Shown here one piece after another: positions 1 through 64,000 of a DNA stretch of 64,000 nt. The notes under the pieces are model-generated. The model was not told where the DNA came from. It did not search any database and saw only the letters and a program-made list of their open reading frames with translations. The stretch lies in assembly GCF_030127105.1 (NCBI RefSeq), contig NZ_CP126161.1, positions 2,418,001-2,482,000 on the forward strand, written 5' to 3'. Each line of letters begins with the position of its first letter. The first letter of the stretch is position 1. The translations under genes and the position numbers were made by a program. This stretch comes from Haloarcula pelagica (GTDB lineage Archaea; Halobacteriota; Halobacteria; Halobacteriales; Haloarculaceae).

Positions 1-107
1 GTGTCCGCCGCCGGCGGCCCCAACGCAAAGCCCAGCGTGACGCTCAGGATCACCACGACACCGATCGCTACTTCCAGCACCGACAGCGGGAGCTGACCCC
101 TACCCAT
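1..107 (-). CDS. Prepilin-like small protein, N-terminal part only (DUF7262-like)
   Basis: Only the first 35 codons lie in the window; the gene runs off the left edge. The ATG at 107-105 overlaps the stop of the preceding gene by 8 bp, so it is the next cistron of the pilus operon. The peptide starts MGRGQLPLSVLE and continues as one hydrophobic helix. RG followed by QL fits the class III (archaeal) prepilin peptidase motif, and a Glu follows six residues after the predicted cleavage site. I infer a minor-pilin-like membrane protein cleaved by PibD/FlaK. The family name rests on position in the haloarchaeal DUF7289-7266-7263-7262 gene order, not on a search. Confidence 0.6.
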   Translation of the reverse strand, partial: MGRGQLPLSVLEVAIGVVVILSVTLGFALGPPAAD

Positions 108-804
108 CGACGGTCACCTCGAGTGTCGCTTTCGTCGTCCGCGGGGGCGCGTAGGCCACCGTCACCGATCCCGTGGGGACGGTCCCGGCCCCCTCGAACC
201 GTAGCTCCGTCGTCTCGTAGGGCACCAGCGACACGGTGAACGTCCCCGCTAACCCGCTTCGGTTGTGCAACAGGATTCGATCGCCGGCCCTGACCGTCCA
301 CAGTTCCGTGCCGGGCGGCGTCGAGATCGAGATCGTCGCCGTCGTCGTCCGGCGCGGCAGCGTCACCGACCCGGTCCCGGTCACGTTCGGCGTGACACTT
401 CTGGTCGTCCGGCGTTCGACGAGGACGATCCGCCGGACCGTCGCCCCACCGTCCGGTGTTCCGGTCGAGGCGAGCCTCGACCCGTTCAGCGACACCGTCA
501 CTGTTGCGTTCCGTGCCGGCGGGACCGCCCGGACGAGTCGGGACCGGTCGAACGCGTCGACCTGTGTCGCGTTGAGGACGTTGGCACGCGCTGCCAGCGG
601 TCCGGTCGGATCGACCAGCCGTTCAGCGGTGGCCGCGGCAACCCGCTGTTCGTCGGGCGTCCGGTCGTGACGCGCCAGCGTCCCGTCCGCGACCGAAAGC
701 GCCAGCCCGGTGACAACCGTCAGCAGGACCAACGCGACGGCGAGCGACGGGAGCGATGTCTGTGCACGGGTCCCGTTCCGGCGGTCGCCTGTGACTCCCA
801 TCAA
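100..804 (-). CDS. Prepilin-like membrane protein (DUF7263-like)
   Basis: A 234-residue protein of the pilus operon. After a short charged leader comes TRAQTSLPSL and then a single hydrophobic segment at about residues 15-40. RA|QT is a class III prepilin cleavage motif. The rest is a Thr/Val-rich, probably beta-rich extracellular domain with several NxT/S sequons (for example NATVTVS), possible N-glycosylation sites in archaea. It overlaps the upstream gene by 4 bp and the downstream one by 8 bp, so translational coupling is likely. The role as minor pilin or secretion pseudopilin is inferred from signal and neighbourhood. No catalytic motif is visible. Confidence 0.7.
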   Translation of the reverse strand: MMGVTGDRRNGTRAQTSLPSLAVALVLLTVVTGLALSVADGTLARHDRTPDEQRVAAATAERLVDPTGPLAARANVLNATQVDAFDRSRLVRAVPPARNATVTVSLNGSRLASTGTPDGGATVRRIVLVERRTTRSVTPNVTGTGSVTLPRRTTTATISISTPPGTELWTVRAGDRILLHNRSGLAGTFTVSLVPYETTELRFEGAGTVPTGSVTVAYAPPRTTKATLEVTVDG

Positions 805-1244
805 CTCCCCTCCAGGGTCACTGTCACGTTCCCTCGCCCACCGTCGACGGTGACGACCGTCCGCTCGCCGCTCTCCCAGGTTCCGTCGAAGGAACTAACC
901 CGTGGCGGGAGGACCGGACGAACGCGCCCGCCGATCGACGGGTCCGGGTGGTCCAGGACGAGCGCGCCGCCGTCCGTCCGGATCGTGTACGCCGTGCCGT
1001 CGATGGTCGCCGGCAGATCGACCCGGACCCCAGCGGTGACGTGTCGCGCCCGTGGCGGAACCGCCCCCTCGACCCGCGCCGCGGACTGCACCAGCGTTCG
1101 TTCGCCCAGCTCCGTCCCAACTGCGGACCGGTACTCGGGGACCACGCCGCCGTACAACGTGGTCGTCAGGAGCCCGATGTAGAGGACGACGACACCGAGT
1201 CCCAGCAGCCGCTCGACGACGGTACTGAGCCCGCGGCTATCCAT
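801..1244 (-). CDS. Prepilin-like membrane protein (DUF7266-like)
   Basis: A 147-residue protein that begins MDSRGLSTVVERLLGLG. RG|LS directly before a hydrophobic helix with an early Glu is a very good class III prepilin signal. The remaining roughly 110 residues are a small soluble domain with alternating hydrophobic/polar beta-like pattern, consistent with a minor pilin headgroup. The start overlaps the end of the DUF7289-like gene by 8 bp, and its own stop overlaps the next start by 4 bp. Function is inferred from the signal peptide type and from being co-directional with a secretion ATPase and TadC-like platform. Confidence 0.72.
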   Translation of the reverse strand: MDSRGLSTVVERLLGLGVVVLYIGLLTTTLYGGVVPEYRSAVGTELGERTLVQSAARVEGAVPPRARHVTAGVRVDLPATIDGTAYTIRTDGGALVLDHPDPSIGGRVRPVLPPRVSSFDGTWESGERTVVTVDGGRGNVTVTLEGS

Positions 1245-1950
1245 GTGCCACCTCCGTGCGCATGTCGTGGCCGATCAGATAGACCGTCTCCCGTCCGCCC
1301 ACACTGGCGACGACACTCGGCGTCCCGTCGCCGTCGATGTCGCGGATCGTCGTCGATAGCCCGATCCGCCGGAAGTATCGCCCGAAGGCCTCCGGTGTCC
1401 GGGTCTCGATCGCGACCCGGTAGTCGTCGCTGGGAAGCCGCTCCCGGGTGTGCGTGACGTTCGTCCGAACCCGCGCGGTGACAGCGTCGCCGGCGACTGC
1501 ACCGCCGCTGGCGTTGACCCGTGGCGCGCCGACGACCAGCGTGTCGTTGGTCCGGGTGACGGTCACCGGCGGATCGCTGACGAGCCACCCCTCCCCGGGT
1601 TGCCCTCGGGTGACGGCCCCGGCGACGAAGGCGGCCCGGGCGCCGCCGGCGGTGTAGATGAGCGCGTCGATCCGGACGACACGGACGACGCCGCTCCCGT
1701 TCAACACCCGGAGGTCCCGCTGTGCAGTCGTCAGCCGTCCGTCGGTGAACTGGACCCGTGTCGTTCCCGGGCCGGTCTGTGCGACGGGCTCCAGCCCGTT
1801 CCGGAACGTGTCCGCGACACGGGTCGCGTCTGCCGTGGCCGTCTGGCCATCGATAACGGTCCCGACCGTGGCCGTAAGCCCGCCCAGTGCGAGGACGGTC
1901 AACCCCAGCAGGAGGACGACACCGACGACGTGTGACTGGGCGCGCCTCAC
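1237..1950 (-). CDS. Prepilin-like protein (DUF7289-like), pilus operon
   Basis: A 237-residue protein that begins MRRAQSHVVGVVLLLGL. RA|QS is followed at once by about 20 hydrophobic residues, the classic arrangement of archaeal pilins and archaellins cut by PibD. The ectodomain is larger than in the two following genes and contains NGS and NVT sequons. It starts 4 bp inside the end of the TadC-like gene. Haloarchaea commonly encode a DUF7289 protein directly after this type of platform protein, which is why I use that label. It may be the main pilin or a pseudopilin of this system; the sequence does not decide. Confidence 0.75.
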   Translation of the reverse strand: MRRAQSHVVGVVLLLGLTVLALGGLTATVGTVIDGQTATADATRVADTFRNGLEPVAQTGPGTTRVQFTDGRLTTAQRDLRVLNGSGVVRVVRIDALIYTAGGARAAFVAGAVTRGQPGEGWLVSDPPVTVTRTNDTLVVGAPRVNASGGAVAGDAVTARVRTNVTHTRERLPSDDYRVAIETRTPEAFGRYFRRIGLSTTIRDIDGDGTPSVVASVGGRETVYLIGHDMRTEVAHG

Positions 1951-3836
1951 AGCAGTCCCACCCCGGCGTAGACGACGTAGCCGAGCACGACCAGCAGGCT
2001 GGAGTGGAGCACCGCCTCGTAGACGCCCCGGCTGGCCGTCCCGGCGAACCAGCCACAGGAGAGCATCGTTGCCTGTGTGACGAGATAGAACCGCCGGCGT
2101 GCACGGGACGGATCGATCGCGTCGGGGTCTAACGCGATACTCTGTCCGCTCGTCACCGCGGATAGCTGTGCGAACCGCTCCAGGACGTAGACGTTCACGG
2201 CGACGGTGATACAGACGACGAGCACTGCCGTCGTCCAGCCGACGGCGACGTACACGAGCAGTGCCGACCGGAGGGCTTTCCGCTGGTGGTAGAGCTTGCC
2301 GATCTCCGTCTGGAGCGTCTCGAAGATCTCCTCCGCGTCACTGCCGGCGTCTAGGGCGCCGACGACGAGGCCGACGGTCTGTTCGGCCAGCGGTGTGCCG
2401 ACCCGGTCGACGAACTGATCCAGCGCCGCAGCCCGCCGGTCCGCGGACGCGTCGGAGGGGCTATCGCCGAGTTCGAGCGTGAACGCGAGCGCCCGTACGT
2501 CGTCGGCCAGCGCACCGAGCTCGACATCCCGTGCGACACGCCTGACGGCGTCCGGAAACGGACGCCCCAGTGCCACGTGGCCCGCGACCGCGTGGACGAA
2601 GTCCTGGATCTCGCGGTCTTTCGCGTCGTCCCGCCTCGCACGCCGGATCGAGACCACTCCGACCGGAAGCCCGACGGCCGCGTACGTGAGCAACGCGACG
2701 TTCAGCGGCCCGTAGCCGAGCGCCCACAACCCGGCCGCGATCAGCCCGCCGAGTGGCACACAGACGACCGTCGCACTAGCGGGGTTCGACGGCGCCGTCG
2801 CCAGGATCGAGACGAGATCGTCCGGGCGGCTGTACGACGGTGTCCCCGCGTTGTGCGGTCGAAGCGTGACGACGACGGCCGCCGAGAGCGCGCCCGCGGC
2901 GAGGACGAACGCGGCGCTTCCCGCGACGACGACAGCCTGTGTCGACAGCGATCCCACCGGTGTCGACACCGGCCGAGACAGCCCCGGTGCGAGGACGCTC
3001 ATCACCGTCACGATGAGGACGACGAGCGCGGGGAGGATGAGCAAGACGACGAACAGTTCCGCCAGCAGTTCGAGATACCCAGTCGCCCGCTCGTGGCGGC
3101 GGCTCTGCTGGTGTGAGAGCAGCCGCCCTTCCATCTTCAGGTATCCCTCCAGCGCCTCGGCGCTCTGGTTCGCGTGTTCGCGGAACTTCAACAGGAACGG
3201 CGCCAGGAGATCACGCGACGGGGTCTCGCTGGCGACCCGCTCTAACCCCTCGTCGAGGCTCCCGGTCAGTGCGGCCCGGTTGAGCGCTCGGCGGAACGCC
3301 ACGGCGGTCTCCCCGTAGGCGTCCTGTTCGGCTACGGCCCGCAACACGGCGCGCTGGTCGTGCGAGCCCGCGGCGAGGACCCGGAGGTAGCGGACCGCGC
3401 CGGGGAGCGTCGCCTCGATGTCGGCCCGGCGCGCCGTGGCGACCCAGGCGAGATAGCGGCTCCCGAGCAGGAAGACGGCCCAGCGGGCCAGTCCACCGCT
3501 GACGACCCCCGCGACGACGGCAGTCAGGAGGCGCGGGACCGGCGGTGTCTCGATCCGATCCAGAACCGGGAGGCTGTTGGTCCCGACCGTGACGACCGCG
3601 TCGACGACGGCTGTCGGAAGCACTACTGCGGCCGACGCGGTCAGCGCCCCACTCGCCAGACAGACGGCCCAGGAGAGCGCGTAGAGCCGTGCCACGTACA
3701 GTCCGAAGCCGACATCGGGGTTCGCCTCCCGATACCGCTCCCGGGTCCGGGAGTGACGAGCGTCGTCCGCGTGGTGGGCAAACAGGGCGTAGAGCCCCCG
3801 ATCGAGCAGTCCGAGGTGCCGGGCCTCAGTCGTCAT
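1947..3836 (-). CDS. Type II/IV secretion platform protein, TadC/PilC-like (two T2SSF domains)
   Basis: Predicted polytopic inner platform of the pilus machine, 629 residues from the ATG at 3836 (MTTEARHLGL). An upstream in-frame extension to 3956 is rejected because it lies inside the ATPase gene and has a non-haloarchaeal composition. The protein contains two T2SSF-like halves, at about residues 150-310 and 440-600, each followed by paired membrane segments, as in haloarchaeal PilC/FlaJ-type proteins. It overlaps the ATPase stop by 11 bp. Known family role: anchors pilin assembly in the membrane and couples it to the ATPase. Which filament or secretion product it builds is unknown. Confidence 0.85.
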   Translation of the reverse strand: MTTEARHLGLLDRGLYALFAHHADDARHSRTRERYREANPDVGFGLYVARLYALSWAVCLASGALTASAAVVLPTAVVDAVVTVGTNSLPVLDRIETPPVPRLLTAVVAGVVSGGLARWAVFLLGSRYLAWVATARRADIEATLPGAVRYLRVLAAGSHDQRAVLRAVAEQDAYGETAVAFRRALNRAALTGSLDEGLERVASETPSRDLLAPFLLKFREHANQSAEALEGYLKMEGRLLSHQQSRRHERATGYLELLAELFVVLLILPALVVLIVTVMSVLAPGLSRPVSTPVGSLSTQAVVVAGSAAFVLAAGALSAAVVVTLRPHNAGTPSYSRPDDLVSILATAPSNPASATVVCVPLGGLIAAGLWALGYGPLNVALLTYAAVGLPVGVVSIRRARRDDAKDREIQDFVHAVAGHVALGRPFPDAVRRVARDVELGALADDVRALAFTLELGDSPSDASADRRAAALDQFVDRVGTPLAEQTVGLVVGALDAGSDAEEIFETLQTEIGKLYHQRKALRSALLVYVAVGWTTAVLVVCITVAVNVYVLERFAQLSAVTSGQSIALDPDAIDPSRARRRFYLVTQATMLSCGWFAGTASRGVYEAVLHSSLLVVLGYVVYAGVGLL

Positions 3837-6057
3837 CGCTCGCCCCTGCCTCGGGTCCGGCGTTGTCGGCGTCGGCCCGCCGGCGCAGTCGCTCGACGGT
3901 CGCGGCCTCGTTGGTCTGGAGGTCCGCCAGGACGGAGAACAACTCGTCGAACTCACGACACCCTTCCCGGACGAGGTACTTGACGTAGCGGTGGCGCCGG
4001 TGGAACTCGTCCTCGACGGTCTCGACTGACTCGTCTCTCAGTCGCCCGAGCCGTTCGAACGCGGCGGTCTCGACCTGCCGGTTCTCGTCGCCGAGCGACG
4101 GGTGGTCGTAGCCGAAGGCGTAGCTCCCGTCCGGCCGTCGCCAGCAGACGGTGTTGTAGTGGATGACGGCACCGTTCTTGCGGATCGTCCCGGCCCAGTC
4201 GCCGGGCTGTGCATCGTCGACGAACTCGACCACTCGGCCGACGTACCGTTCCCCGTCGACGTGGCGCGGGAACACGACCAGATCGATCTCTTCGAGCAGA
4301 TACGTCGGGACGCCCTTCTCGATGACGCGGTTGACGAGCGTCTCGATGTCGTCGGCGTGGGTCGTCCCGATGACGCCGTGGCCGGTGTTGAGCGTCTCGG
4401 CGAACGTCTCGAAGGATGCCGGGGTGTTGATCTCGGCGATGACCTCCACGTCGGGGTTCAAGTAATTACACTGCGTCATCAGGTCCGCCATCGTCACCCG
4501 ACGGTGGTCGCGCTCGTGCTCGCGTGTGGTCAGCGACACCCCCGTTTCGTGTGGAATCCGGACCTCCCGTGACCCCTCGTCGATGCTGATCGGCCGGTCG
4601 CGGTAGGGGATAAACGGCATGTGGGCGTTCATCAGCGTCGTCTTCCCGACACCGGTCGCGCCCGAGAACAGGACGACACCGTGGGACTCGTAGAACAGCC
4701 ACAGCAGCGCCACGAGCTCCGTCGGCAGGGCGTCCCGCTCGACCAGGTCGACCGGCGTCATCGCGTCGGCCGACTGCTTGCGGATCGAGATGTGTGGGCC
4801 GCTCTCGCTGATCGTCGGGAGCGCGACCGCACAGCGGACCGTCTCGTCGGCGTCGTGGACCGTCTCGCTGTCGGGGTCGACGTTGATCTTCGCGCTGGGG
4901 TTCGAGGCGTTGAGTTCGGTTCCGTCGTCCGCAGCCAGTTGCGTGACCACGTTGACGAAGCCCTGTTCGGAGTCGAAGGTCAGGTTCGTCGGGACCCGCC
5001 CGTCGTGGCCCAGGTCCGCGCGGGGGAGGACTTTGACGCGCTCGCCGACCCGGTTCGCCTCGATGTCTTCGAGAGTCGGGTCCCGGATCGGGACGGTCAA
5101 CTGCCCGTAGCCGACCAGATCACGGAGCACGTAGTACAACAGGTCGTCCAGTCGGCCGTCCGAGAACCGGCGGTCGACGGGCGGGACCGCCAGATCGAAC
5201 TCGGCCAGGGCGGCCCGGAGCCTGTAGCGGGCCGCGTCGAGCCACTCGGTCGTGTTCCGGACCGTCAACTGGCGTGCCAGCAGCGACCGGGCGCGGTCCC
5301 GGACGAACTCGACGCGGTCCTCGACGAGCCCGTCGACGCTGGTCTCCCAGATCCGTTCTTTGCACTCCTCGATCAGTGCCTCGTCCCCGGGGAGCAGCGA
5401 CGGCTCCCTGACGGCGTACTTGGTCGTGAACGGGTCCGAGCCCAGCAGGTGCTCCCGGTAGACGACGACCGGAATCTCGAACTCGTGGAACTCGACGGTG
5501 TGGCGCTCGACGCGCTCGCTGGTGAACCGGTCGATGTACGTCGGGTCGGGATCGAGCTCTGTCTCGGCGGGGGCGTAGTCGGCCGTGTGGACGACGACAC
5601 CGTCGGCGTCGATATCGGCGACATTGATCCGGTCGTCGAGCGCGTACGGCGTCAGGTCGCCGAGACACGCCAGCGAACAGAGCGCGTGGTACTCGATCCG
5701 GCGCCGACCGGCCGGCGAGCAGTCGACGAGTCGGTCGAGTACCCGGCGGTGTTTCGGGTCGAACCCCTGTTGCATCCGCTCGATGGCGCCCTCTCTGGTC
5801 CGTGGCCGCTGGCGAGTGGCCGTCTCGAAGTACGCTTCCACCGTCGACAGCGCCTCGGCCTCCTCGACACCCAGGACCGGTTCACGGACTTCGTAGCCGA
5901 AGTCGTCGCCCACCGACCGGATAGTGACCACGACGCCGGGGTAGAGCTCGTCTTGTTCCCGGACCGACGGCGCGTACCAGGCGTCGGTATCGTCCGGCGG
6001 GACCGGCGACGGGACTGATCGCTCCATCCACCCACTGTCGTTCGCTGCGCCACCCAT
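3826..6057 (-). CDS. Type II/IV secretion system ATPase (GspE/PilB/TadA family)
   Basis: Hexameric secretion/pilus-assembly ATPase of 743 residues. A Walker A motif GATGVGKTT lies near residue 465, and a downstream VIAEINTPASF stretch matches the Asp/Glu-His box region of the family, with GTTHADD after it. The N-terminal half of about 300 residues is the acidic extension typical of haloarchaeal PilB proteins. It is the first gene of the minus-strand operon and is followed by the TadC-like platform and four prepilin-like proteins. The ATG at 6057 is supported by a TATA-like element 20-33 nt upstream, which would give an almost leaderless message. A start ten codons later (MERSVPS) is possible. 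Confidence 0.88.
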   Translation of the reverse strand: MGGAANDSGWMERSVPSPVPPDDTDAWYAPSVREQDELYPGVVVTIRSVGDDFGYEVREPVLGVEEAEALSTVEAYFETATRQRPRTREGAIERMQQGFDPKHRRVLDRLVDCSPAGRRRIEYHALCSLACLGDLTPYALDDRINVADIDADGVVVHTADYAPAETELDPDPTYIDRFTSERVERHTVEFHEFEIPVVVYREHLLGSDPFTTKYAVREPSLLPGDEALIEECKERIWETSVDGLVEDRVEFVRDRARSLLARQLTVRNTTEWLDAARYRLRAALAEFDLAVPPVDRRFSDGRLDDLLYYVLRDLVGYGQLTVPIRDPTLEDIEANRVGERVKVLPRADLGHDGRVPTNLTFDSEQGFVNVVTQLAADDGTELNASNPSAKINVDPDSETVHDADETVRCAVALPTISESGPHISIRKQSADAMTPVDLVERDALPTELVALLWLFYESHGVVLFSGATGVGKTTLMNAHMPFIPYRDRPISIDEGSREVRIPHETGVSLTTREHERDHRRVTMADLMTQCNYLNPDVEVIAEINTPASFETFAETLNTGHGVIGTTHADDIETLVNRVIEKGVPTYLLEEIDLVVFPRHVDGERYVGRVVEFVDDAQPGDWAGTIRKNGAVIHYNTVCWRRPDGSYAFGYDHPSLGDENRQVETAAFERLGRLRDESVETVEDEFHRRHRYVKYLVREGCREFDELFSVLADLQTNEAATVERLRRRADADNAGPEAGASDDD

Positions 6058-6075
6058 TACCGGGGCTTGCCGCGC

Positions 6076-6090
6076 GATTTAATTTAAACA
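6076..6090 (-). promoter_or_regulatory. TATA-like promoter of the pilus operon
   Basis: On the minus strand these bases read TGTTTAAATTAAATC, an AT-rich island in GC-rich DNA. They lie about 20-33 nt before the ATG at 6057, the distance expected when transcription begins at or next to the start codon. Inferred from sequence only. Confidence 0.6.
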
Positions 6091-6300
6091 TTTTGTTGGC
6101 GGTTCAAACGTCGGTACCCCGCGACAGTCGATAGACACCCACCGGCAGGCGGCGTCGCGCCCCCGCTCGGCGTCGGCAGCTATCGTCGATAAAAACTACG
6201 GGATGCTCGCTACCGCCCCGGTTTGCGCGCTTCGAAACCCGATAGAACTGTTCGACTGCGACGTACCGGATCGGTATCTCTCCATCGCACTGAAGAAATC

Positions 6301-6321
6301 TTTATACCGAGGTGCTCGGTA
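6301..6321 (+). promoter_or_regulatory. TATA box followed by a perfect inverted repeat (candidate operator)
   Basis: TTTATA at 6301-6306 is 26 nt upstream of the ATG at 6332, so the mRNA is probably leaderless. Overlapping the box and extending to the start region is a perfect 7-bp inverted repeat, TACCGAG-GTG-CTCGGTA (6305-6321). A dimeric regulator bound there would block transcription. Between the pilus promoter and this site (6091-6300) I see no gene. Confidence 0.5.
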
Positions 6322-6331
6322 GTTATCACAG

Positions 6332-6739
6332 ATGATACTCAAGGGGTCAGTTCGACGGTACGCGCTGGGCGTGTTCGCGCTCGTCGCGGGTGCGCTGGCG
6401 GCCACCGGTCCGGCCGCCGCACAGACCGCCGCCAACGAGGGGCCGGGACTGTTCTTCGCGACGAGCGAGATCGCACAGGTGTTGCTCTCTATCGCCGCCG
6501 TCTCGTTCGTCGTCCTGGCGGCGCGTGCGTACGGCGGTGAGATCGGGAAGGCGCTGTTCGTCGTGGGCGGCGGCGTCATCGTCTTCGCCAGTTGGCAACT
6601 GCTGGCGGGGGCCACCGAACTGCTTCGGCTCCAGCAACCGCCCGCGAGCGCGGGCAGCGTCGTCAATCTGGTCGTGACGATCCTGCTGCTCGCCGGCTTC
6701 TACATGCTGTACGAGACGACCAGCGGCCACTTCGCCTGA
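6332..6739 (+). CDS. Small membrane protein, unrecognised
   Basis: A 135-residue hydrophobic protein, diverging from the pilus operon. Residues 1-30 look like a signal peptide or first membrane helix with an AAAQ cleavage-like site. Two or three further membrane helices follow, at about 45-65, 70-92 and 105-130. I recognise no catalytic motif or family. The arrangement of an N-terminal helix plus three short helices in about 130 residues recalls TrbC/VirB2-like small membrane proteins, but I see no sequence proof of this. The next gene starts 5 bp after its stop, so the two are probably co-transcribed from the TATA box at 6301. Confidence 0.65.
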   Translation: MILKGSVRRYALGVFALVAGALAATGPAAAQTAANEGPGLFFATSEIAQVLLSIAAVSFVVLAARAYGGEIGKALFVVGGGVIVFASWQLLAGATELLRLQQPPASAGSVVNLVVTILLLAGFYMLYETTSGHFA

Positions 6740-6744
6740 CAGCG

Positions 6745-7434
6745 ATGAGTTACGAACACCTCGTCGGGCGGCTCGTCGAGACCCAGCGCTCGCTGCTCGG
6801 ACAGCGTGCAATCGACATCGCGCAGTCGATCGAGGGGCTCACCGTCACCGACGACGGCACCGTCGCGTCGATGACCGGCGACCGTCGGGCGGTCGTGGAG
6901 CGGCTGGTCGACAGCTACGTCTCGGTGCTCGGCGCGCCCGCGGAACAACGGCTCCGGTCGGCGGCGACCGAGTTCGAAGCGGAGGTCGTCCTCCCCGAGA
7001 ACCTGGGTGGACCGACAGAGGCTCCCGCCGACACCACCGAGGAGGCGGCCGGGACCGTCGAGGACGCGGGAGACGGCACCACCGGCCAGCAGATCGATCG
7101 GCCGAAGTCGACCGAGACCGTCGTGGAGTACTCGACACCGTCGAACACGACTCTGACCGGTGATCTCGACACGGCCGACGACCTGGCGTCCGTCTACGTC
7201 ATCGCCGAAGACCAGAACGGCTGGGAGTGGCGGCTCACCGTCGAGGACGCCGTTCTGAACGCCGTCACGAGCGCGACCGAACTCTCGGTCGAGGATGTCG
7301 GCACGCTCCGGGACTACGTCGACGCGACCGTCGTCGAGGCGGCGCTGCGCTCGGAGGGTGCAGTCTCCTTTTCGTTCGAGATCGAAGGCCACCACGTCAC
7401 GCTCCAGCCCGACGGTAACGTCCGGATCGAGTGA
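6745..7434 (+). CDS. HalOD1-like output-domain protein
   Basis: A 229-residue acidic soluble protein. The start ATG at 6745 is 5 bp after the preceding stop; the longer reading frame from 6592 lies inside the preceding gene and is rejected. Residues about 1-85 form a helical domain, about 88-135 are a Thr/Glu/Gly-rich linker, and about 155-229 resemble the haloarchaeal HalOD1 output domain, with a (V/L)xDAV...LxxYVDxxxVEAAL...GAVSFxFEGHxV pattern. HalOD1 domains are usually found at the end of haloarchaeal signalling proteins and their biochemical role is unknown. The pairing with a small membrane protein suggests a shared task. Confidence 0.6.
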   Translation: MSYEHLVGRLVETQRSLLGQRAIDIAQSIEGLTVTDDGTVASMTGDRRAVVERLVDSYVSVLGAPAEQRLRSAATEFEAEVVLPENLGGPTEAPADTTEEAAGTVEDAGDGTTGQQIDRPKSTETVVEYSTPSNTTLTGDLDTADDLASVYVIAEDQNGWEWRLTVEDAVLNAVTSATELSVEDVGTLRDYVDATVVEAALRSEGAVSFSFEIEGHHVTLQPDGNVRIE

Positions 7435-7453
7435 TCGGCTAACGGGGACCGGC

Positions 7454-8185
7454 TCAGTAGTGCCGGAAAAGGAGCTGTCGCACGTCGTCTTTCGTTCGCA
7501 CCCCGGTGGTCGTCCCGTCGGGGAGGTCGACCTCGTAGGGTTCCTCGCTGGTCTCGCTCTTTCGCCACTTGTCGTCGTGTTCCCGGAGCAGGCGGTTGGC
7601 CGCCGCGAGGACGCCGCTGGGGCCGTCGTCGCCCCCGCTCGGACTCTCGTCATCGGCGTCCGCCGTCGCGTCGGCCGCGCGCTCGCCGTCGCCGGCCGCG
7701 GTGCCCTCCGTCCCAGGGCCGTCCGTGCCGACCGGCTCGGGTTCGCCGGCGTCGTCGGTGGCGTTTCCCTCGGCCCCGTCACATGCGGTCCCGTCGTTCG
7801 TCCCACCGCCGGTGCCGGAGTCGGCCGCGGTCGTCCCGTCGTGAGCCCCGTCGACCTCCACACCGTCGAGCCGTCGGGCGAGTTCCGCCGGTCCCAGCGT
7901 CGTCAGCAGTTTCCCGCGCATCTCGTCGGCGTTGATGCCGCTGCCGGGGATGTCGTCGACGGTCGAGGCGATCTGCTGGAGTTCCGGGTACTCGGCCGAC
8001 GCGATCCGGTCGTACGGGCCGCGCTCGCCGCCCTGTTCGTCCGGCGGCGTGTACGTATCGAGGAGATAATCGAGCGCGTCTTCGACTGTGGTGTGACCGT
8101 ACGTGTCGACGAAGGTGTCCTCGACAGCCGCACGGACGGCTTCGAGTTCCTCCTGCTGGGACTCGGTGATCGATAGCTCCGGCAT
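7454..8185 (-). CDS. Acidic protein with N-terminal helical domain and long disordered linker
   Basis: A 243-residue haloarchaeal protein that I cannot assign. The N-terminus (about residues 1-95, MPELSITESQQEELEAVR) is helical and resembles the short 'Q-E-L-E...T-E-D-A-L-x-Y-L-L-D' type of small DNA-binding or interaction domain. Residues about 105-195 are almost only Asp, Glu, Gly, Thr and Ala, with low complexity. The last 50 residues form a conserved-looking basic/aromatic tail (KWRKSETSEEPYEVDLPDG). The start at 8185 is chosen because the longer frame overlaps the next gene. It faces the HalOD1-like gene tail to tail with 19 bp between. Confidence 0.6.
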   Translation of the reverse strand: MPELSITESQQEELEAVRAAVEDTFVDTYGHTTVEDALDYLLDTYTPPDEQGGERGPYDRIASAEYPELQQIASTVDDIPGSGINADEMRGKLLTTLGPAELARRLDGVEVDGAHDGTTAADSGTGGGTNDGTACDGAEGNATDDAGEPEPVGTDGPGTEGTAAGDGERAADATADADDESPSGGDDGPSGVLAAANRLLREHDDKWRKSETSEEPYEVDLPDGTTTGVRTKDDVRQLLFRHY

Positions 8186-8226
8186 CGTTCGGGCCAACGG
8201 CGGCCCGCGGCATAATTCGTTCCCCG

Positions 8227-8625
8227 CTAGTCCAGCGACGACGCGACACTGACGTGCATCCCGACGAACAGCCACGTCCCGTCCGGATCGGGGTCGCCGT
8301 CGGTCCGGCGTTCCAGCGTGCCGCTCCAGCGCGTCTCGAAGTCGTGTCCCACCCCGCGCTCGGTGTCGGTCCAGGCCAGGTCGACGGCGTCGCTGAACCA
8401 GGCGTACCCGTCCCGGTCGGTCACCCGGAGCGCGTGGCTCTCGACGGTCCAGTCGGTCGTCGAGGCGGTCTGGTCGCGCAGGCCGGCCGCGACCTCGCTG
8501 CCCCCGACCAGCCGTTCGGAGACGCCGAACTTCACGACCGATTCGTCGGCAGCGAAAAACGGAGCCAGGGGCTCGCCCGCCCGCAGCGCGTCGTAGTACG
8601 CCTCCAGGCGAGCGGTGGCGTCCAT
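8227..8625 (-). CDS. NTF2-like / SnoaL-type protein
   Basis: A 132-residue protein matching the NTF2-like fold in size and pattern. It opens with helix MDATARLEAYYDALRAGE, followed by FFAADESVVKFG, where an acidic residue follows the first helices, and then a run of predicted beta strands ending in GTWLFVGMHVSVAS. Haloarchaeal members are usually annotated as nuclear transport factor 2 or DUF3225-like. The pocket may bind a small ligand; the substrate is unknown. Its ATG follows the stop of the APC transporter with no gap (8625/8626), which suggests one transcript from the Usp-APC genes. Confidence 0.7.
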   Translation of the reverse strand: MDATARLEAYYDALRAGEPLAPFFAADESVVKFGVSERLVGGSEVAAGLRDQTASTTDWTVESHALRVTDRDGYAWFSDAVDLAWTDTERGVGHDFETRWSGTLERRTDGDPDPDGTWLFVGMHVSVASSLD

Positions 8626-10890
8626 CTATCCGAACAGCCGCTCCAGCAGGCTGCGACTCCGGTGTTTCTCGGCCAGCAGGACCGAACACTCCACGTCGTC
8701 GACGATGTCGAGCACGAGCGAGCCCGACATCAGCCGCCGGAGCAGCCCCTCCTCGGTGGCACCGATCAGGACCAGCGAGGCGTCCTCGGCGGCCGACTCG
8801 ATCGCGAGTTCCACGTCGCCGGTCTCCACCCGAAGTGTCGCATCAGAGAGCCCGTGGTCGGCAGCCCAGGCGTCGAGGAAGTCCCGGGCCTCGGCTTCGG
8901 CCTCGGTTCCAGTTCCGGACGCCACGTTCAACAGCGTCACCTCGGAGCCGTACTCCTCCTGGAGCAACTTCGCGATCTCGGCCGAGAGGTCGGAGTCCGG
9001 CCCGCCGGCGGTCGGCAGGAGGATCCGGGAGGGGTCGAACCCGCGGTCGCGCAACACGAGGAAGTCACACGGGACCGACTCGGTCAGTTCGTCGAACGCG
9101 GACTCCGCGCGGCCGGGCGAGCCGTGGGAATCGGGCCCCCAGCCCATCACGACCAGGCTAGCGTTGTGCGTCTTCGCGGCGTCGAAGATCTCCTCGAAAG
9201 AGCGATGCGAGATGATCGTGTGAGTCTCGATGTCGACGCCGAACGTCTCGGCGTCCTCGCGGGCGCTTTCTAGCAGTCCGGCCGAGGTCTCGTCGATCTC
9301 GTCGGCGCGCTCTGCGGCCCCGGCCAGGGCAGTCTGGTCGGGGACCGTGACGATGTGGGTCGCCACGACCGTCCCGCCGCGCTGTTTGGCGATGGCACTG
9401 GCCAGCGTGATGAGTTCCTTCTCGTGTTCGGGGTTCGCCAGCGGCACCATCACGCGGTACTGACCGCCGTCGGGCTGGACGCTCGCCGCGGCGTTGACCG
9501 CGGCGTCGGGCAGGTCCTCCGAGCGCGAGAGGATGTGTTCCGAGAGGATCCCCTGTTTCTCGGTGCGGGTCCGGGCGTAGCCGACGTACCAGAGGATCGC
9601 GGCGCCGGCGATACCGAAGGTGAGCAACAGCGCCTCCTCCGGGACGAACGCGAGCAGGGCAAAGGAGAGCACTGCCCCCAGGATCGGCAACACCGGGAAC
9701 AGCGGGACGGTAAAGTCAGGGCTGTACTCCTCGGGCGCGACGACGCGCATCACGATGAGCGCGAGGTTGAGCAGGCCGTAGATGATGAGGTGGAGGCCCG
9801 AGGCCGCTCCGGAGAGCAACTGGAGGTTCCCGACGACGATGAACAGCAGGATGAGGCCGCCGGTGATGGCGATTGCGCGGTACGGCGTCCCGAAGCGGTC
9901 GTGGATCTCGTTGAGCGCCGGCGTGACGATCCGGTCCCGTCCCATCGCGAAGTTGATGCGCGACGACGCCAGGATCGAGGCGTTGGCGCTTGAAGCCGTC
10001 GCCAGCAGGCCGCCAAACAGCAAGGCACCGCCCATCAGTGCGCCCTGGAGGTACTGGCCGACCTCGACGACGGCGATGGGCCGCGGTTCGTTGGGCGCGA
10101 CGTTCTCGAACAGGCCGGCGATGAATCCCTCGGGGACGGCCGCGCTCATGATGACGAGCACGAGCGCGTAGATGACCGTCACGAGGACGACGCTGCCGAT
10201 GACTGCACGCGGGAGGTTCTTCCCCGGCTCTTTGATCTCCTCGGCGACGCTCGTGATCTGGACGAACCCGAGATACGAGACGAAGATGAGTCCCGTCGTC
10301 TCCAGTGTCGTGACCACGTCCCGGGCCGGCGGGAGGTTCGCGGGATCGGCCCGGAGCGTCCCCAGCAGGGTAAACGCCGCCAGGATCGCGACGAGCACGA
10401 TGACGATGACGTTCTGGAGCTTCCCGGTCTCCTTGGCGCCGACGTAGTTGATCGCGACGAAGAAGGCCCCGCCGACCAGCGCGATCAACTGGATGTAGGT
10501 GAGCGAGAGCGGGCCGGCACCGACCGAGCCGCTGAGCCCGAAGATCCGCGCGATGTAACGCCCGAAGCCGACCATGTAGAAGGCGCTGGCGAAGGCCAGG
10601 CCGAGCCAGTTCGCCCAGCCGGCAACCGAGCCAAACAGCGGCCCCAGCGCGTGGTTGACGTAGTAGTACGCGCCGCCCGAGCGTGGCATCGCCGTCCCGA
10701 GTTCGCTGGCCGACAGTGCCGTGAACATGGCGATGACACCCCCGAGAACGAACGCGGCGGCGGCCATCGAGCCCGCCTGCATGATCGCGTCGCCGGGCAG
10801 GACGAAGATGCCCGCTCCGATCATCGTCCCGACACCGATCGTCAGGGCGGCGAGCGGCCCCAGGTCCTTCGCGAGTTCTTCGTCACCCAT
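8626..10890 (-). CDS. APC-family amino acid permease fused to two universal stress domains
   Basis: Membrane transporter of 754 residues. About residues 1-435 hold some 12 membrane helices with the APC signature GVGTMIGAGIFVLPG near the N-terminus. Residues about 470-610 and 612-754 are two UspA-type domains; the second has an ATP-loop-like VLIGATEEG. Haloarchaea often carry this transporter-Usp fusion, annotated as cationic amino acid transporter; the substrate is not shown by sequence. The stop of the free Usp gene overlaps its start by 8 bp. The linked Usp domains probably regulate transport in response to nucleotide or stress, which is inference. Confidence 0.85.
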   Translation of the reverse strand: MGDEELAKDLGPLAALTIGVGTMIGAGIFVLPGDAIMQAGSMAAAAFVLGGVIAMFTALSASELGTAMPRSGGAYYYVNHALGPLFGSVAGWANWLGLAFASAFYMVGFGRYIARIFGLSGSVGAGPLSLTYIQLIALVGGAFFVAINYVGAKETGKLQNVIVIVLVAILAAFTLLGTLRADPANLPPARDVVTTLETTGLIFVSYLGFVQITSVAEEIKEPGKNLPRAVIGSVVLVTVIYALVLVIMSAAVPEGFIAGLFENVAPNEPRPIAVVEVGQYLQGALMGGALLFGGLLATASSANASILASSRINFAMGRDRIVTPALNEIHDRFGTPYRAIAITGGLILLFIVVGNLQLLSGAASGLHLIIYGLLNLALIVMRVVAPEEYSPDFTVPLFPVLPILGAVLSFALLAFVPEEALLLTFGIAGAAILWYVGYARTRTEKQGILSEHILSRSEDLPDAAVNAAASVQPDGGQYRVMVPLANPEHEKELITLASAIAKQRGGTVVATHIVTVPDQTALAGAAERADEIDETSAGLLESAREDAETFGVDIETHTIISHRSFEEIFDAAKTHNASLVVMGWGPDSHGSPGRAESAFDELTESVPCDFLVLRDRGFDPSRILLPTAGGPDSDLSAEIAKLLQEEYGSEVTLLNVASGTGTEAEAEARDFLDAWAADHGLSDATLRVETGDVELAIESAAEDASLVLIGATEEGLLRRLMSGSLVLDIVDDVECSVLLAEKHRSRSLLERLFG

Positions 10891-11326
10891 CGCCGTCTGT
10901 CACCTCCTCGTCCGTCGACGGCTCGCTGTCGGGGAGGACGACGACCGGGTGGTCGTTCTCCGTGATCAGGCGAAGCGCCACGTCGCCGGTGATGAGCTGG
11001 ACGAACCGGCTCCCACCGCGCGGGGTCACGACGACCGCAGTCGCGTCGTGGTCCGCGGCCGCCTCGAAGATGGTCTCGACGACATCTGTCCCGTAGTAGA
11101 TCTCCGTCTCGATGTCCCCGAGTACCGATTTCGCGGCCTCGAACATCTCCTCGGCGGCGAGTTCACGCTGTTCGACGCCCGCCTTGTCCGGGGCGCCCCC
11201 CGCTTTCTCGATGACGTTGACGACGACGACCTCGCCGTACTCCTGGTCCGCCAGCGCACGGGCGGAACTCTCGGCGTCCTCCTCGCTGTCGACGGGGAGG
11301 ACGACCCGATCCAGCAGGTCAGCCAT
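10883..11326 (-). CDS. Universal stress protein (UspA family)
   Basis: A 147-residue single-domain Usp. It starts with a beta strand LDRVVLPVD, followed by helix and VVVVNVIEKAG, and carries the C-terminal nucleotide-loop region ATAVVVTPRGGSRF. The exact G-2x-G-9x-G(S/T) motif is only partly kept, so ATP binding is uncertain. It is the first gene of an operon with the APC-Usp permease, which it overlaps by 8 bp. It is probably a soluble partner of the transporter's Usp domains. No clear TATA element is seen close to its start. Confidence 0.85.
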   Translation of the reverse strand: MADLLDRVVLPVDSEEDAESSARALADQEYGEVVVVNVIEKAGGAPDKAGVEQRELAAEEMFEAAKSVLGDIETEIYYGTDVVETIFEAAADHDATAVVVTPRGGSRFVQLITGDVALRLITENDHPVVVLPDSEPSTDEEVTDGDG

Positions 11327-11511
11327 CGATACCCCTCCGGTTGGGAAGCCGTTGCTCGTGGCGATTCGGCGACCACACCGCGGCTGACCGGTTCATATCC
11401 CTCTCGAAGCACGGACGCTAGTTAACGTTCACGTCTGGCGGCACCCGTGAGATAGAAACCCACTTCACGTCCCCACCTGAAGCGAGCAGACATGAACTGG
11501 GAGGGTCGCGC

Positions 11512-12843
11512 GTGTACGTGATCATCGTCGGTGCGGGGGAGGTCGGCTCCGCCATCGCCGAGAGCCTCGCGGACTCACACGAGGTGGCCGTCGTCGATAT
11601 CGACGGTGACCGGGTCGAACGACTGATGTACGATGTCGATGTCCTCGGCGTCGAGGGCGACGGGGCCGACCTGGAGACGCTCCGGGAGGCCGGGATCGAC
11701 CGTGCGGACATGGTCATCGCCAGCACAGACAACGACGAGACCAACATCGTCACCTGCGGGACGGCAAAGACCGTCGCCGACGTGTTCACCATCTCGCGGG
11801 TCAAGAGCGCCCGGTTCCTCCGGACCTGGGAGCACGCCGAGGGGGCGCTCGGCGTCGATTACATGGTCGCGACGAACCTCATGACTGCCGAGACGGTCAG
11901 CCGCGTCATCGGGCTCCCTGCGGCGAACGATGTCGAGACCTTCGCCGGCGGGGTCGTCCAGATGGCGCAGTTCGAGATCATCGAGAGCAGCCCGGTCGCC
12001 GGGCAGACCGTCGAGCAGGCCGACCGCTACGAGTCGCTGACCTTCGCCGCCGTCCTCCGGGACGACGATGTCGTCATCCCCAGCGGGGACACCGTCATCG
12101 AGACGGGCGACGATGTCATCGTCATCGGCAGCCGTGACAGCGTCCAGTCGTTCGCCCACGACGTGTCGCCGGAACTGGACCGCGCCCGCGACGTGCTCAT
12201 CGTCGGCGGCAGCGACATCGGCTACCACACCGCTCGCCTCCTCCAGGAACGGGGCCTCAAACCCCGGCTCATCGAGCGCGACCACGACCGCGCCCGGGCA
12301 CTGGCCGAGGAACTCTCCGGGACGACCGTCCTGGAGAGCGACGCGACAGACCGGGAGTTTCTCGAACGGGAACACGTCGAGGATGTCGACGCCGTCGTCG
12401 CGGCGCTGGACAGCGACGAGAAGAACCTGCTCGCCGGCCTGCTGGCCAAGCGACTGGGTGCCGACCGGGCCGTCGCCGTCGTCGACGCCGGCGAGTACGT
12501 CGACCTGTTCAAAGCCGTCGGCATCGACGTGGCGATCAACCCTCGCGAGGTCACCGCCGAGGAGATCACTCGCTTCACCCGCGAACACCGCGCCGAGAAC
12601 GTCGCCATCATCCAGTCCGACCGCGCGGAGGTCCTGGAGATCGAGGTGGAGGCCGACAGCGTGCTGGCCGATCGGCCGATCCGGGAGTCGGTCGGGGACC
12701 TCCCGAACGGGGTCGTCATCGGGGCGATCACCCGCGACGGCGAACTCGTCATCCCCCGGGGTGACACGATCATCGAGCCCGACGACCACGTCGTCGTGTT
12801 CGTCGACGCGGAGGCGCTCGACGAGGCGAGTTCGAAACTGTGA
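11512..12843 (+). CDS. trkA: TrkA, NAD-binding regulatory subunit of Trk potassium uptake
   Basis: A 443-residue protein with two tandem RCK units. The first Rossmann motif GAGEVG is at residues 7-12, with VVDIDGDR after the second strand. The second unit has GGSDIG near residue 232. TrkA_C-like domains follow each, at about 140-220 and 365-443. It is the cytoplasmic gating ring of TrkH channels and binds NAD(H)/nucleotides. The start is a GTG at 11512, chosen because MYVIIVGAGEVG is the family's usual beginning. An ATG 20 nt upstream opens only a 9-codon out-of-frame uORF (see findings). trkH follows with a GTGA 4-bp overlap, so translation is coupled. Confidence 0.93.
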   Translation: MYVIIVGAGEVGSAIAESLADSHEVAVVDIDGDRVERLMYDVDVLGVEGDGADLETLREAGIDRADMVIASTDNDETNIVTCGTAKTVADVFTISRVKSARFLRTWEHAEGALGVDYMVATNLMTAETVSRVIGLPAANDVETFAGGVVQMAQFEIIESSPVAGQTVEQADRYESLTFAAVLRDDDVVIPSGDTVIETGDDVIVIGSRDSVQSFAHDVSPELDRARDVLIVGGSDIGYHTARLLQERGLKPRLIERDHDRARALAEELSGTTVLESDATDREFLEREHVEDVDAVVAALDSDEKNLLAGLLAKRLGADRAVAVVDAGEYVDLFKAVGIDVAINPREVTAEEITRFTREHRAENVAIIQSDRAEVLEIEVEADSVLADRPIRESVGDLPNGVVIGAITRDGELVIPRGDTIIEPDDHVVVFVDAEALDEASSKL

Positions 12844-14417
12844 CGCCGCTCAGTACGGTCGCGGGGCGCCGTGACCTGCGCGTCGACTGGCGGGCGTCCG
12901 TCTCGCTGGTCGGGAGCGTGGTGAAGTACCTCTCGGTGCCGCTGGTGCTTCCCCTGCTCGTCGCGCTGTACTACGGCGAGGGGATCACGACCTTCGGCGT
13001 CTCCATCGTCGCGACCGTCTTCCTGGGTGTCGCGCTGGAGCAGGTCGACACAGACCCCGATCTGGGCGCCCGCGAGGCGTTCCTGATGGTGTCGCTGACC
13101 TGGCTGGCCGTCGCCGTCGTCGGCACCTTTCCCTATCTGCTCGCGGGCTACGGCACCGAGTCGACGCTCGCACACCCGATCAATGCCCTCTTCGAGTCGA
13201 TGTCCGGGTTCACCACGACCGGGGCGACCGTGATGGGCTCGATCGGGTTCGACCGCCACTCCCACGCCCTGTTGCTGTGGCGCCAGCTCACCCAGTGGCT
13301 GGGCGGTATGGGGATCGTCGTCCTGGCCGTGGCGATCCTCCCGGAACTCTCCGTGGGTGGCGCCCAACTGATGGACGCCGAGGCGCCGGGGCCGGGGATC
13401 GAGAAACTGACGCCCCACATCGCCGAGACCGCTCGGGTCCTCTGGTTCGCGTACTTCGGGTTCACGCTGCTTGAGATCGGGTTGCTGTACGGCGCGCACC
13501 TGCTCGGCGCCGCGCCGAACATGGGCGTGTACAACGCGGTCGCCCACGGGCTGACGACGCTGCCGACCGGCGGCTTCTCGCCGGAAGCCCGCTCGATCGA
13601 GGCCTTCTCCGCGGTCGCGCAGTGGATCATCGTCCCGTTCATGGTCGTCGCCGGCACCAACTTCGCGCTGCTGTGGCGCGCGCTCCGGGGGGACCCGCTG
13701 GCGCCCGGGCGTGACAGCGAGTTTCGCTTCTACACCGGGGTCATGGCCGCGTTCACCGCCGTCGTCGCCGGGCTGCTGTTCGCCGGCGTCGGCGCCGGGC
13801 TGGAGACGGTTCCCGACACCGTTCCGGCGATCCCCGGCAACGCCGAACGGGCGCTCAGACACGCCACCTTCCAGATCGTCTCGATCGTGACGACGACGGG
13901 CTACGCCTCGATGGACTTCAACACCTGGAGCCAGCCGGCGAAGTACCTCCTGCTGTTCGCGATGTTCGTCGGTGGGTCGGCCGGCTCGACCGGCGGCGCG
14001 GTCAAGGTCATCCGGTGGCTGGTCATCCTCAAGTCGCTCCGCCGGGAACTGTTCACGACCGTCCATCCGGAGGCGGTGGCGCCGGTCACGCTCGCCGGGC
14101 GGGCGCTCGACGAGCGGGCGATCCGCGGGATCTACGCGTTCACGCTGCTGTACGTCGTGATATTCTTCGTCAGCGTCGCCCTCCTGTTTCTGGACGCCGT
14201 GCGGATCGGCTACGCGGTCTCCGTCCTCGAGGTCATGTCGGCCGTCGCGGCGACGCTTGGCAACGTCGGGCCCGGCTTCGGCGCGGTCGGGCCGATGAAC
14301 AGCTACATCGACTTCGCCCCGACGAGCAAGGTGTACATGGTCCTGCTGATGTGGGCCGGCCGCCTGGAGATCCTCCCGGTCTTCGTCCTGCTGACGCGGG
14401 CGTACTGGCGGTCCTAA
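12840..14417 (+). CDS. trkH: TrkH potassium uptake channel subunit
   Basis: Integral membrane K+ translocating subunit of 525 residues. All four P-loop selectivity segments are visible: SGFTTTGATVMG near residue 122, TLPTGGFS near 239, VTTTGYASMD near 350 and TLGNVGPGFG near 472. Start is GTG at 12840, overlapping the trkA stop by 4 bp. TrkA-TrkH pairs import K+, the main compatible cation of salt-in haloarchaea. A second trkH lies tail to tail downstream; their 3' ends overlap by 4 bp. The two proteins are close paralogues along their whole length. Confidence 0.93.
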   Translation: MTPLSTVAGRRDLRVDWRASVSLVGSVVKYLSVPLVLPLLVALYYGEGITTFGVSIVATVFLGVALEQVDTDPDLGAREAFLMVSLTWLAVAVVGTFPYLLAGYGTESTLAHPINALFESMSGFTTTGATVMGSIGFDRHSHALLLWRQLTQWLGGMGIVVLAVAILPELSVGGAQLMDAEAPGPGIEKLTPHIAETARVLWFAYFGFTLLEIGLLYGAHLLGAAPNMGVYNAVAHGLTTLPTGGFSPEARSIEAFSAVAQWIIVPFMVVAGTNFALLWRALRGDPLAPGRDSEFRFYTGVMAAFTAVVAGLLFAGVGAGLETVPDTVPAIPGNAERALRHATFQIVSIVTTTGYASMDFNTWSQPAKYLLLFAMFVGGSAGSTGGAVKVIRWLVILKSLRRELFTTVHPEAVAPVTLAGRALDERAIRGIYAFTLLYVVIFFVSVALLFLDAVRIGYAVSVLEVMSAVAATLGNVGPGFGAVGPMNSYIDFAPTSKVYMVLLMWAGRLEILPVFVLLTRAYWRS

Positions 14418-15949
14418 CGCCGCCAGAACGTCGGCGTGAACACCGCCAGGACGGTGATGATCTCCAGCCGACCCGCCCACATCAGCAGGATCATAACGAA
14501 CTTTGTCGTGTCGGGCAACACGAGATACGAGCCAAAGGGGCCGAGCCGGCCGAACGCGGGGCCGATGTTCCCGATGGCGGCCAGGCTCGCGCCGACGGCC
14601 TCGAGCGCGGTCAGTTCGAGCCCCACCCTGGCGGCGTCCAGCGAGATAAACACCGCGCCGAGCCCGAACAGGAGGAAATAGAGGATCGTGAAGCCGACGA
14701 CGCCGCGGATCGCCGCCTCGTCGACGACGTGGCGCCCGAGCCGGATCGGCTGGACCGCCTCGGGATGGGTCGCGTGGAACAGCTCCCGACGGAGCGACTT
14801 GAGGACGATGAGCCAGCGGATCACCTTGATTCCCCCGCCGGTCGAGCCGGCAGATCCCCCGATGAACATGGTGACCACGAGGACGAGCTGGCCGTGGGTG
14901 GTCCACTCGGCGAAGTTACTCGTCGCGTACCCGGTCGAGTTCATCAGCGAACCGACCTGGAAGGCGGCCTGTCGCAACGCGTTCCAGAAGACCCCCTGTG
15001 TGGTCCCGCCGGGCGAGACAGTCGGTGCGGCTCCCAGGAACAGCAGTCCGGTCAGGACCGCGGTCAGGACCGCGATCGCGCCGGCGTAGGCCCGGAACTC
15101 CCGGTCACGCAGGGGCCGGCTCAGATCGCCGTCGAAGAGGTGCCAGAACAGCGCGAAGTTGGTGCCCGCGACGACCATGAACGGGATGATGACCCACTGG
15201 ACGGCCGCCGAGAACGCCGCGATGCTGTCGGCCTTCGTCGAGAAGCCGCCGGTCGGCAGCGTCGAGAACGCGTGCGCGATGGAGTTGTAGAGGTCCATCT
15301 CCGGAGCGTAGCCCAGCACGTGCAAGCCGTACAACAGGACCGCAAGCAGGACGGTAAAGGCGAAGTACGCTTGCCAGAGGATGCGGGCGGTCTCGGCGAT
15401 CCGCGGGGTGAGTTTCTCCAGGGTCGGCCCCGGCGCCTCCTCGCTGACGAGCTGTGCGCCGTTGACCGACAGCTCCGGCAGGATCGCGACCATCAGGACG
15501 ATGATCCCCATGCCGCCCAGCCACTGGGTGAGCTGGCGCCACAGCATGAGCGCGTGGGAGTGGCGGTCGGTCCCGATCGAACCCATGACCGTCGCCCCGG
15601 TCGTCGAGATGCCCGACATCGACTCGAAGAAGGCGTTGATCGGGCGCGCGAGCGTCGACTCGGTTCCGTAGCCCGCGAGGACGTACGGAACCGCAGCGAC
15701 GGCCGCGACCACGAACCAGGCAAGCGCAACGAACAGCAGTGCCTCCCGGGACTGGAGGTCCTCGTCCCCGTCGAGCTGTTCGAGTCCGACGCCCAGGCCC
15801 ACGGCAAAGATGATCGAGACGCCGAAGACGGCGATGTCCTCGCCGTAGACGAGCGCGGCCACCAGCGGGACGAGCAGCGCGACCGAGAGGAACTTCACGA
15901 CCGTCCCGGTCAGTGCGACGCTCGTGCGCCAGTTGACGACAGTGCTCAT
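14414..15949 (-). CDS. trkH: Second TrkH potassium channel subunit
   Basis: A 511-residue paralogue of the neighbouring TrkH, encoded on the opposite strand. The four filter loops are present: SGISTTGATVMG, TLPTGGFSTK, NSTGYATSNF and AIGNIGPAFG. The start MSTVVNWRTS at 15949 aligns with the N-terminal VDWRASVSLVGSVVKYL of TrkH-1. A longer frame to a GTG at 16078 is rejected because its residues are not family-like. No trkA lies beside it, so it must share the nearby TrkA or use one elsewhere. A TATA-like element at 16081-16092 could drive it with a leader of about 100 nt. Confidence 0.92.
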   Translation of the reverse strand: MSTVVNWRTSVALTGTVVKFLSVALLVPLVAALVYGEDIAVFGVSIIFAVGLGVGLEQLDGDEDLQSREALLFVALAWFVVAAVAAVPYVLAGYGTESTLARPINAFFESMSGISTTGATVMGSIGTDRHSHALMLWRQLTQWLGGMGIIVLMVAILPELSVNGAQLVSEEAPGPTLEKLTPRIAETARILWQAYFAFTVLLAVLLYGLHVLGYAPEMDLYNSIAHAFSTLPTGGFSTKADSIAAFSAAVQWVIIPFMVVAGTNFALFWHLFDGDLSRPLRDREFRAYAGAIAVLTAVLTGLLFLGAAPTVSPGGTTQGVFWNALRQAAFQVGSLMNSTGYATSNFAEWTTHGQLVLVVTMFIGGSAGSTGGGIKVIRWLIVLKSLRRELFHATHPEAVQPIRLGRHVVDEAAIRGVVGFTILYFLLFGLGAVFISLDAARVGLELTALEAVGASLAAIGNIGPAFGRLGPFGSYLVLPDTTKFVMILLMWAGRLEIITVLAVFTPTFWRR

Positions 15950-16079
15950 AGTGCGTGACGACTCCGTTCGCGCGGGGCAGGCCCGGCCGTTTCGATCGTA
16001 CACATCGGTTTTCGACTCCCTCGTCGTGGGGTCGGTCGGCCCGCTACCGACCGGCCGTGATACCGAGCACTCGCACACG

Positions 16080-16096
16080 CGGGCATATTAAACCCG
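16080..16096. promoter_or_regulatory. AT-rich inverted repeat in the trkH-2/phoU divergent region
   Basis: CGGG-CATATTAAA-CCCG: 4-bp GC arms around an AT-rich core, in a 252-bp spacer between divergent trkH-2 and phoU. The core read on the minus strand (TTTAATATG) is a plausible TATA box for trkH-2. The rest of the spacer (15950-16201) holds a second AT-rich patch near 16138-16160 that may serve phoU. No gene is seen there. Confidence 0.35.
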
Positions 16097-16201
16097 TCAG
16101 AGTCGCGCCGGCTGCCGACCCGTCGACGCGGCTATTGTCCACTATAGGGAGATATTGAGAGAAAGGAAAGGCTGATACGCGCGTCCGGCACACTCCCGAC
16201 C

Positions 16202-16882
16202 ATGCCACGCGAATCGTATCAGGAGCGGCTCGAAACCCTTCGCGAGGACGTTCTTTACATGTCGGAAATCGTCCTCGAACGCTTCCGGCTCGGTCTCAAC
16301 GCGCTCGAACAGAAAGACGAGGAGTTCGCCTGGGAGGTCATCGACGGCGACGACGAGGTCAATCAGCTGTATCTGGATCTCGAACAGGACTGTATCGACC
16401 TGCTGGCGCTCCAACAGCCCGTCGCGTCGGACCTGCGTTTCATCGCTGCGTCGTTCAAGATCATCACCGACCTCGAACGGGTCGGCGACCTGGCGACGAA
16501 TCTCGGGGAGTACTCACTGGAGGCCGAACGCGACGTGTTCCCGGAGGTCGACATCCAGGAGATCGGCGCGGCCGTCATCGAGATGATCGAGGACGCGATG
16601 GACGCCTACAGCGAGGAAGACCCCGAGCTGTGTTACACGATCGCCCAGACCGACGATCTCATCGACGAACAGTGTGAGGACGCTTCCGAGGCAGTCGTCC
16701 GTGACCTCATCGAACGCCAGATCGACGCCGACTCCAGCGGGACGGACATCGAGCAGTTGATGGCCGATGTCTCACGCCTGCTGTTGACGATCCGCGATAT
16801 CGAGCGCGTGGGCGACCACGCGGTCAACATCGCCGCGCGGACGCTGTACATGGTCGAGAACGACGACGATCTGATCTACTGA
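16202..16882 (+). CDS. phoU: PhoU-family phosphate signalling protein
   Basis: A 226-residue all-helical cytoplasmic protein with two PhoU repeats. The metal-binding motif appears twice: ERVGDLATNLGE near residue 94 and ERVGDHAVNIAA near residue 200. PhoU proteins down-regulate phosphate uptake or, when next to Trk/Na-phosphate genes, modulate other transporters. Here there is no pst operon nearby; the neighbours are trkH and an alkaline-phosphatase-superfamily gene, so the partner is unclear. It transcribes away from trkH-2. The 3' end is 12 bp from the convergent downstream gene. Confidence 0.9.
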   Translation: MPRESYQERLETLREDVLYMSEIVLERFRLGLNALEQKDEEFAWEVIDGDDEVNQLYLDLEQDCIDLLALQQPVASDLRFIAASFKIITDLERVGDLATNLGEYSLEAERDVFPEVDIQEIGAAVIEMIEDAMDAYSEEDPELCYTIAQTDDLIDEQCEDASEAVVRDLIERQIDADSSGTDIEQLMADVSRLLLTIRDIERVGDHAVNIAARTLYMVENDDDLIY

Positions 16883-16894
16883 GCGGTCGCCGGC

Positions 16895-18238
16895 TCAGAC
16901 CAGGCTCGCGCCGTCGAACGCCGAGCGGTCGTAGTCGTGGTCCATCAGCGAGAGGATCGTCGGCGCGATGTCGTAGAGGTCCGCGTCCTCGATGCGGGCG
17001 TCGTCGTCCTCGACGAGCAGGGTCGCGTTGTCGAAGCTGTGCATCCCGTTGCGCGGGCCGACTCCGAAGACATCGTCCGAGCCTTTGAACCCGGCTTTGA
17101 GGTCGAACCCGTGGTTCGGGACGACGACCAGATCCGGCGCGATGTCGTCGTGGTCGCCACGGAAGGCGTCCTCTTTCGTGACGACGCGGTCGGCGACCGG
17201 GTTCCCGTCGGGACCCTCCAGGGCTTCGAGTTCGGATTTGAGTTCCGAGCGGACCCGTTCGTACTCGTCCTGTGGGACGCTCCCGTTTGGCTCGCGGCCT
17301 TCGAGATTGACGTAGAAGCGACCGGGGATCAGCGAGTACGCCTTCGTGTCGTCGCTGATGTCGCCCAGTTCCGAGTGGTCGTCGTCCGCGTAGTCGAGCC
17401 AGCCTTCCTGGCGGAGCCACTCGTTGCAGTGGACCTCGTAGTCCAGCGCGGTGAAGCCGTGGTCGGAGGCGACGACCATCGTCACGTCGTCGGGGAGCAT
17501 CTCGCGGAGTTTCCCGAGGTACTCGTCGACCTTGCTGTAGAAGTTCAGGAACGCCTCGCGGTTGTCGGTCTCGTTCACGTAGTCCTTGAACAGGAAGTGG
17601 TTGACCCGGTCGGTGGTCATGAACACGCCGAAAAAGAGGTCCCAGTCGTCTTCCTGCACGTAGTGTTCGAACGTCTCGAATCGCTTCTCGACGGTCTCGT
17701 GGGCGTCCTCGATGAACTCGGTCTTGTCGTCGTCGTGGCCGAGTTTCGCGTTGACATCGATCCGGTAGTCCGTCGCCTGGAGGCGGTCACGCAGTTCGTC
17801 GGGGTAGGCCGCCTTGTCGACGCCGGGCGAGAGAAAGCCCGAGACCATCCGCTGGACGTTGCGCTGGGGCGGGAACGTGACGGGGACGTTCAGCACCGTC
17901 GCGTCGCGGCCGTCCTCGGTGATCCGGTCCCAGAGGCGGTCGGCCTGGACATCCCGCCCCATCGGCACGTACGTGTCGTAGGAACCGACTTCCCGGTCCT
18001 GGAAGCCGTAGACGCCTGTCTGGCCGGGGTTGACGCCGGTCGTCAGCGAGGGCCAGCAGGCGCTCGACTCCGGCGGGACGATACTGTCGATCGCACCGGC
18101 GCTCCCGTCGGCCGCCAGTTCAGTGAGATTCGGGAACACGTCCGGATGCTGGTCGATGAGGCTGTACGGTACGCCGTCGATGCCGAAAAACGCGACCCGG
18201 GGGCCGTCGTCACCCTTCAGACGGTCGAATAGTCCCAT
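16895..18238 (-). CDS. Alkaline-phosphatase-superfamily phosphodiesterase/nucleotide pyrophosphatase
   Basis: A 447-residue protein. Starting at MGLFDRLKG (18238), it shows FFGIDGVPYSLID with the first metal-binding Asp, then PPESSACWPSLTTGVNPG around the usual nucleophile position, and VASDHGFTALDYEVHCNEWL with the Asp-His metal pair. This is the type I phosphodiesterase/PglZ-like branch of the alkaline phosphatase superfamily. Substrates in haloarchaea are mostly unknown; members range from nucleotide pyrophosphatases to phosphoglycerate mutase-like enzymes. No signal peptide is seen, so it is cytoplasmic. A longer frame starting at 18265 adds nine residues and is less likely. Confidence 0.85.
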   Translation of the reverse strand: MGLFDRLKGDDGPRVAFFGIDGVPYSLIDQHPDVFPNLTELAADGSAGAIDSIVPPESSACWPSLTTGVNPGQTGVYGFQDREVGSYDTYVPMGRDVQADRLWDRITEDGRDATVLNVPVTFPPQRNVQRMVSGFLSPGVDKAAYPDELRDRLQATDYRIDVNAKLGHDDDKTEFIEDAHETVEKRFETFEHYVQEDDWDLFFGVFMTTDRVNHFLFKDYVNETDNREAFLNFYSKVDEYLGKLREMLPDDVTMVVASDHGFTALDYEVHCNEWLRQEGWLDYADDDHSELGDISDDTKAYSLIPGRFYVNLEGREPNGSVPQDEYERVRSELKSELEALEGPDGNPVADRVVTKEDAFRGDHDDIAPDLVVVPNHGFDLKAGFKGSDDVFGVGPRNGMHSFDNATLLVEDDDARIEDADLYDIAPTILSLMDHDYDRSAFDGASLV

Positions 18239-18323
18239 GGGCGTCCCTACTGGTGACGGGGACAAGAAGCTTCTTTTCGCAGTGCTGTCGGGAGAAGCGG
18301 CAATCCGTCCGTCGGCGACCGCG

Positions 18324-18449
18324 TCACTCGCCGGTCTCGGCGTTCTCGGGGACGACTGTCAGGTGGTCGATTCCCGGCGGTTCACTGTCCGCACGCTCCG
18401 GAACGACCGTCGTGTGGTCGAGCACGGCGTCTGTCTGGTCGGTCGCCAT
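18324..18449 (-). CDS. Candidate 41-residue protein with an internal repeat
   Basis: A short ORF in the gap between pyrophosphatase and phosphodiesterase genes, same strand. It is very acidic, uses haloarchaeal-preferred codons and contains two near-copies of one motif, LDHTTVVPE and IDHLTVVPE, separated by about 12 residues. An AT-rich TATA-like patch (18478-18487 on the minus strand) sits about 30 nt before the ATG. No membrane segment or known domain. The internal repetition and codon use are the reasons I think it is real; function is unknown. The spacer from 18450 to 18554 has no other gene. Confidence 0.5.
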   Translation of the reverse strand: MATDQTDAVLDHTTVVPERADSEPPGIDHLTVVPENAETGE

Positions 18450-18554
18450 CACACACGGTGGTACCGCTCCCACGCCCAAAAGATTACCCATGCTCATAAA
18501 TCATCGGCAACACACGCCGATATTATCGATGAGCATGGCGCGGCGGTCGCGGGG

Positions 18555-19088
18555 TCAGTCGAACTTCTCGTCGTAGAGGTCCTGGGCGTGTTCGATCGCG
18601 TCCTTCGCGGCCTGCTTGTCCTCGAAGCCGAGCGTCTCGACTTCTTTCCCTTCCTCCAGGTTCTTGTAGGTCGCGAAGAACTCGTCGATCTCGTCGAGTT
18701 GCTGCTGGGGGATGTCGTCGAGGTCCTCGATGTGGTCGTAGCGGGGGTCCTCGGTGGGGACGGCGATGACCTTGTCGTCCTGCTCGCCGTCGTCGTCCAT
18801 CTTCATCAGCGCGACCGGGCGGGCCTCGATGACACAACCGGGGAACGTCTGGTCCTCGACCAGCACGAGCACGTCGAAGGGGTCCTCGTCGTCGTAGTAG
18901 CTCTGCGGGATGAAGCCGTAGTCACTGGGGTAGTGGACGTTGCTGTGGAGCACCCGGTCCAGCACGACGCCGGGGATGTCCTTGTCGTACTCGTACTTGT
19001 TGCGCTCGCCTTTGAGACACTCGACGACGGCGTAGATCTCTTCGGGCGGGTTCGGTCCGGTTTCGAGGTCTTCCCAGAGGTTCGTCAT
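18555..19088 (-). CDS. ppa: Inorganic pyrophosphatase (family I)
   Basis: A 177-residue soluble family I pyrophosphatase that hydrolyses PPi to drive biosynthesis. Visible active-site blocks are ERNKYEYDKD, YPSDYGFIPQ and the DxDPxD-type signature DEDPFDVLVL. Length is normal for archaeal enzymes. The start MTNLWEDLETGPNPPEE at 19088 matches the family. A longer frame reaching 19310 is rejected because it crosses the AT-rich promoter region. A TATA-like CATTTTTGA lies about 28 nt upstream on the minus strand. It diverges from the PadR regulator gene. Confidence 0.93.
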   Translation of the reverse strand: MTNLWEDLETGPNPPEEIYAVVECLKGERNKYEYDKDIPGVVLDRVLHSNVHYPSDYGFIPQSYYDDEDPFDVLVLVEDQTFPGCVIEARPVALMKMDDDGEQDDKVIAVPTEDPRYDHIEDLDDIPQQQLDEIDEFFATYKNLEEGKEVETLGFEDKQAAKDAIEHAQDLYDEKFD

Positions 19089-19283
19089 CACCCGCGAGTG
19101 CGCCGCGCCATCAAAAATGACTTTCGTCATCGCCCTATCGTGTGTCACAAGATATTTCTCCAGCCATCTCGGAATATTAGCGAGGCGCCCGACGGTGCGC
19201 GCCGATACGGTTACAACACCTGTTATTAGCCTGTTTGCCGACAAAGACATTACTCTCCTCGGGACGGCGCTGTCCCGCAAATA

Positions 19284-19347
19284 ATCCTTATAGGATGTCT
19301 GAGTTAACAAGTGTTAAATAGTTTGACGACATGTCTATACCCATGTC
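19284..19347 (+). promoter_or_regulatory. PadR gene promoter with three inverted repeats
   Basis: Within 64 bp there are ATCCT-TAT-AGGAT (19284-19296), the perfect palindrome TTAACA-AG-TGTTAA (19304-19317) and GACATG-N8-CATGTC (19328-19347, partly within the gene). GTTAAATA (19313-19320) is about 27 nt before the ATG at 19343 and overlaps the second palindrome. That arrangement fits autorepression by the PadR protein. The rest of the 19089-19283 spacer shows no gene. Confidence 0.5.
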
Positions 19348-19705
19348 AGAGGCACAAACAGTTACGAGCAGCCCAGGTATCGCAAAAGAACTCACCGCGT
19401 TCCAACAGAACATCCTCGTCATTCTCGCCGAGGAACCACGCTACGGGCTCGCGATCAAACGGGAGCTCGAATCCTACTACGACGACGAAGTCAACCACGG
19501 CCGGCTCTACCCGAACCTCGACGATCTGGTCGAGATGGGACTCGTCGAGAAGAGCGAACTCGACAAGCGGACCAACCAGTACTCGCTGACGGAGGACGGC
19601 AAAGCGGCCGTCCTCGACCAGCTTGGCTGGGTGTTCTCGAAGTTCGTCACCGACGACGGCCGCGCGGACGAACTCCACGACCTGGTCGACGCACAGCAGA
19701 ACTAA
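19343..19705 (+). CDS. PadR-family winged-helix transcriptional regulator
   Basis: A 120-residue regulator starting MSEAQTVTSSPGIAKEL. The winged helix spans about residues 20-95, with ILAEEPRYGLAIKREL as first helices, HGRLYPNLDDLVEMGLVEK as recognition helix and start of the wing, and DKRTNQYSLTEDGKAAV in the wing. PadR proteins are dimeric repressors that often control their own gene, which fits the palindromes overlapping its promoter. An ATG four codons upstream (19331) is possible, but the TATA spacing favours 19343. The stop overlaps the convergent rnhA-operon gene by 4 bp. Its ligand is unknown. Confidence 0.85.
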   Translation: MSEAQTVTSSPGIAKELTAFQQNILVILAEEPRYGLAIKRELESYYDDEVNHGRLYPNLDDLVEMGLVEKSELDKRTNQYSLTEDGKAAVLDQLGWVFSKFVTDDGRADELHDLVDAQQN

Positions 19706-20256
19706 GGCTCCGGACGGCGACCGTCGGATTCTTCGACAGCTATCTGGACGGACTCCCCGACCAGCGACCGCTGTTCCTCGCTGGGCCAGGCGTTCCGCGG
19801 GAAGTACTCGGTTTCGAACTCGTCGAGTTCGGCCGGCGTCGCGTCGGCGATCCGTTTGGCGTAGTGGTTGCTCATGAAGTCGGCGAGCGCCCGTGCCGTC
19901 GCCCCGTGGACCGGGCCGTGTTCCTCGGCGACGGTCTCGGCGATGGTCTCGTTGGCGTCGGCGACATCGTCCCACTCGTCCGGGTCGCCGGTCCCCGAGA
20001 GCTGTCGTTCGACGCCGCGGTCGATGTCCTCGACACGGTCGGGGTGGATGACGCCGTCGGCGACCCACTCCTCGGGATGACAGACCAGGACATCGCCCGT
20101 GTCGTCCTCGCGGACCCGTGCGGTGTAGTCGTGGGCCGCGAGCAGGTCGTCGCGGTCGGCTCGATAGGCCGCCGCCTCGTCCTCGTCGACGGCCTCGCGC
20201 GCGAGTCTGGTGAGGCGTTCGGCCTCCTCGATCACGTCGGCTGGGAGTTCAGTCAT
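19702..20256 (-). CDS. RnhA-operon protein (DUF7108 family)
   Basis: A 184-residue acidic protein regularly found beside rnhA in haloarchaea and therefore called RnhA operon protein. It opens MTELPADVIEEAERLTRLAR and is mostly helical; the C-terminal part contains NHYAKRIADATPAELDEF, also conserved-looking. No catalytic motif is recognised and no membrane segment is present. The start overlaps the rnhA stop by 8 bp, so it is co-translated with RNase HI. The function is unknown; a link to RNA:DNA hybrid processing is only suggested by context. Confidence 0.82.
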   Translation of the reverse strand: MTELPADVIEEAERLTRLAREAVDEDEAAAYRADRDDLLAAHDYTARVREDDTGDVLVCHPEEWVADGVIHPDRVEDIDRGVERQLSGTGDPDEWDDVADANETIAETVAEEHGPVHGATARALADFMSNHYAKRIADATPAELDEFETEYFPRNAWPSEEQRSLVGESVQIAVEESDGRRPEP

Positions 20257-20842
20257 CGTCGAGTGCGTCGTTGGCTAGCTTGTCGGCCCGCTCGTTTATC
20301 TCTCGCGGAACGTGCTCGATCGACCAGTCGTCGAACCGCTGGAGGAGTTCAAGCACCGTCACCCGCTTCTCGCGCAGGTCGGGGTCGTTGGTGTTCCACT
20401 CACCGCGGATCTGCTTGACCAACAGGTCCGCGTCGACGCGGATCCGGACCTCCTCGAAGCCGTAGTCGGCGGCGACCTCCAGCGCGCGGATCAGTGCGTC
20501 GTACTCCGCCTGGTTGTTGGTGGCTCGGCCGATGGTCTCGCCGGCCTCGGTGACGATCCCGCTGTCGTCGACGAGGACGTAGCCGATAGCGGCCGGGCCG
20601 GGGTTGCCCCGGGCGGCCCCGTCCGAATAGAGGTGGACCCGACCCCCGTCGTCGCGCAACAGCCCTTCGAGTCGCGCGGTGTCACCGCCCTGGACGACGA
20701 CTTTCCCCTCGTAGGCGACCGCGGTCGCGCCCCCGTAGTCGGCGCGCCAGCGCTCGTGATCGGTGTTGCCCGACTCGATGGCGACGCCCGCGGCTTCGAG
20801 CCGTTCGCGTGCCGCCGCCTCGTCACATTCGATGACCGGCAT
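20249..20842 (-). CDS. rnhA: Ribonuclease HI
   Basis: A 197-residue RNase HI that degrades the RNA strand of RNA:DNA hybrids. The catalytic carboxylates are visible: Asp in HLYSDGAARGNPGP, Glu in NNQAEYDALI, Asp in RVDADLLVKQ and Asp in ERADKLANDAL. The first 65 residues form an extra N-terminal region (MPVIECDEAAARERL) seen in haloarchaeal enzymes, containing a YEGKVVVQGG segment. The start at 20842 avoids a GC-rich non-coding extension. It precedes and overlaps the DUF7108 gene. Confidence 0.92.
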   Translation of the reverse strand: MPVIECDEAAARERLEAAGVAIESGNTDHERWRADYGGATAVAYEGKVVVQGGDTARLEGLLRDDGGRVHLYSDGAARGNPGPAAIGYVLVDDSGIVTEAGETIGRATNNQAEYDALIRALEVAADYGFEEVRIRVDADLLVKQIRGEWNTNDPDLREKRVTVLELLQRFDDWSIEHVPREINERADKLANDALDDD

Positions 20843-20903
20843 CGTCTGTGGGTGGCCGACCTGTCGGTATAGCGGTTGTGGTCGGGCCGAAAACGTGCGG
20901 TCG

Positions 20904-21311
20904 TCAGTTCCCGGAGCGGCTCGCGATCCGCTCGGCACCGGTGCGGCGTCCCTCCTCGCCGCCCACGTAGCGCTCGGCCAGCGCACCGAGCCCGGCGACG
21001 GCCAGCACCAGCCCGCAGACGAGCTGGATCGTCAGGAAGGGATCGAAGTTCGCGAACACGAACGGCGTGCCCGCCAGGACGAGCCCACAGAACACGGCGG
21101 CCCCGGCACCGAGCGGGCTCGCCTGCTTCCCCGAGGAGATCCGATAGGCCGTGTGACCGATCGCGAGCGCACCGATCTCTCCCAGGAGCAGGTTGATGAG
21201 CGCCTGCTCGTGGGCCGGTCTGTACACCGCGACGAGCCCGATTATGGCGAAACTGAGCAGCGCCGCGACGATCGTCCCCCACTTGAGTGCGGTAGTTCTC
21301 GTTTCGGACAT
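20904..21311 (-). CDS. Four-helix membrane protein, unrecognised
   Basis: A 135-residue protein with four predicted membrane helices, at about residues 12-32, 40-60, 67-87 and 91-112, and a charged cytosolic tail ending in RIASRSGN. No known motif is seen. It lies upstream of rnhA on the same strand, 61 bp away, and diverges from nreA. A 98-bp divergent spacer (21312-21409) contains the AT-rich TTTATTACA and GTAATAG patches, likely promoters. Function is unknown. Confidence 0.7.
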   Translation of the reverse strand: MSETRTTALKWGTIVAALLSFAIIGLVAVYRPAHEQALINLLLGEIGALAIGHTAYRISSGKQASPLGAGAAVFCGLVLAGTPFVFANFDPFLTIQLVCGLVLAVAGLGALAERYVGGEEGRRTGAERIASRSGN

Positions 21312-21409
21312 GATTTATTACACCTGTTGTTACTCGACCCTCCTACGTAATAGTTGTTGACGGTTCCGGGGGGACAGGTTCATGCCGGCCAGGCGCCAAC
21401 GCGGGATGA

Positions 21410-22684
21410 ATGCGGCTCGACGAGTTCATCGACGAGTTCGAGCGCGACGAGGCGGCCGAGCGGCGCCGCCTGGCCGCCGAGAAGTCGTACGCGATCACGG
21501 ACCACCTCGAAACCGTCGAACGCCAGGTCCAGCAGGTCGTCCAGGACGACACGCTCGTCGGCTCGACGGCCCCGGAGATCTTCGTCGGCCGGTCGGGCTA
21601 CCCGAACGTCTCGACGGGGCTGCTCTCGCCCGTCGAGCGCGACGCGGCAGCCGAGGGGTTCGCGACCAGTAGCGACTGGTACGACTCGGGGCTGGGCATC
21701 GAGGATGTCCTCCAGCGACGGACGGGGCTGCTCAACTCCGCACAGTCGCTCTCGGTCGACTCCGTCCAGCACCGCGGCGGCGTCCACGACGTGTGGGACG
21801 GGTTCGTCGGGGTTCAGCGCGAGGTCGCGATCGCCGACCATCCCGTCGACGTGGAGGTCGGGCTGGACGGGACCCCGGAGATCGACGTGGGCTTCGACGA
21901 CGTGCGGACGCCGACCGGGCCACGGGCCAACGCGACCGGCGTGGACCTCACGGAGAACCCCCACGTCCCGCGCTCGGTCGAGAAGACCCTCTCGGACGAC
22001 GACTGGGCCGCGGAGGGCGCGATGACCTACCTCTACCGGCGCGGGTTCGACGTGTACGACATCAACACGATCCTCTCGGCGGGGGCGCTGGGCCGGGCCA
22101 GCGAGCGTTCGCTCGTCCCGACCCGGTGGTCGATCACTGCCGTCGACGACACCGTCGGCCAGTACCTCCGTGGGACCTTGCGGACCGCCGACACGATCGA
22201 CAAGCCGGAAGTCTGGTACAACGAGTACATGGGCAACCGCTACTGGGTGCTGCTGGCACCGGGCCGGTGGGAGTTCGAACTCGTCGAGATGAAAGCCCCC
22301 GAGAGCGTCTGGAACCCACGCCCCGGAGCCGGCTACTACCTCGCCAGCGCCCACGAGGGCGCCGAGGGGCGGACCGGCTACGTCGAGGAGACCGCCGGCG
22401 CCTACTACGCGGCCCGCCTGGGCGTCCTCGAAGAACTCGAACGACGGGGCCGCCAGGCAAAGTGTCTGGTCCTCCGGGAGATCACCGACGACTACTGGGC
22501 GCCGGTCGGCGTCTGGCAGGTCCGGGAAGGCGTGCGCAACGCCTTCGAGGGCGAACCGGGTATCGGGCAGTCGTTCCGCGAGACGCTCGAGGCGGTCTCC
22601 GACCAGCTCCCGGTCGGGCTCGGGCCGCTGCGCCGGAAGTCGGAACTGGTCGCGGGGCTCCAGTCACAGCTCTCGGACTTCTGA
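21410..22684 (+). CDS. nreA: NreA-family DNA repair protein with a C-terminal PIP motif
   Basis: A 424-residue archaeal Nre protein. Segments typical of the family are TAPEIFVGRSGYPNVSTGLL near residue 52, RTGLLNSAQSLSVD and EVWYNEYMGNRYWVLLAPG. The last residues, QSQLSDF, fit a PCNA-interacting peptide (QxxLxxF), placed at the extreme C-terminus as in characterised Nre proteins. Nre proteins work with PCNA in repair of DNA damage such as mitomycin C lesions in Haloferax. The ATG at 21410 is used; another ATG four bases earlier is out of frame. Confidence 0.88.
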   Translation: MRLDEFIDEFERDEAAERRRLAAEKSYAITDHLETVERQVQQVVQDDTLVGSTAPEIFVGRSGYPNVSTGLLSPVERDAAAEGFATSSDWYDSGLGIEDVLQRRTGLLNSAQSLSVDSVQHRGGVHDVWDGFVGVQREVAIADHPVDVEVGLDGTPEIDVGFDDVRTPTGPRANATGVDLTENPHVPRSVEKTLSDDDWAAEGAMTYLYRRGFDVYDINTILSAGALGRASERSLVPTRWSITAVDDTVGQYLRGTLRTADTIDKPEVWYNEYMGNRYWVLLAPGRWEFELVEMKAPESVWNPRPGAGYYLASAHEGAEGRTGYVEETAGAYYAARLGVLEELERRGRQAKCLVLREITDDYWAPVGVWQVREGVRNAFEGEPGIGQSFRETLEAVSDQLPVGLGPLRRKSELVAGLQSQLSDF

Positions 22685-22723
22685 GGGCGGAACACATACG
22701 ACCCCGGGCGCGCAAGCGCCGGT

Positions 22724-22891
22724 ATGGTCTCCCTCCTGTTCCCCGGTATCCCGGGCGGCGTGGAACTGCTCGTCGTCTTCGTGATGCTGATGCTGATGCT
22801 CGTCGTCCCCGCCGTCCTCCTCCTCGGTGCGTACTTGATCGGGAAACGCCGGAGTAGTCCGGCCGACGCGGCCGACGACCCCGACCGGTAG
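22724..22891 (+). CDS. 55-residue single-helix membrane protein, TatA-like N-terminus
   Basis: A short protein beginning MVSLLFPGIPGGVELLVV, then a hydrophobic helix and a basic/acidic tail (GKRRSSPADAADDPDR). FPGIPGG-ELLV recalls the N-terminus of haloarchaeal TatA, but the amphipathic helix that defines TatA is missing. It resembles the 83-residue protein at 23219 in the GxxELLV...PxVLxLGxY pattern, so the two may be paralogues. It starts 39 bp after nreA and may be on the same transcript. Too short for a secure assignment. Confidence 0.6.
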   Translation: MVSLLFPGIPGGVELLVVFVMLMLMLVVPAVLLLGAYLIGKRRSSPADAADDPDR

Positions 22892-23033
22892 TTCTCTCGG
22901 GGCTCGCCGGCTCGAAAAGTACCCGACGAGAGCCGAATTATGCGATCACAGACGCTCTGTCCGGCGAACCGTTCCGTTTATCGGTCCCAACCTGTGAGCG
23001 ATAGGTGTGTCTCCGGAGCGAACTGGGCCCGAT

Positions 23034-23177
23034 ATGCCCGAGCGACTGACCAGCCACGCCTACGAGATCACCGTCGACGACGGTCGCGATTCCTTTTTCG
23101 CGCTCAGCATCGAGGGCGACCACGAGACGGAGTGGCTGGCCTCGGATACCGTCTGTGCGCTTGACAACATGCGATAG
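23034..23177 (+). CDS. Candidate 47-residue soluble protein
   Basis: An ORF of 47 codons beginning MPERLTSHAYEITVDDGRD and ending ASDTVCALDNMR. It is acidic, with no membrane segment. It looks like the many tiny haloarchaeal proteins ending in a '(W)xxSDTxxxL' motif, for example DUF7331-like, but I cannot assign it firmly. The 142-bp gap before it (22892-23033) holds no gene. Codon use agrees with neighbours. Confidence 0.5.
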   Translation: MPERLTSHAYEITVDDGRDSFFALSIEGDHETEWLASDTVCALDNMR

Positions 23178-23218
23178 CTCTCCGAACACTTTACCCGCCG
23201 CGCCGACCAGACCGCGGT

Positions 23219-23470
23219 ATGCTCCTGCTCGCACAGGCCGGCCCGGGGGTGGGTGACCTCCTCGTGATCGCGCTGTTGCTCGTCGCGATGGTCATTCCGG
23301 TGGTGCTCGTGCTGGGCGTCGCCGTCTACATCACCCGCGACGAGTGGACGGGCGACCGCAAAGACCACGTCGACAAGGAGCTCTCGGCGGACCGGGAGCG
23401 TCTGGGAGCGCCGGACGCCGACGACCAGCCCGGCTCGGCCGGCACAGCGGACTCGAAAAACGGGGAGTGA
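23219..23470 (+). CDS. 83-residue small membrane protein
   Basis: A small protein with a short N-terminal stretch, one long hydrophobic helix (about residues 12-38, GDLLVIALLLVAMVIPVVLV) and a charged, acidic tail of about 45 residues. The membrane helix resembles that of the 55-residue protein at 22724. No enzymatic motif. The stop lies 3 bp from the stop of the convergent DUF5789 gene. Its role is unknown; a single-pass anchor with soluble tail is all the sequence shows. Confidence 0.65.
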   Translation: MLLLAQAGPGVGDLLVIALLLVAMVIPVVLVLGVAVYITRDEWTGDRKDHVDKELSADRERLGAPDADDQPGSAGTADSKNGE

Positions 23471-23473
23471 CCG

Positions 23474-23755
23474 TTACTCGGTCGGGACCGGACCGGTGCC
23501 GATGGCGTCTCGGACCGCGGACTCGAACTCGCGCCGATCCGAGAAGTACGGCACGTCGACATCGTCGAGCACGTCGGCCAGCTCCTGTGGGCCGTCGGGG
23601 GTACGGATGGTCGTCTCGCCCTCCCGGTCGACGATCGTGCTGTGCTCGATACCCCAGGTGAGCCGTGCGGAGACGCGGGCCAGCGGTGCCCCCTCGACAT
23701 CGGGCCCCTCGCCGAGTTCGACGGCTGGTTCCTCGTCTTCCTCGTCGTCGCTCAT
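23474..23755 (-). CDS. DUF5789 family protein
   Basis: A 93-residue acidic haloarchaeal protein. The pattern VELGEGPDVEGAPLARVSARLTW, followed by DREGETTIRTPDGPQEL and the ending AVRDAIGTGPVPTE, is characteristic of DUF5789 proteins, for which no function is known. The start MSDDEEDEE at 23755 is preferred over a longer frame that reaches 23818. It is a single gene between two plus-strand genes. Confidence 0.8.
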   Translation of the reverse strand: MSDDEEDEEPAVELGEGPDVEGAPLARVSARLTWGIEHSTIVDREGETTIRTPDGPQELADVLDDVDVPYFSDRREFESAVRDAIGTGPVPTE

Positions 23756-23866
23756 AACTGGACTGTGCCAGTCGGTTCGATTAGTGTTTTCGGTGTCGAC
23801 CGCTCCCCCGGGCGTCATGCGCGTGTCTGACGGGGTGTTTTGCCGGTTGCGGTGCTAGAGCCCATC

Positions 23867-24859
23867 ATGACTAGTTTAACTGACGTGTACGACGGGGAGG
23901 TCGGACGCGTCGCATCGCGCCGTCAGCAGGTCGTCGGGATGGGGCTGTTTCTGGTGGGTGCCGCGGGACTCGTCGCGGCCATCGCCTTCGCCACCACACC
24001 GATCGGCCAGCGGTTCGCGCTCGGGGAGTACGCGGCTCGGGAGGTCGCGGGGACGGTCGCCGGGCTAGGGTTGCCGGCGGTCATCCTCGGCGTCTTCACC
24101 GTGTTGCCGTCGGGCCGGCGGACCCGCGCCGCCGCCGCGCTGGGGACGAGCGTCGCCGTCCTCGGCGTGGCGCTGTTCCGCAGCATCTACCCCTACAACT
24201 GGGTCGAGTCGGCGCCGCTGCTGGCGCTCGGTGTCAGCATCGTCTACTCGCTCGGGATCCTGGCCGCGTTCTGGGCGCTGTTTGCCGCCGTGGCGACGTT
24301 CAAGACCCGCAACGATCCGGGCGGGACCGCGCGGATGGAGGTCACCGAGTCCGGGACGATCCGCCTCGTCGAGGAAGCCCGGTCGGTGCCGTCGATGGGC
24401 GGCGTCGGTCTCTTCGGCGGTGAGCCCGACGGCGATGTCGAGACCCAGACCAACCGGGCGGGCCAGTCGGCCGCCCGGAGCGACGGGAGCGGCGCCACGG
24501 ACCACCAGCACAGTTCCGGCGGCGAGTCTCCGGCGGGCACCGAGACGGTCGACACCGACCCACAGCGGTCGCCGGAGCGACCGCGCCAGACACAGGACCA
24601 GGCACAGCCCGACCTCGACACCGACATCGTCCAGGCCGGGCCGGAGTCGACCGCTAGCGCCGACGGCGGGACCCAGAGTCTCTCGGGCGATCCGATCACC
24701 GACACTGCCGTCCACCGCGGCGAACCCGACACCTACTGTGGCAACTGCCGGCACTTCCAGTACGTGATGGCCGACGGCGACATCGAACCGTACTGCGGGT
24801 TCCACGAGGAACTGATGGACGACATGGACGCCTGCTCGGCCTGGACGAAAAACGACTGA
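23867..24859 (+). CDS. Four-helix membrane protein with C-terminal Cys/His zinc motif (DUF7139-like)
   Basis: A 330-residue protein. About residues 20-145 contain four membrane helices. Residues about 150-185 form a short soluble domain (ARMEVTESGTIRLVEEA). Residues about 190-285 are a low-complexity Gln/Ser/Asp/Pro linker. The last 45 residues carry CGNCRHF...YCGFHEEL...DACSAW, a likely zinc-binding or redox-active Cys/His cluster. I call it DUF7139-like from its architecture. The start ATG at 23867 is chosen over TTG at 23840. It precedes tfs by 49 bp. Confidence 0.7.
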   Translation: MTSLTDVYDGEVGRVASRRQQVVGMGLFLVGAAGLVAAIAFATTPIGQRFALGEYAAREVAGTVAGLGLPAVILGVFTVLPSGRRTRAAAALGTSVAVLGVALFRSIYPYNWVESAPLLALGVSIVYSLGILAAFWALFAAVATFKTRNDPGGTARMEVTESGTIRLVEEARSVPSMGGVGLFGGEPDGDVETQTNRAGQSAARSDGSGATDHQHSSGGESPAGTETVDTDPQRSPERPRQTQDQAQPDLDTDIVQAGPESTASADGGTQSLSGDPITDTAVHRGEPDTYCGNCRHFQYVMADGDIEPYCGFHEELMDDMDACSAWTKND

Positions 24860-24908
24860 GCCGAACCCCGGCGTTTAACACGGTCCAGCGGCCTAAAGGA
24901 GCACAACA

Positions 24909-25235
24909 ATGAAATTCTGCGACGACTGCGGCTCGATGATGAAGACCGAGGGTGACAGCTGGGTCTGTGGGAGCTGTGGCTACGAGACGCTGCGCGACGA
25001 GGCTGCCGAACAGGAGATGGCGGTGACGACACAGGGCCAGGAGGAGTCCGAGATCGTCGACACCTCCGAGGTCGACGCCGAGGACATGGGCCCGACGACG
25101 GGCGCGCGCTGTCCGGAGTGTGGCAACGAGCGCGCGTACTACGAGATGAAACAGATCCGGGCCGCCGACGAGTCGGAGACGCGCTTTTTCACCTGTACCG
25201 AGTGCGAGCACAAGTGGCGCGAGGACGACCACTGA
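24909..25235 (+). CDS. tfs: Transcription factor S (TFS), archaeal transcript-cleavage factor
   Basis: A 108-residue protein with two zinc ribbons. The N-terminal one has CDDC and CGSC at about residues 4-23. The C-terminal one has CPEC and CTEC, and between them the hairpin RAADESET with the acidic DE pair that stimulates RNA polymerase cleavage. It rescues backtracked archaeal RNA polymerase and is homologous to Rpb9/TFIIS. Length and motifs are standard. The following frameshifted gene starts 9 bp later, so they are probably co-transcribed. Confidence 0.94.
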   Translation: MKFCDDCGSMMKTEGDSWVCGSCGYETLRDEAAEQEMAVTTQGQEESEIVDTSEVDAEDMGPTTGARCPECGNERAYYEMKQIRAADESETRFFTCTECEHKWREDDH

Positions 25236-25244
25236 GGCGGTAGT

Positions 25245-25852
25245 GTGTCCGACGCCGCCTTCCCGACCGTTTCGGACGACGACCTGGCCGACGGCGGCTG
25301 GGAGCTGATCGACGAGAGCGTCGAGACGGTGTTCAAGCTCCCGACGGCGCGCGTCGACGGGGCGACGAAGCTGTACGACGATGTCCGAACGCGGGCGGCC
25401 GCCGAGACGGCGACCGGGATCGACCGCCAGTGGCGCTTTTTCTTCGCGACGCGGCTGACCTTCCAGCCGCCGCTGTCGCCCGGTATCGGCCCGGCGATGA
25501 TCCTCCCGACGGTCCGCTCGGAGGCCCAGTCGGCCTTCGCGGACGAACTGCGCGAGCGGGGTTCGCCGCCGTCGACCGCGACCGGACCGAACGCGTCCGC
25601 GTCGACAGCGGCGACCGCGCTCGCATCCGGCGGTACACGGCGTCGCTGGAGCTCACAGACGCCGATTCGACGCTCTCGATCGAGGGGTGGGTCGCGGTCT
25701 GGCACGGCGACGGGTTCCGGATCGCGGCGGGCGCGTACCCCGACCGGCCGGTCGCGGACGTGCTCGACATCGACTCGCCCGCCGACGTGCTCACGCGACC
25801 GAGCCGTGACTACCGGGAGGAACTGCTCGGGCTCATCCGCGCCGTCGAGTGA
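25245..25852 (+). pseudogene. Haloarchaeal hypothetical protein interrupted by a -1 frameshift
   Basis: A gene that would be 202 residues if one base were restored. It starts at GTG 25245 with MSDAAFPTVSDDDLADGGWE. The protein pattern then breaks at the G run near 25558-25561 (...ADELRERG) and continues in another frame as FAAVDRDRTERVRVDSGD, ending GLIRAVE at 25852. The length is 608 nt, one short of a multiple of three. Both halves have normal haloarchaeal codon use and read as one globular protein. I do not recognise the family. It follows tfs and overlaps the 3' end of the next gene. The break may be a sequencing error (see findings). Confidence 0.75.
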
Positions 25853-26236
25853 TCGCCGCCAGCAACGGCCCTTCCGGAACGAGTTCGACCGGCCCGAGTC
25901 CGAGCCGGCGCGCGAGCGGGCTCGGATCGGCGTCGGCACCCAGGCGGGCCACCGGGACGCCACGGACGCGCAGCTCGCGGTCAGTCCGACCGAGGCCAGC
26001 GCGGCGGCGCCGTCCATCGTCCGGTCGCCGTAGCGGCGCCAGAGCGCGACGACGGGACCGAACGAGGCCACGTCGGCCGCGACGACATCGTCGTAGCCGG
26101 TGATGGCGACGGCGGTCCCGTCGACGGCGACGGTGAGGTCGGCCTCGACTGCGAGCGACGGACGGCGTTCGATGACATCCAGTAGTTCCGCGACCGTCTC
26201 GATCGGTTCCTCCGGCGATCGCTGGGTCGTCGTCAC
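25833..26236 (-). pseudogene. Small haloarchaeal protein interrupted by a frameshift
   Basis: Starts MTTTQRSPEEPIETVAELL at 26236 and reads well to AALASVGLTA. Near 25977-25982 one base appears missing, and the continuation in another frame is ELRVRGVPVARLGADADPS to a stop at 25833. The span of 404 nt is one short of 405, so the restored protein is 134 residues. The first 85 residues look like a small alpha/beta domain. No family is recognised. It follows the 68-residue gene with 4 bp between and ends 20 bp inside the convergent neighbour, which is also frameshifted. Confidence 0.75.
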
Positions 26237-26240
26237 TGGC

Positions 26241-26447
26241 TCAGTCCTGTTCGCGGGTCCTGACCGTCACTGTGCCGTCGATGCGCCAGTGGGCGTACTC
26301 GGGGTCGTCGCCGGTTCGACTCGGCACGTCGACCTCCATCTCCTCGAAATCGTAGGTGATCTCGGCGTTTCGCCCGGTCAGCCGGTCGTAGAGTCCGATC
26401 GCCAGTTCCGGCCATGTGGTCGTCTCGGTGGTGTCTGAGTCGCTCAT
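26241..26447 (-). CDS. 68-residue acidic protein, unrecognised
   Basis: A compact soluble ORF beginning MSDSDTTETTTWPELAIG and containing AEITYDFEEMEVDVPSRTG and WRIDGTVTVRTREQD, which suggests a short beta-rich domain. No membrane segment or motif. It is on the same strand as trmI, 51 bp downstream of it, and directly upstream of the frameshifted small gene (4-bp gap), so it is probably part of the PUA-nac-trmI transcript. Confidence 0.65.
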   Translation of the reverse strand: MSDSDTTETTTWPELAIGLYDRLTGRNAEITYDFEEMEVDVPSRTGDDPEYAHWRIDGTVTVRTREQD

Positions 26448-26498
26448 CTACCTGTCCGTAGGGGCCAGAAGGGTTTGAAACCCCGCCCCGACTCCCGA

Positions 26499-27221
26499 TC
26501 AGGGCCGGCGCGCGAAGGTGAGATAGCCGGTGTGACCGACCCCGCCCGTCGACGGGCGCGACCCGCGGTCGTCGAAGTCCATCTCCCGCTGGATCGTGTC
26601 CAGCGTCTCGATCCCGTCGAGACCCACCTCGCGTGCGGCCGCGACCGCCTCGCGGGTGTTCTCGACGAACGGCGAGTACACCGCAAGCGACCCGCCTCTG
26701 GACAACAGCGTCGGCGCTCGCTCGACGACCGTCGGCGCGTCCTCGGTATCGAGCGTCAGCGCGTCGAACCCCGCCAGATCGGCGAGGTCGTCGGTCACGT
26801 CGCCGGTTCTGACCGCGACGGTGTCGGCGACGCCGGCGACGGCCATGTTCTCGCGGGCGACCGCAGCGAAGTCGGGGTCGCGCTCGTAGGTCACCACTTC
26901 GGCACCGGCCCGCCCCATGTAGGCGGCCAGGATACCGGTCCCGGTCCCGGCGTCGAGGACGCGGTCACCAGCCGAGATTCCGGTCTTCCCCAGGACGAGC
27001 CCAACGTCGCGGGGCATCATCGGCGCGCCGGTCCGTTCGAGGTGGGTAAAGAGGTCCGGCCCGCGCAGCGCCCGCACGGTGAAGCCGGTGCCCAGATGGG
27101 TCTCGACGACATCGCCGGGGGTCACGTCCTCGGGGACCTCCAGGATGCCAAGATCGGACTCGAAGCGCTCGCCGGGTTCCAGCAGGTACTCGCGGTCCTC
27201 GTGGACGAAGAGGTAGGCCAC
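26499..27221 (-). CDS. trmI: tRNA (adenine-N1)-methyltransferase TrmI
   Basis: A 240-residue SAM-dependent enzyme that methylates A57/A58 of tRNA in archaea. It has an N-terminal beta domain (about residues 1-75) and a Rossmann methyltransferase domain with motif I VLDAGTGTGILAAYMG near residue 90 and a DALTLDTEDAP motif IV, close to the D-x-P region of the family. Its ATG at 27221 is 1 bp after the nac stop, so it is co-translated with NAC. Length matches archaeal TrmI. Confidence 0.9.
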   Translation of the reverse strand: MAYLFVHEDREYLLEPGERFESDLGILEVPEDVTPGDVVETHLGTGFTVRALRGPDLFTHLERTGAPMMPRDVGLVLGKTGISAGDRVLDAGTGTGILAAYMGRAGAEVVTYERDPDFAAVARENMAVAGVADTVAVRTGDVTDDLADLAGFDALTLDTEDAPTVVERAPTLLSRGGSLAVYSPFVENTREAVAAAREVGLDGIETLDTIQREMDFDDRGSRPSTGGVGHTGYLTFARRP

Positions 27222-27222
27222 G

Positions 27223-27612
27223 TTACTCCAGCTGGTCGACCGCGTCGGCGAGGTCGCCGTCGTTGGCTTCTAGCGCCTCGCGGGCGGTCTCCTCGTCGAC
27301 GCCGGCCCGCATCGCCACGAGTTCCACGTCGTCGGCGTCGATAGCGCTGTCGTCGTCGCCGTCGTCCGCGTCGGTGTCGTCCTCGTTTGGCTCGCCCGCG
27401 CCCAGTTCCCGGGACTCGGGTTCGCCGACGACCTGGTAGGTCTTCTGGCCCTGGGCCTCCATCAGCTGGACCTCCGCGTCCGTGAAGACGAGCTCTTCGT
27501 CGGGTGTGCGGATGATTACCTCTTCGGCATCGATATCGTCCATGTCGATGCCCATCTGTTCCATCATCTGTTTCATCTTGCGCGGGTTCATCCCGCCGCC
27601 TCCGCCGAACAT
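27223..27612 (-). CDS. nac: Nascent polypeptide-associated complex protein (archaeal NAC)
   Basis: A 129-residue ribosome-associated chaperone. It begins [21 protein letters not shown], the usual archaeal NAC N-terminus with a ribosome-contacting basic helix, followed by the NAC beta domain to about residue 70. After an acidic linker comes a UBA-like domain ending [21 protein letters not shown] and [10 protein letters not shown]. It functions as a homodimer in archaea. The start at 27612 avoids a longer frame with non-family residues. Placed between the PUA gene and trmI. Confidence 0.93.
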
Positions 27613-27671
27613 ACCCGGAGGTGCGCGTTCCGTCCGGAAAAACATAGCGACCCGACCGCCGTCCGGAGCGC

Positions 27672-28139
27672 TCAGTCCTCGATGCCCTGGCGGACCTTCA
27701 CGGCCATCCCGGTCTCGAAGTCGGCCATGCCTGCGCCGGGCAGTTCCGCCCGTCCGACGGCCAGCAGGTCGCCCTCTTCGTGCAGTACGAGCACCTCGTC
27801 GCCGGGGCGCAGTTCGGGGTCGGCCCGCTGGACGAACTTCGCGAAGACGTTGCGTCCCTCACGGACGAACGGTTCGCTCTCGTCGCCGACGACGACGCGG
27901 TGACGGGGGGCCGCGAACCCGTCCGCGAGCCGTGTGCCGCCGGCCGGTCCGAGCCTGAATCGGCCGTCGCTCCCGTAGGTCACCACTCGGCCGTCCCCGT
28001 CGTGGACTTGCCGGGGTCGACCGGACGACGTGTGGGTCACCGTCAGGTCGTCGGGCGGGGAAAACAGCGCCGCTCCGGCGCCCCGACCGAACTGATAGTC
28101 GGCCGAGCGGCGGAGCCCGCGGAGCTCTCGGTCGGTCAT
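27672..28139 (-). CDS. PUA-domain protein
   Basis: A 155-residue protein. The C-terminal 75 residues are a PUA RNA-binding domain (about 78-150) with [21 protein letters not shown]. The N-terminal part ([18 protein letters not shown]) is typical of haloarchaeal PUA proteins related to tRNA-guanine transglycosylase/pseudouridine synthase partners. It is the first gene of the nac-trmI operon, 59 bp upstream of nac, so a role in RNA modification or ribosome function is plausible. Start at 28139 is chosen over a longer frame. Confidence 0.82.
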
Positions 28140-28256
28140 GGTCGCTCTGGACGGGCCGCGGACAACGGTGTTTCGGTCCACGAGCGTGTGTAGTGTTGAC
28201 GGCCTTCTCGGAATCTATCATGATTTATCGTACGCCCCTCTGGCGGTTTTGGGGAA

Positions 28257-28263
28257 ATTTATA
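28257..28263 (+). promoter_or_regulatory. TATA box of the 60-residue membrane protein gene
   Basis: ATTTATA lies 25-31 nt upstream of the ATG at 28288, so the message should be leaderless. The divergent region 28140-28287 contains no gene. Confidence 0.55.
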
Positions 28264-28287
28264 CCGGATGAATCCATAGCTGATCCC

Positions 28288-28470
28288 ATGGCAACAGATA
28301 CGCGAAAGGTCGGACTGGGTGCGCTGCTGCTGTTCGTCAGCAGTGTCCTGATTCTCGGTACGGGTCAGCTATCGCTCGGCGTTCCGGTGTACGCGGCAGC
28401 GGTCGCCGCGCTGGGACTCGCCGCCGGATCGTTGCTGGTCGGCACCTCCGAAGACGGCCGCGCCGTCTAG
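28288..28470 (+). CDS. 60-residue two-helix membrane protein
   Basis: Starts MATDTRKVGLGALLLFVSS. Two hydrophobic helices (about residues 7-25 and 29-50) are separated by a short loop. The tail is polar (GTSEDGRAV). It has a good TATA box 27 nt before its ATG. The stop overlaps the NYN-domain gene by 4 bp, tail to tail. Function is unknown, and no family is recognised. Confidence 0.65.
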   Translation: MATDTRKVGLGALLLFVSSVLILGTGQLSLGVPVYAAAVAALGLAAGSLLVGTSEDGRAV

Positions 28471-28964
28471 AGCAGGAACCGTTCGGTGTCCTCGCTCAGG
28501 TCGACGAACATATCGACAGCCTCCTTGAGGTCTTCAGAGGACGACTCTTCGAAGCCCATCGCCTCGACGCGACAGCCCTCGTGACGGAGATACCGACAGA
28601 GCCGTGCGAAGTCGCCGTCGCCCGTACAGAGGACCACCGCGTCGTTGTGTTTCGCGAGCGTGACGGCGTCGAGGCTCATCCCCACGTCCCAGTCGGCCTT
28701 CTTCGAGCCGTCCTGGAAGGTCTTGATGTCCTTGATCCGCGTCTCGAAGCCGATGTCGTCGAGCGCCTCGAAGAACGTCTCCTCCTCGGGGGAGTCGGCG
28801 CGGATGACGTAGGCGATCGCGCGGGTCAGTTCCCGGCCGTCGACGGCACCGTCGAGCAGCGACGAGTAGTCGATGTTCCGCGAGTAGATGCTCTGAGCCG
28901 TGTGATAGAGGTTCTGCGCGTCCGCGAGGACGGTCACGCGCTGTCCAGAATGAGAGACTGGCAT
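28467..28964 (-). CDS. NYN/LabA-like PIN-fold nuclease
   Basis: A 165-residue protein of the NYN domain family (PIN-like fold). Visible motifs are VTVLADAQNLYH with the first acidic residue, KADWDVGMSLDAV in the middle and VVLCTGDGDFARLCRYLR, the conserved D-G-D near the C-terminus. These carboxylates normally hold Mg2+ for RNA cleavage, so it is probably an RNase; the RNA target is unknown. The start MPVSHSGQ at 28964 is preferred over a longer frame. It is a single gene on the minus strand, divergent from dapA by 266 bp. Confidence 0.82.
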   Translation of the reverse strand: MPVSHSGQRVTVLADAQNLYHTAQSIYSRNIDYSSLLDGAVDGRELTRAIAYVIRADSPEEETFFEALDDIGFETRIKDIKTFQDGSKKADWDVGMSLDAVTLAKHNDAVVLCTGDGDFARLCRYLRHEGCRVEAMGFEESSSEDLKEAVDMFVDLSEDTERFLL

Positions 28965-29198
28965 ACCGGTGGTTGTCCGGCCCGTGGAAATAGCCTTTCG
29001 GGGTTCGAGGAGCGAACACAACAGCTAAGTCCCTCACGAACTGTCATCCGTCCATGCGACGGCCCCTGACCGGCCAGTGTGCGATCGCCCCGCGCCAGCG
29101 GGCCGTCTCTCCGCCGAAACGCAAACGGCTCTTCTAGTGGCTCGTGGCGGGCGTGGCGTCCCCGTCCCGGGCCGGTTCCGTGCATCGGCAACCGGACG

Positions 29199-29206
29199 AC
29201 ATATCC
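29199..29206 (+). promoter_or_regulatory. Probable TATA element of dapA
   Basis: ACATATCC is about 28 nt upstream of the dapA ATG at 29231, consistent with a leaderless lysine-operon transcript. The remaining spacer 28965-29198 shows only a doubtful 27-codon ORF (29054-29137). Confidence 0.45.
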
Positions 29207-29230
29207 CGACGCGAGACGACACACCCAGCA

Positions 29231-30157
29231 ATGACAGCCATCGACTTCCGCGGCGTGTACCCCGCGATGTGCACGCCGTTCCACGACGACGAGGAACGCA
29301 GTATCGACTTCGAAACACTCCAGACCGACGCCCAGCGCCTCGAAGCGGCGGGCGTCGACGGTCTCGTGCCGGTCGGTTCGACCGGCGAGTCGGCCACCAT
29401 GACCCACGACGAACACATCGACGTGGTCGAGGCCGTCATCGACGCCGTCGACGACGTGCCGGTCATCGCCGGCACCGGCAGCAACAACACCCGCGAGGCG
29501 CTCTCGCTGTCCCGCCGCGCGGCACGGGCCGGCGCCGACGCGCTCTTGCTCATCTCGCCGTACTACAACAAGCCCGAACAGCAGGGTCTGGTCGACCACT
29601 TCACCGCTATCGCGGACGAGGTCGACTGCCCACAGATCGTCTACAACGTCCCCTCCCGGACCGGCCGCAACATCGAACCGGACACCGCGGTCGAACTGGC
29701 GAGCCACGAGAACATCGCGGCGTTCAAGGCCGCCAGCGGCGACATGAACCAGATCTCGGAGATCATCGAACGCACGCGCGACGAGGAGTTCGCGGTGCTC
29801 TCGGGCGACGACGGGATGACCCTGCCGATGCTCTCGGTGGGTGCCCACGGCTGTATCTCCGTGGCCGCCAACGTCGAACCCGAGCGGACCTGTGCGATGG
29901 TCGGGGCGGCGCTGGCAGAGGACTACGAGCGTGCACGCGCGCTCCACCACGAACTCGGCCCGCTGTTCCGGGCGCTGTTCGCCGAGACCAACCCCATCCC
30001 GGTCAAGGAGGCCATGCGAATCCGTGGATACGGGCCCGCACACCTCCGCTCGCCGCTGACGCGCCTCTCGGAGGAACACCTCGACGAACTCCGTGACGTG
30101 CTGGCGGTGCTGGACGACGAGGACCTCGAAGACGAGTACGCGGAGGTCGAGCGATGA
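29231..30157 (+). CDS. dapA: 4-hydroxy-tetrahydrodipicolinate synthase
   Basis: A 308-residue TIM-barrel aldolase that condenses pyruvate with aspartate semialdehyde, the first step of lysine/DAP synthesis. Family blocks are VPVGSTGESATM, ISPYYNKPEQQGLVDHF, YNVPSRTGRN with the catalytic Tyr and AFKAASGD with the Schiff-base Lys near residue 167. Start MTAIDFRGVYPAM at 29231 is chosen over a long upstream frame. dapB overlaps by 4 bp (ATGA). The DAP pathway in archaea without peptidoglycan serves lysine synthesis. Confidence 0.94.
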   Translation: MTAIDFRGVYPAMCTPFHDDEERSIDFETLQTDAQRLEAAGVDGLVPVGSTGESATMTHDEHIDVVEAVIDAVDDVPVIAGTGSNNTREALSLSRRAARAGADALLLISPYYNKPEQQGLVDHFTAIADEVDCPQIVYNVPSRTGRNIEPDTAVELASHENIAAFKAASGDMNQISEIIERTRDEEFAVLSGDDGMTLPMLSVGAHGCISVAANVEPERTCAMVGAALAEDYERARALHHELGPLFRALFAETNPIPVKEAMRIRGYGPAHLRSPLTRLSEEHLDELRDVLAVLDDEDLEDEYAEVER

Positions 30158-30906
30158 CACGCGTCGCCGTCAACGGCGCGACCGGCCGGATGGGGAAGAC
30201 GGTCATCGAGACGGCCGCCGACCGCGACCTGGAGGTCGTCGTCGGCTTCGATGTCGCGAGCGGCGAGGTCGACGGCGTCCCGGTCGTCGACAGCGACGAC
30301 ATCGCGGGGACACTCACCGAGTACGATGTCGACGTGGTCGTCGACTTCTCGATCCCAGAGTCGACCCTGCCGCTCGCGGCGGCCTGTGCCGAGACCGGCA
30401 CGGCGCTGGTCGTCGGGACGACCGGGTTCGACGAGGACGGGGTGGCCCGACTGGACGACGCCAGCGAGGAGGCGCCGCTGTTGAAGGCCACGAACTTCTC
30501 GCAGGGCATCCAGGTCCTCAACCGCCTCGTCAGCGAGGCCGTCGCCACGCTGGACGACTACGATCTGGAACTCATGGAGAGCCATCACAACGGGAAGGTC
30601 GACGCGCCCTCCGGCACCGCGAACACGCTCTTAGAGACCATCCAAGAGAAGCGCGATGTCGAACCCGTCTACGGCCGCGAAGGCCACGCCCCCCGCGAGG
30701 ACGACGAGATCGGCGTCTTCGCCCGGCGGGCCGGCGACATCCGCGGCGAGCACGAGCTGATCCTGGCGGGCAACGACGAGGTCCTCTCCCTCTCGCATCG
30801 CGCCGAGGACCGCGGGGTCTTCGCCGCCGGCGCGCTCGACGCCGCCGCCTGGCTCGACGGCCGCGACCCGGGCTGGTACGACTTCGGCGCCGTCGTCGAC
30901 GCCTGA
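30154..30906 (+). CDS. dapB: 4-hydroxy-tetrahydrodipicolinate reductase
   Basis: A 250-residue NAD(P)H-dependent reductase. The nucleotide motif NGATGRMGK is at the N-terminus. The signature SHHNGKVDAPSGTA, with catalytic His and Lys, lies near residue 145. It reduces the DapA product. ATG overlaps the dapA stop by 4 bp, showing translational coupling. Length is normal. dapD follows 55 bp downstream. Confidence 0.94.
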   Translation: MTRVAVNGATGRMGKTVIETAADRDLEVVVGFDVASGEVDGVPVVDSDDIAGTLTEYDVDVVVDFSIPESTLPLAAACAETGTALVVGTTGFDEDGVARLDDASEEAPLLKATNFSQGIQVLNRLVSEAVATLDDYDLELMESHHNGKVDAPSGTANTLLETIQEKRDVEPVYGREGHAPREDDEIGVFARRAGDIRGEHELILAGNDEVLSLSHRAEDRGVFAAGALDAAAWLDGRDPGWYDFGAVVDA

Positions 30907-30961
30907 GCACCGGCGACATTCGGGAGTGCTTAAACCACCGGGGACGGTACCGAGGGATACG

Positions 30962-31801
30962 ATGCTCGGACAAGACCTCGAACGGAACATCGGGGACCTG
31001 TGGACGGCCTACGAACAGGGCGCGACGGTGGAAGATGTCGAACCCCCGCAGCTGGACACGCTCGACGACTTCCTGACCGCGCTGGAGAACGGCGACGTGC
31101 GCGCCGCCGAGAAGGTTGACGGCGAGTGGCAGGTCAACGAGTGGGTCAAGCGCGGCATCCTGCTGAACTTCGCGTTCCGGAAGACCTACAGCCGGACCTA
31201 CGGCGATGTCGACTACCACGATGTCCTGCCGCTGCGGGACACCGGCGACCTGGGGGAGCGCGGGACACGCAACACGCCGGACGGGACGACCATCCGCCGG
31301 GGGGCGTACCTGGGCGAGGACTGTATCATGATGTCGCCGTCGTTCGTCAACATCGGCGCCCACGTCGGTGACGGGACGCTGATCGACTCCTGTGACACCG
31401 TCGGCTCCTGTGCCCAGATCGGCGAGAACGTCAAGCTCGGCGCGAACACGCTCATCGGCGGCGTCCTCGAACCCGTCGAGAGCGCGCCGGTCATCGTCGA
31501 GGACGACGTGGCGCTCGGCGCCGGCTGTCGCGTCACCAGCGGGTTCGTCGTCGGCGAGGGCTCGGTCGTCGGCGAGAACACGCTGTTGACGCCCCGGATT
31601 CCGGTCTACGACCTCGTCGAGGACGAGGTGCTCTACGGCGAACTGCCGCCCGAGCGGCGCGCGTTCCAGCGCTTCGTCGACTCCTCGGTCGGCGAGCACG
31701 ACCTGTTCGACGGCGGCGCCTACAAGCCCGCCGTGGTGGCGACCGATGTCGAAGAGGAGACGCTGGAAGCGACCGAACGGGAAGACGCGCTTCGGGACTA
31801 G
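30962..31801 (+). CDS. dapD: Tetrahydrodipicolinate N-succinyltransferase
   Basis: A 279-residue left-handed beta-helix acyltransferase. The N-terminal helical domain (about residues 1-90) is followed by hexapeptide repeats such as GAHVGDGTLIDSC, GENVKLGANT and GAGCRVTSG. It transfers succinyl from succinyl-CoA to the ring-opened DapB product, so the succinylase branch is used. Start MLGQDLERNIGDL at 30962 is chosen over a 12-codon longer frame. It is the last gene before a repeat-rich spacer. Confidence 0.92.
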   Translation: MLGQDLERNIGDLWTAYEQGATVEDVEPPQLDTLDDFLTALENGDVRAAEKVDGEWQVNEWVKRGILLNFAFRKTYSRTYGDVDYHDVLPLRDTGDLGERGTRNTPDGTTIRRGAYLGEDCIMMSPSFVNIGAHVGDGTLIDSCDTVGSCAQIGENVKLGANTLIGGVLEPVESAPVIVEDDVALGAGCRVTSGFVVGEGSVVGENTLLTPRIPVYDLVEDEVLYGELPPERRAFQRFVDSSVGEHDLFDGGAYKPAVVATDVEEETLEATEREDALRD

Positions 31802-31971
31802 CGGGATTCCGAACGGAGCGAGGAATCCCGAAAGCGAGCGGCGACGATTGGAGCCGCGAGCAGCGAGGCGCTGAGCGCAGCGAAGCGCCTCGACACCGAC
31901 GCGGCGAGCGGAGCGAACCGTGGAGGAGAGTGAGATCCTCGCGTTGCTCGGGCTCCCGAAGAGCGACCCGC
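31802..31971. repeat. Hairpin-rich extragenic repeat region between dapD and the pseudokinase
   Basis: A spacer with repeated variants of GCGAGCGGAGCGA-type sequence and perfect inverted repeats. CGGGATTCC / GGAATCCCG (31802-31810 and 31822-31830) and CGAGGCGC / GCGCCTCG (31864-31871 and 31885-31892) are the clearest; GAGGA...TCCTC lies near 31923-31940. It lies between convergent genes, so it may serve as a bidirectional terminator. I see no credible ORF. GAGCGnAGCGAG-like units are common in haloarchaeal intergenic DNA. Confidence 0.6.
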
Positions 31972-33342
31972 TCAGACCGACCCCGTCAGATCCCGGTAGA
32001 ACGCGATCGGCGAACCGTAGCGGTCGTCGGGGGCGGGAGCCAGCGCCCGGCGCAGCACCGGCTCGACCGCCTGAGAGATCTCGTCGACGGGCTGGGGCGT
32101 CCGGAGCTGGCCGGTCCGCATCGTCGCCCGGGACCCCGTGGCGGTCTCCTCGACCGGTGTCGTCCCACAGAGGAGCCAGTAGGCGATCGCGCCGAGCTGG
32201 TAGACGACGGTCGTCGGCGTGAGCCGTCCGTCGAGCTGTTCGGGTGCGGTGAAGGGGCTGCCGTGGTCGACGCCCAGCGCCTCCCGGACGGCCCACTCGA
32301 TCCCCCAGTTCGAGACCGTCGCCCGCCAGCCGCTGTCCCCGCCCTTGAGGTGGACGTTCGCCGGGTAGAGTCCACAGACCGGTAGCGACGAGTCCGCGAC
32401 GGTCGTGGCGGCGTCGACGATGTCGCCGAGGATGTCCAGGCGGACTTCGACAGGGAGGTCGGTCCCGATCTCGCCCAGCGTGTGTTTTCCGACGCGGTAG
32501 GCGACCCACGGCGTCGGGGCGGTCCCCGACTCGTGGACCGTCGCCACGTGGGCGCTGTCGTCGACCGTCTCCCAGCGCGAGAGCCGTTCGGAGAAGGCCG
32601 GTTGTACGCCCCCGTCGGTGCCGTGCTTGCTCGACACTGCCAGGATCTCCGCGTAGGTGCCCCCGTCCCACGGCGTCGCGTACCGGTGGACGACCCCGTC
32701 GGTGTCGATGAACTCGACTTTGGTCACGTCGGGGATCGACGCGCCCAGTTGGCCGGGGCTCGCGGGGCCGACGTAGTCGACCTCGGTGGCGTCGCTGGTG
32801 GTCGCTGCGTCGGTCTCCTCGGGGTCGTCGTCCCGTTCCGGCGGCGGGACGGACTCGATGGCTTCCTTGCTGAACCGCACCCCGGAGCGGGTCACGTCGT
32901 GGCGCAGGAACCGGTGGTCCCGTTCCTCGTAGCTCTCGCCGCGCCGGTCGTAGGCGTGGAGGTGTTTGAAGTCGTAGGCCCGCTGGAGTTGCTTGCCGCG
33001 CTTGCCCGCGGCCTCGCGGGAGTCGTGGACTGCCATCGCACAGGTCCCGGCCTCGGGGACGACCGTCCAGGCACCGACGAGGTCGTCGTAGCCGACCACC
33101 AGACACTCGAACAGGGGGTTCCAGTACACCTCGCTGACGCTCCGGGGGCCGTCCCAGCGGACGGCACACGGGTGCGTGTCGGCGTCCATCCGTGATTTCG
33201 CGCTGCGGACGGCGTCGATCTGTTCGTCGTGTGTCGAGTACGTCTCGCCGTCGCGGGCGCCTCTACGATACTCCTCGACGAGCCACACCCGTCCCTGCTT
33301 GACGATCTCCAGTGGTGGTCGCTGTGGCACGTCCGGTGGCAT
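31972..33342 (-). CDS. Protein-kinase-like protein lacking catalytic residues (pseudokinase)
   Basis: A 456-residue protein, start MPPDVPQRPPLEIVKQ at 33342. Residues about 1-165 form an alpha/beta N-terminal domain with two roughly similar halves and aromatic-rich stretches. About 190-290 is a second region with a beta-rich domain (TKVEFIDTDGVVHRYATPWDG). The C-terminal 170 residues resemble a Ser/Thr kinase C-lobe: LYPANVHL replaces the HRDxKxxN catalytic loop (no Asp), SNWGIE replaces DFG, but TAPEQ and YQLGAIAYWLLCGTTPVEE keep the APE and helix F/G pattern. It sits inside the lysine cluster on the opposite strand; its partner is unknown. Confidence 0.65.
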   Translation of the reverse strand: MPPDVPQRPPLEIVKQGRVWLVEEYRRGARDGETYSTHDEQIDAVRSAKSRMDADTHPCAVRWDGPRSVSEVYWNPLFECLVVGYDDLVGAWTVVPEAGTCAMAVHDSREAAGKRGKQLQRAYDFKHLHAYDRRGESYEERDHRFLRHDVTRSGVRFSKEAIESVPPPERDDDPEETDAATTSDATEVDYVGPASPGQLGASIPDVTKVEFIDTDGVVHRYATPWDGGTYAEILAVSSKHGTDGGVQPAFSERLSRWETVDDSAHVATVHESGTAPTPWVAYRVGKHTLGEIGTDLPVEVRLDILGDIVDAATTVADSSLPVCGLYPANVHLKGGDSGWRATVSNWGIEWAVREALGVDHGSPFTAPEQLDGRLTPTTVVYQLGAIAYWLLCGTTPVEETATGSRATMRTGQLRTPQPVDEISQAVEPVLRRALAPAPDDRYGSPIAFYRDLTGSV

Positions 33343-33508
33343 GGCGAGTGGCGGCCGCGATTCCCCCGTCGCGGCCGGGTGTCTTGGCAGAGTAACGTTT
33401 CCCCTCTGATAAGTATGTGTCGGCGACGGTGGCGGGATCGCCGGGCGGCCGGACCACGGTCGCGACAGAGCGGAACCCTTGTTACTCGCCGCCACCGTGT
33501 CTCGTGCA

Positions 33509-34741
33509 ATGAGTCACGCCTCGCCGCCGGTCCGTCGCCTCGCCGACTGGGACCACGACCGGCTGTCCCGACTCGCCGCCGAGCACGGGACACCACTGTA
33601 CGTCCTCGACCTCGACCGCGTCGCAGCGAACTACGAGCGGTTCGCGTCGGCGTTTCCCGACGCCCACGTGATGTACGCCGCGAAGGCCCACACCGGCCAC
33701 GCGGTGCTGTCGAAACTGCTGGAGACGGGCGCGGACATCGAGTGTGCCGCCTGGGGTGAACTCCAGCGAGCCATCGACGCCGGTGCCGACCCCGATACGC
33801 TCCAGTACACCGCCGTCAACCCGCCAGACCGTGACCTCGACTACGCGGTCGATCTGGCCGAGGACCACCCGGGACTGACGATCACCGGCGGCGCGCGCGA
33901 CACCTTCGACCGCCTCGAAGCGCGCGGCTACGACGGCCGTGTCGCCATCCGGATCAATCCCGGTATCGGCACCGGCCACCACGAGAAGGTCGCGACGGGC
34001 AAGGACGCGAAGTTCGGGATCCCCTACGACGAGGTGCCCGGCCTCGCCGACGAGATCGGCGAGCGGTTCGATCTGGTCGGCATCCACGCTCACGCCGGCA
34101 GCGGCGTCCTCCACGACGACCTGGACGACCACTGCCGGGCCATCGCCAAGGTCGCCGAGATGGGGCGAACCGTCGAGCAGTCCCACGACCTGGCGTTCGT
34201 CGACTTCGGCGGGGGCTTTGGCGTCCCCTACCGCGAGGACGAGGACCCGCTGGACATGCAGGTCGTCGGCGAGCGGGTCAGCGAGGCGGTCGGCGACCTC
34301 GACGCCCAGGTCAAACTCGAACCCGGCCGGTACGTCGTCGCCGACGCCGAGTGCATCCTCACCGAGGTCAACACGGTCAAGGAGACGCCGGCGGCGACCG
34401 TCGTCGGCGTCGACGCCTCGCTGGCGACGCTGATCCGCCCGGCGATGTTCGGCTCGTACCACCCGATCCGGAACGTCTCCGCGCCCGACCGCGGCGCCGA
34501 ACCGGTGTCGGTCGGCGGCCCCTGCTGTACGAGCGCGGACGTGTTCTGTACGGATCGGCCGGTCGCCCGGCCCGAGCGCGAAGACCTGCTCGCCATCGGG
34601 AACGCCGGCGCGTACGGCTACGAACTGGCGAACCAGTTCCACTCCCAGCCCCGACCTGCCGAAGTCGCAATCGAAGACGACGACGCCCGGGTCGTCCGGG
34701 AACGGGAGACGCTGGCGGACGTGACCCGGGTCGAGCGATGA
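33509..34741 (+). CDS. lysA: Diaminopimelate decarboxylase
   Basis: A 410-residue PLP enzyme that makes lysine from meso-DAP. The Schiff-base Lys is in YAAKAHTG near residue 57. HAHAGSGV, EPGRYVVADA, CCTSADVF and GNAGAYGYE are family motifs; the Cys and Tyr of the last two complete the active site. ATG at 33509. dapE overlaps its stop by 4 bp. Together with dapA-B-D upstream it gives the lysine pathway, but no dapF epimerase gene is found in this window. Confidence 0.93.
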   Translation: MSHASPPVRRLADWDHDRLSRLAAEHGTPLYVLDLDRVAANYERFASAFPDAHVMYAAKAHTGHAVLSKLLETGADIECAAWGELQRAIDAGADPDTLQYTAVNPPDRDLDYAVDLAEDHPGLTITGGARDTFDRLEARGYDGRVAIRINPGIGTGHHEKVATGKDAKFGIPYDEVPGLADEIGERFDLVGIHAHAGSGVLHDDLDDHCRAIAKVAEMGRTVEQSHDLAFVDFGGGFGVPYREDEDPLDMQVVGERVSEAVGDLDAQVKLEPGRYVVADAECILTEVNTVKETPAATVVGVDASLATLIRPAMFGSYHPIRNVSAPDRGAEPVSVGGPCCTSADVFCTDRPVARPEREDLLAIGNAGAYGYELANQFHSQPRPAEVAIEDDDARVVRERETLADVTRVER

Positions 34742-35928
34742 CTCCCGAATTTGACCTCGATACGTTTCACCGTCGGGCAGTCGAGACGCCCTCCCACGAG
34801 AACGTCGACGCGATGCGGGAGGTGCTCGTCGAGACCCTGAGCGAGGCCGGTGTCGACCCGGCCGTCGACGAGATCGGCAACGTCGTGGCGACCCGCGGCG
34901 ACGGCGACGGGACCCACGTCGCGTTCAACACCCACATCGACACCGTCCCGCCACACCTGCCCTACGAGCGCCGCGCGGAGCCACCCGGAGCGGACGAAAC
35001 CGTCGACGGGAGCGGCGACGAGGGGGACGGGGCGCCCCACGCCTCGGAACAGTCGAGCGGGGGCAAGCGGGAACGGCGAGACGCCGGCGACGTGGTCTGT
35101 GGCCGCGGCGCCTGTGACGCGAAGGGACCGCTCGCGGCGCTGCTGGAGGCGTTTCTCACCGTCACCCCGGGTGACGGCCGGGTGACGCTCGCGGTCTCGA
35201 TCGACGAGGAGACGACACAGACCGGGGGCGCACACCTGGCCGAGACGGTCGACGCCGACGGGTACATCGTCGGCGAACCGACCGGGCTGGATGTCTGTAC
35301 CGCCGCCCGCGGCCAGTTCGAGGGCACCGTCACGATCCACGGCGAGAGCGCCCACGCCGCGGACCCCGGCAGCGGGATGAACGCCGTCCGGGCGGCCGCC
35401 CCACTCTTGCAGGCGATGGAGAGCTACGACGAACAGCGCGGCCCCGACGACCACGATGTCCTGGGACGGCCGATACTGACGGCCTCGATGATCGAGGGCG
35501 GCGAGGCGACCAACCAGGTGCCAGCCGAGTGTACGATCACCTTCGATCGCCGGAGCGTCCCGCCCGAGACCAGCGACCAGTTCTGTTCGGCGCTCGCCGA
35601 ACATCTCGGCCAGTGGCTCCCCGACGGGATGGCCCTCTCGGTGGAACTCATCCGGCCCGACACGCCGTTTCCGGAGGCCTTCGCCACCGACGCCGACGAG
35701 CCGTTGGTCCGCACGCTCGCCGAGGCGAGCGGCGGGTCGGTCCGCCCGTTCGGCGCCGCGACGGAGGCTTCGTACTTCGCTCAGCGGGCACCGACCGTCG
35801 TCTTCGGCCCGGGCGAGTTGAGCGACGACGCCGGCGCGGTCGCCCACTCGAACCGGGAGTACGTCCGGCTCTCGGAGGTCCGGACGGCCGCCCGGGCGGT
35901 CCGTGAGACCGTCGAGCGGCTACTGTAG
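34738..35928 (+). CDS. dapE: Succinyl-diaminopimelate desuccinylase (M20 family)
   Basis: A 396-residue dizinc amidohydrolase. NTHIDTVPP holds the first zinc His/Asp, GRGACDAKGP the bridging Asp, SIDEETTQ the catalytic Glu pair and VGEPTG another family block. A Gly/Glu/Asp-rich insertion at about residues 79-113 separates the first two blocks and is unusual. The ATG overlaps lysA by 4 bp. The last residues overlap the convergent phosphoribosyltransferase by 9 bp. Confidence 0.88.
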   Translation: MTPEFDLDTFHRRAVETPSHENVDAMREVLVETLSEAGVDPAVDEIGNVVATRGDGDGTHVAFNTHIDTVPPHLPYERRAEPPGADETVDGSGDEGDGAPHASEQSSGGKRERRDAGDVVCGRGACDAKGPLAALLEAFLTVTPGDGRVTLAVSIDEETTQTGGAHLAETVDADGYIVGEPTGLDVCTAARGQFEGTVTIHGESAHAADPGSGMNAVRAAAPLLQAMESYDEQRGPDDHDVLGRPILTASMIEGGEATNQVPAECTITFDRRSVPPETSDQFCSALAEHLGQWLPDGMALSVELIRPDTPFPEAFATDADEPLVRTLAEASGGSVRPFGAATEASYFAQRAPTVVFGPGELSDDAGAVAHSNREYVRLSEVRTAARAVRETVERLL

Positions 35929-36540
35929 ATACGCCATCGCGTCCTCGTCGCTGACCTGCCCGAAGTCCCTGTAGTACTGTCCGACCGCTCGAAAGCCCGG
36001 CGGCTGTTCCAGCGCGACGACCGCGTCGGCGACCGACTCCAGGGCCGCAACGGTGTCCGGTGAACCGACCGGGACGGCGACGACGACGCTGCCGGCGCCG
36101 CCGTCGACGACACGCCGGAGACAGGCCCGCATCGTCGCGCCGGTCGCCAGGCCGTCGTCGACGATCACGACCCGGGTCCCCGTGAGGTCCAGCGGCGGCC
36201 TGTCCGCGCGGTAGCGGTCGAACTTCTCCTTCGCGGCGACCCGCTCGCGCTCGCGCTCGGCGGCGACGTACTCCTCGGTCAGATCGAGCGCGCCGATCAG
36301 TGACTCGTTGCGCCAGAGCGTCCCGTCGTCGGCGACTGCGGCGACCGCGAGTTCGGGGTTCCCGGGCGCGCCGATCTTCTTCGCCACCACCACGTCCAGT
36401 GGGACGCCCAGCGCGTCGGCGACCGGGCGACCGACCGGGAGTCCGCCCCGCGGGATCGCCAGCACCAGATCGGCGCCGAGCTCCTGCCGACGGAGTTCGT
36501 CGGCGAGCCGTTCGCCGGCTGACGTACGGTTAGTGAACAT
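35920..36540 (-). CDS. Phosphoribosyltransferase-fold protein
   Basis: A 206-residue type I PRTase. LVLAIPRGGLPVGRPVADAL contains the PPi loop and VVIVDDGLATGATMRA the PRPP-binding motif. A helical insertion with EEYVAAERERERVAAKEKF lies between them. Haloarchaeal members of this type are annotated simply as phosphoribosyltransferase; the base is unknown, and some may act as regulators. ATG at 36540. It converges with dapE and precedes the MFS gene in the same orientation as purB. Confidence 0.82.
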   Translation of the reverse strand: MFTNRTSAGERLADELRRQELGADLVLAIPRGGLPVGRPVADALGVPLDVVVAKKIGAPGNPELAVAAVADDGTLWRNESLIGALDLTEEYVAAERERERVAAKEKFDRYRADRPPLDLTGTRVVIVDDGLATGATMRACLRRVVDGGAGSVVVAVPVGSPDTVAALESVADAVVALEQPPGFRAVGQYYRDFGQVSDEDAMAYLQ

Positions 36541-36578
36541 ACGTCTAGATAGTTCGCTGACACGCTTAGCCGTTCGGG

Positions 36579-37889
36579 TCAGTCCTGTGGGTTCGGGTCC
36601 AGCCCGCCGTCGGCATCGGTGAGCGTCTCAGAGACCTGCGTGTAGGTCAACACCAGCGCCACCACGGCCAGTCCTGCGCCGACGGTAAACGGCGTCGAGA
36701 AGCCGCCGAGGTTGAACAGGACGCCGGAGGCCAGCGGCCCGACGGCCACCCCCAGTCCGAACGCCATCGTCAGCACCGACAGGGTGGTCCCGGAGCCGCG
36801 CTCGCCCGCGAGATCGCCGGCGAGCGCCAGCGACGGCGCGAACACGAGCGCGACGGCGATCCCCTGGACGAACCGCGCGGCCAGCATCAGCCACGGGTCC
36901 GTGACGACCCCCTGTGCGAACACCGACGGGACGAGGACGACGAAGCCGGCGACCACGAACGGCCGGCGGCCGATCCGGTCGCTCGCCCGGCCGATCGGCA
37001 CCTGGAGGAGGACGTTCGCGATGACGACGGCCGCGAACTGGACGCTGAACATGAACGTCGACTCGTCCAGGCGCATCCGGATCGGGCCTTCCAGCGTGGC
37101 AAACAGCGCGATGGTCGTCGCCATCAGGAAGGTCCCGACGCCGAGGACGAACACCGAGTCGAGGCCCTGCCCGTCGGGGTCTCTGACCGCGATTGAGAGG
37201 TTCTTGCTCGCGGCGTCGGCGGCGACAGGGGGATCGGTGATGAGCAGTGCGACCAGCGCGAGGCTGACCAGGGCGCCGCCGACGGCGATCGCGAACGCGG
37301 CGTTGAACCCCGACAGCGCGGTCCCGAGCAGGTCGTACGTGACGACCCCCTCGGCGGCCAGCCCGCCCGTGATGACGATGCCGGCGACGATCGGCCCGAA
37401 GCCGAAGCCGATCAGCCGGAAGGTGTTGAACACGCCGAAGTTCCCGCCCCGCTCGCTGTCGCTCTCGGCGTAGTCGTTGACCAGCGCGATCGTCGCCGGG
37501 ATCGTGAAGGCCGCGCCGACCCCCTGGAACGCCCGTGCACCCAGAACGGCCCAGTAACTCGACAGGAACGGGTAGGCCGCGCTCCCGATCGCAAAGAGGA
37601 CGAGTCCGATCAACACGAACGCCCGTCGCCGACCGGTCCGATCGGAGAGTCGGCCCGTGAACGGCTGGCCGAAGCTGTTCAACAGGCCAAACAGGGAGAG
37701 TACGAGCCCGATGAGCGTCTCCTCCCGGAGGACGAACCCGAACAGTTCGGTGCCGACGATCCCGGTCAGAGTCACCTGCCCGCTGGCGATGTACAGCGGG
37801 AGGACGATGATGAGAAACGAGTTGCCCAGGGCGTCGGCCATCCGCGCGAACGCCAGAGTGAGGACCCGAGAGTCGGTGCCGAGGACCAT
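36579..37889 (-). CDS. MFS transporter (12-helix exporter-like)
   Basis: A 436-residue major facilitator protein with 12 predicted helices. Motif A is visible as GRLSDRTGRRRAF after helix 2 and again as IGRASDRIGRRPF in the second half, showing the family's internal duplication. GARAFQGVGAAFTIP in helix 4-5 is typical of drug/proton antiporters of the Bcr/TetA type. Substrate is unknown. ATG at 37889. It is upstream of the phosphoribosyltransferase on the same strand. The spacer to purB (37890-37998) holds no gene. Confidence 0.85.
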   Translation of the reverse strand: MVLGTDSRVLTLAFARMADALGNSFLIIVLPLYIASGQVTLTGIVGTELFGFVLREETLIGLVLSLFGLLNSFGQPFTGRLSDRTGRRRAFVLIGLVLFAIGSAAYPFLSSYWAVLGARAFQGVGAAFTIPATIALVNDYAESDSERGGNFGVFNTFRLIGFGFGPIVAGIVITGGLAAEGVVTYDLLGTALSGFNAAFAIAVGGALVSLALVALLITDPPVAADAASKNLSIAVRDPDGQGLDSVFVLGVGTFLMATTIALFATLEGPIRMRLDESTFMFSVQFAAVVIANVLLQVPIGRASDRIGRRPFVVAGFVVLVPSVFAQGVVTDPWLMLAARFVQGIAVALVFAPSLALAGDLAGERGSGTTLSVLTMAFGLGVAVGPLASGVLFNLGGFSTPFTVGAGLAVVALVLTYTQVSETLTDADGGLDPNPQD

Positions 37890-37998
37890 CTACTGTGGCG
37901 GTAGGACTGGCCCGTGGTGAGGGTTCCGGTCGCCACGGCTATTCGGAGACGGCCCGAATTGCCCGGCGAAAGCGCGGTCACTCGACCGCCGACGCGGC

Positions 37999-39381
37999 TC
38001 AGATGTCTTCGGCCAACTGCTCGGCGATCCCGGTGTAGCCCGTCGGCGTCAGTGCCGACAGTTCGGCGCGGACGGACTCGTCGACATCGAGGTCGTCGAT
38101 CATCGCCTGGAAGTCCGCCATCGTGACCTGCTGGCCGCGGGTGGCTTTCTTGACCTGCTCGTAGGCGTCTTCGAACCCTTCGCGGCGGAGGATCGTCTGG
38201 ACCGCCTCGCCGATGATCTCCGGGGTCGCCTCCAGGTCCTCCCGCATCACCTGCTCGTTGGGGACGACCTTCGCCAGCCCGTTCTGGCACTTGCTGTAGC
38301 CGATGAGACAGTGGGCGAACGCCGCACCGACGTTGCGCTTGACCGTCGAGTCCGAGAGGTCACGCTGGAGGCGGGACTTGGTGACGTAATCACCGAGGAA
38401 GGTGAGATCCGAGTTTGCCTTCGAGAGGTTCCCCTCGCTGTTCTCGAAGTCGATGGGGTTGACCTTGTGGGGCATCGTCGAGGAGCCAGTCTCGCCTTCG
38501 ACCGCCTCCTGACCGAGGTAGCGGTCCGAGACGTACAGCCACATGTCCAGGTCCATGTCGAGCAGGACGTTGTTCGCCCCGCGGAGCGCGTCGAAGACGG
38601 TCTGGAGGTCGTCACAGGGGTTGACCTGCGTGGTCAGCGGTTCGTGGTCCAGCCCGAGGTCCGCGACGAACGCCTTCGAGAACGCGGGCCAGTCCACGTC
38701 GGGGTAGGCGGCGTGGTGGGCGGCGTAGGTCCCCGAGGCGCCCGCGAGTTTCCCCGAGAGGGCGGCGGCGGCACGCTCGACCCGGCCGATGGCTTTCCCG
38801 AGTCGGGAGGCGTAGACGGCCATCTCCTTGCCGAAGGTCGTCGGCGTCGCGGGCTGGCCGTGTGTGCGGGCGAGCATCGGCACGTCGCCGTAGCCGTGGG
38901 CCATCTCGACGAGCGCGTCCCTGATCTCGCGCAGTTCCGGGACCAGCACGTCGGTCACTGCGGGCTTGACGAGCAGGCGGTGAGCGAGGTTGTTGACATC
39001 CTCGCTGGTCAGCCCGAAGTGGATCCAGTGGTCGGCGTCGAGCCCGTCGGGCATCCCCAGACGGACGAAGTACTCGACGGCTTTCACGTCGTGGTTCGTG
39101 GCGCTGTACTCGCCGTAGCCTTCCGTTTCGAGCTGTTTGACGACGCTCGCGTCTTCGTCGTCGAACTCCTCGTACAGCGCCCGCAGTGTCGCGCGCTGGT
39201 CCTCGCTGATCGACAGCGGCGTCGCGTCGAGAGCCGCGAGCGCGAGTAGGTACTCGACTTCGACCTGGACGCGGGCGCGCATCAGCGCCCGCTCGCTGGC
39301 GTACGGGACGAGCGGTTCGGTGTAGCGGGCGTAGCGGCCGTCGAGCGGCGAGACGGCGGCGAGTGGCCCTCTCTCGGTCAT
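37999..39381 (-). CDS. purB: Adenylosuccinate lyase
   Basis: A 460-residue fumarase-superfamily enzyme used twice in purine synthesis (SAICAR and adenylosuccinate cleavage). The signature SSTMPHKVNPIDFEN is near residue 300; LTSEDVNN and ARTHGQPATPTTFGKE give substrate loops. Start MTERGPLAAVSPLDGRYARY is the normal N-terminus. It is located about 4 kb from purNH, but on the other strand, so it is not in one operon with it. Confidence 0.95.
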   Translation of the reverse strand: MTERGPLAAVSPLDGRYARYTEPLVPYASERALMRARVQVEVEYLLALAALDATPLSISEDQRATLRALYEEFDDEDASVVKQLETEGYGEYSATNHDVKAVEYFVRLGMPDGLDADHWIHFGLTSEDVNNLAHRLLVKPAVTDVLVPELREIRDALVEMAHGYGDVPMLARTHGQPATPTTFGKEMAVYASRLGKAIGRVERAAAALSGKLAGASGTYAAHHAAYPDVDWPAFSKAFVADLGLDHEPLTTQVNPCDDLQTVFDALRGANNVLLDMDLDMWLYVSDRYLGQEAVEGETGSSTMPHKVNPIDFENSEGNLSKANSDLTFLGDYVTKSRLQRDLSDSTVKRNVGAAFAHCLIGYSKCQNGLAKVVPNEQVMREDLEATPEIIGEAVQTILRREGFEDAYEQVKKATRGQQVTMADFQAMIDDLDVDESVRAELSALTPTGYTGIAEQLAEDI

Positions 39382-39418
39382 GCGAGAGGGGACGCGAGAG
39401 GCGCGAAAAAGCGTGTCG

Positions 39419-40414
39419 TTACGACTCGCTTGCCGCCTCGGCCGCTCCGGTCTGGCTCTCGGCCTGGCCGCCGTCGAGTTGGTTGTAGTGGTGCTTGTAC
39501 CGGGAGAGTTTCCGGTAGAGCGCGTAGCCGACGAGGGCGTCGAAGACGACGACGAAGCCGACGAAGGTAAAGAGGTTCCAGAACCCCAACTGTGGGAGGT
39601 AGGTGACGGCGGTGTTGTAGACGGCGTGGATGATCGCGGCGATGAGGATGCCTTTCACGACGATCGGCCCCTTGCTCTCGGGGTTGAACTTCGCCAGGCC
39701 GAGGTAGTAGCCGGCAAACGAGGAGTACAGGACGTGGCCCGGCCCGACGAACGCGCGGCTCGTGGCCGTCTGGACCGCCGCCAGCACCGGCTCCATCGAC
39801 TGGCCGGAACTGGCCTGGAGGTATCCCTGGGAGATGTACAGCAGGTTCTCGATGGTGGCGAACCCGAGGCCGGCGACAGCGCCGTACACCACGCCGTCGA
39901 CGACGGCGTCGATGGTGTCGAAGGCGCCGACCCTGATTCCGAGCCACTTGACAGTTTCCTCGACGGGGCCGACGACGAGGAAGAAAAAGAGCGCCATCCC
40001 GACGACGGGAACGAACCCGAACAGCGGCTGCAACAGCGTGTTGAACAGCGCGGCGATGCTGGCGAAGATGATCGCCAGAACGAACGTGATCGCGAGCGGC
40101 TCGATCGGCTCGCGTATCGTCGGGTCGTCGTACCAGAGATAGCCGACGATCGCGAGCGCCGGCAGCGCCGACAGCGCCGCGAGCACGCCGACGGAGGGCT
40201 GGCGAACGACGAGCAGCACCGTCGCGGCCAACTGGGCGACGAACAGGAGGACGCCGACGGCGATGAGCAGCCACCGTCGGGAGGCGTGCAAGAACCCGTA
40301 CAACGACACCGAGACTCGGTCGAGCGCCGACCGGGCGTCCCACGACGCGATGTCGTAGAGATCTGTCGAGCCGGACAACCCCGCCTTGACCGGATCGGTC
40401 TGGTCGTCTGTCAC
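39419..40414 (-). CDS. PrsW-family intramembrane metalloprotease
   Basis: A 331-residue membrane protein. The catalytic EE motif GPVEETVKW is near residue 155; the second block GLGFATIENLLY and third block AAIIHAVYN supply the His/Glu metal ligands of the PrsW/CAAX protease group. Six to eight membrane helices are present. Known bacterial PrsW cleaves anti-sigma factors; the archaeal substrate is unknown. ATG at 40414; a longer frame on the same strand is a different frame and is rejected. It lies 37 bp upstream of purB in the same orientation. Confidence 0.85.
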   Translation of the reverse strand: MTDDQTDPVKAGLSGSTDLYDIASWDARSALDRVSVSLYGFLHASRRWLLIAVGVLLFVAQLAATVLLVVRQPSVGVLAALSALPALAIVGYLWYDDPTIREPIEPLAITFVLAIIFASIAALFNTLLQPLFGFVPVVGMALFFFLVVGPVEETVKWLGIRVGAFDTIDAVVDGVVYGAVAGLGFATIENLLYISQGYLQASSGQSMEPVLAAVQTATSRAFVGPGHVLYSSFAGYYLGLAKFNPESKGPIVVKGILIAAIIHAVYNTAVTYLPQLGFWNLFTFVGFVVVFDALVGYALYRKLSRYKHHYNQLDGGQAESQTGAAEAASES

Positions 40415-40473
40415 ACCAGGGTAGTGACGAGCCTCCTACCTCAGGGTTCCGGCGAGCACGGTCGCTGTGGCGA

Positions 40474-41325
40474 TCAGAACTCCAGCATCGTGTCCTCGGT
40501 GACGACGACATCCAGCAGTCGCGTCGGGACCTCGTCGTAGCCGGGGTTCTCGACCGCGAATCCCTCTGGCGGTTCGAGCATCACTTCCGAGGGCGAGCGG
40601 TACGTGTTCTGGAACGTGAACCCACCGCCGATGAACTTCGCGGAGGAGGCGACGACGGCGACGGGGACGCCCTGATCGGCGGCCGTGGCGACGATGGGGT
40701 AGGTTCCGATCCGGTTGTACATCCGGTCCTCGATGAGACAGTTCATGCCGACGAGGACGCGGTCGCACTTCCGCACGGCGTAGCCGGCGGCCCCGTCGAC
40801 CACGAGCGTCACGTCGACGCCGTCGCGGTCGCGCAACTGCCGTGCCGTCCGCCGACCGAGATAGCGGGGCCGCGACTCGGTGACGTACAACTCGAACTGT
40901 TTCCCGTCGTCGAGGGCCTGTTCGAGCGTCGCCATCACCGTCGAGGAGTTCTCGTGTGTCAAGAGTACGTCGCCGTCCTCGATCAGCGTGGCCGCCCGCT
41001 CGGCCGCGGCGGCCTTACTGGACTCGACTTCTGTGACGACCTCATCGACGGCGGCTTCCAGCACCGCTTTGGCCGCCGCGACCGTGTCGGGGTCGGCCTC
41101 GGCCACCGCGTCGACGATCCGCTGTTGGGTCGTATACAGCGGCGCGTGCGAGCGGTTCGCCCGCTGGAGGGCGCCGCTGTTCCGTTCGAGGGTGCGCTGG
41201 AACTCCTCGACGCTGTGGGCCTCCCGGTCGACGAGGTCAAGCAGTGCCTTCGCGGCCTTTACGGCCACGATCGAGGCGCTCTGTGTGTCCATCTCCTCGA
41301 TCTCTCGAACCGTCTCGTCGATCAT
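40474..41325 (-). CDS. eIF2B-alpha/R15P-isomerase-like protein lacking catalytic residues
   Basis: A 283-residue member of the eIF2B/MtnA/ribose-1,5-bisphosphate isomerase superfamily. LLTHENSSTVMATLEQAL and VLVGMNCLIEDRMYNRIGTY give the expected blocks. The catalytic Cys of the isomerases (TxC) is replaced by Glu-Asn, and the GAD Asp is replaced by GMN. I therefore call it an eIF2B-like regulatory protein rather than an isomerase. In haloarchaea such proteins are usually annotated as translation initiation factor eIF-2B. ATG at 41325. Confidence 0.75.
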   Translation of the reverse strand: MIDETVREIEEMDTQSASIVAVKAAKALLDLVDREAHSVEEFQRTLERNSGALQRANRSHAPLYTTQQRIVDAVAEADPDTVAAAKAVLEAAVDEVVTEVESSKAAAAERAATLIEDGDVLLTHENSSTVMATLEQALDDGKQFELYVTESRPRYLGRRTARQLRDRDGVDVTLVVDGAAGYAVRKCDRVLVGMNCLIEDRMYNRIGTYPIVATAADQGVPVAVVASSAKFIGGGFTFQNTYRSPSEVMLEPPEGFAVENPGYDEVPTRLLDVVVTEDTMLEF

Positions 41326-41388
41326 GTCTGTTGGTGAGGGAGCACACGGTATAGCTGTTGGCTCGATTGGCCCCGCTTCGACCCGGTG

Positions 41389-41937
41389 TCAGGAGAGCCA
41401 GCCGTAGTCCGCGCCGGGCTCGCCAAAGCGCCCGTCGGGTGGGTCGTGGCGGTAGAAGTCCTGACCCAGCGCCACCCAGGCCAGCCCGTACAGGGCGGCC
41501 GCGGCCGGAACCGCCTCGTACAGGAGAAAGCCGATCGTCCCGATCGCCAGGACGACGCCGAGCCACGGGGGCTGGATGCGGGTCCGGACCAGCCCGGTAG
41601 CCATCAGCAGCGAGCCGACCGACAGGCCCAACCCGCCGATCGCCAGCGTCGCCTCGCCGCCGCCGGTCGCGAGCCTGAGCCCCTGGCCGATTCCGAACAC
41701 GAGGGCGGCGAGGCCGCCCAGCCAGGCGCCGGCCGTCCCCGGCCGCTTCATACGCTGGCCGTAGAACTCCTCGACGGCGTAACAGCCCGCGACGACGCCA
41801 AGCGCCGAGACGACGATGGTGCCGACCACCGGGGCGGGTGTCCGGCCGAGGACGTGGGCCGCCCCCGCCCACCCCGTCCAGAGAAGGCCGCCGACGGCCG
41901 CGACAGCGCCCGCCCACTGACACCGGAGTTTCGACAT
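41389..41937 (-). CDS. Membrane protein of about six helices, unrecognised
   Basis: A 182-residue protein rich in Gly and Ala with about six hydrophobic helices, starting MSKLRCQWAGAVAAVGGLLW. The C-terminal tail is polar with RHDPPDGRFGEPGADYGW. No family motif is visible. It is on the same strand as the eIF2B-like gene, 63 bp upstream of it, and 81 bp downstream of the MscS-type gene. Function is unknown. Confidence 0.6.
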   Translation of the reverse strand: MSKLRCQWAGAVAAVGGLLWTGWAGAAHVLGRTPAPVVGTIVVSALGVVAGCYAVEEFYGQRMKRPGTAGAWLGGLAALVFGIGQGLRLATGGGEATLAIGGLGLSVGSLLMATGLVRTRIQPPWLGVVLAIGTIGFLLYEAVPAAAALYGLAWVALGQDFYRHDPPDGRFGEPGADYGWLS

Positions 41938-42018
41938 ACTGGCGTCTCGTCGGTCCGGGTACTAAGGCACGTCGACACGACACAGCCCACTCCGACGACC
42001 GCTGTCGGGGCCGGCCGT

Positions 42019-42765
42019 TCAGTCAGTCGGCTCCTCGCCGCCGTCGGTCTGTCCGATGGCGGTCGAGGTGCTATCGGGTGTCCGTCCGGGGAGCCAGTCA
42101 CCGATGTTCGCGGCGACGTAGTCGCGGCCACCGAGTCCGAAGGCGATCCCGATGGCGAGCGCGACGCCGGCCGCGAGGCCCCAGGCTGCCGCCTGGGCGA
42201 AGGTGTTCAGAATCTGTACGTCGACGCCCATCGTCCCGAGGCCGATGATGACGGTGACGAAGTAGAGGAACGCGCGGAGCCCGTCGGCGAACACGTCGGT
42301 GTAGCCCGTGTCGGTCACCGTCTCGGTGTGGGCGACGATGTCGCTGAGGAAGTCGGCGAGGACGAACCCGATGACGATGATGAGCAACCCGGCGATGAGG
42401 GCCGGCAGGTACGACACCGCGTCGGCGATCCACTGCGAGAGGAGTTCGATGGCGAGCGCGTCCGCCGCCGCCAGGATGGCCAGCGCGTACACGAAGAAGG
42501 CCCCGATCCTGCCGAGACTCGTCGAGACCGCCCGCTCGCTCCCGCCGAGCGCGCCGCCCAGTGGCGTCTTCAGCACGAGGCGGTCGATCTCCGTCCGGTC
42601 GACGAGGCGACGGACGAGGCCCCCGACGAGTCGCCCGATGAACCAACCGATGACGAGGATGAGCACCGCGCCGACCAGCTGTGGGAGGAAGTCGACGAAA
42701 CCGGCGATCGTCTCCCCGAGTAGCCCGGTGTCTAGCTGGAGCACGGACGGTTCTACGGATGGCAT
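42019..42765 (-). CDS. TM-helix-repeat membrane protein (MscS-like/CmpX)
   Basis: A 248-residue membrane protein with two copies of the pattern LPxLxxxLLIxVIGxxxxxxxxxxV, found in conserved TM-helix-repeat proteins: FLPQLVGAVLILVIGW near residue 25 and YLPALIAGLLIIVIGF near 120. It lacks the large MscS beta domain, so mechanosensitive gating is uncertain. ATG at 42765, with a TATA-like ATAACAATAC about 30 nt upstream. A frame extending to 42819 is not supported. Confidence 0.75.
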   Translation of the reverse strand: MPSVEPSVLQLDTGLLGETIAGFVDFLPQLVGAVLILVIGWFIGRLVGGLVRRLVDRTEIDRLVLKTPLGGALGGSERAVSTSLGRIGAFFVYALAILAAADALAIELLSQWIADAVSYLPALIAGLLIIVIGFVLADFLSDIVAHTETVTDTGYTDVFADGLRAFLYFVTVIIGLGTMGVDVQILNTFAQAAAWGLAAGVALAIGIAFGLGGRDYVAANIGDWLPGRTPDSTSTAIGQTDGGEEPTD

Positions 42766-42790
42766 GGTGCCCGCTCCTACGCGACCTTTC

Positions 42791-42800
42791 GGTATTGTTA
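42791..42800 (-). promoter_or_regulatory. TATA-like element of the TM-helix-repeat gene
   Basis: On the minus strand ATAACAATAC lies 26-35 nt before the ATG at 42765. Inferred from sequence. Confidence 0.45.
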
Positions 42801-42917
42801 TGTGTCCCGTATCTCGCACTGTCTGTGGCCGGTGCGTGCACGCGGTCTCCGGTCCGACAGGCGCCGGTCAGTCACACCGCGCTATCCGCGCGAAGAAGGG
42901 TCAGTAAACCTGGGATT

Positions 42918-43170
42918 TCCGGAACCGTGCCCGTCGGTTCCGGCGTTCGGTGGACGGACCACCCCCGTCAGATCGGGGCGTCTAGTCCCGCCTTGCCGAC
43001 GGGTAAGCGAGGGGAACCGCCGGAGCGTCGGAGACGGGGGAGCACTGCCCGCGTGCTCGTGGCTCGTTCCGGGACGGAACGGAGTAACGGGTGCTTGGCC
43101 CGGCCACGGGGCTCTGTCCGAAGGCCACACGCGGCGTGTCTGCCTGTGCGCCGGGAGCCGTCCGAAGCCA
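42918..43170 (+). other. Hairpin-rich, apparently non-coding stretch upstream of purNH
   Basis: The gap 42766-43296 has no credible gene; in all frames it translates to Arg/Pro/Gly/Ser-rich sequence unlike the acidic proteins around it. Three nearly adjacent helices are visible: CCGGAACCG/CGGTTCCGG (42919-42927, 42935-42943), GGTGG/CCACC (42949-42953, 42959-42963) and CCCCG/CGGGG (42963-42967, 42974-42978). Further ones are GTTCCG/CGGAAC (43066-43080) and ACACG/CGTGT (43127-43139). It could be a structured RNA or a leader. I could not match it to RNase P RNA, SRP RNA or a known riboswitch. Confidence 0.35.
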
Positions 43171-43270
43171 CCTCTCCCGATCCGCTGTGTCGAGTGGGGT
43201 GAGACGCCGGTACACGGGCGATTCACCGTCGTCGGTGTCAGCGGTCTCGGCGTCCGTTTCGCAACTACTT

Positions 43271-43285
43271 TGCGGGCTCCCCGCA
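43271..43285 (+). promoter_or_regulatory. Perfect hairpin just before the purNH start
   Basis: TGCGGG-CTC-CCCGCA, six G/C-rich base pairs with a three-base loop, ends 11 nt before the purNH ATG. It could pause transcription or hide the ribosome-binding region. No typical TATA box is seen at the leaderless distance, so the transcript may start further upstream and include this hairpin. Confidence 0.4.
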
Positions 43286-43296
43286 GCCACTCAGAT

Positions 43297-44874
43297 ATGA
43301 AACTCGCCGGTATGGCCAGCAATCGTGGCCGGAACCTGCTGAACATCGCCGACCGCGCTCCGGGTGGGGCGGAGTTCGCGGTCGTGCTGACAAACGACGC
43401 CGACGCGCCCGTCCTCGACGACGCCGCCGAGCGGGGCATCCCGACGGAGGTCGTCGAGCGCGACCCCGACGAGGCCCGCGAGGCCCACGAGCGGCGTGTG
43501 CTCGACGCCCTGTCGGAGTACGACTTCGAGCTTGTCACGCTCGACGGCTACATGCGCATCCTCAGCGAGACGTTCCTCTCGGAGACGCCGACGACGCTGA
43601 ACGTCCACCCCTCCCTGCTGCCGAACTTCGCGGGCATGGACGCCCACGAGCAGGTGCTCGACTCGGGCGTGAAGGTGTCGGGCTGTACGGTCCACGTCGT
43701 CGACGAGACGGTCGACGGCGGGCCGATCGTCACCCAGGAACCGATCCCCGTCTTCGAGGGCGACGACGAGGACTCGCTGAAAGAACGGGTCCTCTACGAG
43801 GGGGAGTTCACCGCCTACCCGCGAGCGGTCAAGTGGTTCGCCGGGGATCGGGTCACCGTCGAGGACGACGGCACCGTCACCGTCGAGGGCGACGAGGGCG
43901 GTGACTTCCCGGCCCGACGCATCGTCTCGGACGACCGCGCCGCCGACCTGCGCTACGGGGAGAACCCCCACCAGGACGCCGCGCTGTACGCCGACAGCAC
44001 CGTCTCGGAGGCCAGCGTCGTCCACGCCGACCAGCTCAACGAGGGCGCGAAGGCGCTGTCGTACAACAACTACAACGACGCGGACGGCGCCCTGAACCTC
44101 ATCAAGGAGTTCGACGAGCCCGCCGCGGCGGTCATCAAACACACCAACCCGGCCGGCTGTGCGACCGCCGACACGCTGGCCGAGGCCTACGCCGACGCGC
44201 TCTCGACCGACCCGATGAGCGCCTTCGGCGGCATCGTCGCCCTGAACCGCGAGTGCGACGCCGACACCGCAGAACAGATCATCGACTCGTTCAAGGAGGT
44301 CGTCGTCGCGCCGGGGTACACCGACGCCGCGCTGGACGTGCTCTTCGAGAAGGAGAACCTCCGAGTGCTCGATGTCAACGACAACTTCGAAGTCACCGAC
44401 ACGCTCACGGAGAAACCCCTCGTCGGCGGTCGCCTCGTCCAGGAGCGTGACACCCAGCATCTCACCGCCGACGACCTGGAGGTCGTCACTGAGCGCGAGC
44501 CGACCGACGACCAGATCGAGTCGATGCTGTTCGCCTGGCACACGCTGAAACACGTCAAATCGAATGGCATCCTCTTCGCCAAGGACACCGAGACGGTCGG
44601 GATCGGCATGGGACAGGTCTCCCGGGTCGACGCCGTCCGGCTGGCCGCGATGAAGGCCGACGAACACGCCGAGGGGAAAGACGCCGACGGCGCCGTGATG
44701 GCCTCGGACGCCTTCTTCCCGTTCCCGGACGGGATCGAGGAGGCCGCCGAGGCCGGGATCGAGGCGGTCATCCAGCCCGGCGGCTCGAAGAACGACGACT
44801 CGGTCATCGAGGCCGCGAACGAACACGACATGACGATGGTGTTCACCGGCCAGCGCAGCTTCCGGCACGACTGA
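43297..44874 (+). CDS. purNH: PurN-PurH fusion: GAR transformylase plus AICAR transformylase
   Basis: A 525-residue fusion. Residues about 1-190 are a PurN-type formyltransferase, with GMASNRGRNLLNIADR for substrate binding, NVHPSLLPNFAG with catalytic Asn and His and VDGGPI with the catalytic Asp. Residues about 205-525 are the AICAR transformylase part of PurH: LRYGENPHQDAALY, IKHTNPAGCA with the Lys-His pair, and GMGQVSRVDAVRLA. The IMP cyclohydrolase (MGS-like) domain of bacterial PurH is absent, so IMP ring closure must come from another protein such as PurO. Both halves use 10-formyl-THF. ATG at 43297; the open frame upstream is not coding-like. Confidence 0.92.
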   Translation: MKLAGMASNRGRNLLNIADRAPGGAEFAVVLTNDADAPVLDDAAERGIPTEVVERDPDEAREAHERRVLDALSEYDFELVTLDGYMRILSETFLSETPTTLNVHPSLLPNFAGMDAHEQVLDSGVKVSGCTVHVVDETVDGGPIVTQEPIPVFEGDDEDSLKERVLYEGEFTAYPRAVKWFAGDRVTVEDDGTVTVEGDEGGDFPARRIVSDDRAADLRYGENPHQDAALYADSTVSEASVVHADQLNEGAKALSYNNYNDADGALNLIKEFDEPAAAVIKHTNPAGCATADTLAEAYADALSTDPMSAFGGIVALNRECDADTAEQIIDSFKEVVVAPGYTDAALDVLFEKENLRVLDVNDNFEVTDTLTEKPLVGGRLVQERDTQHLTADDLEVVTEREPTDDQIESMLFAWHTLKHVKSNGILFAKDTETVGIGMGQVSRVDAVRLAAMKADEHAEGKDADGAVMASDAFFPFPDGIEEAAEAGIEAVIQPGGSKNDDSVIEAANEHDMTMVFTGQRSFRHD

Positions 44875-44948
44875 ACAGCACCACCCGTCGGCCCGAACCT
44901 CGTCCGGTCTCGAAAGCTGTTTGCCGCGGGCCGGTCAAGACGCCGGCT

Positions 44949-45908
44949 ATGACAGACGATACAGACCGTGAACGGGCGGTCAGGGACGCGGTCGACCGTT
45001 CACAGAGCGGCGCACCGGCCGGCGGCCACGTCATCAGGGACCGGTTCTCCGCCGACGAGATCTTCCAGCGCATCATCGTCGCCGCTGACCACGAGGTGAC
45101 CGCGTCACGGCGCGAACTGCTGGCCAGCGGGCTGGCTGCGGGCTTCGCGATCACCGTCACCTTCCTGTTGTACGCGTCGCTGTACGCGTCGACCGACGGC
45201 GATCCGGTCCTGAGCGCACTGCTGTACCCGCTCGGGTTCGTGTTCATCATCCTCGGGGACTACCAGCTCTACACGGAGAACACGCTCCCGCCGGTCGCGC
45301 TGACGCTGGAACGACTGGCGAGTCTCCCCCCTCCCTGTTCCGGATCTGGGGGCTGGTGCTCGTCGCCAACCTCGCCGGGGGGTGCGCTCGGTGCGTTCGC
45401 GCTCGCCTCGACCGGCGTGCTCTCGCCCGACGCGGCCCTGGCGGCCGAGGGGTTCGCCCGGAAGGCCATCGAGACGCCGTGGTGGACGCTGTTCTCGAAG
45501 GCCGTCTTCGCCGGGCTCATCGTGGCCGGCGTCGTCTGGGTCGACTACTCGCTGCGGGACAGCATCTCCAGGCTCGCCCTCGTCTACGTCTCCTTCCTGG
45601 CGATCCCCTTCGCGAACCTCTATCACGTGGTCGTCTCCGCGACGGAGATGCTGTATCTCGTGTTCATCGGCGAACTCAGCCTCGCGGTCGGGACCACGCA
45701 GTTCGTCCTACCGGTCCTGCTCGGGAACTCCATCGGCGGCGTCGTGCTCGTGACCGTGGTCAACTACTTCCAGACGACCGAGCGGCGACTGGCGAGCGCC
45801 CGCAAAGCCGGTCGGAAGCGACAGCTCACCGTCCGGGAGTGGCTTCTGGGCTCGTTCTCGGAGTCGGGCCGTTGGTACGTGCCGGTCAACGGCCACGAGG
45901 ACGACTGA
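44949..45908 (+). CDS. Formate/nitrite transporter (FNT) family channel with a local out-of-frame segment
   Basis: A 319-codon frame with FNT features: a cytosolic N-terminus, helices starting at SRRELLASGLAAGFAITVTF, GDYQLYTENTLPPVALTLE, TPWWTLFSKAVFAGLIVAG, FLAIPFANLYHVV and GNSIGGVVLVTVVNY. Between 45329 and 45380 the annotated frame gives a Pro/Ser-rich piece, while another frame gives PSLFRIWGLVLVANLAGG, the expected membrane helix. The C run at 45326-45331 and the G run at 45377-45382 mark the two compensating indels. FNT channels carry formate, nitrite or related small anions. The double shift may be a sequence error. Confidence 0.82.
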   Translation: MTDDTDRERAVRDAVDRSQSGAPAGGHVIRDRFSADEIFQRIIVAADHEVTASRRELLASGLAAGFAITVTFLLYASLYASTDGDPVLSALLYPLGFVFIILGDYQLYTENTLPPVALTLERLASLPPPCSGSGGWCSSPTSPGGALGAFALASTGVLSPDAALAAEGFARKAIETPWWTLFSKAVFAGLIVAGVVWVDYSLRDSISRLALVYVSFLAIPFANLYHVVVSATEMLYLVFIGELSLAVGTTQFVLPVLLGNSIGGVVLVTVVNYFQTTERRLASARKAGRKRQLTVREWLLGSFSESGRWYVPVNGHEDD

Positions 45909-45948
45909 GTCCCAAACCCATATCTCCGACCTGCGAGTACGTCCCGAC

Positions 45949-46518
45949 GTGCACTGGCTGAGGGAGAACCGCAACTGGCTGTTGTTCGCCGTCACCGTCC
46001 TCTCGGGACTGGGAGCAGTCGGCGTCGCCGTCGTCGGCCTGTTCACGACCCTGTCTGTCCTCCTCACCGGCGGGCCGATCCTCGGTATCGTCGCCGGTAC
46101 CGTCTTCGGGTCGCTGGCCCTGTTCGGGCTGTGTGTCGTCTTCGGCGTCCGCCTGGTCACGTCGCTCGCGGCGTCGGCCTCGCTCCCGAAGAGTCAGCGG
46201 GTCGCCGACGGACTGGGTCGCCTGGAGCGGTTCGTCCCGCCGCTGTCGGCGCTCGGGCTCGCCGACCGGTTCGAACCGCCCGAGCCGACCGTCGAGGAGC
46301 GCCGCGAGGCGCTCACACAGCGCTACGTCGACGGGGAACTGAGCGAGGCGGAACTCGAAGCCCGGCTGCGGACACTTCTCGACGAGGAAGACGACGAACG
46401 GGACACCCCGTCGGCCCGTGCGGTCGCCGACGAGCGGGCCGTCGCCGAAGCCGGGCGGGACGGACGGGACCGGGGAACAGATCGCGGGGAGCGAGAACGG
46501 GAGACAGAGGAGCGTTAG
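45949..46518 (+). CDS. Membrane protein with SHOCT domain
   Basis: A 189-residue protein starting at GTG 45949. Two membrane helices (about residues 10-35 and 43-70) are followed by a soluble region and a SHOCT motif at about 124-145: ALTQRYVDGELSEAELEARL. The last 40 residues are charged and Arg/Glu/Asp-rich, probably disordered. SHOCT helices are short oligomerisation modules found at the end of many haloarchaeal membrane proteins. No enzymatic motif. The stop overlaps the convergent gene by 4 bp. Confidence 0.75.
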   Translation: MHWLRENRNWLLFAVTVLSGLGAVGVAVVGLFTTLSVLLTGGPILGIVAGTVFGSLALFGLCVVFGVRLVTSLAASASLPKSQRVADGLGRLERFVPPLSALGLADRFEPPEPTVEERREALTQRYVDGELSEAELEARLRTLLDEEDDERDTPSARAVADERAVAEAGRDGRDRGTDRGERERETEER

Positions 46519-47102
46519 TCGCCGGTCACGAACTCGGTGTCGCTCGACGTACCCAGACGTGCGGTCGCGCTCGTGCCGCGCTCGCCCCACCACTCGACGG
46601 TACAGACCGTCGCGCCGTCGCTGCGGGTGTGGTCGTCGATCGCGACGAAGCCGGTGTCGACGCCGAAGCGTTTTCCGATCCCGCGGACGACGCCCCGTTC
46701 GAAGGCGGCCGGATACGGGGTGTCACACACCAGGCGGCCGGTCCGCTCGCCGGTGCGGGTGAAGCTGTACCCGCCGGCTTCGCCCCGGTGGAGGTCCCGG
46801 TGGACGCCGTCGAGTCCGGCCAGCGCCGCGCCGACGCCGTCGACGCCGCCCGGCCAGTCCGTGACCCGAGGGAAGGTCACGCCGATCTGTTCGACGATGT
46901 TCCGGCCGGTCGTCGAGTGCAGGTCCTCGTACAGCGCCCGCACGTTCGCCAGCGGGTACCACTCGCCCCGCTCCGGCTCGGGGAGGCCGTTGCGTTCGAG
47001 GAGCAGTCGGGTCCGCTGTTCGAACCCGCCGCAGGTCTCGGTGATGGCTGCTCGAACGCACTCGACTGCCGTCGCGGATACCGTGGTGGCCTGTCCCGTC
47101 AT
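46515..47102 (-). CDS. Conserved hypothetical protein, possible V4R/DUF2378-like domain
   Basis: A 195-residue soluble protein starting MTGQATTVSATAVECV at 47102. The N-terminal half is helical with a GLPEPERGEWYPLANVRALYEDL segment; the C-terminal half has YSFTRTGERTGRLVCDTPYP, ERGVVRGIGKRFG and CTVEWWGERG, a pattern seen in small-ligand-binding domains such as V4R or the bacterial DUF2378 proteins. I cannot confirm the relation by search. It may sense or bind a small molecule. It converges with the SHOCT gene. Confidence 0.5.
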   Translation of the reverse strand: MTGQATTVSATAVECVRAAITETCGGFEQRTRLLLERNGLPEPERGEWYPLANVRALYEDLHSTTGRNIVEQIGVTFPRVTDWPGGVDGVGAALAGLDGVHRDLHRGEAGGYSFTRTGERTGRLVCDTPYPAAFERGVVRGIGKRFGVDTGFVAIDDHTRSDGATVCTVEWWGERGTSATARLGTSSDTEFVTGD

Positions 47103-47308
47103 CGTGTCCCCGACAACAGGCCCCAGGTCCCTCACCGTACGACCTCACCAGTTTGGACCGGCTCCGATCGCCTGGATACGGCCGCTGTCGTGCGGTTTCA
47201 CTCCACAGCCCGTCGCTGGCACCTGTCGGGTGAACGACCGTACCTTACTGGTTAGTGTCCGATCCCCGGCCACCGTTGTTTTTGCTCCCCGGGCACCAAG
47301 CCAGAGGT

Positions 47309-48112
47309 ATGAGCGACTACACGGTCGTCCGCATCGACATCGACAGCGACGTTGTCAGGCGGGCGGCGAGAGCGGTTCCCGGGGTCGAAGTGCCCGAGGA
47401 GTTCGACCCGGAGACAGAGCGCGTGACGCCGCTCCCCGGTCGGACCGACACAGTAGCCGACGACGCCGACGCGGTCGACGACGGTTCCGGTCGGGGCGGT
47501 CAGCCCCGGTCGCTGGTCGGCGAGTACGGCCTGCTCGCCGCGGCGGTCGCCATGATCGGCGCCGGCGTCGCGACCGCCGGCCTGTGGTGGTACCGGCGAC
47601 GGAACCGCGACAGCGCCCCGACGCCCGAGACGGAGTTCGAGAGCCCTGCATGGGAGGAGACGGCCGTCGCCGCGACCGAGGACCAACCCGGTAGCACCGG
47701 GACCGTCCCGAACCCCGACGGGGTCCCCGGCGACCGGGTGGCCGGTGACGACGATACAGCGGTCGCCGGCGACGATTCGACCGGCGCCGGCCCGACGGAG
47801 TTCGACGCCCCGACCGTGGACACACCCACCGACGAACCCGATACCGACGCCGAACCGGACGCTAGCGAGGCCGAACGCGACGAACAGGGGGCGCCGACGG
47901 CAGAAGAGTCCTCGGAAGCGGCGACCGAGCGCGTCGTGGCGGCCGACACGACGGCGGAGTCGGCGAGCGAGTCCGACGCCGACAAGCCGGCGCCGTCAGC
48001 GGACGAGTCCGAACTCGCCGGCGACGGGAGTCTCGACCGGGCACCGCTCCTGGGTGTCGCCTTCGTCGCGCTGAGCGGTGCGGTGGTCCGCTGGCTCCAG
48101 CGGGAGTCGTAG
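47309..48112 (+). CDS. Single-helix protein with long acidic linker
   Basis: A 267-residue protein starting MSDYTVVRIDIDSDVVRR. Residues 1-75 form a small soluble domain, about 78-98 is a membrane helix (YGLLAAAVAMIGAGVATAGLWWY) followed by RRR, and about 105-245 is a low-complexity stretch rich in Asp, Glu, Thr, Ala and Pro. A second hydrophobic segment (LLGVAFVALSGAVVRWL) closes the protein. No known domain. The start at 47309 is chosen over GTG 47255 because the longer frame adds a Pro-rich non-family-like leader. folCP starts 41 bp downstream. Confidence 0.65.
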   Translation: MSDYTVVRIDIDSDVVRRAARAVPGVEVPEEFDPETERVTPLPGRTDTVADDADAVDDGSGRGGQPRSLVGEYGLLAAAVAMIGAGVATAGLWWYRRRNRDSAPTPETEFESPAWEETAVAATEDQPGSTGTVPNPDGVPGDRVAGDDDTAVAGDDSTGAGPTEFDAPTVDTPTDEPDTDAEPDASEAERDEQGAPTAEESSEAATERVVAADTTAESASESDADKPAPSADESELAGDGSLDRAPLLGVAFVALSGAVVRWLQRES

Positions 48113-48152
48113 GTCCGACAGGCTAAAGCGCGACGACGTGATTACCGCGAGC

Positions 48153-50588
48153 ATGGAGTTCCACGAGGCCGCGAACTTCCTCTTCGAGTTGCGCCGGTTC
48201 GCCTCCCGGCCCGGCACCGACGCCACGCGGGACCTGCTGTCGGCGCTCGGGGACCCCCACGAGCGCATAGACTGTGTCCAGATCGCCGGGTCGAACGGGA
48301 AGGGATCGACCGCCCGCATGGTCGAACGGACCCTCCGGGAGGCCGGACTGGATGTCGGCCTCTACACCTCGCCACACCTCGACGATGTCCGCGAGCGCAT
48401 CCGGGTCAACGGTCGTAAGATCCCCGAAGCAGCGCTCGTGGAGTACGCCGAGACGGTCGAACCGTACGTCACCGAACAGGGCGCCGTCGGCGAGTCGCCC
48501 ACCTTCTTCGAGACGCTGACCGCGCTGGCGCTGTGGGAGTTCGACCGCCGGAACGTCGACATCGCCGTCCTGGAGGTCGGTATCGGCGGCAAGTACGACG
48601 CCACGAGCGTCGTCGACCCGATCGCCAGTACGGTCACCTCGGTGACGCTCGAACACACCGACATACTCGGGGACACCGTCGCCGAGATCGCGACCGACAA
48701 GGCCCACGTCGCGCCCGACGACGCTCCCCTCGTGACGGCGACGACCGGCGACGCGCTGGCGGCTGTCCGGGAGGTCGCCGGCGACGTGGTGACCGTCGGC
48801 GACGACGCGGACGTGTCCGTCACTTACCGCGGGCGCGACGGCCTGGAGGGCGCGGTCACCGTCGAGGGGCCCGACTGGACCGTCGACACGCACCTCCCCT
48901 TACTGGGTGCGCATCAGGCGACCAACGCCGGCGTCGCGGCGACGCTGTGTCGGCAGGTCGCGGACGTGTCGTCGGCCGACCTGGAACGGGGCCTCCGAAA
49001 CGCCCACTGGCCCGGCCGCTTCGAGGTCATGGGCGAGGACCCGCTCGTCGTCCTCGACGGCGCGCACAACCCCGGCGGGATCGAGCGGGTCGCCGAGACG
49101 CTCGACACCTTCGACTACGACGACCTCCACGTCGTCGTCGGCGCGATGGTCGACAAGGACCACGAACGCATCGCCGCGGCGCTGCCGGCGTTCGACCGCG
49201 CGATCGCCTGTCACCCCAATATCGGCCGGGCCGAGTCCGCCGAGGTGGTCGCCGCGGCGTTGCGGACGACGGCCGACGCGACCGTCGAGACTCGGTCGGA
49301 TGTCGCCGGCGCCCTCGGGATGGCACTCGACGCGGCCGGCCCCGACGACGCGGTACTGGTCACCGGCTCGCTGTACGCCGTCCGTGAGGCCCGCACGCGG
49401 TGGGCACGGCCGATGGTCCCGAAGCGGATCGACTCGATCCCCGAGGCTCGCCGGACGCTCGAAGCCGCCCACGTCACCGAGGCCGGCGCCTGGCGGATGC
49501 GCGGGAAAGGCGTCCACCGCGTCCTGCGGACCCGCGTCCAGCCCCGCCAGGCCCAGTATCTCAAGGAGGAACTGCTGTCGCTGGGCGGCGAGTGTGCGAT
49601 CTCGGGGCTGAACGACCAGGACGAGGAGAACGTCGACATCGTGATGATGGCGACGATGGCCCAGTTCAAGCGCCTGGCCGACAAACTCGACGGCCAGCCC
49701 TACGGCCTCTCGACGTTCGCGGACGAACTCCGGGGGGCGCTTGACATCCAGCAACCCACCACGGACCACGACTACCCCTGGAGCGACGGCACCGCGGTCA
49801 TGGGCATCCTCAACATCACGCCGGACTCCTTCCACGACGGCGGCGAGTACAACGCAGTCGAGGACGCCGTCGGCCGCGCCGAGGCGATGATCGAGGCGGG
49901 TGTCGACATCCTCGACATCGGCGGGGAGTCGACCCGGCCCGGCGCCGACGTGGTGCCCGCCGAGGCGGAACGCGAGCGGGTCGTCCCGGTCGTCGAGGCG
50001 CTTGCGGACCACGACGTAGCGCTGTCGGTCGACACCCGGAAGGCGAGCGTCGCACGGGCGGCGCTGGACGCCGGCGCGGACATCCTCAACGATGTCTCCG
50101 GGCTGGCGGACCCCGAGATGCGCCTGGTCGCCGCCGAGTACGACGTGCCCGTCGTCGTGATGCACTCGATCGAGGTGCCGGTCGACCCCGACAGCGACAT
50201 CCACTACGACGACGTGGTCACCGACTGCATCGACGCCCTCACCGAGCGAGTCCTGCTGGCCGAGAAGGCCGGCCTGGACCGCGAGCAGATCGTCGTCGAC
50301 CCCGGCGTCGGCTTCGGGAAGTCCGCCGCCGAGAGCTTCGAACTGCTCGACCGACTCGACGAGTTCCAGGCGCTTGGCTGTCCGGTGCTGGTCGGGCACT
50401 CCCACAAGTCCCTCTTTGGCCTGATCGGGCAGGACGCCGACGAACGCGAGCACGCGACCGTCGCCGCGACGGCACTGGCCACAGAGCGCGGGGCCGACAT
50501 CGTCCGCGTCCACGACGTGCCCGAGAACGTCGCCGCCGTCAACGTCGTCGAGGCGGCCGACGATCCGAGTCGGTTCGGCGCGGAGTGA
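48153..50588 (+). CDS. folCP: Bifunctional folylpolyglutamate synthase / dihydropteroate synthase
   Basis: An 811-residue fusion. Residues about 1-405 are FolC-like (Mur ligase fold), with P-loop GSNGKGSTARMV near residue 48, TSPHLDDVRER and DGAHNPGG. Residues about 410-545 are a linking domain with GKGVHRVLRTRVQPRQAQYL. Residues about 548-811 are a TIM-barrel FolP (DHPS), with ILNITPDSFHDGG, DIGGESTRPGA and GHSHKSLFG. FolP joins pterin and p-aminobenzoate; FolC adds glutamate. The start at 48153 (MEFHEAANFLFELRRF) fits FolC proteins. It can supply folate to PurNH upstream. Confidence 0.93.
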   Translation: MEFHEAANFLFELRRFASRPGTDATRDLLSALGDPHERIDCVQIAGSNGKGSTARMVERTLREAGLDVGLYTSPHLDDVRERIRVNGRKIPEAALVEYAETVEPYVTEQGAVGESPTFFETLTALALWEFDRRNVDIAVLEVGIGGKYDATSVVDPIASTVTSVTLEHTDILGDTVAEIATDKAHVAPDDAPLVTATTGDALAAVREVAGDVVTVGDDADVSVTYRGRDGLEGAVTVEGPDWTVDTHLPLLGAHQATNAGVAATLCRQVADVSSADLERGLRNAHWPGRFEVMGEDPLVVLDGAHNPGGIERVAETLDTFDYDDLHVVVGAMVDKDHERIAAALPAFDRAIACHPNIGRAESAEVVAAALRTTADATVETRSDVAGALGMALDAAGPDDAVLVTGSLYAVREARTRWARPMVPKRIDSIPEARRTLEAAHVTEAGAWRMRGKGVHRVLRTRVQPRQAQYLKEELLSLGGECAISGLNDQDEENVDIVMMATMAQFKRLADKLDGQPYGLSTFADELRGALDIQQPTTDHDYPWSDGTAVMGILNITPDSFHDGGEYNAVEDAVGRAEAMIEAGVDILDIGGESTRPGADVVPAEAERERVVPVVEALADHDVALSVDTRKASVARAALDAGADILNDVSGLADPEMRLVAAEYDVPVVVMHSIEVPVDPDSDIHYDDVVTDCIDALTERVLLAEKAGLDREQIVVDPGVGFGKSAAESFELLDRLDEFQALGCPVLVGHSHKSLFGLIGQDADEREHATVAATALATERGADIVRVHDVPENVAAVNVVEAADDPSRFGAE

Positions 50589-50648
50589 GACTGTCACCGC
50601 TTGTCAGGGCTCCACAAGAGCTATTCGTCGCTGTCGAGAGCGCGGCGT

Positions 50649-51263
50649 ATGGACGAGGACCAGCGCGAGACCGTCCGGACGGGCTACGACGACATCGCCG
50701 CGACGTACACGGCCGAACGCGACGGGGACGGCCGCGAACGACGCCTCCTCACGGACCTGTCCGCGGCGCTACCGGCCGGAAGCCGCGTGCTCGACGCCGG
50801 CTGTGGCGCCGGGACGCCCGCCCTCGATGTCGTCGTCGGCGACCACGCGGTGACCGGATTGGACATCTCCCGCGAGCAGTTGCGCTCGGCCGGGGCGCGA
50901 CTCCCCGACTCACTGTTCTGTCAGGGCGACCTCGCGGCGCTACCGTTCGTCGACGACACCTTCGACGCCCTCGTCTCCCTGCACGCGGTCATCCACGTCC
51001 CGCGGGCCGAACACGCCGCCGTCTTCGCCGAGTTCGAACGTGTCCTCGCACCCGGCGGCCGGCTGCTGGCCGCGCTGGGCAACGAGGAGTGGGAGGGGAA
51101 CAACGACGACTGGCTCGACACCGGCACCGAGATGGCCTGGAGTTTCCACGGCCGCGAGCGCAACCGCGAACTGCTGACCGACGCCGGCTTCACGGTCACC
51201 GATGTCGAAGTCGTCGACGACGAACTGGGCGGGGCCTTCGCCTTCTTTCGGGCGCGAGCCTGA
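50649..51263 (+). CDS. Class I SAM-dependent methyltransferase
   Basis: A 204-residue methyltransferase of the UbiE/Methyltransf_11 type. Motif I is VLDAGCGAGTPALDV near residue 54, and the acidic post-motif appears in TGLDISREQL. DTFDALVSLHAVIHVPRAEH is motif IV/post-IV. Substrate unknown. ATG at 50649 starts MDEDQRETVRTGYDDIAATY; a 16-codon longer frame is less likely. It follows folCP by 60 bp on the same strand and converges with the helicase gene, 21 bp apart. Confidence 0.82.
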   Translation: MDEDQRETVRTGYDDIAATYTAERDGDGRERRLLTDLSAALPAGSRVLDAGCGAGTPALDVVVGDHAVTGLDISREQLRSAGARLPDSLFCQGDLAALPFVDDTFDALVSLHAVIHVPRAEHAAVFAEFERVLAPGGRLLAALGNEEWEGNNDDWLDTGTEMAWSFHGRERNRELLTDAGFTVTDVEVVDDELGGAFAFFRARA

Positions 51264-51284
51264 TCGGCCGCCGTCGACGACCGT

Positions 51285-53186
51285 TCACTCCCCGTCGACC
51301 GGCGTCTCGACGACCTCCGACTCCGTCTCGGTGACCCTGATCCCCTTCGAGGCGAGGTGGCGCATCTGCCGGCGGACGAAGTCCTCCTCGGTCGTTCCCC
51401 GCGTCGCCAGCACGACCATCCGGGCGTCACCGGCCGGCCGCATCGTCCGCCCGGCCCGCTGGGCGCCCTGGCGGCGCGACCCGCCCAGTCCCGAGGCGAC
51501 AACGGCCAGTTCCGCGTCGGGCAGGTCGATCCCCTCGTCGCCGACCCGCGAGACGAGCAGCGTGTCCCGTTCGCTGCGGCGGAACTCGTCGAACAGTTTC
51601 TCCCGGCGGGCGTGGGGCATCTCGCCGCTGACGAAGGGAACGTCGAGGGCCTCGCTGATCGCCTCGCCCTGGTCGAGATACTCCACGAAGAGCAGCGCCT
51701 TCGCCGCAGGGTGTTGTTCGAGCGTGTAGCGGATCTCGTCGATCTTCCCGGTGTTCTCGGCGGCAGCCTGCCGGCGACCGTGGCCCGAGGTGGTTGCGTA
51801 CTCGCTGCGTTCGGTGTCGCTGCCCCACGGGACGAGGCGGATCTCGACCTCCGGTTCGGCGACGTACCCCTCGTCGAACAGTTTGCCCCAGTCGGTGCCG
51901 ATGGGTGGCCCGACGAGCGTGAATATCTCCTCCTCGTCGTCGCTCTCGCGGGTCGGCGTCGCGGTCAGCCCGAGCCGGTGTTTCGTCTGGAGGTCCGCGC
52001 TCCGCCGGTGGATCGGGCTGGGGACGTGATGGACCTCGTCGTAGACGATCAGCCCCCACTTGCGCTGGTCGAACAGTTTCCGGTGGCGGTCCATCCCGGC
52101 GGTCCGGTAGGTGGCGATGGTCACCGGCTCGATCGACTTCTCGCCGCCGTGGTACTCGCCGATGTCGTCGTCGGTCAGTGTGGTGTGACGGACCAGTTCG
52201 CCGCGCCACTGGGTCGCGAGTTCGCGCGAGGGAACCAGAATGAGCGTCTCGCCGCCGACGGCTGCCATCGCGCCCATCGCGGCGACGGTCTTGCCCGACC
52301 CCGGCGGGCCGACGAACACCCCCGACCCCTGGTCGGTGAAGCGCTCGACCCAGTCGGCCTGGTAGTCACGCAGTCGCAGGCGCAGTTCCATCTCCAGGGC
52401 GTCGCCGGTCTCCAGTTCGCGGTCGTCTCGGACCGGGTAGCCGGCCTCGTAGAGGGTGCGTTTGACCTGGGCGGTCGCGTCGGCGTTGACCCACGACTCC
52501 GCGTCCGAGATGGGCGCCCGGAGGAGGTCGTCGTCGAGTTTCTGCCGGGCGACGTTGCCCATCAGGTCGTCGTTCTCGGCTTCCAGGACGACGTAGCCGT
52601 CCTCGTGCGTGTAGAGCCGGAACTTCCGGGCCCGTTCCCACTGGCTCGTCACCCACTCCTCCAGATGCGGCGAGCGCTCGCCCAGCACGTCTCGCATCGT
52701 CGAAAGCAGTTCGTCCAGTGATTCGTGTGGGGCCGCCCAGATGTCCTCCTCGCGGAGTTCGTAGACGTAGCCGCCCGAGCGGTTGGTGTCTTGCAGCCGA
52801 GCGAACTGCGAGAGCTGTGCCCGCGTGAACTGGTGGGGGTGTTCGACGACGATCTCGCGCCGATCGGGAAAGAGGACGACCCGCTCGCGGTCGGTGACCT
52901 CGGCGAGGTCGGTCGGGTACCACACCGACTCGATGTCGGCTACGTCCTGGCGCTGGATGTCGCCCTCGGCCGCCAGCGTCTCCAGTGCCTCGCGGGCCGC
53001 CTCGGGCGTCAGGTCTGTCTTCCGGGAGAGTTCCGTCGCCGTCAGGTGGGGGCGACCGACAGCGTCGATGGCGTCGTACACCGCGTCCAGTTCCAGCGGT
53101 CGATCGTCCTCCCTGTCGGTGTCCGCGTCGTCTGCCGGGGACTCCTCGGCTGGCGGCCCCGCTCCCGCTGTCTCGTCCGTGGTCAT
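51285..53186 (-). CDS. XPB/Rad25-like superfamily II helicase
   Basis: A 633-residue DEAD/DEAH-type helicase. An N-terminal acidic stretch precedes a winged-helix module (about residues 33-92, LTATELSRKTDLTPEAAREAL). The helicase core has Walker A FVGPPGSGKTVAAMG near residue 295, motif II YDEVHHVPS, motif III LTATPT and motif VI QRAGRTMRP. XPB-like archaeal helicases act in repair or transcription opening. The extra N-terminal winged helix distinguishes it from shorter XPB proteins. ATG at 53186. Confidence 0.88.
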   Translation of the reverse strand: MTTDETAGAGPPAEESPADDADTDREDDRPLELDAVYDAIDAVGRPHLTATELSRKTDLTPEAAREALETLAAEGDIQRQDVADIESVWYPTDLAEVTDRERVVLFPDRREIVVEHPHQFTRAQLSQFARLQDTNRSGGYVYELREEDIWAAPHESLDELLSTMRDVLGERSPHLEEWVTSQWERARKFRLYTHEDGYVVLEAENDDLMGNVARQKLDDDLLRAPISDAESWVNADATAQVKRTLYEAGYPVRDDRELETGDALEMELRLRLRDYQADWVERFTDQGSGVFVGPPGSGKTVAAMGAMAAVGGETLILVPSRELATQWRGELVRHTTLTDDDIGEYHGGEKSIEPVTIATYRTAGMDRHRKLFDQRKWGLIVYDEVHHVPSPIHRRSADLQTKHRLGLTATPTRESDDEEEIFTLVGPPIGTDWGKLFDEGYVAEPEVEIRLVPWGSDTERSEYATTSGHGRRQAAAENTGKIDEIRYTLEQHPAAKALLFVEYLDQGEAISEALDVPFVSGEMPHARREKLFDEFRRSERDTLLVSRVGDEGIDLPDAELAVVASGLGGSRRQGAQRAGRTMRPAGDARMVVLATRGTTEEDFVRRQMRHLASKGIRVTETESEVVETPVDGE

Positions 53187-53252
53187 TGGGCTGTCGTAGC
53201 GCCGGGACGGGCAAACGGGTTTCGTTGCCCGTCTCCTCGCCGGCCCGACAGC

Positions 53253-54310
53253 TCAGAACAGGCCGTGTTCGGCGACGAGTTCGTCGTAGAGCGCCTCGTA
53301 CCGCTTCCGGACGGCGTCGTGGTCGAACTCTGCGAAGGAGTCGTCGATGGCCAGCCGTTCGTGGTCGGCCGACTCGACGATGGTGTCGGCGATCTCCTGG
53401 GGGTTGGTCACGCGGAAGGCCCGATCGCGCTGTTCGACGAGTTCGTGGGCGCTGGACTCGGCCTGGTACTCGACGATCCCCAGACAGCCACAGGCCATCG
53501 CCCACAGCAGTTCGGTGGCGAACTGCTCGCGGACGGCCGTCTGGACGAACGTGTGAGCGCCCTTGTAGATGGCGACGCGGCGCTCGCGGTCGCACTCGCC
53601 GGCGAAGGTCACCCGGTCGTCGATCCGCAGGTCCGAGACTTCCTGTTCGTAGGTCCCGCGTTCGGGGCCGTCGCCGACGATGGTCACCGACCAGTCCCGG
53701 TCGCGCAGTTCGGCCAGCCCCAGCAGGAGCGACTCGACGTTTGCGCTCTCGCCTAACGGGTGGGCGTAGACCACGTCGATGTCGTCGGCCGGTTCCGTCT
53801 CCCGGATCGTCGCCACGTCGATGCTCTCGGGGAGGATGGCGGTCCGGCCGTCGTCGTACCCCCGCTCGCGCAGGTGGGTCTGTTGCATCTGTGCCGGGAC
53901 GGTGAGTCGGTCGGCCCACCGAAGCGCCAGGCCGGTCGTCCGCGACCGGGGCAGCGACTCGTCCCCGAACCAGTCGACGGCGACGGGCGCCCGGGCCAGG
54001 CTTCCCCCAGCCCGGCCGCGAGCGCGACCCCCGGCGGATGCGACAGCGCGTGGATCACGTCGGGGTTGTGGGCCGCAAGCAGCGCCGGGAGCCGGAGACA
54101 GAACGAGGGCTCGGCCGGGGCCGTCGTGACGGCCCGATACGAGACGTTCTCGGGCTCGAAGCGGTTGTTCTGTCCCTCCCACCACTGTGCGCAGAAGACG
54201 GTGACATCGTGGCCGGCGTCGGCCAGGTGGGTCGCGAGCCGTTCCAGCCGGCGTCGTCCCTCGGTGTCACGGTGGCGAAGCGTCTCCATGGCGACGACCG
54301 CGACACGCAT
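53253..54310 (-). pseudogene. Glycosyltransferase (GT4-like) interrupted by a single-base deletion
   Basis: A gene that would encode 352 residues after adding one base. The N-terminal part begins MRVAVVAMETLRHRDTEGRR (54310) and runs to VALAAGLG. The C-terminal part reads ARAPVAVDWFGDESLPRSRTTG and ends DELVAEHGLF at 53253. The break is at the C run 54004-54008. C-terminal features are VYAHPLGESANVESLL, IVGDGPERGTYEQEV and a Glu-containing FATELLWAMACGC near the nucleotide-sugar site, as in GT4 enzymes. Sugar and acceptor are unknown. Span 1058 nt, one short of a codon multiple. Confidence 0.82.
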
Positions 54311-54391
54311 ACCCGTCGGCACACGGGGGGCAGTAAAAAAGCCATCCGTTCGCCACAAAGCGTTTTGGCCGTCGGACGCCTCGACACCGCC

Positions 54392-56179
54392 GTGTACGAC
54401 TACGACCTCGAACGCTACCTGAACGTCCGCAGCGCCTACGGGGCCTCGCTCAGTCCGGACGGCCAGGTCGCGTTCCTGATGGACACGACCGGTGTCGCCC
54501 AGGTCTGGACCCTGGACGAGCCGTGTGGCTGGCCCGAACAGCGGACCTTCGCCGACGAGCCGGTGAGTTTCGTCGACTACTCCCCGACCCGATCGGAACT
54601 GGTCTTCGGGATGGACCAGGGGGGCAACGAACGCCAGCAGCTCTACCGCTTAGACGCCGAGGGCCGGGTGCGGAACCTCACCGGCCGGCCCGGCGCCAAA
54701 CACCGCTGGGGCGGCTGGCACCCCGACGGCGAGCGGTTCGCGTTCGCGTCGAACCGCCGGGACGAGGCCGTCTTCGACATCTACGTCCAGGACCGCGACG
54801 GCGACGCCGAACTGGTCTACGAGGGCGACGGCTGGTTCACCGTCGGCGGGTGGGCGCCCGACGGCGAGAAACTGGTCGTCACCGAGGCCCACTCCAGTTT
54901 CGATCAGGACGTGTACGTTCTCGATGTCGACAGCGGCGAGCTGGACCATCTGACGCCACACGAGGGGTCGGTCCGGTACACGAGCGTCTCGTGGGGTCCC
55001 CACGGCGAGGCGCTGTATCTCGTCACCGACCGGGACAGCGACACGCTCTCGCTTGCGCGGCTCCGACTGGACGGTACGCTGGAGACGGTCCGGGAGGGCG
55101 GTGAGTGGAACATCGACGGCGTCGCGCTGGACCAGGACACCGGCCGACTCGTCTACTCGCGCAACGTCGAGGGGTACACCGAACTCACCGTCGGCGAACT
55201 GACCGGGCCGACGACCGTCGAGGAGTTCCCGGCGCCGGACCTGCCCGGCGGGCTGGCCGGCGGCGTCTCTTGGGGACCCGGCGCCGAGCGGTTCGCGCTC
55301 AGCGTCACCGGCCGGCGACAGAACACGAACGTCTTCCTCGTCGAGACGGCGACTGGCGAAAGCGAACGCTGGACGCGGGCCTCGACGGCCGGCATCCCGA
55401 GCGAGACGTTCGTCGAACCCGAGGTGGTCCGCTTCGAGTCGTTCGACGGCCGCGAGATCCCCGCGCTGTTCTCGCTGCCGGCCGACGCCCCGGCCGGCGA
55501 GACGCCCGTGATCGTCGACATCCACGGCGGGCCCGAGAGCCAGCGCCGACCCTCTTTCTCCGGGCTGACCCAGTACTTCCTCTCGCGGGGGTACGCCGTC
55601 TTCGAGCCCAACGTCCGCGGTTCGACGGGGTACGGGAAGGCCTACACCCACCTCGACGATGTCGAGAAGCGCCTGGACTCGGTGAAAGACCTCCGGGCCG
55701 GCGTCGAGTGGCTCCGCGACCAGGCCGCGGTCGATCCCGACCGGATCGTCGCCATGGGCGGCTCCTACGGCGGCTTCATGGTCCTCTCGGCGCTGACAGA
55801 GTATCCGGACCTCTGGGCGGCCGGCGTCGACGTGGTCGGGATCGCGAACTTCGTCACGTTCCTCGAAAACACCGGCGACTGGCGCCGGTCGCTTCGGGAG
55901 GCCGAGTACGGCTCGCTCGCCGAGGACCGGGAGTTCCTGGAGTCGATCTCGCCGATCAACAACGTCGACCGGATCGCGGCGCCGCTGTTCGTCCTCCACG
56001 GCGAGAACGATCCACGCGTGCCGGTCGGCGAGGCCGAACAGATCGCCGAGCAGGCCCGCGAGCAAGGTGTGCCCGTCGAGAAACTGCTCTTCGACGACGA
56101 GGGTCACGGCATCAGCAAGCGCGAGAACCGCATCGAGGCCTACAGCCGCGTCGTCGAGTTCCTCGACCAGCACGTCTGA
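54392..56179 (+). CDS. S9-family peptidase (prolyl oligopeptidase/acylaminoacyl peptidase type)
   Basis: A 595-residue serine peptidase. Residues about 1-340 are a beta-propeller with repeats such as SLSPDGQVAF, GGWHPDGERFAFASN and GGWAPDGEKLVVTEA. The C-terminal alpha/beta hydrolase has GGSYGGFMVLSAL with the catalytic Ser near residue 457, HGENDPRVPVGEAEQ with the Asp and DDEGHGIS with the His. Start is GTG 54392 (VYDYDLERYL), preferred over the long frame that overlaps the divergent glycosyltransferase. No signal peptide, so it is cytoplasmic. Confidence 0.9.
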   Translation: MYDYDLERYLNVRSAYGASLSPDGQVAFLMDTTGVAQVWTLDEPCGWPEQRTFADEPVSFVDYSPTRSELVFGMDQGGNERQQLYRLDAEGRVRNLTGRPGAKHRWGGWHPDGERFAFASNRRDEAVFDIYVQDRDGDAELVYEGDGWFTVGGWAPDGEKLVVTEAHSSFDQDVYVLDVDSGELDHLTPHEGSVRYTSVSWGPHGEALYLVTDRDSDTLSLARLRLDGTLETVREGGEWNIDGVALDQDTGRLVYSRNVEGYTELTVGELTGPTTVEEFPAPDLPGGLAGGVSWGPGAERFALSVTGRRQNTNVFLVETATGESERWTRASTAGIPSETFVEPEVVRFESFDGREIPALFSLPADAPAGETPVIVDIHGGPESQRRPSFSGLTQYFLSRGYAVFEPNVRGSTGYGKAYTHLDDVEKRLDSVKDLRAGVEWLRDQAAVDPDRIVAMGGSYGGFMVLSALTEYPDLWAAGVDVVGIANFVTFLENTGDWRRSLREAEYGSLAEDREFLESISPINNVDRIAAPLFVLHGENDPRVPVGEAEQIAEQAREQGVPVEKLLFDDEGHGISKRENRIEAYSRVVEFLDQHV

Positions 56180-56229
56180 GCCCGGGGCGTCACGAACTGC
56201 CGTTTCAGCCCGTGAAAACGACGTGCTGG

Positions 56230-56236
56230 CTTTATG
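56230..56236 (+). promoter_or_regulatory. TATA box of the Nudix-like gene
   Basis: TTTATGT lies 26-32 nt upstream of the ATG at 56262, giving a probable leaderless mRNA. The 82-bp spacer after the S9 peptidase holds no other feature. Confidence 0.5.
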
Positions 56237-56261
56237 TCGCCGGGGTCGCACTGTCGAGCAC

Positions 56262-56735
56262 ATGGAGGGGGTCGACCGGGCGCGTGACCGGGTACAGGAA
56301 CGGTTAGACCGGCTCACCGAGGGGGAACGGTCGCCGACGGTGAACCAGGAGACCGTGGTGGCGACCGCCGAGCAGTACCGGACAGCGATCGATCGGTCGC
56401 TCGACGGCGTCTTCGGGGTCCGGGTCGCGATCACCAACGAGGAGGGCGACGTGTTGGTGACACCCGGGGAGGACGACAGGCTTCCCTACGGGGAAACCGA
56501 CCCGGGGGAGTCGATCGGGACGGCCGCACGACGGATCGCACAGGCACAGACCGGCATCGACTGTGTCCCGCGCGAGGCCACCGAGGCGACGATCCGCGGG
56601 ATCCGCAACGGCGACGACCCGGGATCGAAGGCCGTCTACCGGCTCGCTGTCGTCTACGTGGCCGACGCCGTCGATCCGGCAGCTCCCGCGGACGGTCACT
56701 GGGAGCCCACGCACGCCGTCGACGCCCCGGTGTGA
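56262..56735 (+). CDS. Degenerate Nudix-like protein
   Basis: A 157-residue protein starting MEGVDRARDRVQERLDRL. Residues about 15-45 are a helical lead. From about 48 there is the beta pattern of a Nudix fold (GVRVAITNEEGDVLVTPG). The Nudix box region is PGESIGTAARRIAQAQTGI, where the usual REUxEE Glu residues are replaced by RIAQAQ. The normal metal-binding carboxylates are therefore missing, and hydrolase activity is doubtful. It probably binds a nucleotide or regulates. It converges with egsA with no gap between the stops. Confidence 0.7.
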   Translation: MEGVDRARDRVQERLDRLTEGERSPTVNQETVVATAEQYRTAIDRSLDGVFGVRVAITNEEGDVLVTPGEDDRLPYGETDPGESIGTAARRIAQAQTGIDCVPREATEATIRGIRNGDDPGSKAVYRLAVVYVADAVDPAAPADGHWEPTHAVDAPV

Positions 56736-57794
56736 TCAGATGACGCCCGTGACGGTCGCGGCTTCGATCGCCGCTTCCTCGTTCATCCCGTTGCCGAGGA
56801 TGGTGTAGCGGTCGCGGATCTCGTGGGCGGTCGTCAGCGCCTCGACGACCGTCTCGTCGTCGATCCCCAGTTCCTCGGCGGTCGTCGGGGCGCCGATCTG
56901 TGCCAGCGCGTCGCGGATGTTGCGCCACATCCCCTTCTCGCCGTCCTGGAGGTACGCCGTGATGATCGAGCCGACGCCGACCTGGTGGCCGTGCAGCGCC
57001 GCCTCGGGAACGAGCCGGTCCAGTTGGTGCGAAAAGAGGTGTTCGGCCCCGGAGGCCGGCCGCGAGGAGCCGGCGATCGACATCGCGACGCCCGAGGAGA
57101 CCAGCGCCTTCACGACGATCCAGGCCGACTCCTCCAGACCGCGTTTGACCGACCCCGCGTTCTCGACGAGCATCTCGGCGGTCATCCGGGCCAGCGCGCC
57201 GGCATACTCGGAGTATTCGACGTTCTGGAGCCGCTGGGCCAGTTCCCAGTCCCGGACCGCCGTGTAGTTCGAGATGATGTCCGCACAGCCGGCGGTGGTC
57301 AGCCGCCAGGGGGCCTCTGCGAGTATCGCGGTGTCGGCGACGACCGCGAGCGGCGGCTCGGCCGCGACGCTGTGGCGCGTGTCGCCTTCGGGCACCGACC
57401 CCCGGCCCGAGACGATGCCGTCGTGACTGGCCGCGGTCGGCACGGAGACGAACCCCAGCCCCAGGTCGTCGGCGGCCATCTTCGTGATGTCGATGGCCTT
57501 GCCCCCGCCGACCCCCAGCAGGAAGCCCGCCTCGACGGACTCTGCGTGGTCGATGACCGTCTCGACGGCCCCGAAACTCGCCTCTTCGATGACGATTTCG
57601 GCCGGCTCGTACCCCTGGGCGGCGAACTGCTCGACGACCCGTTCGCCGGCCACGTCGTGGGGTGTCGGGCTCGAAACGACCAGCGGTCGGCCGGTGAGGT
57701 GGAGTTCCTCGACGGCGTGGATCGTCTCCCCGAGCACGTCGTGGCCGACCACGACGTTGCGCGGGAGCCGGATCCAGGTGCGCTTGTCGAACAT
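56736..57794 (-). CDS. egsA: Glycerol-1-phosphate dehydrogenase
   Basis: A 352-residue NAD(P)-dependent enzyme that makes sn-glycerol-1-phosphate, the backbone of archaeal membrane lipids. GVGGGKAIDITKMAA near residue 92 binds the cofactor; SVPTAASHDGIVSG, SGAEHLFSHQLDR and HGHQVGVG supply metal-ligand Asp/His positions of the family. Start MFDKRTWIRLPRNV at 57794 is the usual N-terminus. It is single on the minus strand, divergent from the GH3 gene by 172 bp. Confidence 0.95.
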   Translation of the reverse strand: MFDKRTWIRLPRNVVVGHDVLGETIHAVEELHLTGRPLVVSSPTPHDVAGERVVEQFAAQGYEPAEIVIEEASFGAVETVIDHAESVEAGFLLGVGGGKAIDITKMAADDLGLGFVSVPTAASHDGIVSGRGSVPEGDTRHSVAAEPPLAVVADTAILAEAPWRLTTAGCADIISNYTAVRDWELAQRLQNVEYSEYAGALARMTAEMLVENAGSVKRGLEESAWIVVKALVSSGVAMSIAGSSRPASGAEHLFSHQLDRLVPEAALHGHQVGVGSIITAYLQDGEKGMWRNIRDALAQIGAPTTAEELGIDDETVVEALTTAHEIRDRYTILGNGMNEEAAIEAATVTGVI

Positions 57795-57935
57795 ACCTGT
57801 CTCTCGTCACCCCGGTGGCAAAACGGTTTGTCCTTCCGGCGGCCCGCAGTCTGTCGTGTCACGCGACTGTTTCCGGACTCGAACTACAGAAACAAACGTT
57901 TGGAACGCCGTCCCACGAATCCTTTCCCAAACTGA

Positions 57936-57946
57936 TAATTATGCAT
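57936..57946 (+). promoter_or_regulatory. TATA-like promoter of the GH3 glycosidase gene
   Basis: AATTATGCATA within the AT-rich patch 57934-57948 lies about 21-31 nt before the ATG at 57967, consistent with leaderless transcription. The divergent egsA start is at 57794, so the whole spacer is promoter region. Confidence 0.5.
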
Positions 57947-57966
57947 ATCGGCTGGGATGGAACGCG

Positions 57967-60495
57967 ATGGCACACGACAACGATACGACGGATGGGGCGG
58001 TCGGGGAAACCTCTCGGCGGACGTTCATGAAAGCAACCGGCGCTGCGACGGGCGCGGTCGTCGCAGGCACGGGCACCGCGGCCGCACAGACCGACATCGA
58101 CGCGATCATCGACGATCTGACGCTGGAACAGAAGGTGGCACAGATGACCCAGGTGGCGATCAGCTCCTTCGAACCGGAGCCAAGCGGGTCGAACGTCCCC
58201 GGTAACTTCGGGGTCGACACGGTCGGGGAGTACTTCAGCGAACTCGGGATCGGATCAGTCCTCTCGGGCGGGGCCGCACCGCCGTCCTTCGAAGCGTCGG
58301 AGGTCGTCGAGGGCGTCAATTCGCTGCAGGAGTACAACCTGAACAACGCCGACCACGGGATTCCGTTCCTCTACGGCGTCGACGCCACCCACGGCAACGT
58401 CCTGTTGGAGGGAGCGACGGCGTTCCCACAGCGGATGAACATGGGCGCGACGCGGGACCCCGAACTGATCGCACAGGCCGAGCGCCACACAAGCGACGCG
58501 ACGGCCTCGATGGGTGCCCACTGGACGTTCGCGCCGACGACGGACCTCCAGCGAGACCCCCGCTGGGGCCGGTTCTTCGAGGGGATCAGCGAAGACCCGA
58601 AGCTCACCGGCGACATCTCCCGGGTCCGGGCACAGGCATTGGAAGACGACGACCGGCTGACTGCCTGTGTCAAACACTTCGCCGCGTACTCGATGCCAAA
58701 CAACGGCAACGACCGGGCGCCGGTCGACACCTCGATGCGGGACCTCCGGACCAACGTCATGCCGCCGTATCGGGACGCGCTCGAGCCGGAACCCGGGACG
58801 GTCATGGTCAACAGCGGCGCCGTCAACGGCAAGCCCGCTCACGCCTCTCACTGGCTGTTGACGCGGATGCTCCGGGACCACTACGGCTTCGAGGGCGTGG
58901 TCATCTCCGACTACGACGACCTCAACCGGATGATCACCAACCACGACTACGCGCCGGACTTCCGGACCGCGACGAAGGAGGCGATCAACGCCGGCGTCGA
59001 CATGTACATGATCGGCAACGGCGGCTCCGCCCCCGGTCCGGTCGAGTACATCGACACCGTCGTCTCGCTGGTCGAGGACGGCGAGATCCCGACGAGCCGC
59101 ATCGACGAAGCTGTCCGGCGCATCCTGGAGTTGAAGGAGGATCTCGGGCTGTTCGCCGAGCCGACGGTCGACGAATCGCGGATCGGGGGTACGCTCGGCG
59201 GCGCCGCGGACACCTCCGAACAGCTGGCCCGGGAGTCGCTCGTCCTGCTGAAAAACGACAACGGCGCCCTCCCGATATCGAGCCGGGACAACGTCTTGCT
59301 GACCGGTCCCGGCGTCGACAGCAACGGCAACAACACCAGGGCGCTGATGCAACACGGCGGCTGGACGCTCGGCTGGCAGGGAGCCAGTGCCGGCGGCCCG
59401 TACCCGCGACAGGAACTGCTGACCGACGCGCTCCGGGACCGCGTCAGCAGCCTCACACACGTTCCGACCACCTACAACAACGCCGGCTGGTGGGCCGGCG
59501 AGGGGGACGGCCCGAACCAGCAGACCGACGAGAACGGCAACTTCGAGTTCACCGAGCGCCAGCGCCAGCAGGTCGAGGCCGCCGCGCCCGACGCCGACGC
59601 CGCCGTCGTCGTCCTCGGCGAGGGGACCCACAACGAGGGCTTCGGCGACCGCGACGAACTGGTGCTCGACGAGGCACAGCAGGACCTCCTCGACACCGTC
59701 GCCTCGGCCGTCGACGACTCGACCCAGGTCGTCGGTGTCTTCCTGGCCGGGAGCCCGCGTGGCTCCCCCGAGACGTTCTCGAAGCTCGACGCGGCGCTGT
59801 TCGCCGGCCAGCCCGGCAGCGACGGCGGGCCCGCGATCGCAGACACCCTCGTAGGCAACTACAACCCGTCGGGGAAACTCGCGTTCAGTTGGCCCGAGAA
59901 CGTCGGGACGACGCCGGTCCAGTACAACCGCTACGATCCGACTTCGACCGGCGCGACCGACAACACCCCGATGTTCGAGTTCGGTTACGGGCTCTCCTAC
60001 ACCGACTTCACCTACGAGTCAGTGTCGGTGACGCCCTCGACCGTGGGCAACCCCGCCAACACCTCGGAGGTGACCGTCACGGTCGAAGTCCGGAACTCGG
60101 GCGAGATGGCCGGCGAGCACGTCGTCGAGGTGTTCAACACCCAGTCGTACGGCTCGGTCCTCCAGCCGATCCGCCGGCTGCTGGGCTACGAACGGGTCTC
60201 GCTCGACTCGGGCGAGCAGACGACGGTCGAGATCACCGCCGACCTGGCTGCTCTGGAGGTCGTCCCGGGCGACGTACTCGCGCTCGGTCCGAAGGTCGTC
60301 GAGGCCGGTGACTACGAACTCACGGTCGGCCAGGACGGACCGACCACGACGCTCACCGTCCAGAACACGGCGAGCATCACGGACCCCGATCCGATCCCGG
60401 GTAGCGGGGGAACCGGCTCCGGGACCGCTCGGAGCCAGGACCCGACGATGGAGGATGTCGTCGACCTGCTGAAAGACGCCCGTCGGTCGTCCTGA
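57967..60495 (+). CDS. Tat-exported GH3 beta-glucosidase-type glycosidase
   Basis: An 842-residue secreted glycosidase. The N-terminus SRRTFMKATGAATGAVVAG is a Tat signal with the twin Arg and a hydrophobic stretch, ending near AAAQT. The GH3 barrel contains GVDATHGNVLLEGAT, DLQRDPRWGRFFEG, KHFAAYSMPNNG and VVISDYDDLNRM with the nucleophile Asp near residue 315. The second domain has LARESLVLLKNDNGALPI and PSGKLAFSWPENVG. An FN3-like domain (about 680-790) and a Gly/Ser tail end it. Such enzymes cleave beta-glucosides or xylosides outside the cell. The TrmB gene follows 89 bp later. Confidence 0.92.
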   Translation: MAHDNDTTDGAVGETSRRTFMKATGAATGAVVAGTGTAAAQTDIDAIIDDLTLEQKVAQMTQVAISSFEPEPSGSNVPGNFGVDTVGEYFSELGIGSVLSGGAAPPSFEASEVVEGVNSLQEYNLNNADHGIPFLYGVDATHGNVLLEGATAFPQRMNMGATRDPELIAQAERHTSDATASMGAHWTFAPTTDLQRDPRWGRFFEGISEDPKLTGDISRVRAQALEDDDRLTACVKHFAAYSMPNNGNDRAPVDTSMRDLRTNVMPPYRDALEPEPGTVMVNSGAVNGKPAHASHWLLTRMLRDHYGFEGVVISDYDDLNRMITNHDYAPDFRTATKEAINAGVDMYMIGNGGSAPGPVEYIDTVVSLVEDGEIPTSRIDEAVRRILELKEDLGLFAEPTVDESRIGGTLGGAADTSEQLARESLVLLKNDNGALPISSRDNVLLTGPGVDSNGNNTRALMQHGGWTLGWQGASAGGPYPRQELLTDALRDRVSSLTHVPTTYNNAGWWAGEGDGPNQQTDENGNFEFTERQRQQVEAAAPDADAAVVVLGEGTHNEGFGDRDELVLDEAQQDLLDTVASAVDDSTQVVGVFLAGSPRGSPETFSKLDAALFAGQPGSDGGPAIADTLVGNYNPSGKLAFSWPENVGTTPVQYNRYDPTSTGATDNTPMFEFGYGLSYTDFTYESVSVTPSTVGNPANTSEVTVTVEVRNSGEMAGEHVVEVFNTQSYGSVLQPIRRLLGYERVSLDSGEQTTVEITADLAALEVVPGDVLALGPKVVEAGDYELTVGQDGPTTTLTVQNTASITDPDPIPGSGGTGSGTARSQDPTMEDVVDLLKDARRSS

Positions 60496-60584
60496 GGCGG
60501 TCCCCGACCACAGGTATTTCCCTGCCGGGAGCGGTGATAGTGACGCACGTTGGGACTACGGAACAGACGATGCGAGACCAGGAT

Positions 60585-61667
60585 ATGACCGACACGGCGA
60601 CGCTTCGAGAGACGCTCCAGCGCCACGGGTTCTCCGAGACCGAAGCCGAGACGTACCTCGCGGTCGTCGAACGCGGCTCCGCGACCGCCAGTACGATCGC
60701 CGACGCGGCCGGCGTCTCGACGAGCTACGTCTACGACATCTGTGATCGCCTCGCGTCCGAGGGGTTCCTCAGCGTCGACGACCATCGGACGCCGACACGT
60801 ATCCAGGCGACCGACCCCGCGGAGGCGTTCGGCGCGATGCGAAGCGAACTCGACACACTCGAATCGGCCGTCACCGCACGGTACGAACAACAGAACGATG
60901 ACGACAACTCCTTCGAGGTCGTCAAGTCCCGGTCGACGATCGTCAAGCGACTCGAACAGTACATCGACGCCGCCGAAGACGAGATCGTCCTCCAGCTCCC
61001 GTCCCAGCGCCTGCCGGAGGTCAGTGAGAACCTCCGACGGGCCCACGATCGGGGCGTGTTGATCCTGTTGAGCCTCTCGGCTCACGACGAGTCGTCGTCG
61101 CTGCTCCCGCCCAGCGGTCCGTCGTCGCCGCTCGACCTCGACGGCGTCGCGACGGTCGCCCGACGCGGCATCGCCGGTGCGCCCTCGTTGCTGTCGATCG
61201 ACCAGCAGCGCGGCGTCGTCTCGCCGGCGACGATGCTCAGCTGGGACCACGACGAGACGCGGGCGATCACGTTCTCACAGGAGGCTATCGCGGCGGTCCT
61301 GGTGGGCTCGTATCTGGGGAACTACTGGCCGATCGGCGAGACGGTCGCGGTCGCGCGGCCGCCCGACCTGCCCCTGACCTCCCGGATGTTCAGACACGCC
61401 GTCCTCGCGGCGACGCTGCACCGGCGTGCGGGGACCGAACTGAGGGCCGAACTGTACGCCCGCCCGACCGGGACCGACGACGCCTTCGAGACGGTCGTCG
61501 GCGAGGTCGTCGACGTGCGACAGAACCTGCTCGACCCGCCGGCCAGCGACTTCGGCTTCGAGAACTCCCTTGTCGTCGACACCGGCGACCGTCGCCTCTC
61601 CGTGGGCGGTATCGACGCCTTCCTGGAGGACTACGAGACCAAGCAGACGACGCTCCGGCCGGCGTAG
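60585..61667 (+). CDS. TrmB-family transcriptional regulator
   Basis: A 360-residue haloarchaeal TrmB. The N-terminal winged helix (about residues 1-75) reads TLRETLQRHGFSETEAETYL and DAAGVSTSYVYDICDRLASEG. A coiled-coil-like linker with RYEQQNDDD is followed by a large sensor domain (about 110-360) with LEQYIDAAEDEIVLQLPSQ, the sugar-binding TrmB C-terminal type. It is just downstream of the GH3 glycosidase on the same strand, so it may control the use of the released sugar. Start is ATG 60585; ATG 60570 is an alternative. Confidence 0.83.
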   Translation: MTDTATLRETLQRHGFSETEAETYLAVVERGSATASTIADAAGVSTSYVYDICDRLASEGFLSVDDHRTPTRIQATDPAEAFGAMRSELDTLESAVTARYEQQNDDDNSFEVVKSRSTIVKRLEQYIDAAEDEIVLQLPSQRLPEVSENLRRAHDRGVLILLSLSAHDESSSLLPPSGPSSPLDLDGVATVARRGIAGAPSLLSIDQQRGVVSPATMLSWDHDETRAITFSQEAIAAVLVGSYLGNYWPIGETVAVARPPDLPLTSRMFRHAVLAATLHRRAGTELRAELYARPTGTDDAFETVVGEVVDVRQNLLDPPASDFGFENSLVVDTGDRRLSVGGIDAFLEDYETKQTTLRPA

Positions 61668-61668
61668 C

Positions 61669-62652
61669 TCAGCCCGTCAACCGCTCGATCAGCGCCCGTT
61701 CGGCGGCTCGGTCCGGGCCGTGCTCCCGCCCCGTTCGGCCGTTCTCGCGGTGTTCTTCGACGGTCCGTTCGAGCGCTCTCGCGTGGCTCGTCGACGACCA
61801 GCCCAGCCCCCGGAGCTTCGCCGTCGAGAGCAGATGTGGCGGGCGCCGGTACAGCGGGAAGTCCTCTGGCTCGATCCCCTCGGTCGCGAGTTCGCGGGCG
61901 CTCGCCCCGACCGTCTCGACGGTCGTCCCACAGACGCCGGCCAGCAGGTCGATCCACTCGGCGAGCGTGGGGGCGTGCTCGTCGCCGACGTTGTACGCCT
62001 CGCCGGCGGTCCCCTCCTCGGCGACCACGCGCAGGGCGCTGGCGACATCCTCGACGTAGACGTGTTGCCAGAGGCTCAGCCCGTCCTGCGGGAGGAGGAC
62101 CCGGTCGTCGGTGTCGACCCGGTCGACCCAGTAGGCGAACCGCTCGGTGTAGTCGTGGGGGCCGTAGACCACCGTCGGCCGGACGCTCATCGCACGGACG
62201 CCGTCGTCGGCCGCCGCGAACACCTCGCGGTCGCCCTCGGCCTTGCGCGGGCCGTACGTCTCGGCGCTGTCGGTCGTCGCCTGCTCGGCCGAACAGTCAG
62301 CGAGCGGCGTCTCGTCCTCCCGCTTTGGCGTCCGATCGACGCCGTAGGCCGCGCCGCTGGAGACGTAGACGTACGTGCTGTCGGCGAACACGTCCGTCGC
62401 CGTCCGCACGTCCGCGGGGAAGTACGCGACACAGTCGACGACGATGTCGGGATCGACGGCCTCGCGAGCGCGTTCCAGCGCGTCACGCTCCCGACGGTCG
62501 CCGGTCACCTGCGTGACGCTGTCGTCGTCCGCGAAGGGGTCGTCGTGGCGACCCCGGTTGAACGTCGCGACATCGTAGCCGGCCGCCCGGAACTCCTCGA
62601 CAGTGGAGCGCCCGATGAACCGTGTCCCACCGATGATCAGTACGGTAGCCAT
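61669..62652 (-). CDS. NAD-dependent epimerase/dehydratase (SDR family)
   Basis: A 327-residue extended SDR. The cofactor motif is IIGGTRFIGRSTVEEF at the N-terminus, followed by ATFNRGRHDD. The active-site pair appears as ETYGPRKAEGD (Tyr-x-x-x-Lys) near residue 135, after YVSSGAAYG. The C-terminal part has NVGDEHAPTLAEWIDLLAGV. Haloarchaeal proteins of this type are annotated NAD-dependent epimerase/dehydratase; the sugar or isoprenoid substrate is unknown. ATG at 62652. It converges with the TrmB gene with 1 bp between stops. Confidence 0.85.
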   Translation of the reverse strand: MATVLIIGGTRFIGRSTVEEFRAAGYDVATFNRGRHDDPFADDDSVTQVTGDRRERDALERAREAVDPDIVVDCVAYFPADVRTATDVFADSTYVYVSSGAAYGVDRTPKREDETPLADCSAEQATTDSAETYGPRKAEGDREVFAAADDGVRAMSVRPTVVYGPHDYTERFAYWVDRVDTDDRVLLPQDGLSLWQHVYVEDVASALRVVAEEGTAGEAYNVGDEHAPTLAEWIDLLAGVCGTTVETVGASARELATEGIEPEDFPLYRRPPHLLSTAKLRGLGWSSTSHARALERTVEEHRENGRTGREHGPDRAAERALIERLTG

Positions 62653-62727
62653 ACCCGGTTCTCGGACGGCGGCGGGAAAACGAGTGGGGTCGTGCGGCCC
62701 TCGACGCGCTCGTCCGGCGAGCCGCGA

Positions 62728-64000
<1,273 letters not shown>

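Follow-up and report, generated by a model that had tools for sequence, protein, structure and literature searches.

Much is known about pseudokinases in eukaryotes, and those of bacteria have lately been classified. In the excerpts of that classification considered here, a pseudokinase is a kinase homologue without at least one of three residues, the beta3 lysine, the HRD aspartate and the DFG aspartate, and the families ActPs1, ActPs2, ActPs3, GLW and CP1 have all three motifs degraded (PMC12599244). According to the same excerpts, a PQQ domain is present in many ActPs1 proteins, and the MviN pseudokinase (ActPs3), which is phosphorylated by the active kinase PknB, recruits FhaA, the dead kinase domain acting as a docking platform (PMC12599244). 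These excerpts treat bacterial families, and in the review as a whole the word archaea occurs once, among the references. One Halobacterium kinase-like sequence is listed as lacking the catalytic aspartate in an excerpt of PMC1262709, so archaeal kinase homologues without this residue are not new as such. A full-text literature search for haloarchaea and pseudokinase found nothing related, and among the matches listed for pseudokinases in archaea no title or abstract opening names the family described below.

The gene studied here lies in the window, by which we mean the whole 64,000-nucleotide stretch of Haloarcula pelagica DNA that was analysed, between a dapD-like gene (30926-31801, plus strand) and a lysA-like gene (33509-34741, plus strand), both supported by Pfam. 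Its frame is open throughout, with a stop codon ending at 31972, and close orthologues align from the same ATG. The full-length orthologue in another genome of the genus (89% identity), a Ka/Ks of 0.12 and 753 profile matches to solved structures argue that this is not a chance frame. The alignment and profile of the family comprise 20 rows, the window protein and 19 orthologues. The features of the locus, all on the minus strand, are as follows.

31972..33342, minus strand: coding sequence, 456 aa plus stop, ATG start at 33342
32848..33327, minus strand: N-terminal domain (residues 6-165), alpha/beta in the low-confidence model; occurs elsewhere alone or on other kinases
33130..33327, minus strand: first half of the N-terminal domain, about residues 6-71, with W20, H57, P58 and W63 invariant in 20 rows
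32917..33111, minus strand: second half of the N-terminal domain, about residues 78-142, DUF2188-like by HHalign, decoys and hmmscan
32755..32847, minus strand: variable linker, about residues 166-196, mean pairwise identity 0.23 in 20 rows
31975..32748, minus strand: pseudokinase domain, N-lobe and C-lobe, about residues 199-456
32635..32637, minus strand: former beta3 (VAIK) lysine position, V236, lysine in 0 of 20 rows
32347..32379, minus strand: former catalytic loop VCGLYPANVHL, residues 322-332, with G324 at the HRD aspartate, aspartate in 3 of 20 rows
32302..32310, minus strand: former DFG motif, NWG, residues 345-347, aspartate in 4 and glycine in 20 of 20 rows
32239..32247, minus strand: APE motif, residues 366-368, kept, with P and E in 20 and A in 19 of 20 rows

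With PknB and PknI of Mycobacterium tuberculosis the protein shares the kinase fold over residues ~217-456; it differs from both in lacking the beta3 lysine, HRD aspartate and DFG aspartate, in having another N-terminal domain and in showing no clear sign of a membrane segment (hydropathy at most 1.33 over 19 residues). Degradation of all three motifs is shared with the bacterial pseudokinase families, from which it is set apart by its haloarchaeal origin and its N-terminal DUF2188-like domain. As in ActPs1, PQQ propeller families are matched by several haloarchaeal paralogues. GLW pseudokinases read GLW for HRD and have a membrane segment that follows their kinase domain, whereas the window protein reads VCG and has no such segment. 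The second half of its N-terminal domain aligns with DUF2188 (PF09954) but is embedded in a unit of ~160 residues. With PglW of BREX and with PD-T4-6 it shares the kinase C-lobe, the PglW match covering residues 354-452 only, with no other PglW part.

Kinase fold and catalytic residues

Residues ~199-456 are recognised as a Hanks-type kinase domain by profile: the 20-row profile matches PknB at E 2e-23 (hmmsearch), over profile positions 238-463, and, at E ≤ 0.01, a total of 753 distinct sequences with solved structures. The window protein as a single sequence scores weakly against Pfam Pkinase (14.3 bits, cut-off 31.7). A single-sequence AlphaFold model was useless (mean pLDDT 34), and a four-sequence model had a mean pLDDT of 41.8, with block means of 75-86 in parts of the C-lobe only. 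Foldseek with the latter model gave kinase or pseudokinase domains throughout among the 50 matches listed, with TM-scores by query length of 0.18-0.25 and three at E ≤ 0.001 among these, and VIA-align superposed the same weak model on PknI with a Z of 11.3 over 128 residues (rmsd 3.7 Å). We take the kinase fold as established from the sequence profile, with which the weak model agrees; by this profile, the two-lobed domain belongs by fold to the Hanks-type kinase superfamily. A preliminary description of this DNA had seen a likeness to a kinase C-lobe and proposed structure prediction as a check, and here the low-confidence model sides with the profile evidence. That description named no strand; the motifs that it quoted are all present in the minus-strand frame, TAPEQ at residues 365-369, YQLGAIAYWLLCG at 381-393, LYPANVHL at 325-332 and SNWG at 344-347. 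Its kinase-like C-terminal part is also there, but takes up ~56% of the protein including a degraded N-lobe, not the one third that had been given.

Aligned with PknB, the window protein has V236 for the beta3 lysine, G324 for the HRD aspartate, Y326 for the lysine at +2 and N345 for the DFG aspartate. It thus has none of the residues that mark an active Hanks-type kinase (beta3 lysine, HRD aspartate, DFG aspartate), and with all three absent it is a pseudokinase by the definition of PMC12599244. Across the alignment the beta3 lysine is kept in 0/20 rows, the HRD aspartate in 3/20 and the DFG aspartate in 4/20; no row has all three, and each of the 20 keeps at most one and lacks at least two. 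The asparagine at +5 (N329) is kept in nine rows. What replaces these residues differs among orthologues: the HRD aspartate position reads G, E, A or D, the +2 lysine Y, S, T, H, V, L, R or E, the +5 asparagine N, R, T or S, and the DFG aspartate N, Q, G, D or V. The structural residues P327, G347, P367, E368, Y381, G384 and R441 are invariant in all 20 rows, and A366 is found in 19. The earlier reading of the protein as a pseudokinase therefore stands for the window and for the aligned rows, and the check that it had suggested, conservation of the altered loop, found no intact HRD/DFG set among the 19 orthologues and the window protein. Intact motifs do occur in more distant kinases, including two with the same N-terminal domain at the opposite end.

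The N-terminal domain

The N-terminal ~160 residues form a separate domain, with a mean pairwise identity of 0.49 against 0.41 for the pseudokinase part and 0.23 for the linker. It had been described as unassigned, which agrees with the absence of any Pfam or NCBIfam family above cut-off and of any solved-structure sequence matching the domain profile above chance (best E 0.55), yet its second half appears DUF2188-like in profile-profile comparison. DUF2188 (PF09954) scores 16.4 bits against the domain of the window protein, below the Pfam gathering cut-off of 22 bits, and matches 6 of 14 members in hmmscan (best E 4.5e-4). HHalign of the second half with a DUF2188 profile of four haloarchaeal rows, two of them picked by eye, gave a probability of 92% and E 6e-7 over 64 columns, with a score of 40.3, whereas the best of 200 column-shuffled decoys scored 17.0 and the reversed profile 14.9; with the two confirmed rows alone, E was 5e-4 and the probability 30%. 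The first half scored 13.8 against DUF2188, a value reached by 4 of 200 decoys. A haloarchaeal DUF2188 protein used as query gave matches built from weak repeats only. The preliminary description had also seen two related halves, and here their likeness is suggestive but their kinship unproven, the HHalign score of 16.0 between them being matched by 5 of 200 column-shuffled decoys; a relation of the first half to DUF2188, or to the second half, is only suggestive.

Beyond the family of the host, the domain is found in two genomes of one genus (G168 and G428), alone twice and behind a kinase once. The kinases that precede it (L011, L109) look intact, with VAVK, HLDLKPEN and DWG, and that of L011 groups with intact kinases, from which we infer that the domain was joined to kinases more than once, or exchanged. 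Domain comparison characterises it as an exchangeable, separately mobile and partly DUF2188-like module.

Its stand-alone copies adjoin genes for NYN-domain and TGT_C2/PUA proteins (L073:5716-7692 and L110:7790-9681), and NYN and TGT_C2/PUA genes are also present in the window at 27672-28961, 3-4 kb from the pseudokinase gene. On a 26-kb contig, three small DUF2188-like frames, one by Pfam and two by eye, stand in a row (L085:778-2833) near a gene that by eye is recombinase-like.

Distribution, constraint and ancestry

A whole-protein search found the N-terminal domain with a kinase-like part, or its remains, in 22 of 146 genomes of the family. Nineteen of these copies have an open frame and can be aligned along their length, and three are damaged, with broken frames in G307 and G213 and an internal deletion in G220. 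The profile of the N-terminal domain matched 19 of 392 sampled genomes of the order, in two families only, and one of 344 genomes drawn from the phylum, which was the host itself. So patchy a distribution marks the gene as dispensable. Where it is present it is kept: between the window gene and L020, the orthologue of 89% identity, Ka/Ks amounts to 0.116 for the N-terminal domain and 0.123 for the pseudokinase domain, and over six pairs it ranges from 0.116 to 0.296 in the two domains, with the linker reaching 0.476. Both domains are under purifying selection, and the protein is therefore a maintained pseudokinase.

A midpoint-rooted tree was made of 50 kinase domains, L030, L039 and L043 having been left out beforehand; the motif table has 53 rows, 8 of them intact. 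The orthologues form one clade (support 100/100) within a haloarchaeal group of 37 rows (99/99), in which no row has the complete motif set. The other side of the tree holds 13 rows, namely intact kinases, L044 and four degraded domains, and the group labelled active includes L044 despite asparagine in place of its catalytic aspartate. If activity is ancestral, its loss would predate the protein family. Ten relatives were scanned for further domains: eight from the 37-row group, an intact kinase and a paralogue from the host. In seven of them, all members of the 37-row group, the dead domain is preceded by PQQ-propeller and/or PKD domains. By hydropathy, 7 of 15 paralogues have at least one membrane-like segment. 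Large pseudokinases with a PQQ propeller and/or PKD domains, possibly receptor-like, were seen at L067, L068, L071, L077, L078 and L079, and several large PQQ/PKD pseudokinases are clustered on contig 42 of one genome (G253).

Kinases of the host and of carrier genomes

No intact Hanks-type kinase was found in the host genome, which is 99.96% complete. Pkinase matches three of its proteins, one from the ABC1 family and two pseudokinases that read HGG where HRD would stand. A profile built from intact haloarchaeal kinases gave three host matches, all degraded, and the host lacks the 410-aa kinase-FHA protein that its relatives carry. Since there are three RIO-family matches in the host, Ser/Thr phosphorylation may still take place. 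Two paralogues, L008 and L009 (G000:C1:2201912-2202538 and 3145129-3145740; frames of 471 and 477 aa), have HGG for HRD and DNVG for DFG, and similar proteins recur in related genomes.

A kinase search at E ≤ 1e-10 in 20 genomes, chosen for carrying the focal gene, gave 64 rows, comprising 20 focal proteins and 44 others, of which 8 are intact and the remaining 36 are without one or more of the defining residues (the motif of one row, G253:C42:50742, was read by eye). All 8 intact kinases are relatives of the kinase-FHA protein of L162, in which the FHA domain was tested, the others being assigned by similarity. With two further kinase-FHA proteins beyond the 64 rows (G203, G208), 10 of the 20 carriers have one, which leaves the other half, the host included, with no intact Hanks-type partner found. 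At L162:244-2708 a vWA-domain gene is followed by the intact kinase-FHA gene.

Gene neighbourhoods

Gene calls in the neighbourhoods rest on an ad hoc composition score instead of a gene finder, and neighbours were named by eye unless run through Pfam. Across the orthologue loci, no partner gene is conserved beside the pseudokinase beyond lineage-level synteny. The dapD gene adjoins it in six genomes of the same genus. In seven of eight same-genus genomes without the pseudokinase gene, other predicted genes occupy the 1.5 kb beside dapD, and in the eighth this stretch has none. Of the eight, two show lysA, and a search beside dapD for a trace of the protein reached a best E of 0.075, at chance level. 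The stretch after dapD thus differs within the genus (31801-33509 of the window; L047-L051; L113-L120). A six-member cluster of neighbours that by eye resemble ABC transporters and another of 143-148-aa proteins, one of them Usp by Pfam, are common kinds of gene and were taken as chance. A sigma-70 scan gave no match, as expected for an archaeon.

Other arrangements were seen at single loci or small sets of loci. Pseudokinase genes are clustered with a protein of ~1040-1050 aa at L067:5389-18827 and L071:5266-19690 (Tubulin_2 by Pfam in L067); the L067 cluster also has two proteins with no Pfam match, and L071 has similar-looking genes in the same order. This cluster may be a tubulin-like/pseudokinase system. 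A further gene set recurs at L070:3114-13771, L072:8631-14737 and L109:39-7622, consisting of a lysine/glutamate-rich protein of 218-221 aa with no Pfam family over cut-off, an AAA ATPase (by Pfam in L070), a 234-246-aa protein with no Pfam match and an intact kinase gene. The L070 set includes a PP2C phosphatase, and the kinases of L072 and L109 carry the focal N-terminal domain.

Proposed function and alternatives

The product of the gene is likely, in our view, a Hanks-type kinase devoid of catalysis, probably soluble, that serves as a non-phosphorylating adaptor or sensor. On this explanation the pseudokinase would transfer no phosphate, the N-terminal domain would recognise a ligand or partner, and the kinase-shaped domain, with the structural residues of its C-lobe kept, would dock a second protein, the whole acting as an adaptor or sensor switch. 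Because no intact Hanks-type kinase was found in the genome, a partner of non-Hanks type is more probable than a Hanks kinase activated by the pseudokinase. The likeness to MviN and FhaA would lie in a dead kinase domain used for docking. Because MviN is a membrane protein and is phosphorylated by an active kinase, the comparison concerns how the protein works and not membership; by this analogy, an adaptor or sensor role is plausible, as is the scaffold or sensor function suggested in the preliminary description. Weighed against it were the lack of a conserved neighbour as partner, the patchy distribution, a possible binding of nucleotide by an altered site (P327 and G347 being invariant and N329 kept in nine rows) and the weak structure model.

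Resemblance to the kinase parts of defence proteins, PglW of BREX and PD-T4-6, would suggest an anti-phage or conflict protein. These are the best named-family matches (PglW at E 1.5e-8 in NCBIfam and 2.6e-10 in PADLOC, PD-T4-6 at 1.8e-9), and patchy distribution would fit such a role. The best matches, however, extend over some 100-167 residues within the kinase domain, chiefly its generic C-lobe, and PglW in NCBIfam scores 32.8 bits, far below its cut-off of 990; moreover, the gene adjoins dapD in the six same-genus genomes, and 3 pattern-matching stretches in a viral collection encode no relative. With no scores at cut-off and no defence context among the neighbours that recur between loci, a defence role was not adopted, and we consider it unlikely. 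Quite unlikely, too, is an atypical active enzyme in which a rebuilt active site binds nucleotide and phosphorylates or AMPylates. Alternative catalysis or ATP binding is described for some pseudokinases in the excerpts of PMC12599244, and the invariance of P327 and G347 could be read in this light, but one would expect a rebuilt active site to be conserved, and the variation of the would-be catalytic positions among orthologues argues against one.

The N-terminal domain could instead do the work, in a role linked to RNA metabolism, with the kinase-like part as a mere carrier. It is the better conserved of the two by mean identity, its stand-alone copies in G168 and G428, of another family, adjoin NYN and TGT_C2/PUA genes, and such genes lie within 3-4 kb in the window. 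Those two genomes are of one genus, however; in the window three dap genes separate the NYN gene from the pseudokinase gene, the NYN cluster occurs only at the six dapD loci and not at other orthologue loci, and constraint on the pseudokinase domain equals that on the N-terminal domain in the window pair, so that we find this very unlikely. Decay of a gene without function is highly improbable: three of the 22 family copies are indeed broken or shortened, but the other 19 are open and fully aligned, and Ka/Ks is 0.12-0.30 in both domains over 6 pairs.

Implications for haloarchaeal signalling

New here are a dead state common to a maintained haloarchaeal clade, an exchangeable N-terminal module and a host that seems to have no intact Hanks-type kinase. 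More broadly, and tentatively, haloarchaea of this family may have turned most of their Hanks-type kinases into pseudokinases, both compact ones and large ones joined to PQQ/PKD domains, with some genomes, the host included, signalling without an intact Hanks kinase, and with the N-terminal domain as a new exchangeable sensor module on dead and intact kinases alike; we hold this to be possible rather than probable. A maintained pseudokinase clade in genomes where no intact Hanks kinase is found would show that the kinase fold can serve as a stand-alone binding platform, and archaeal non-catalytic signalling would become directly testable in tractable haloarchaea.
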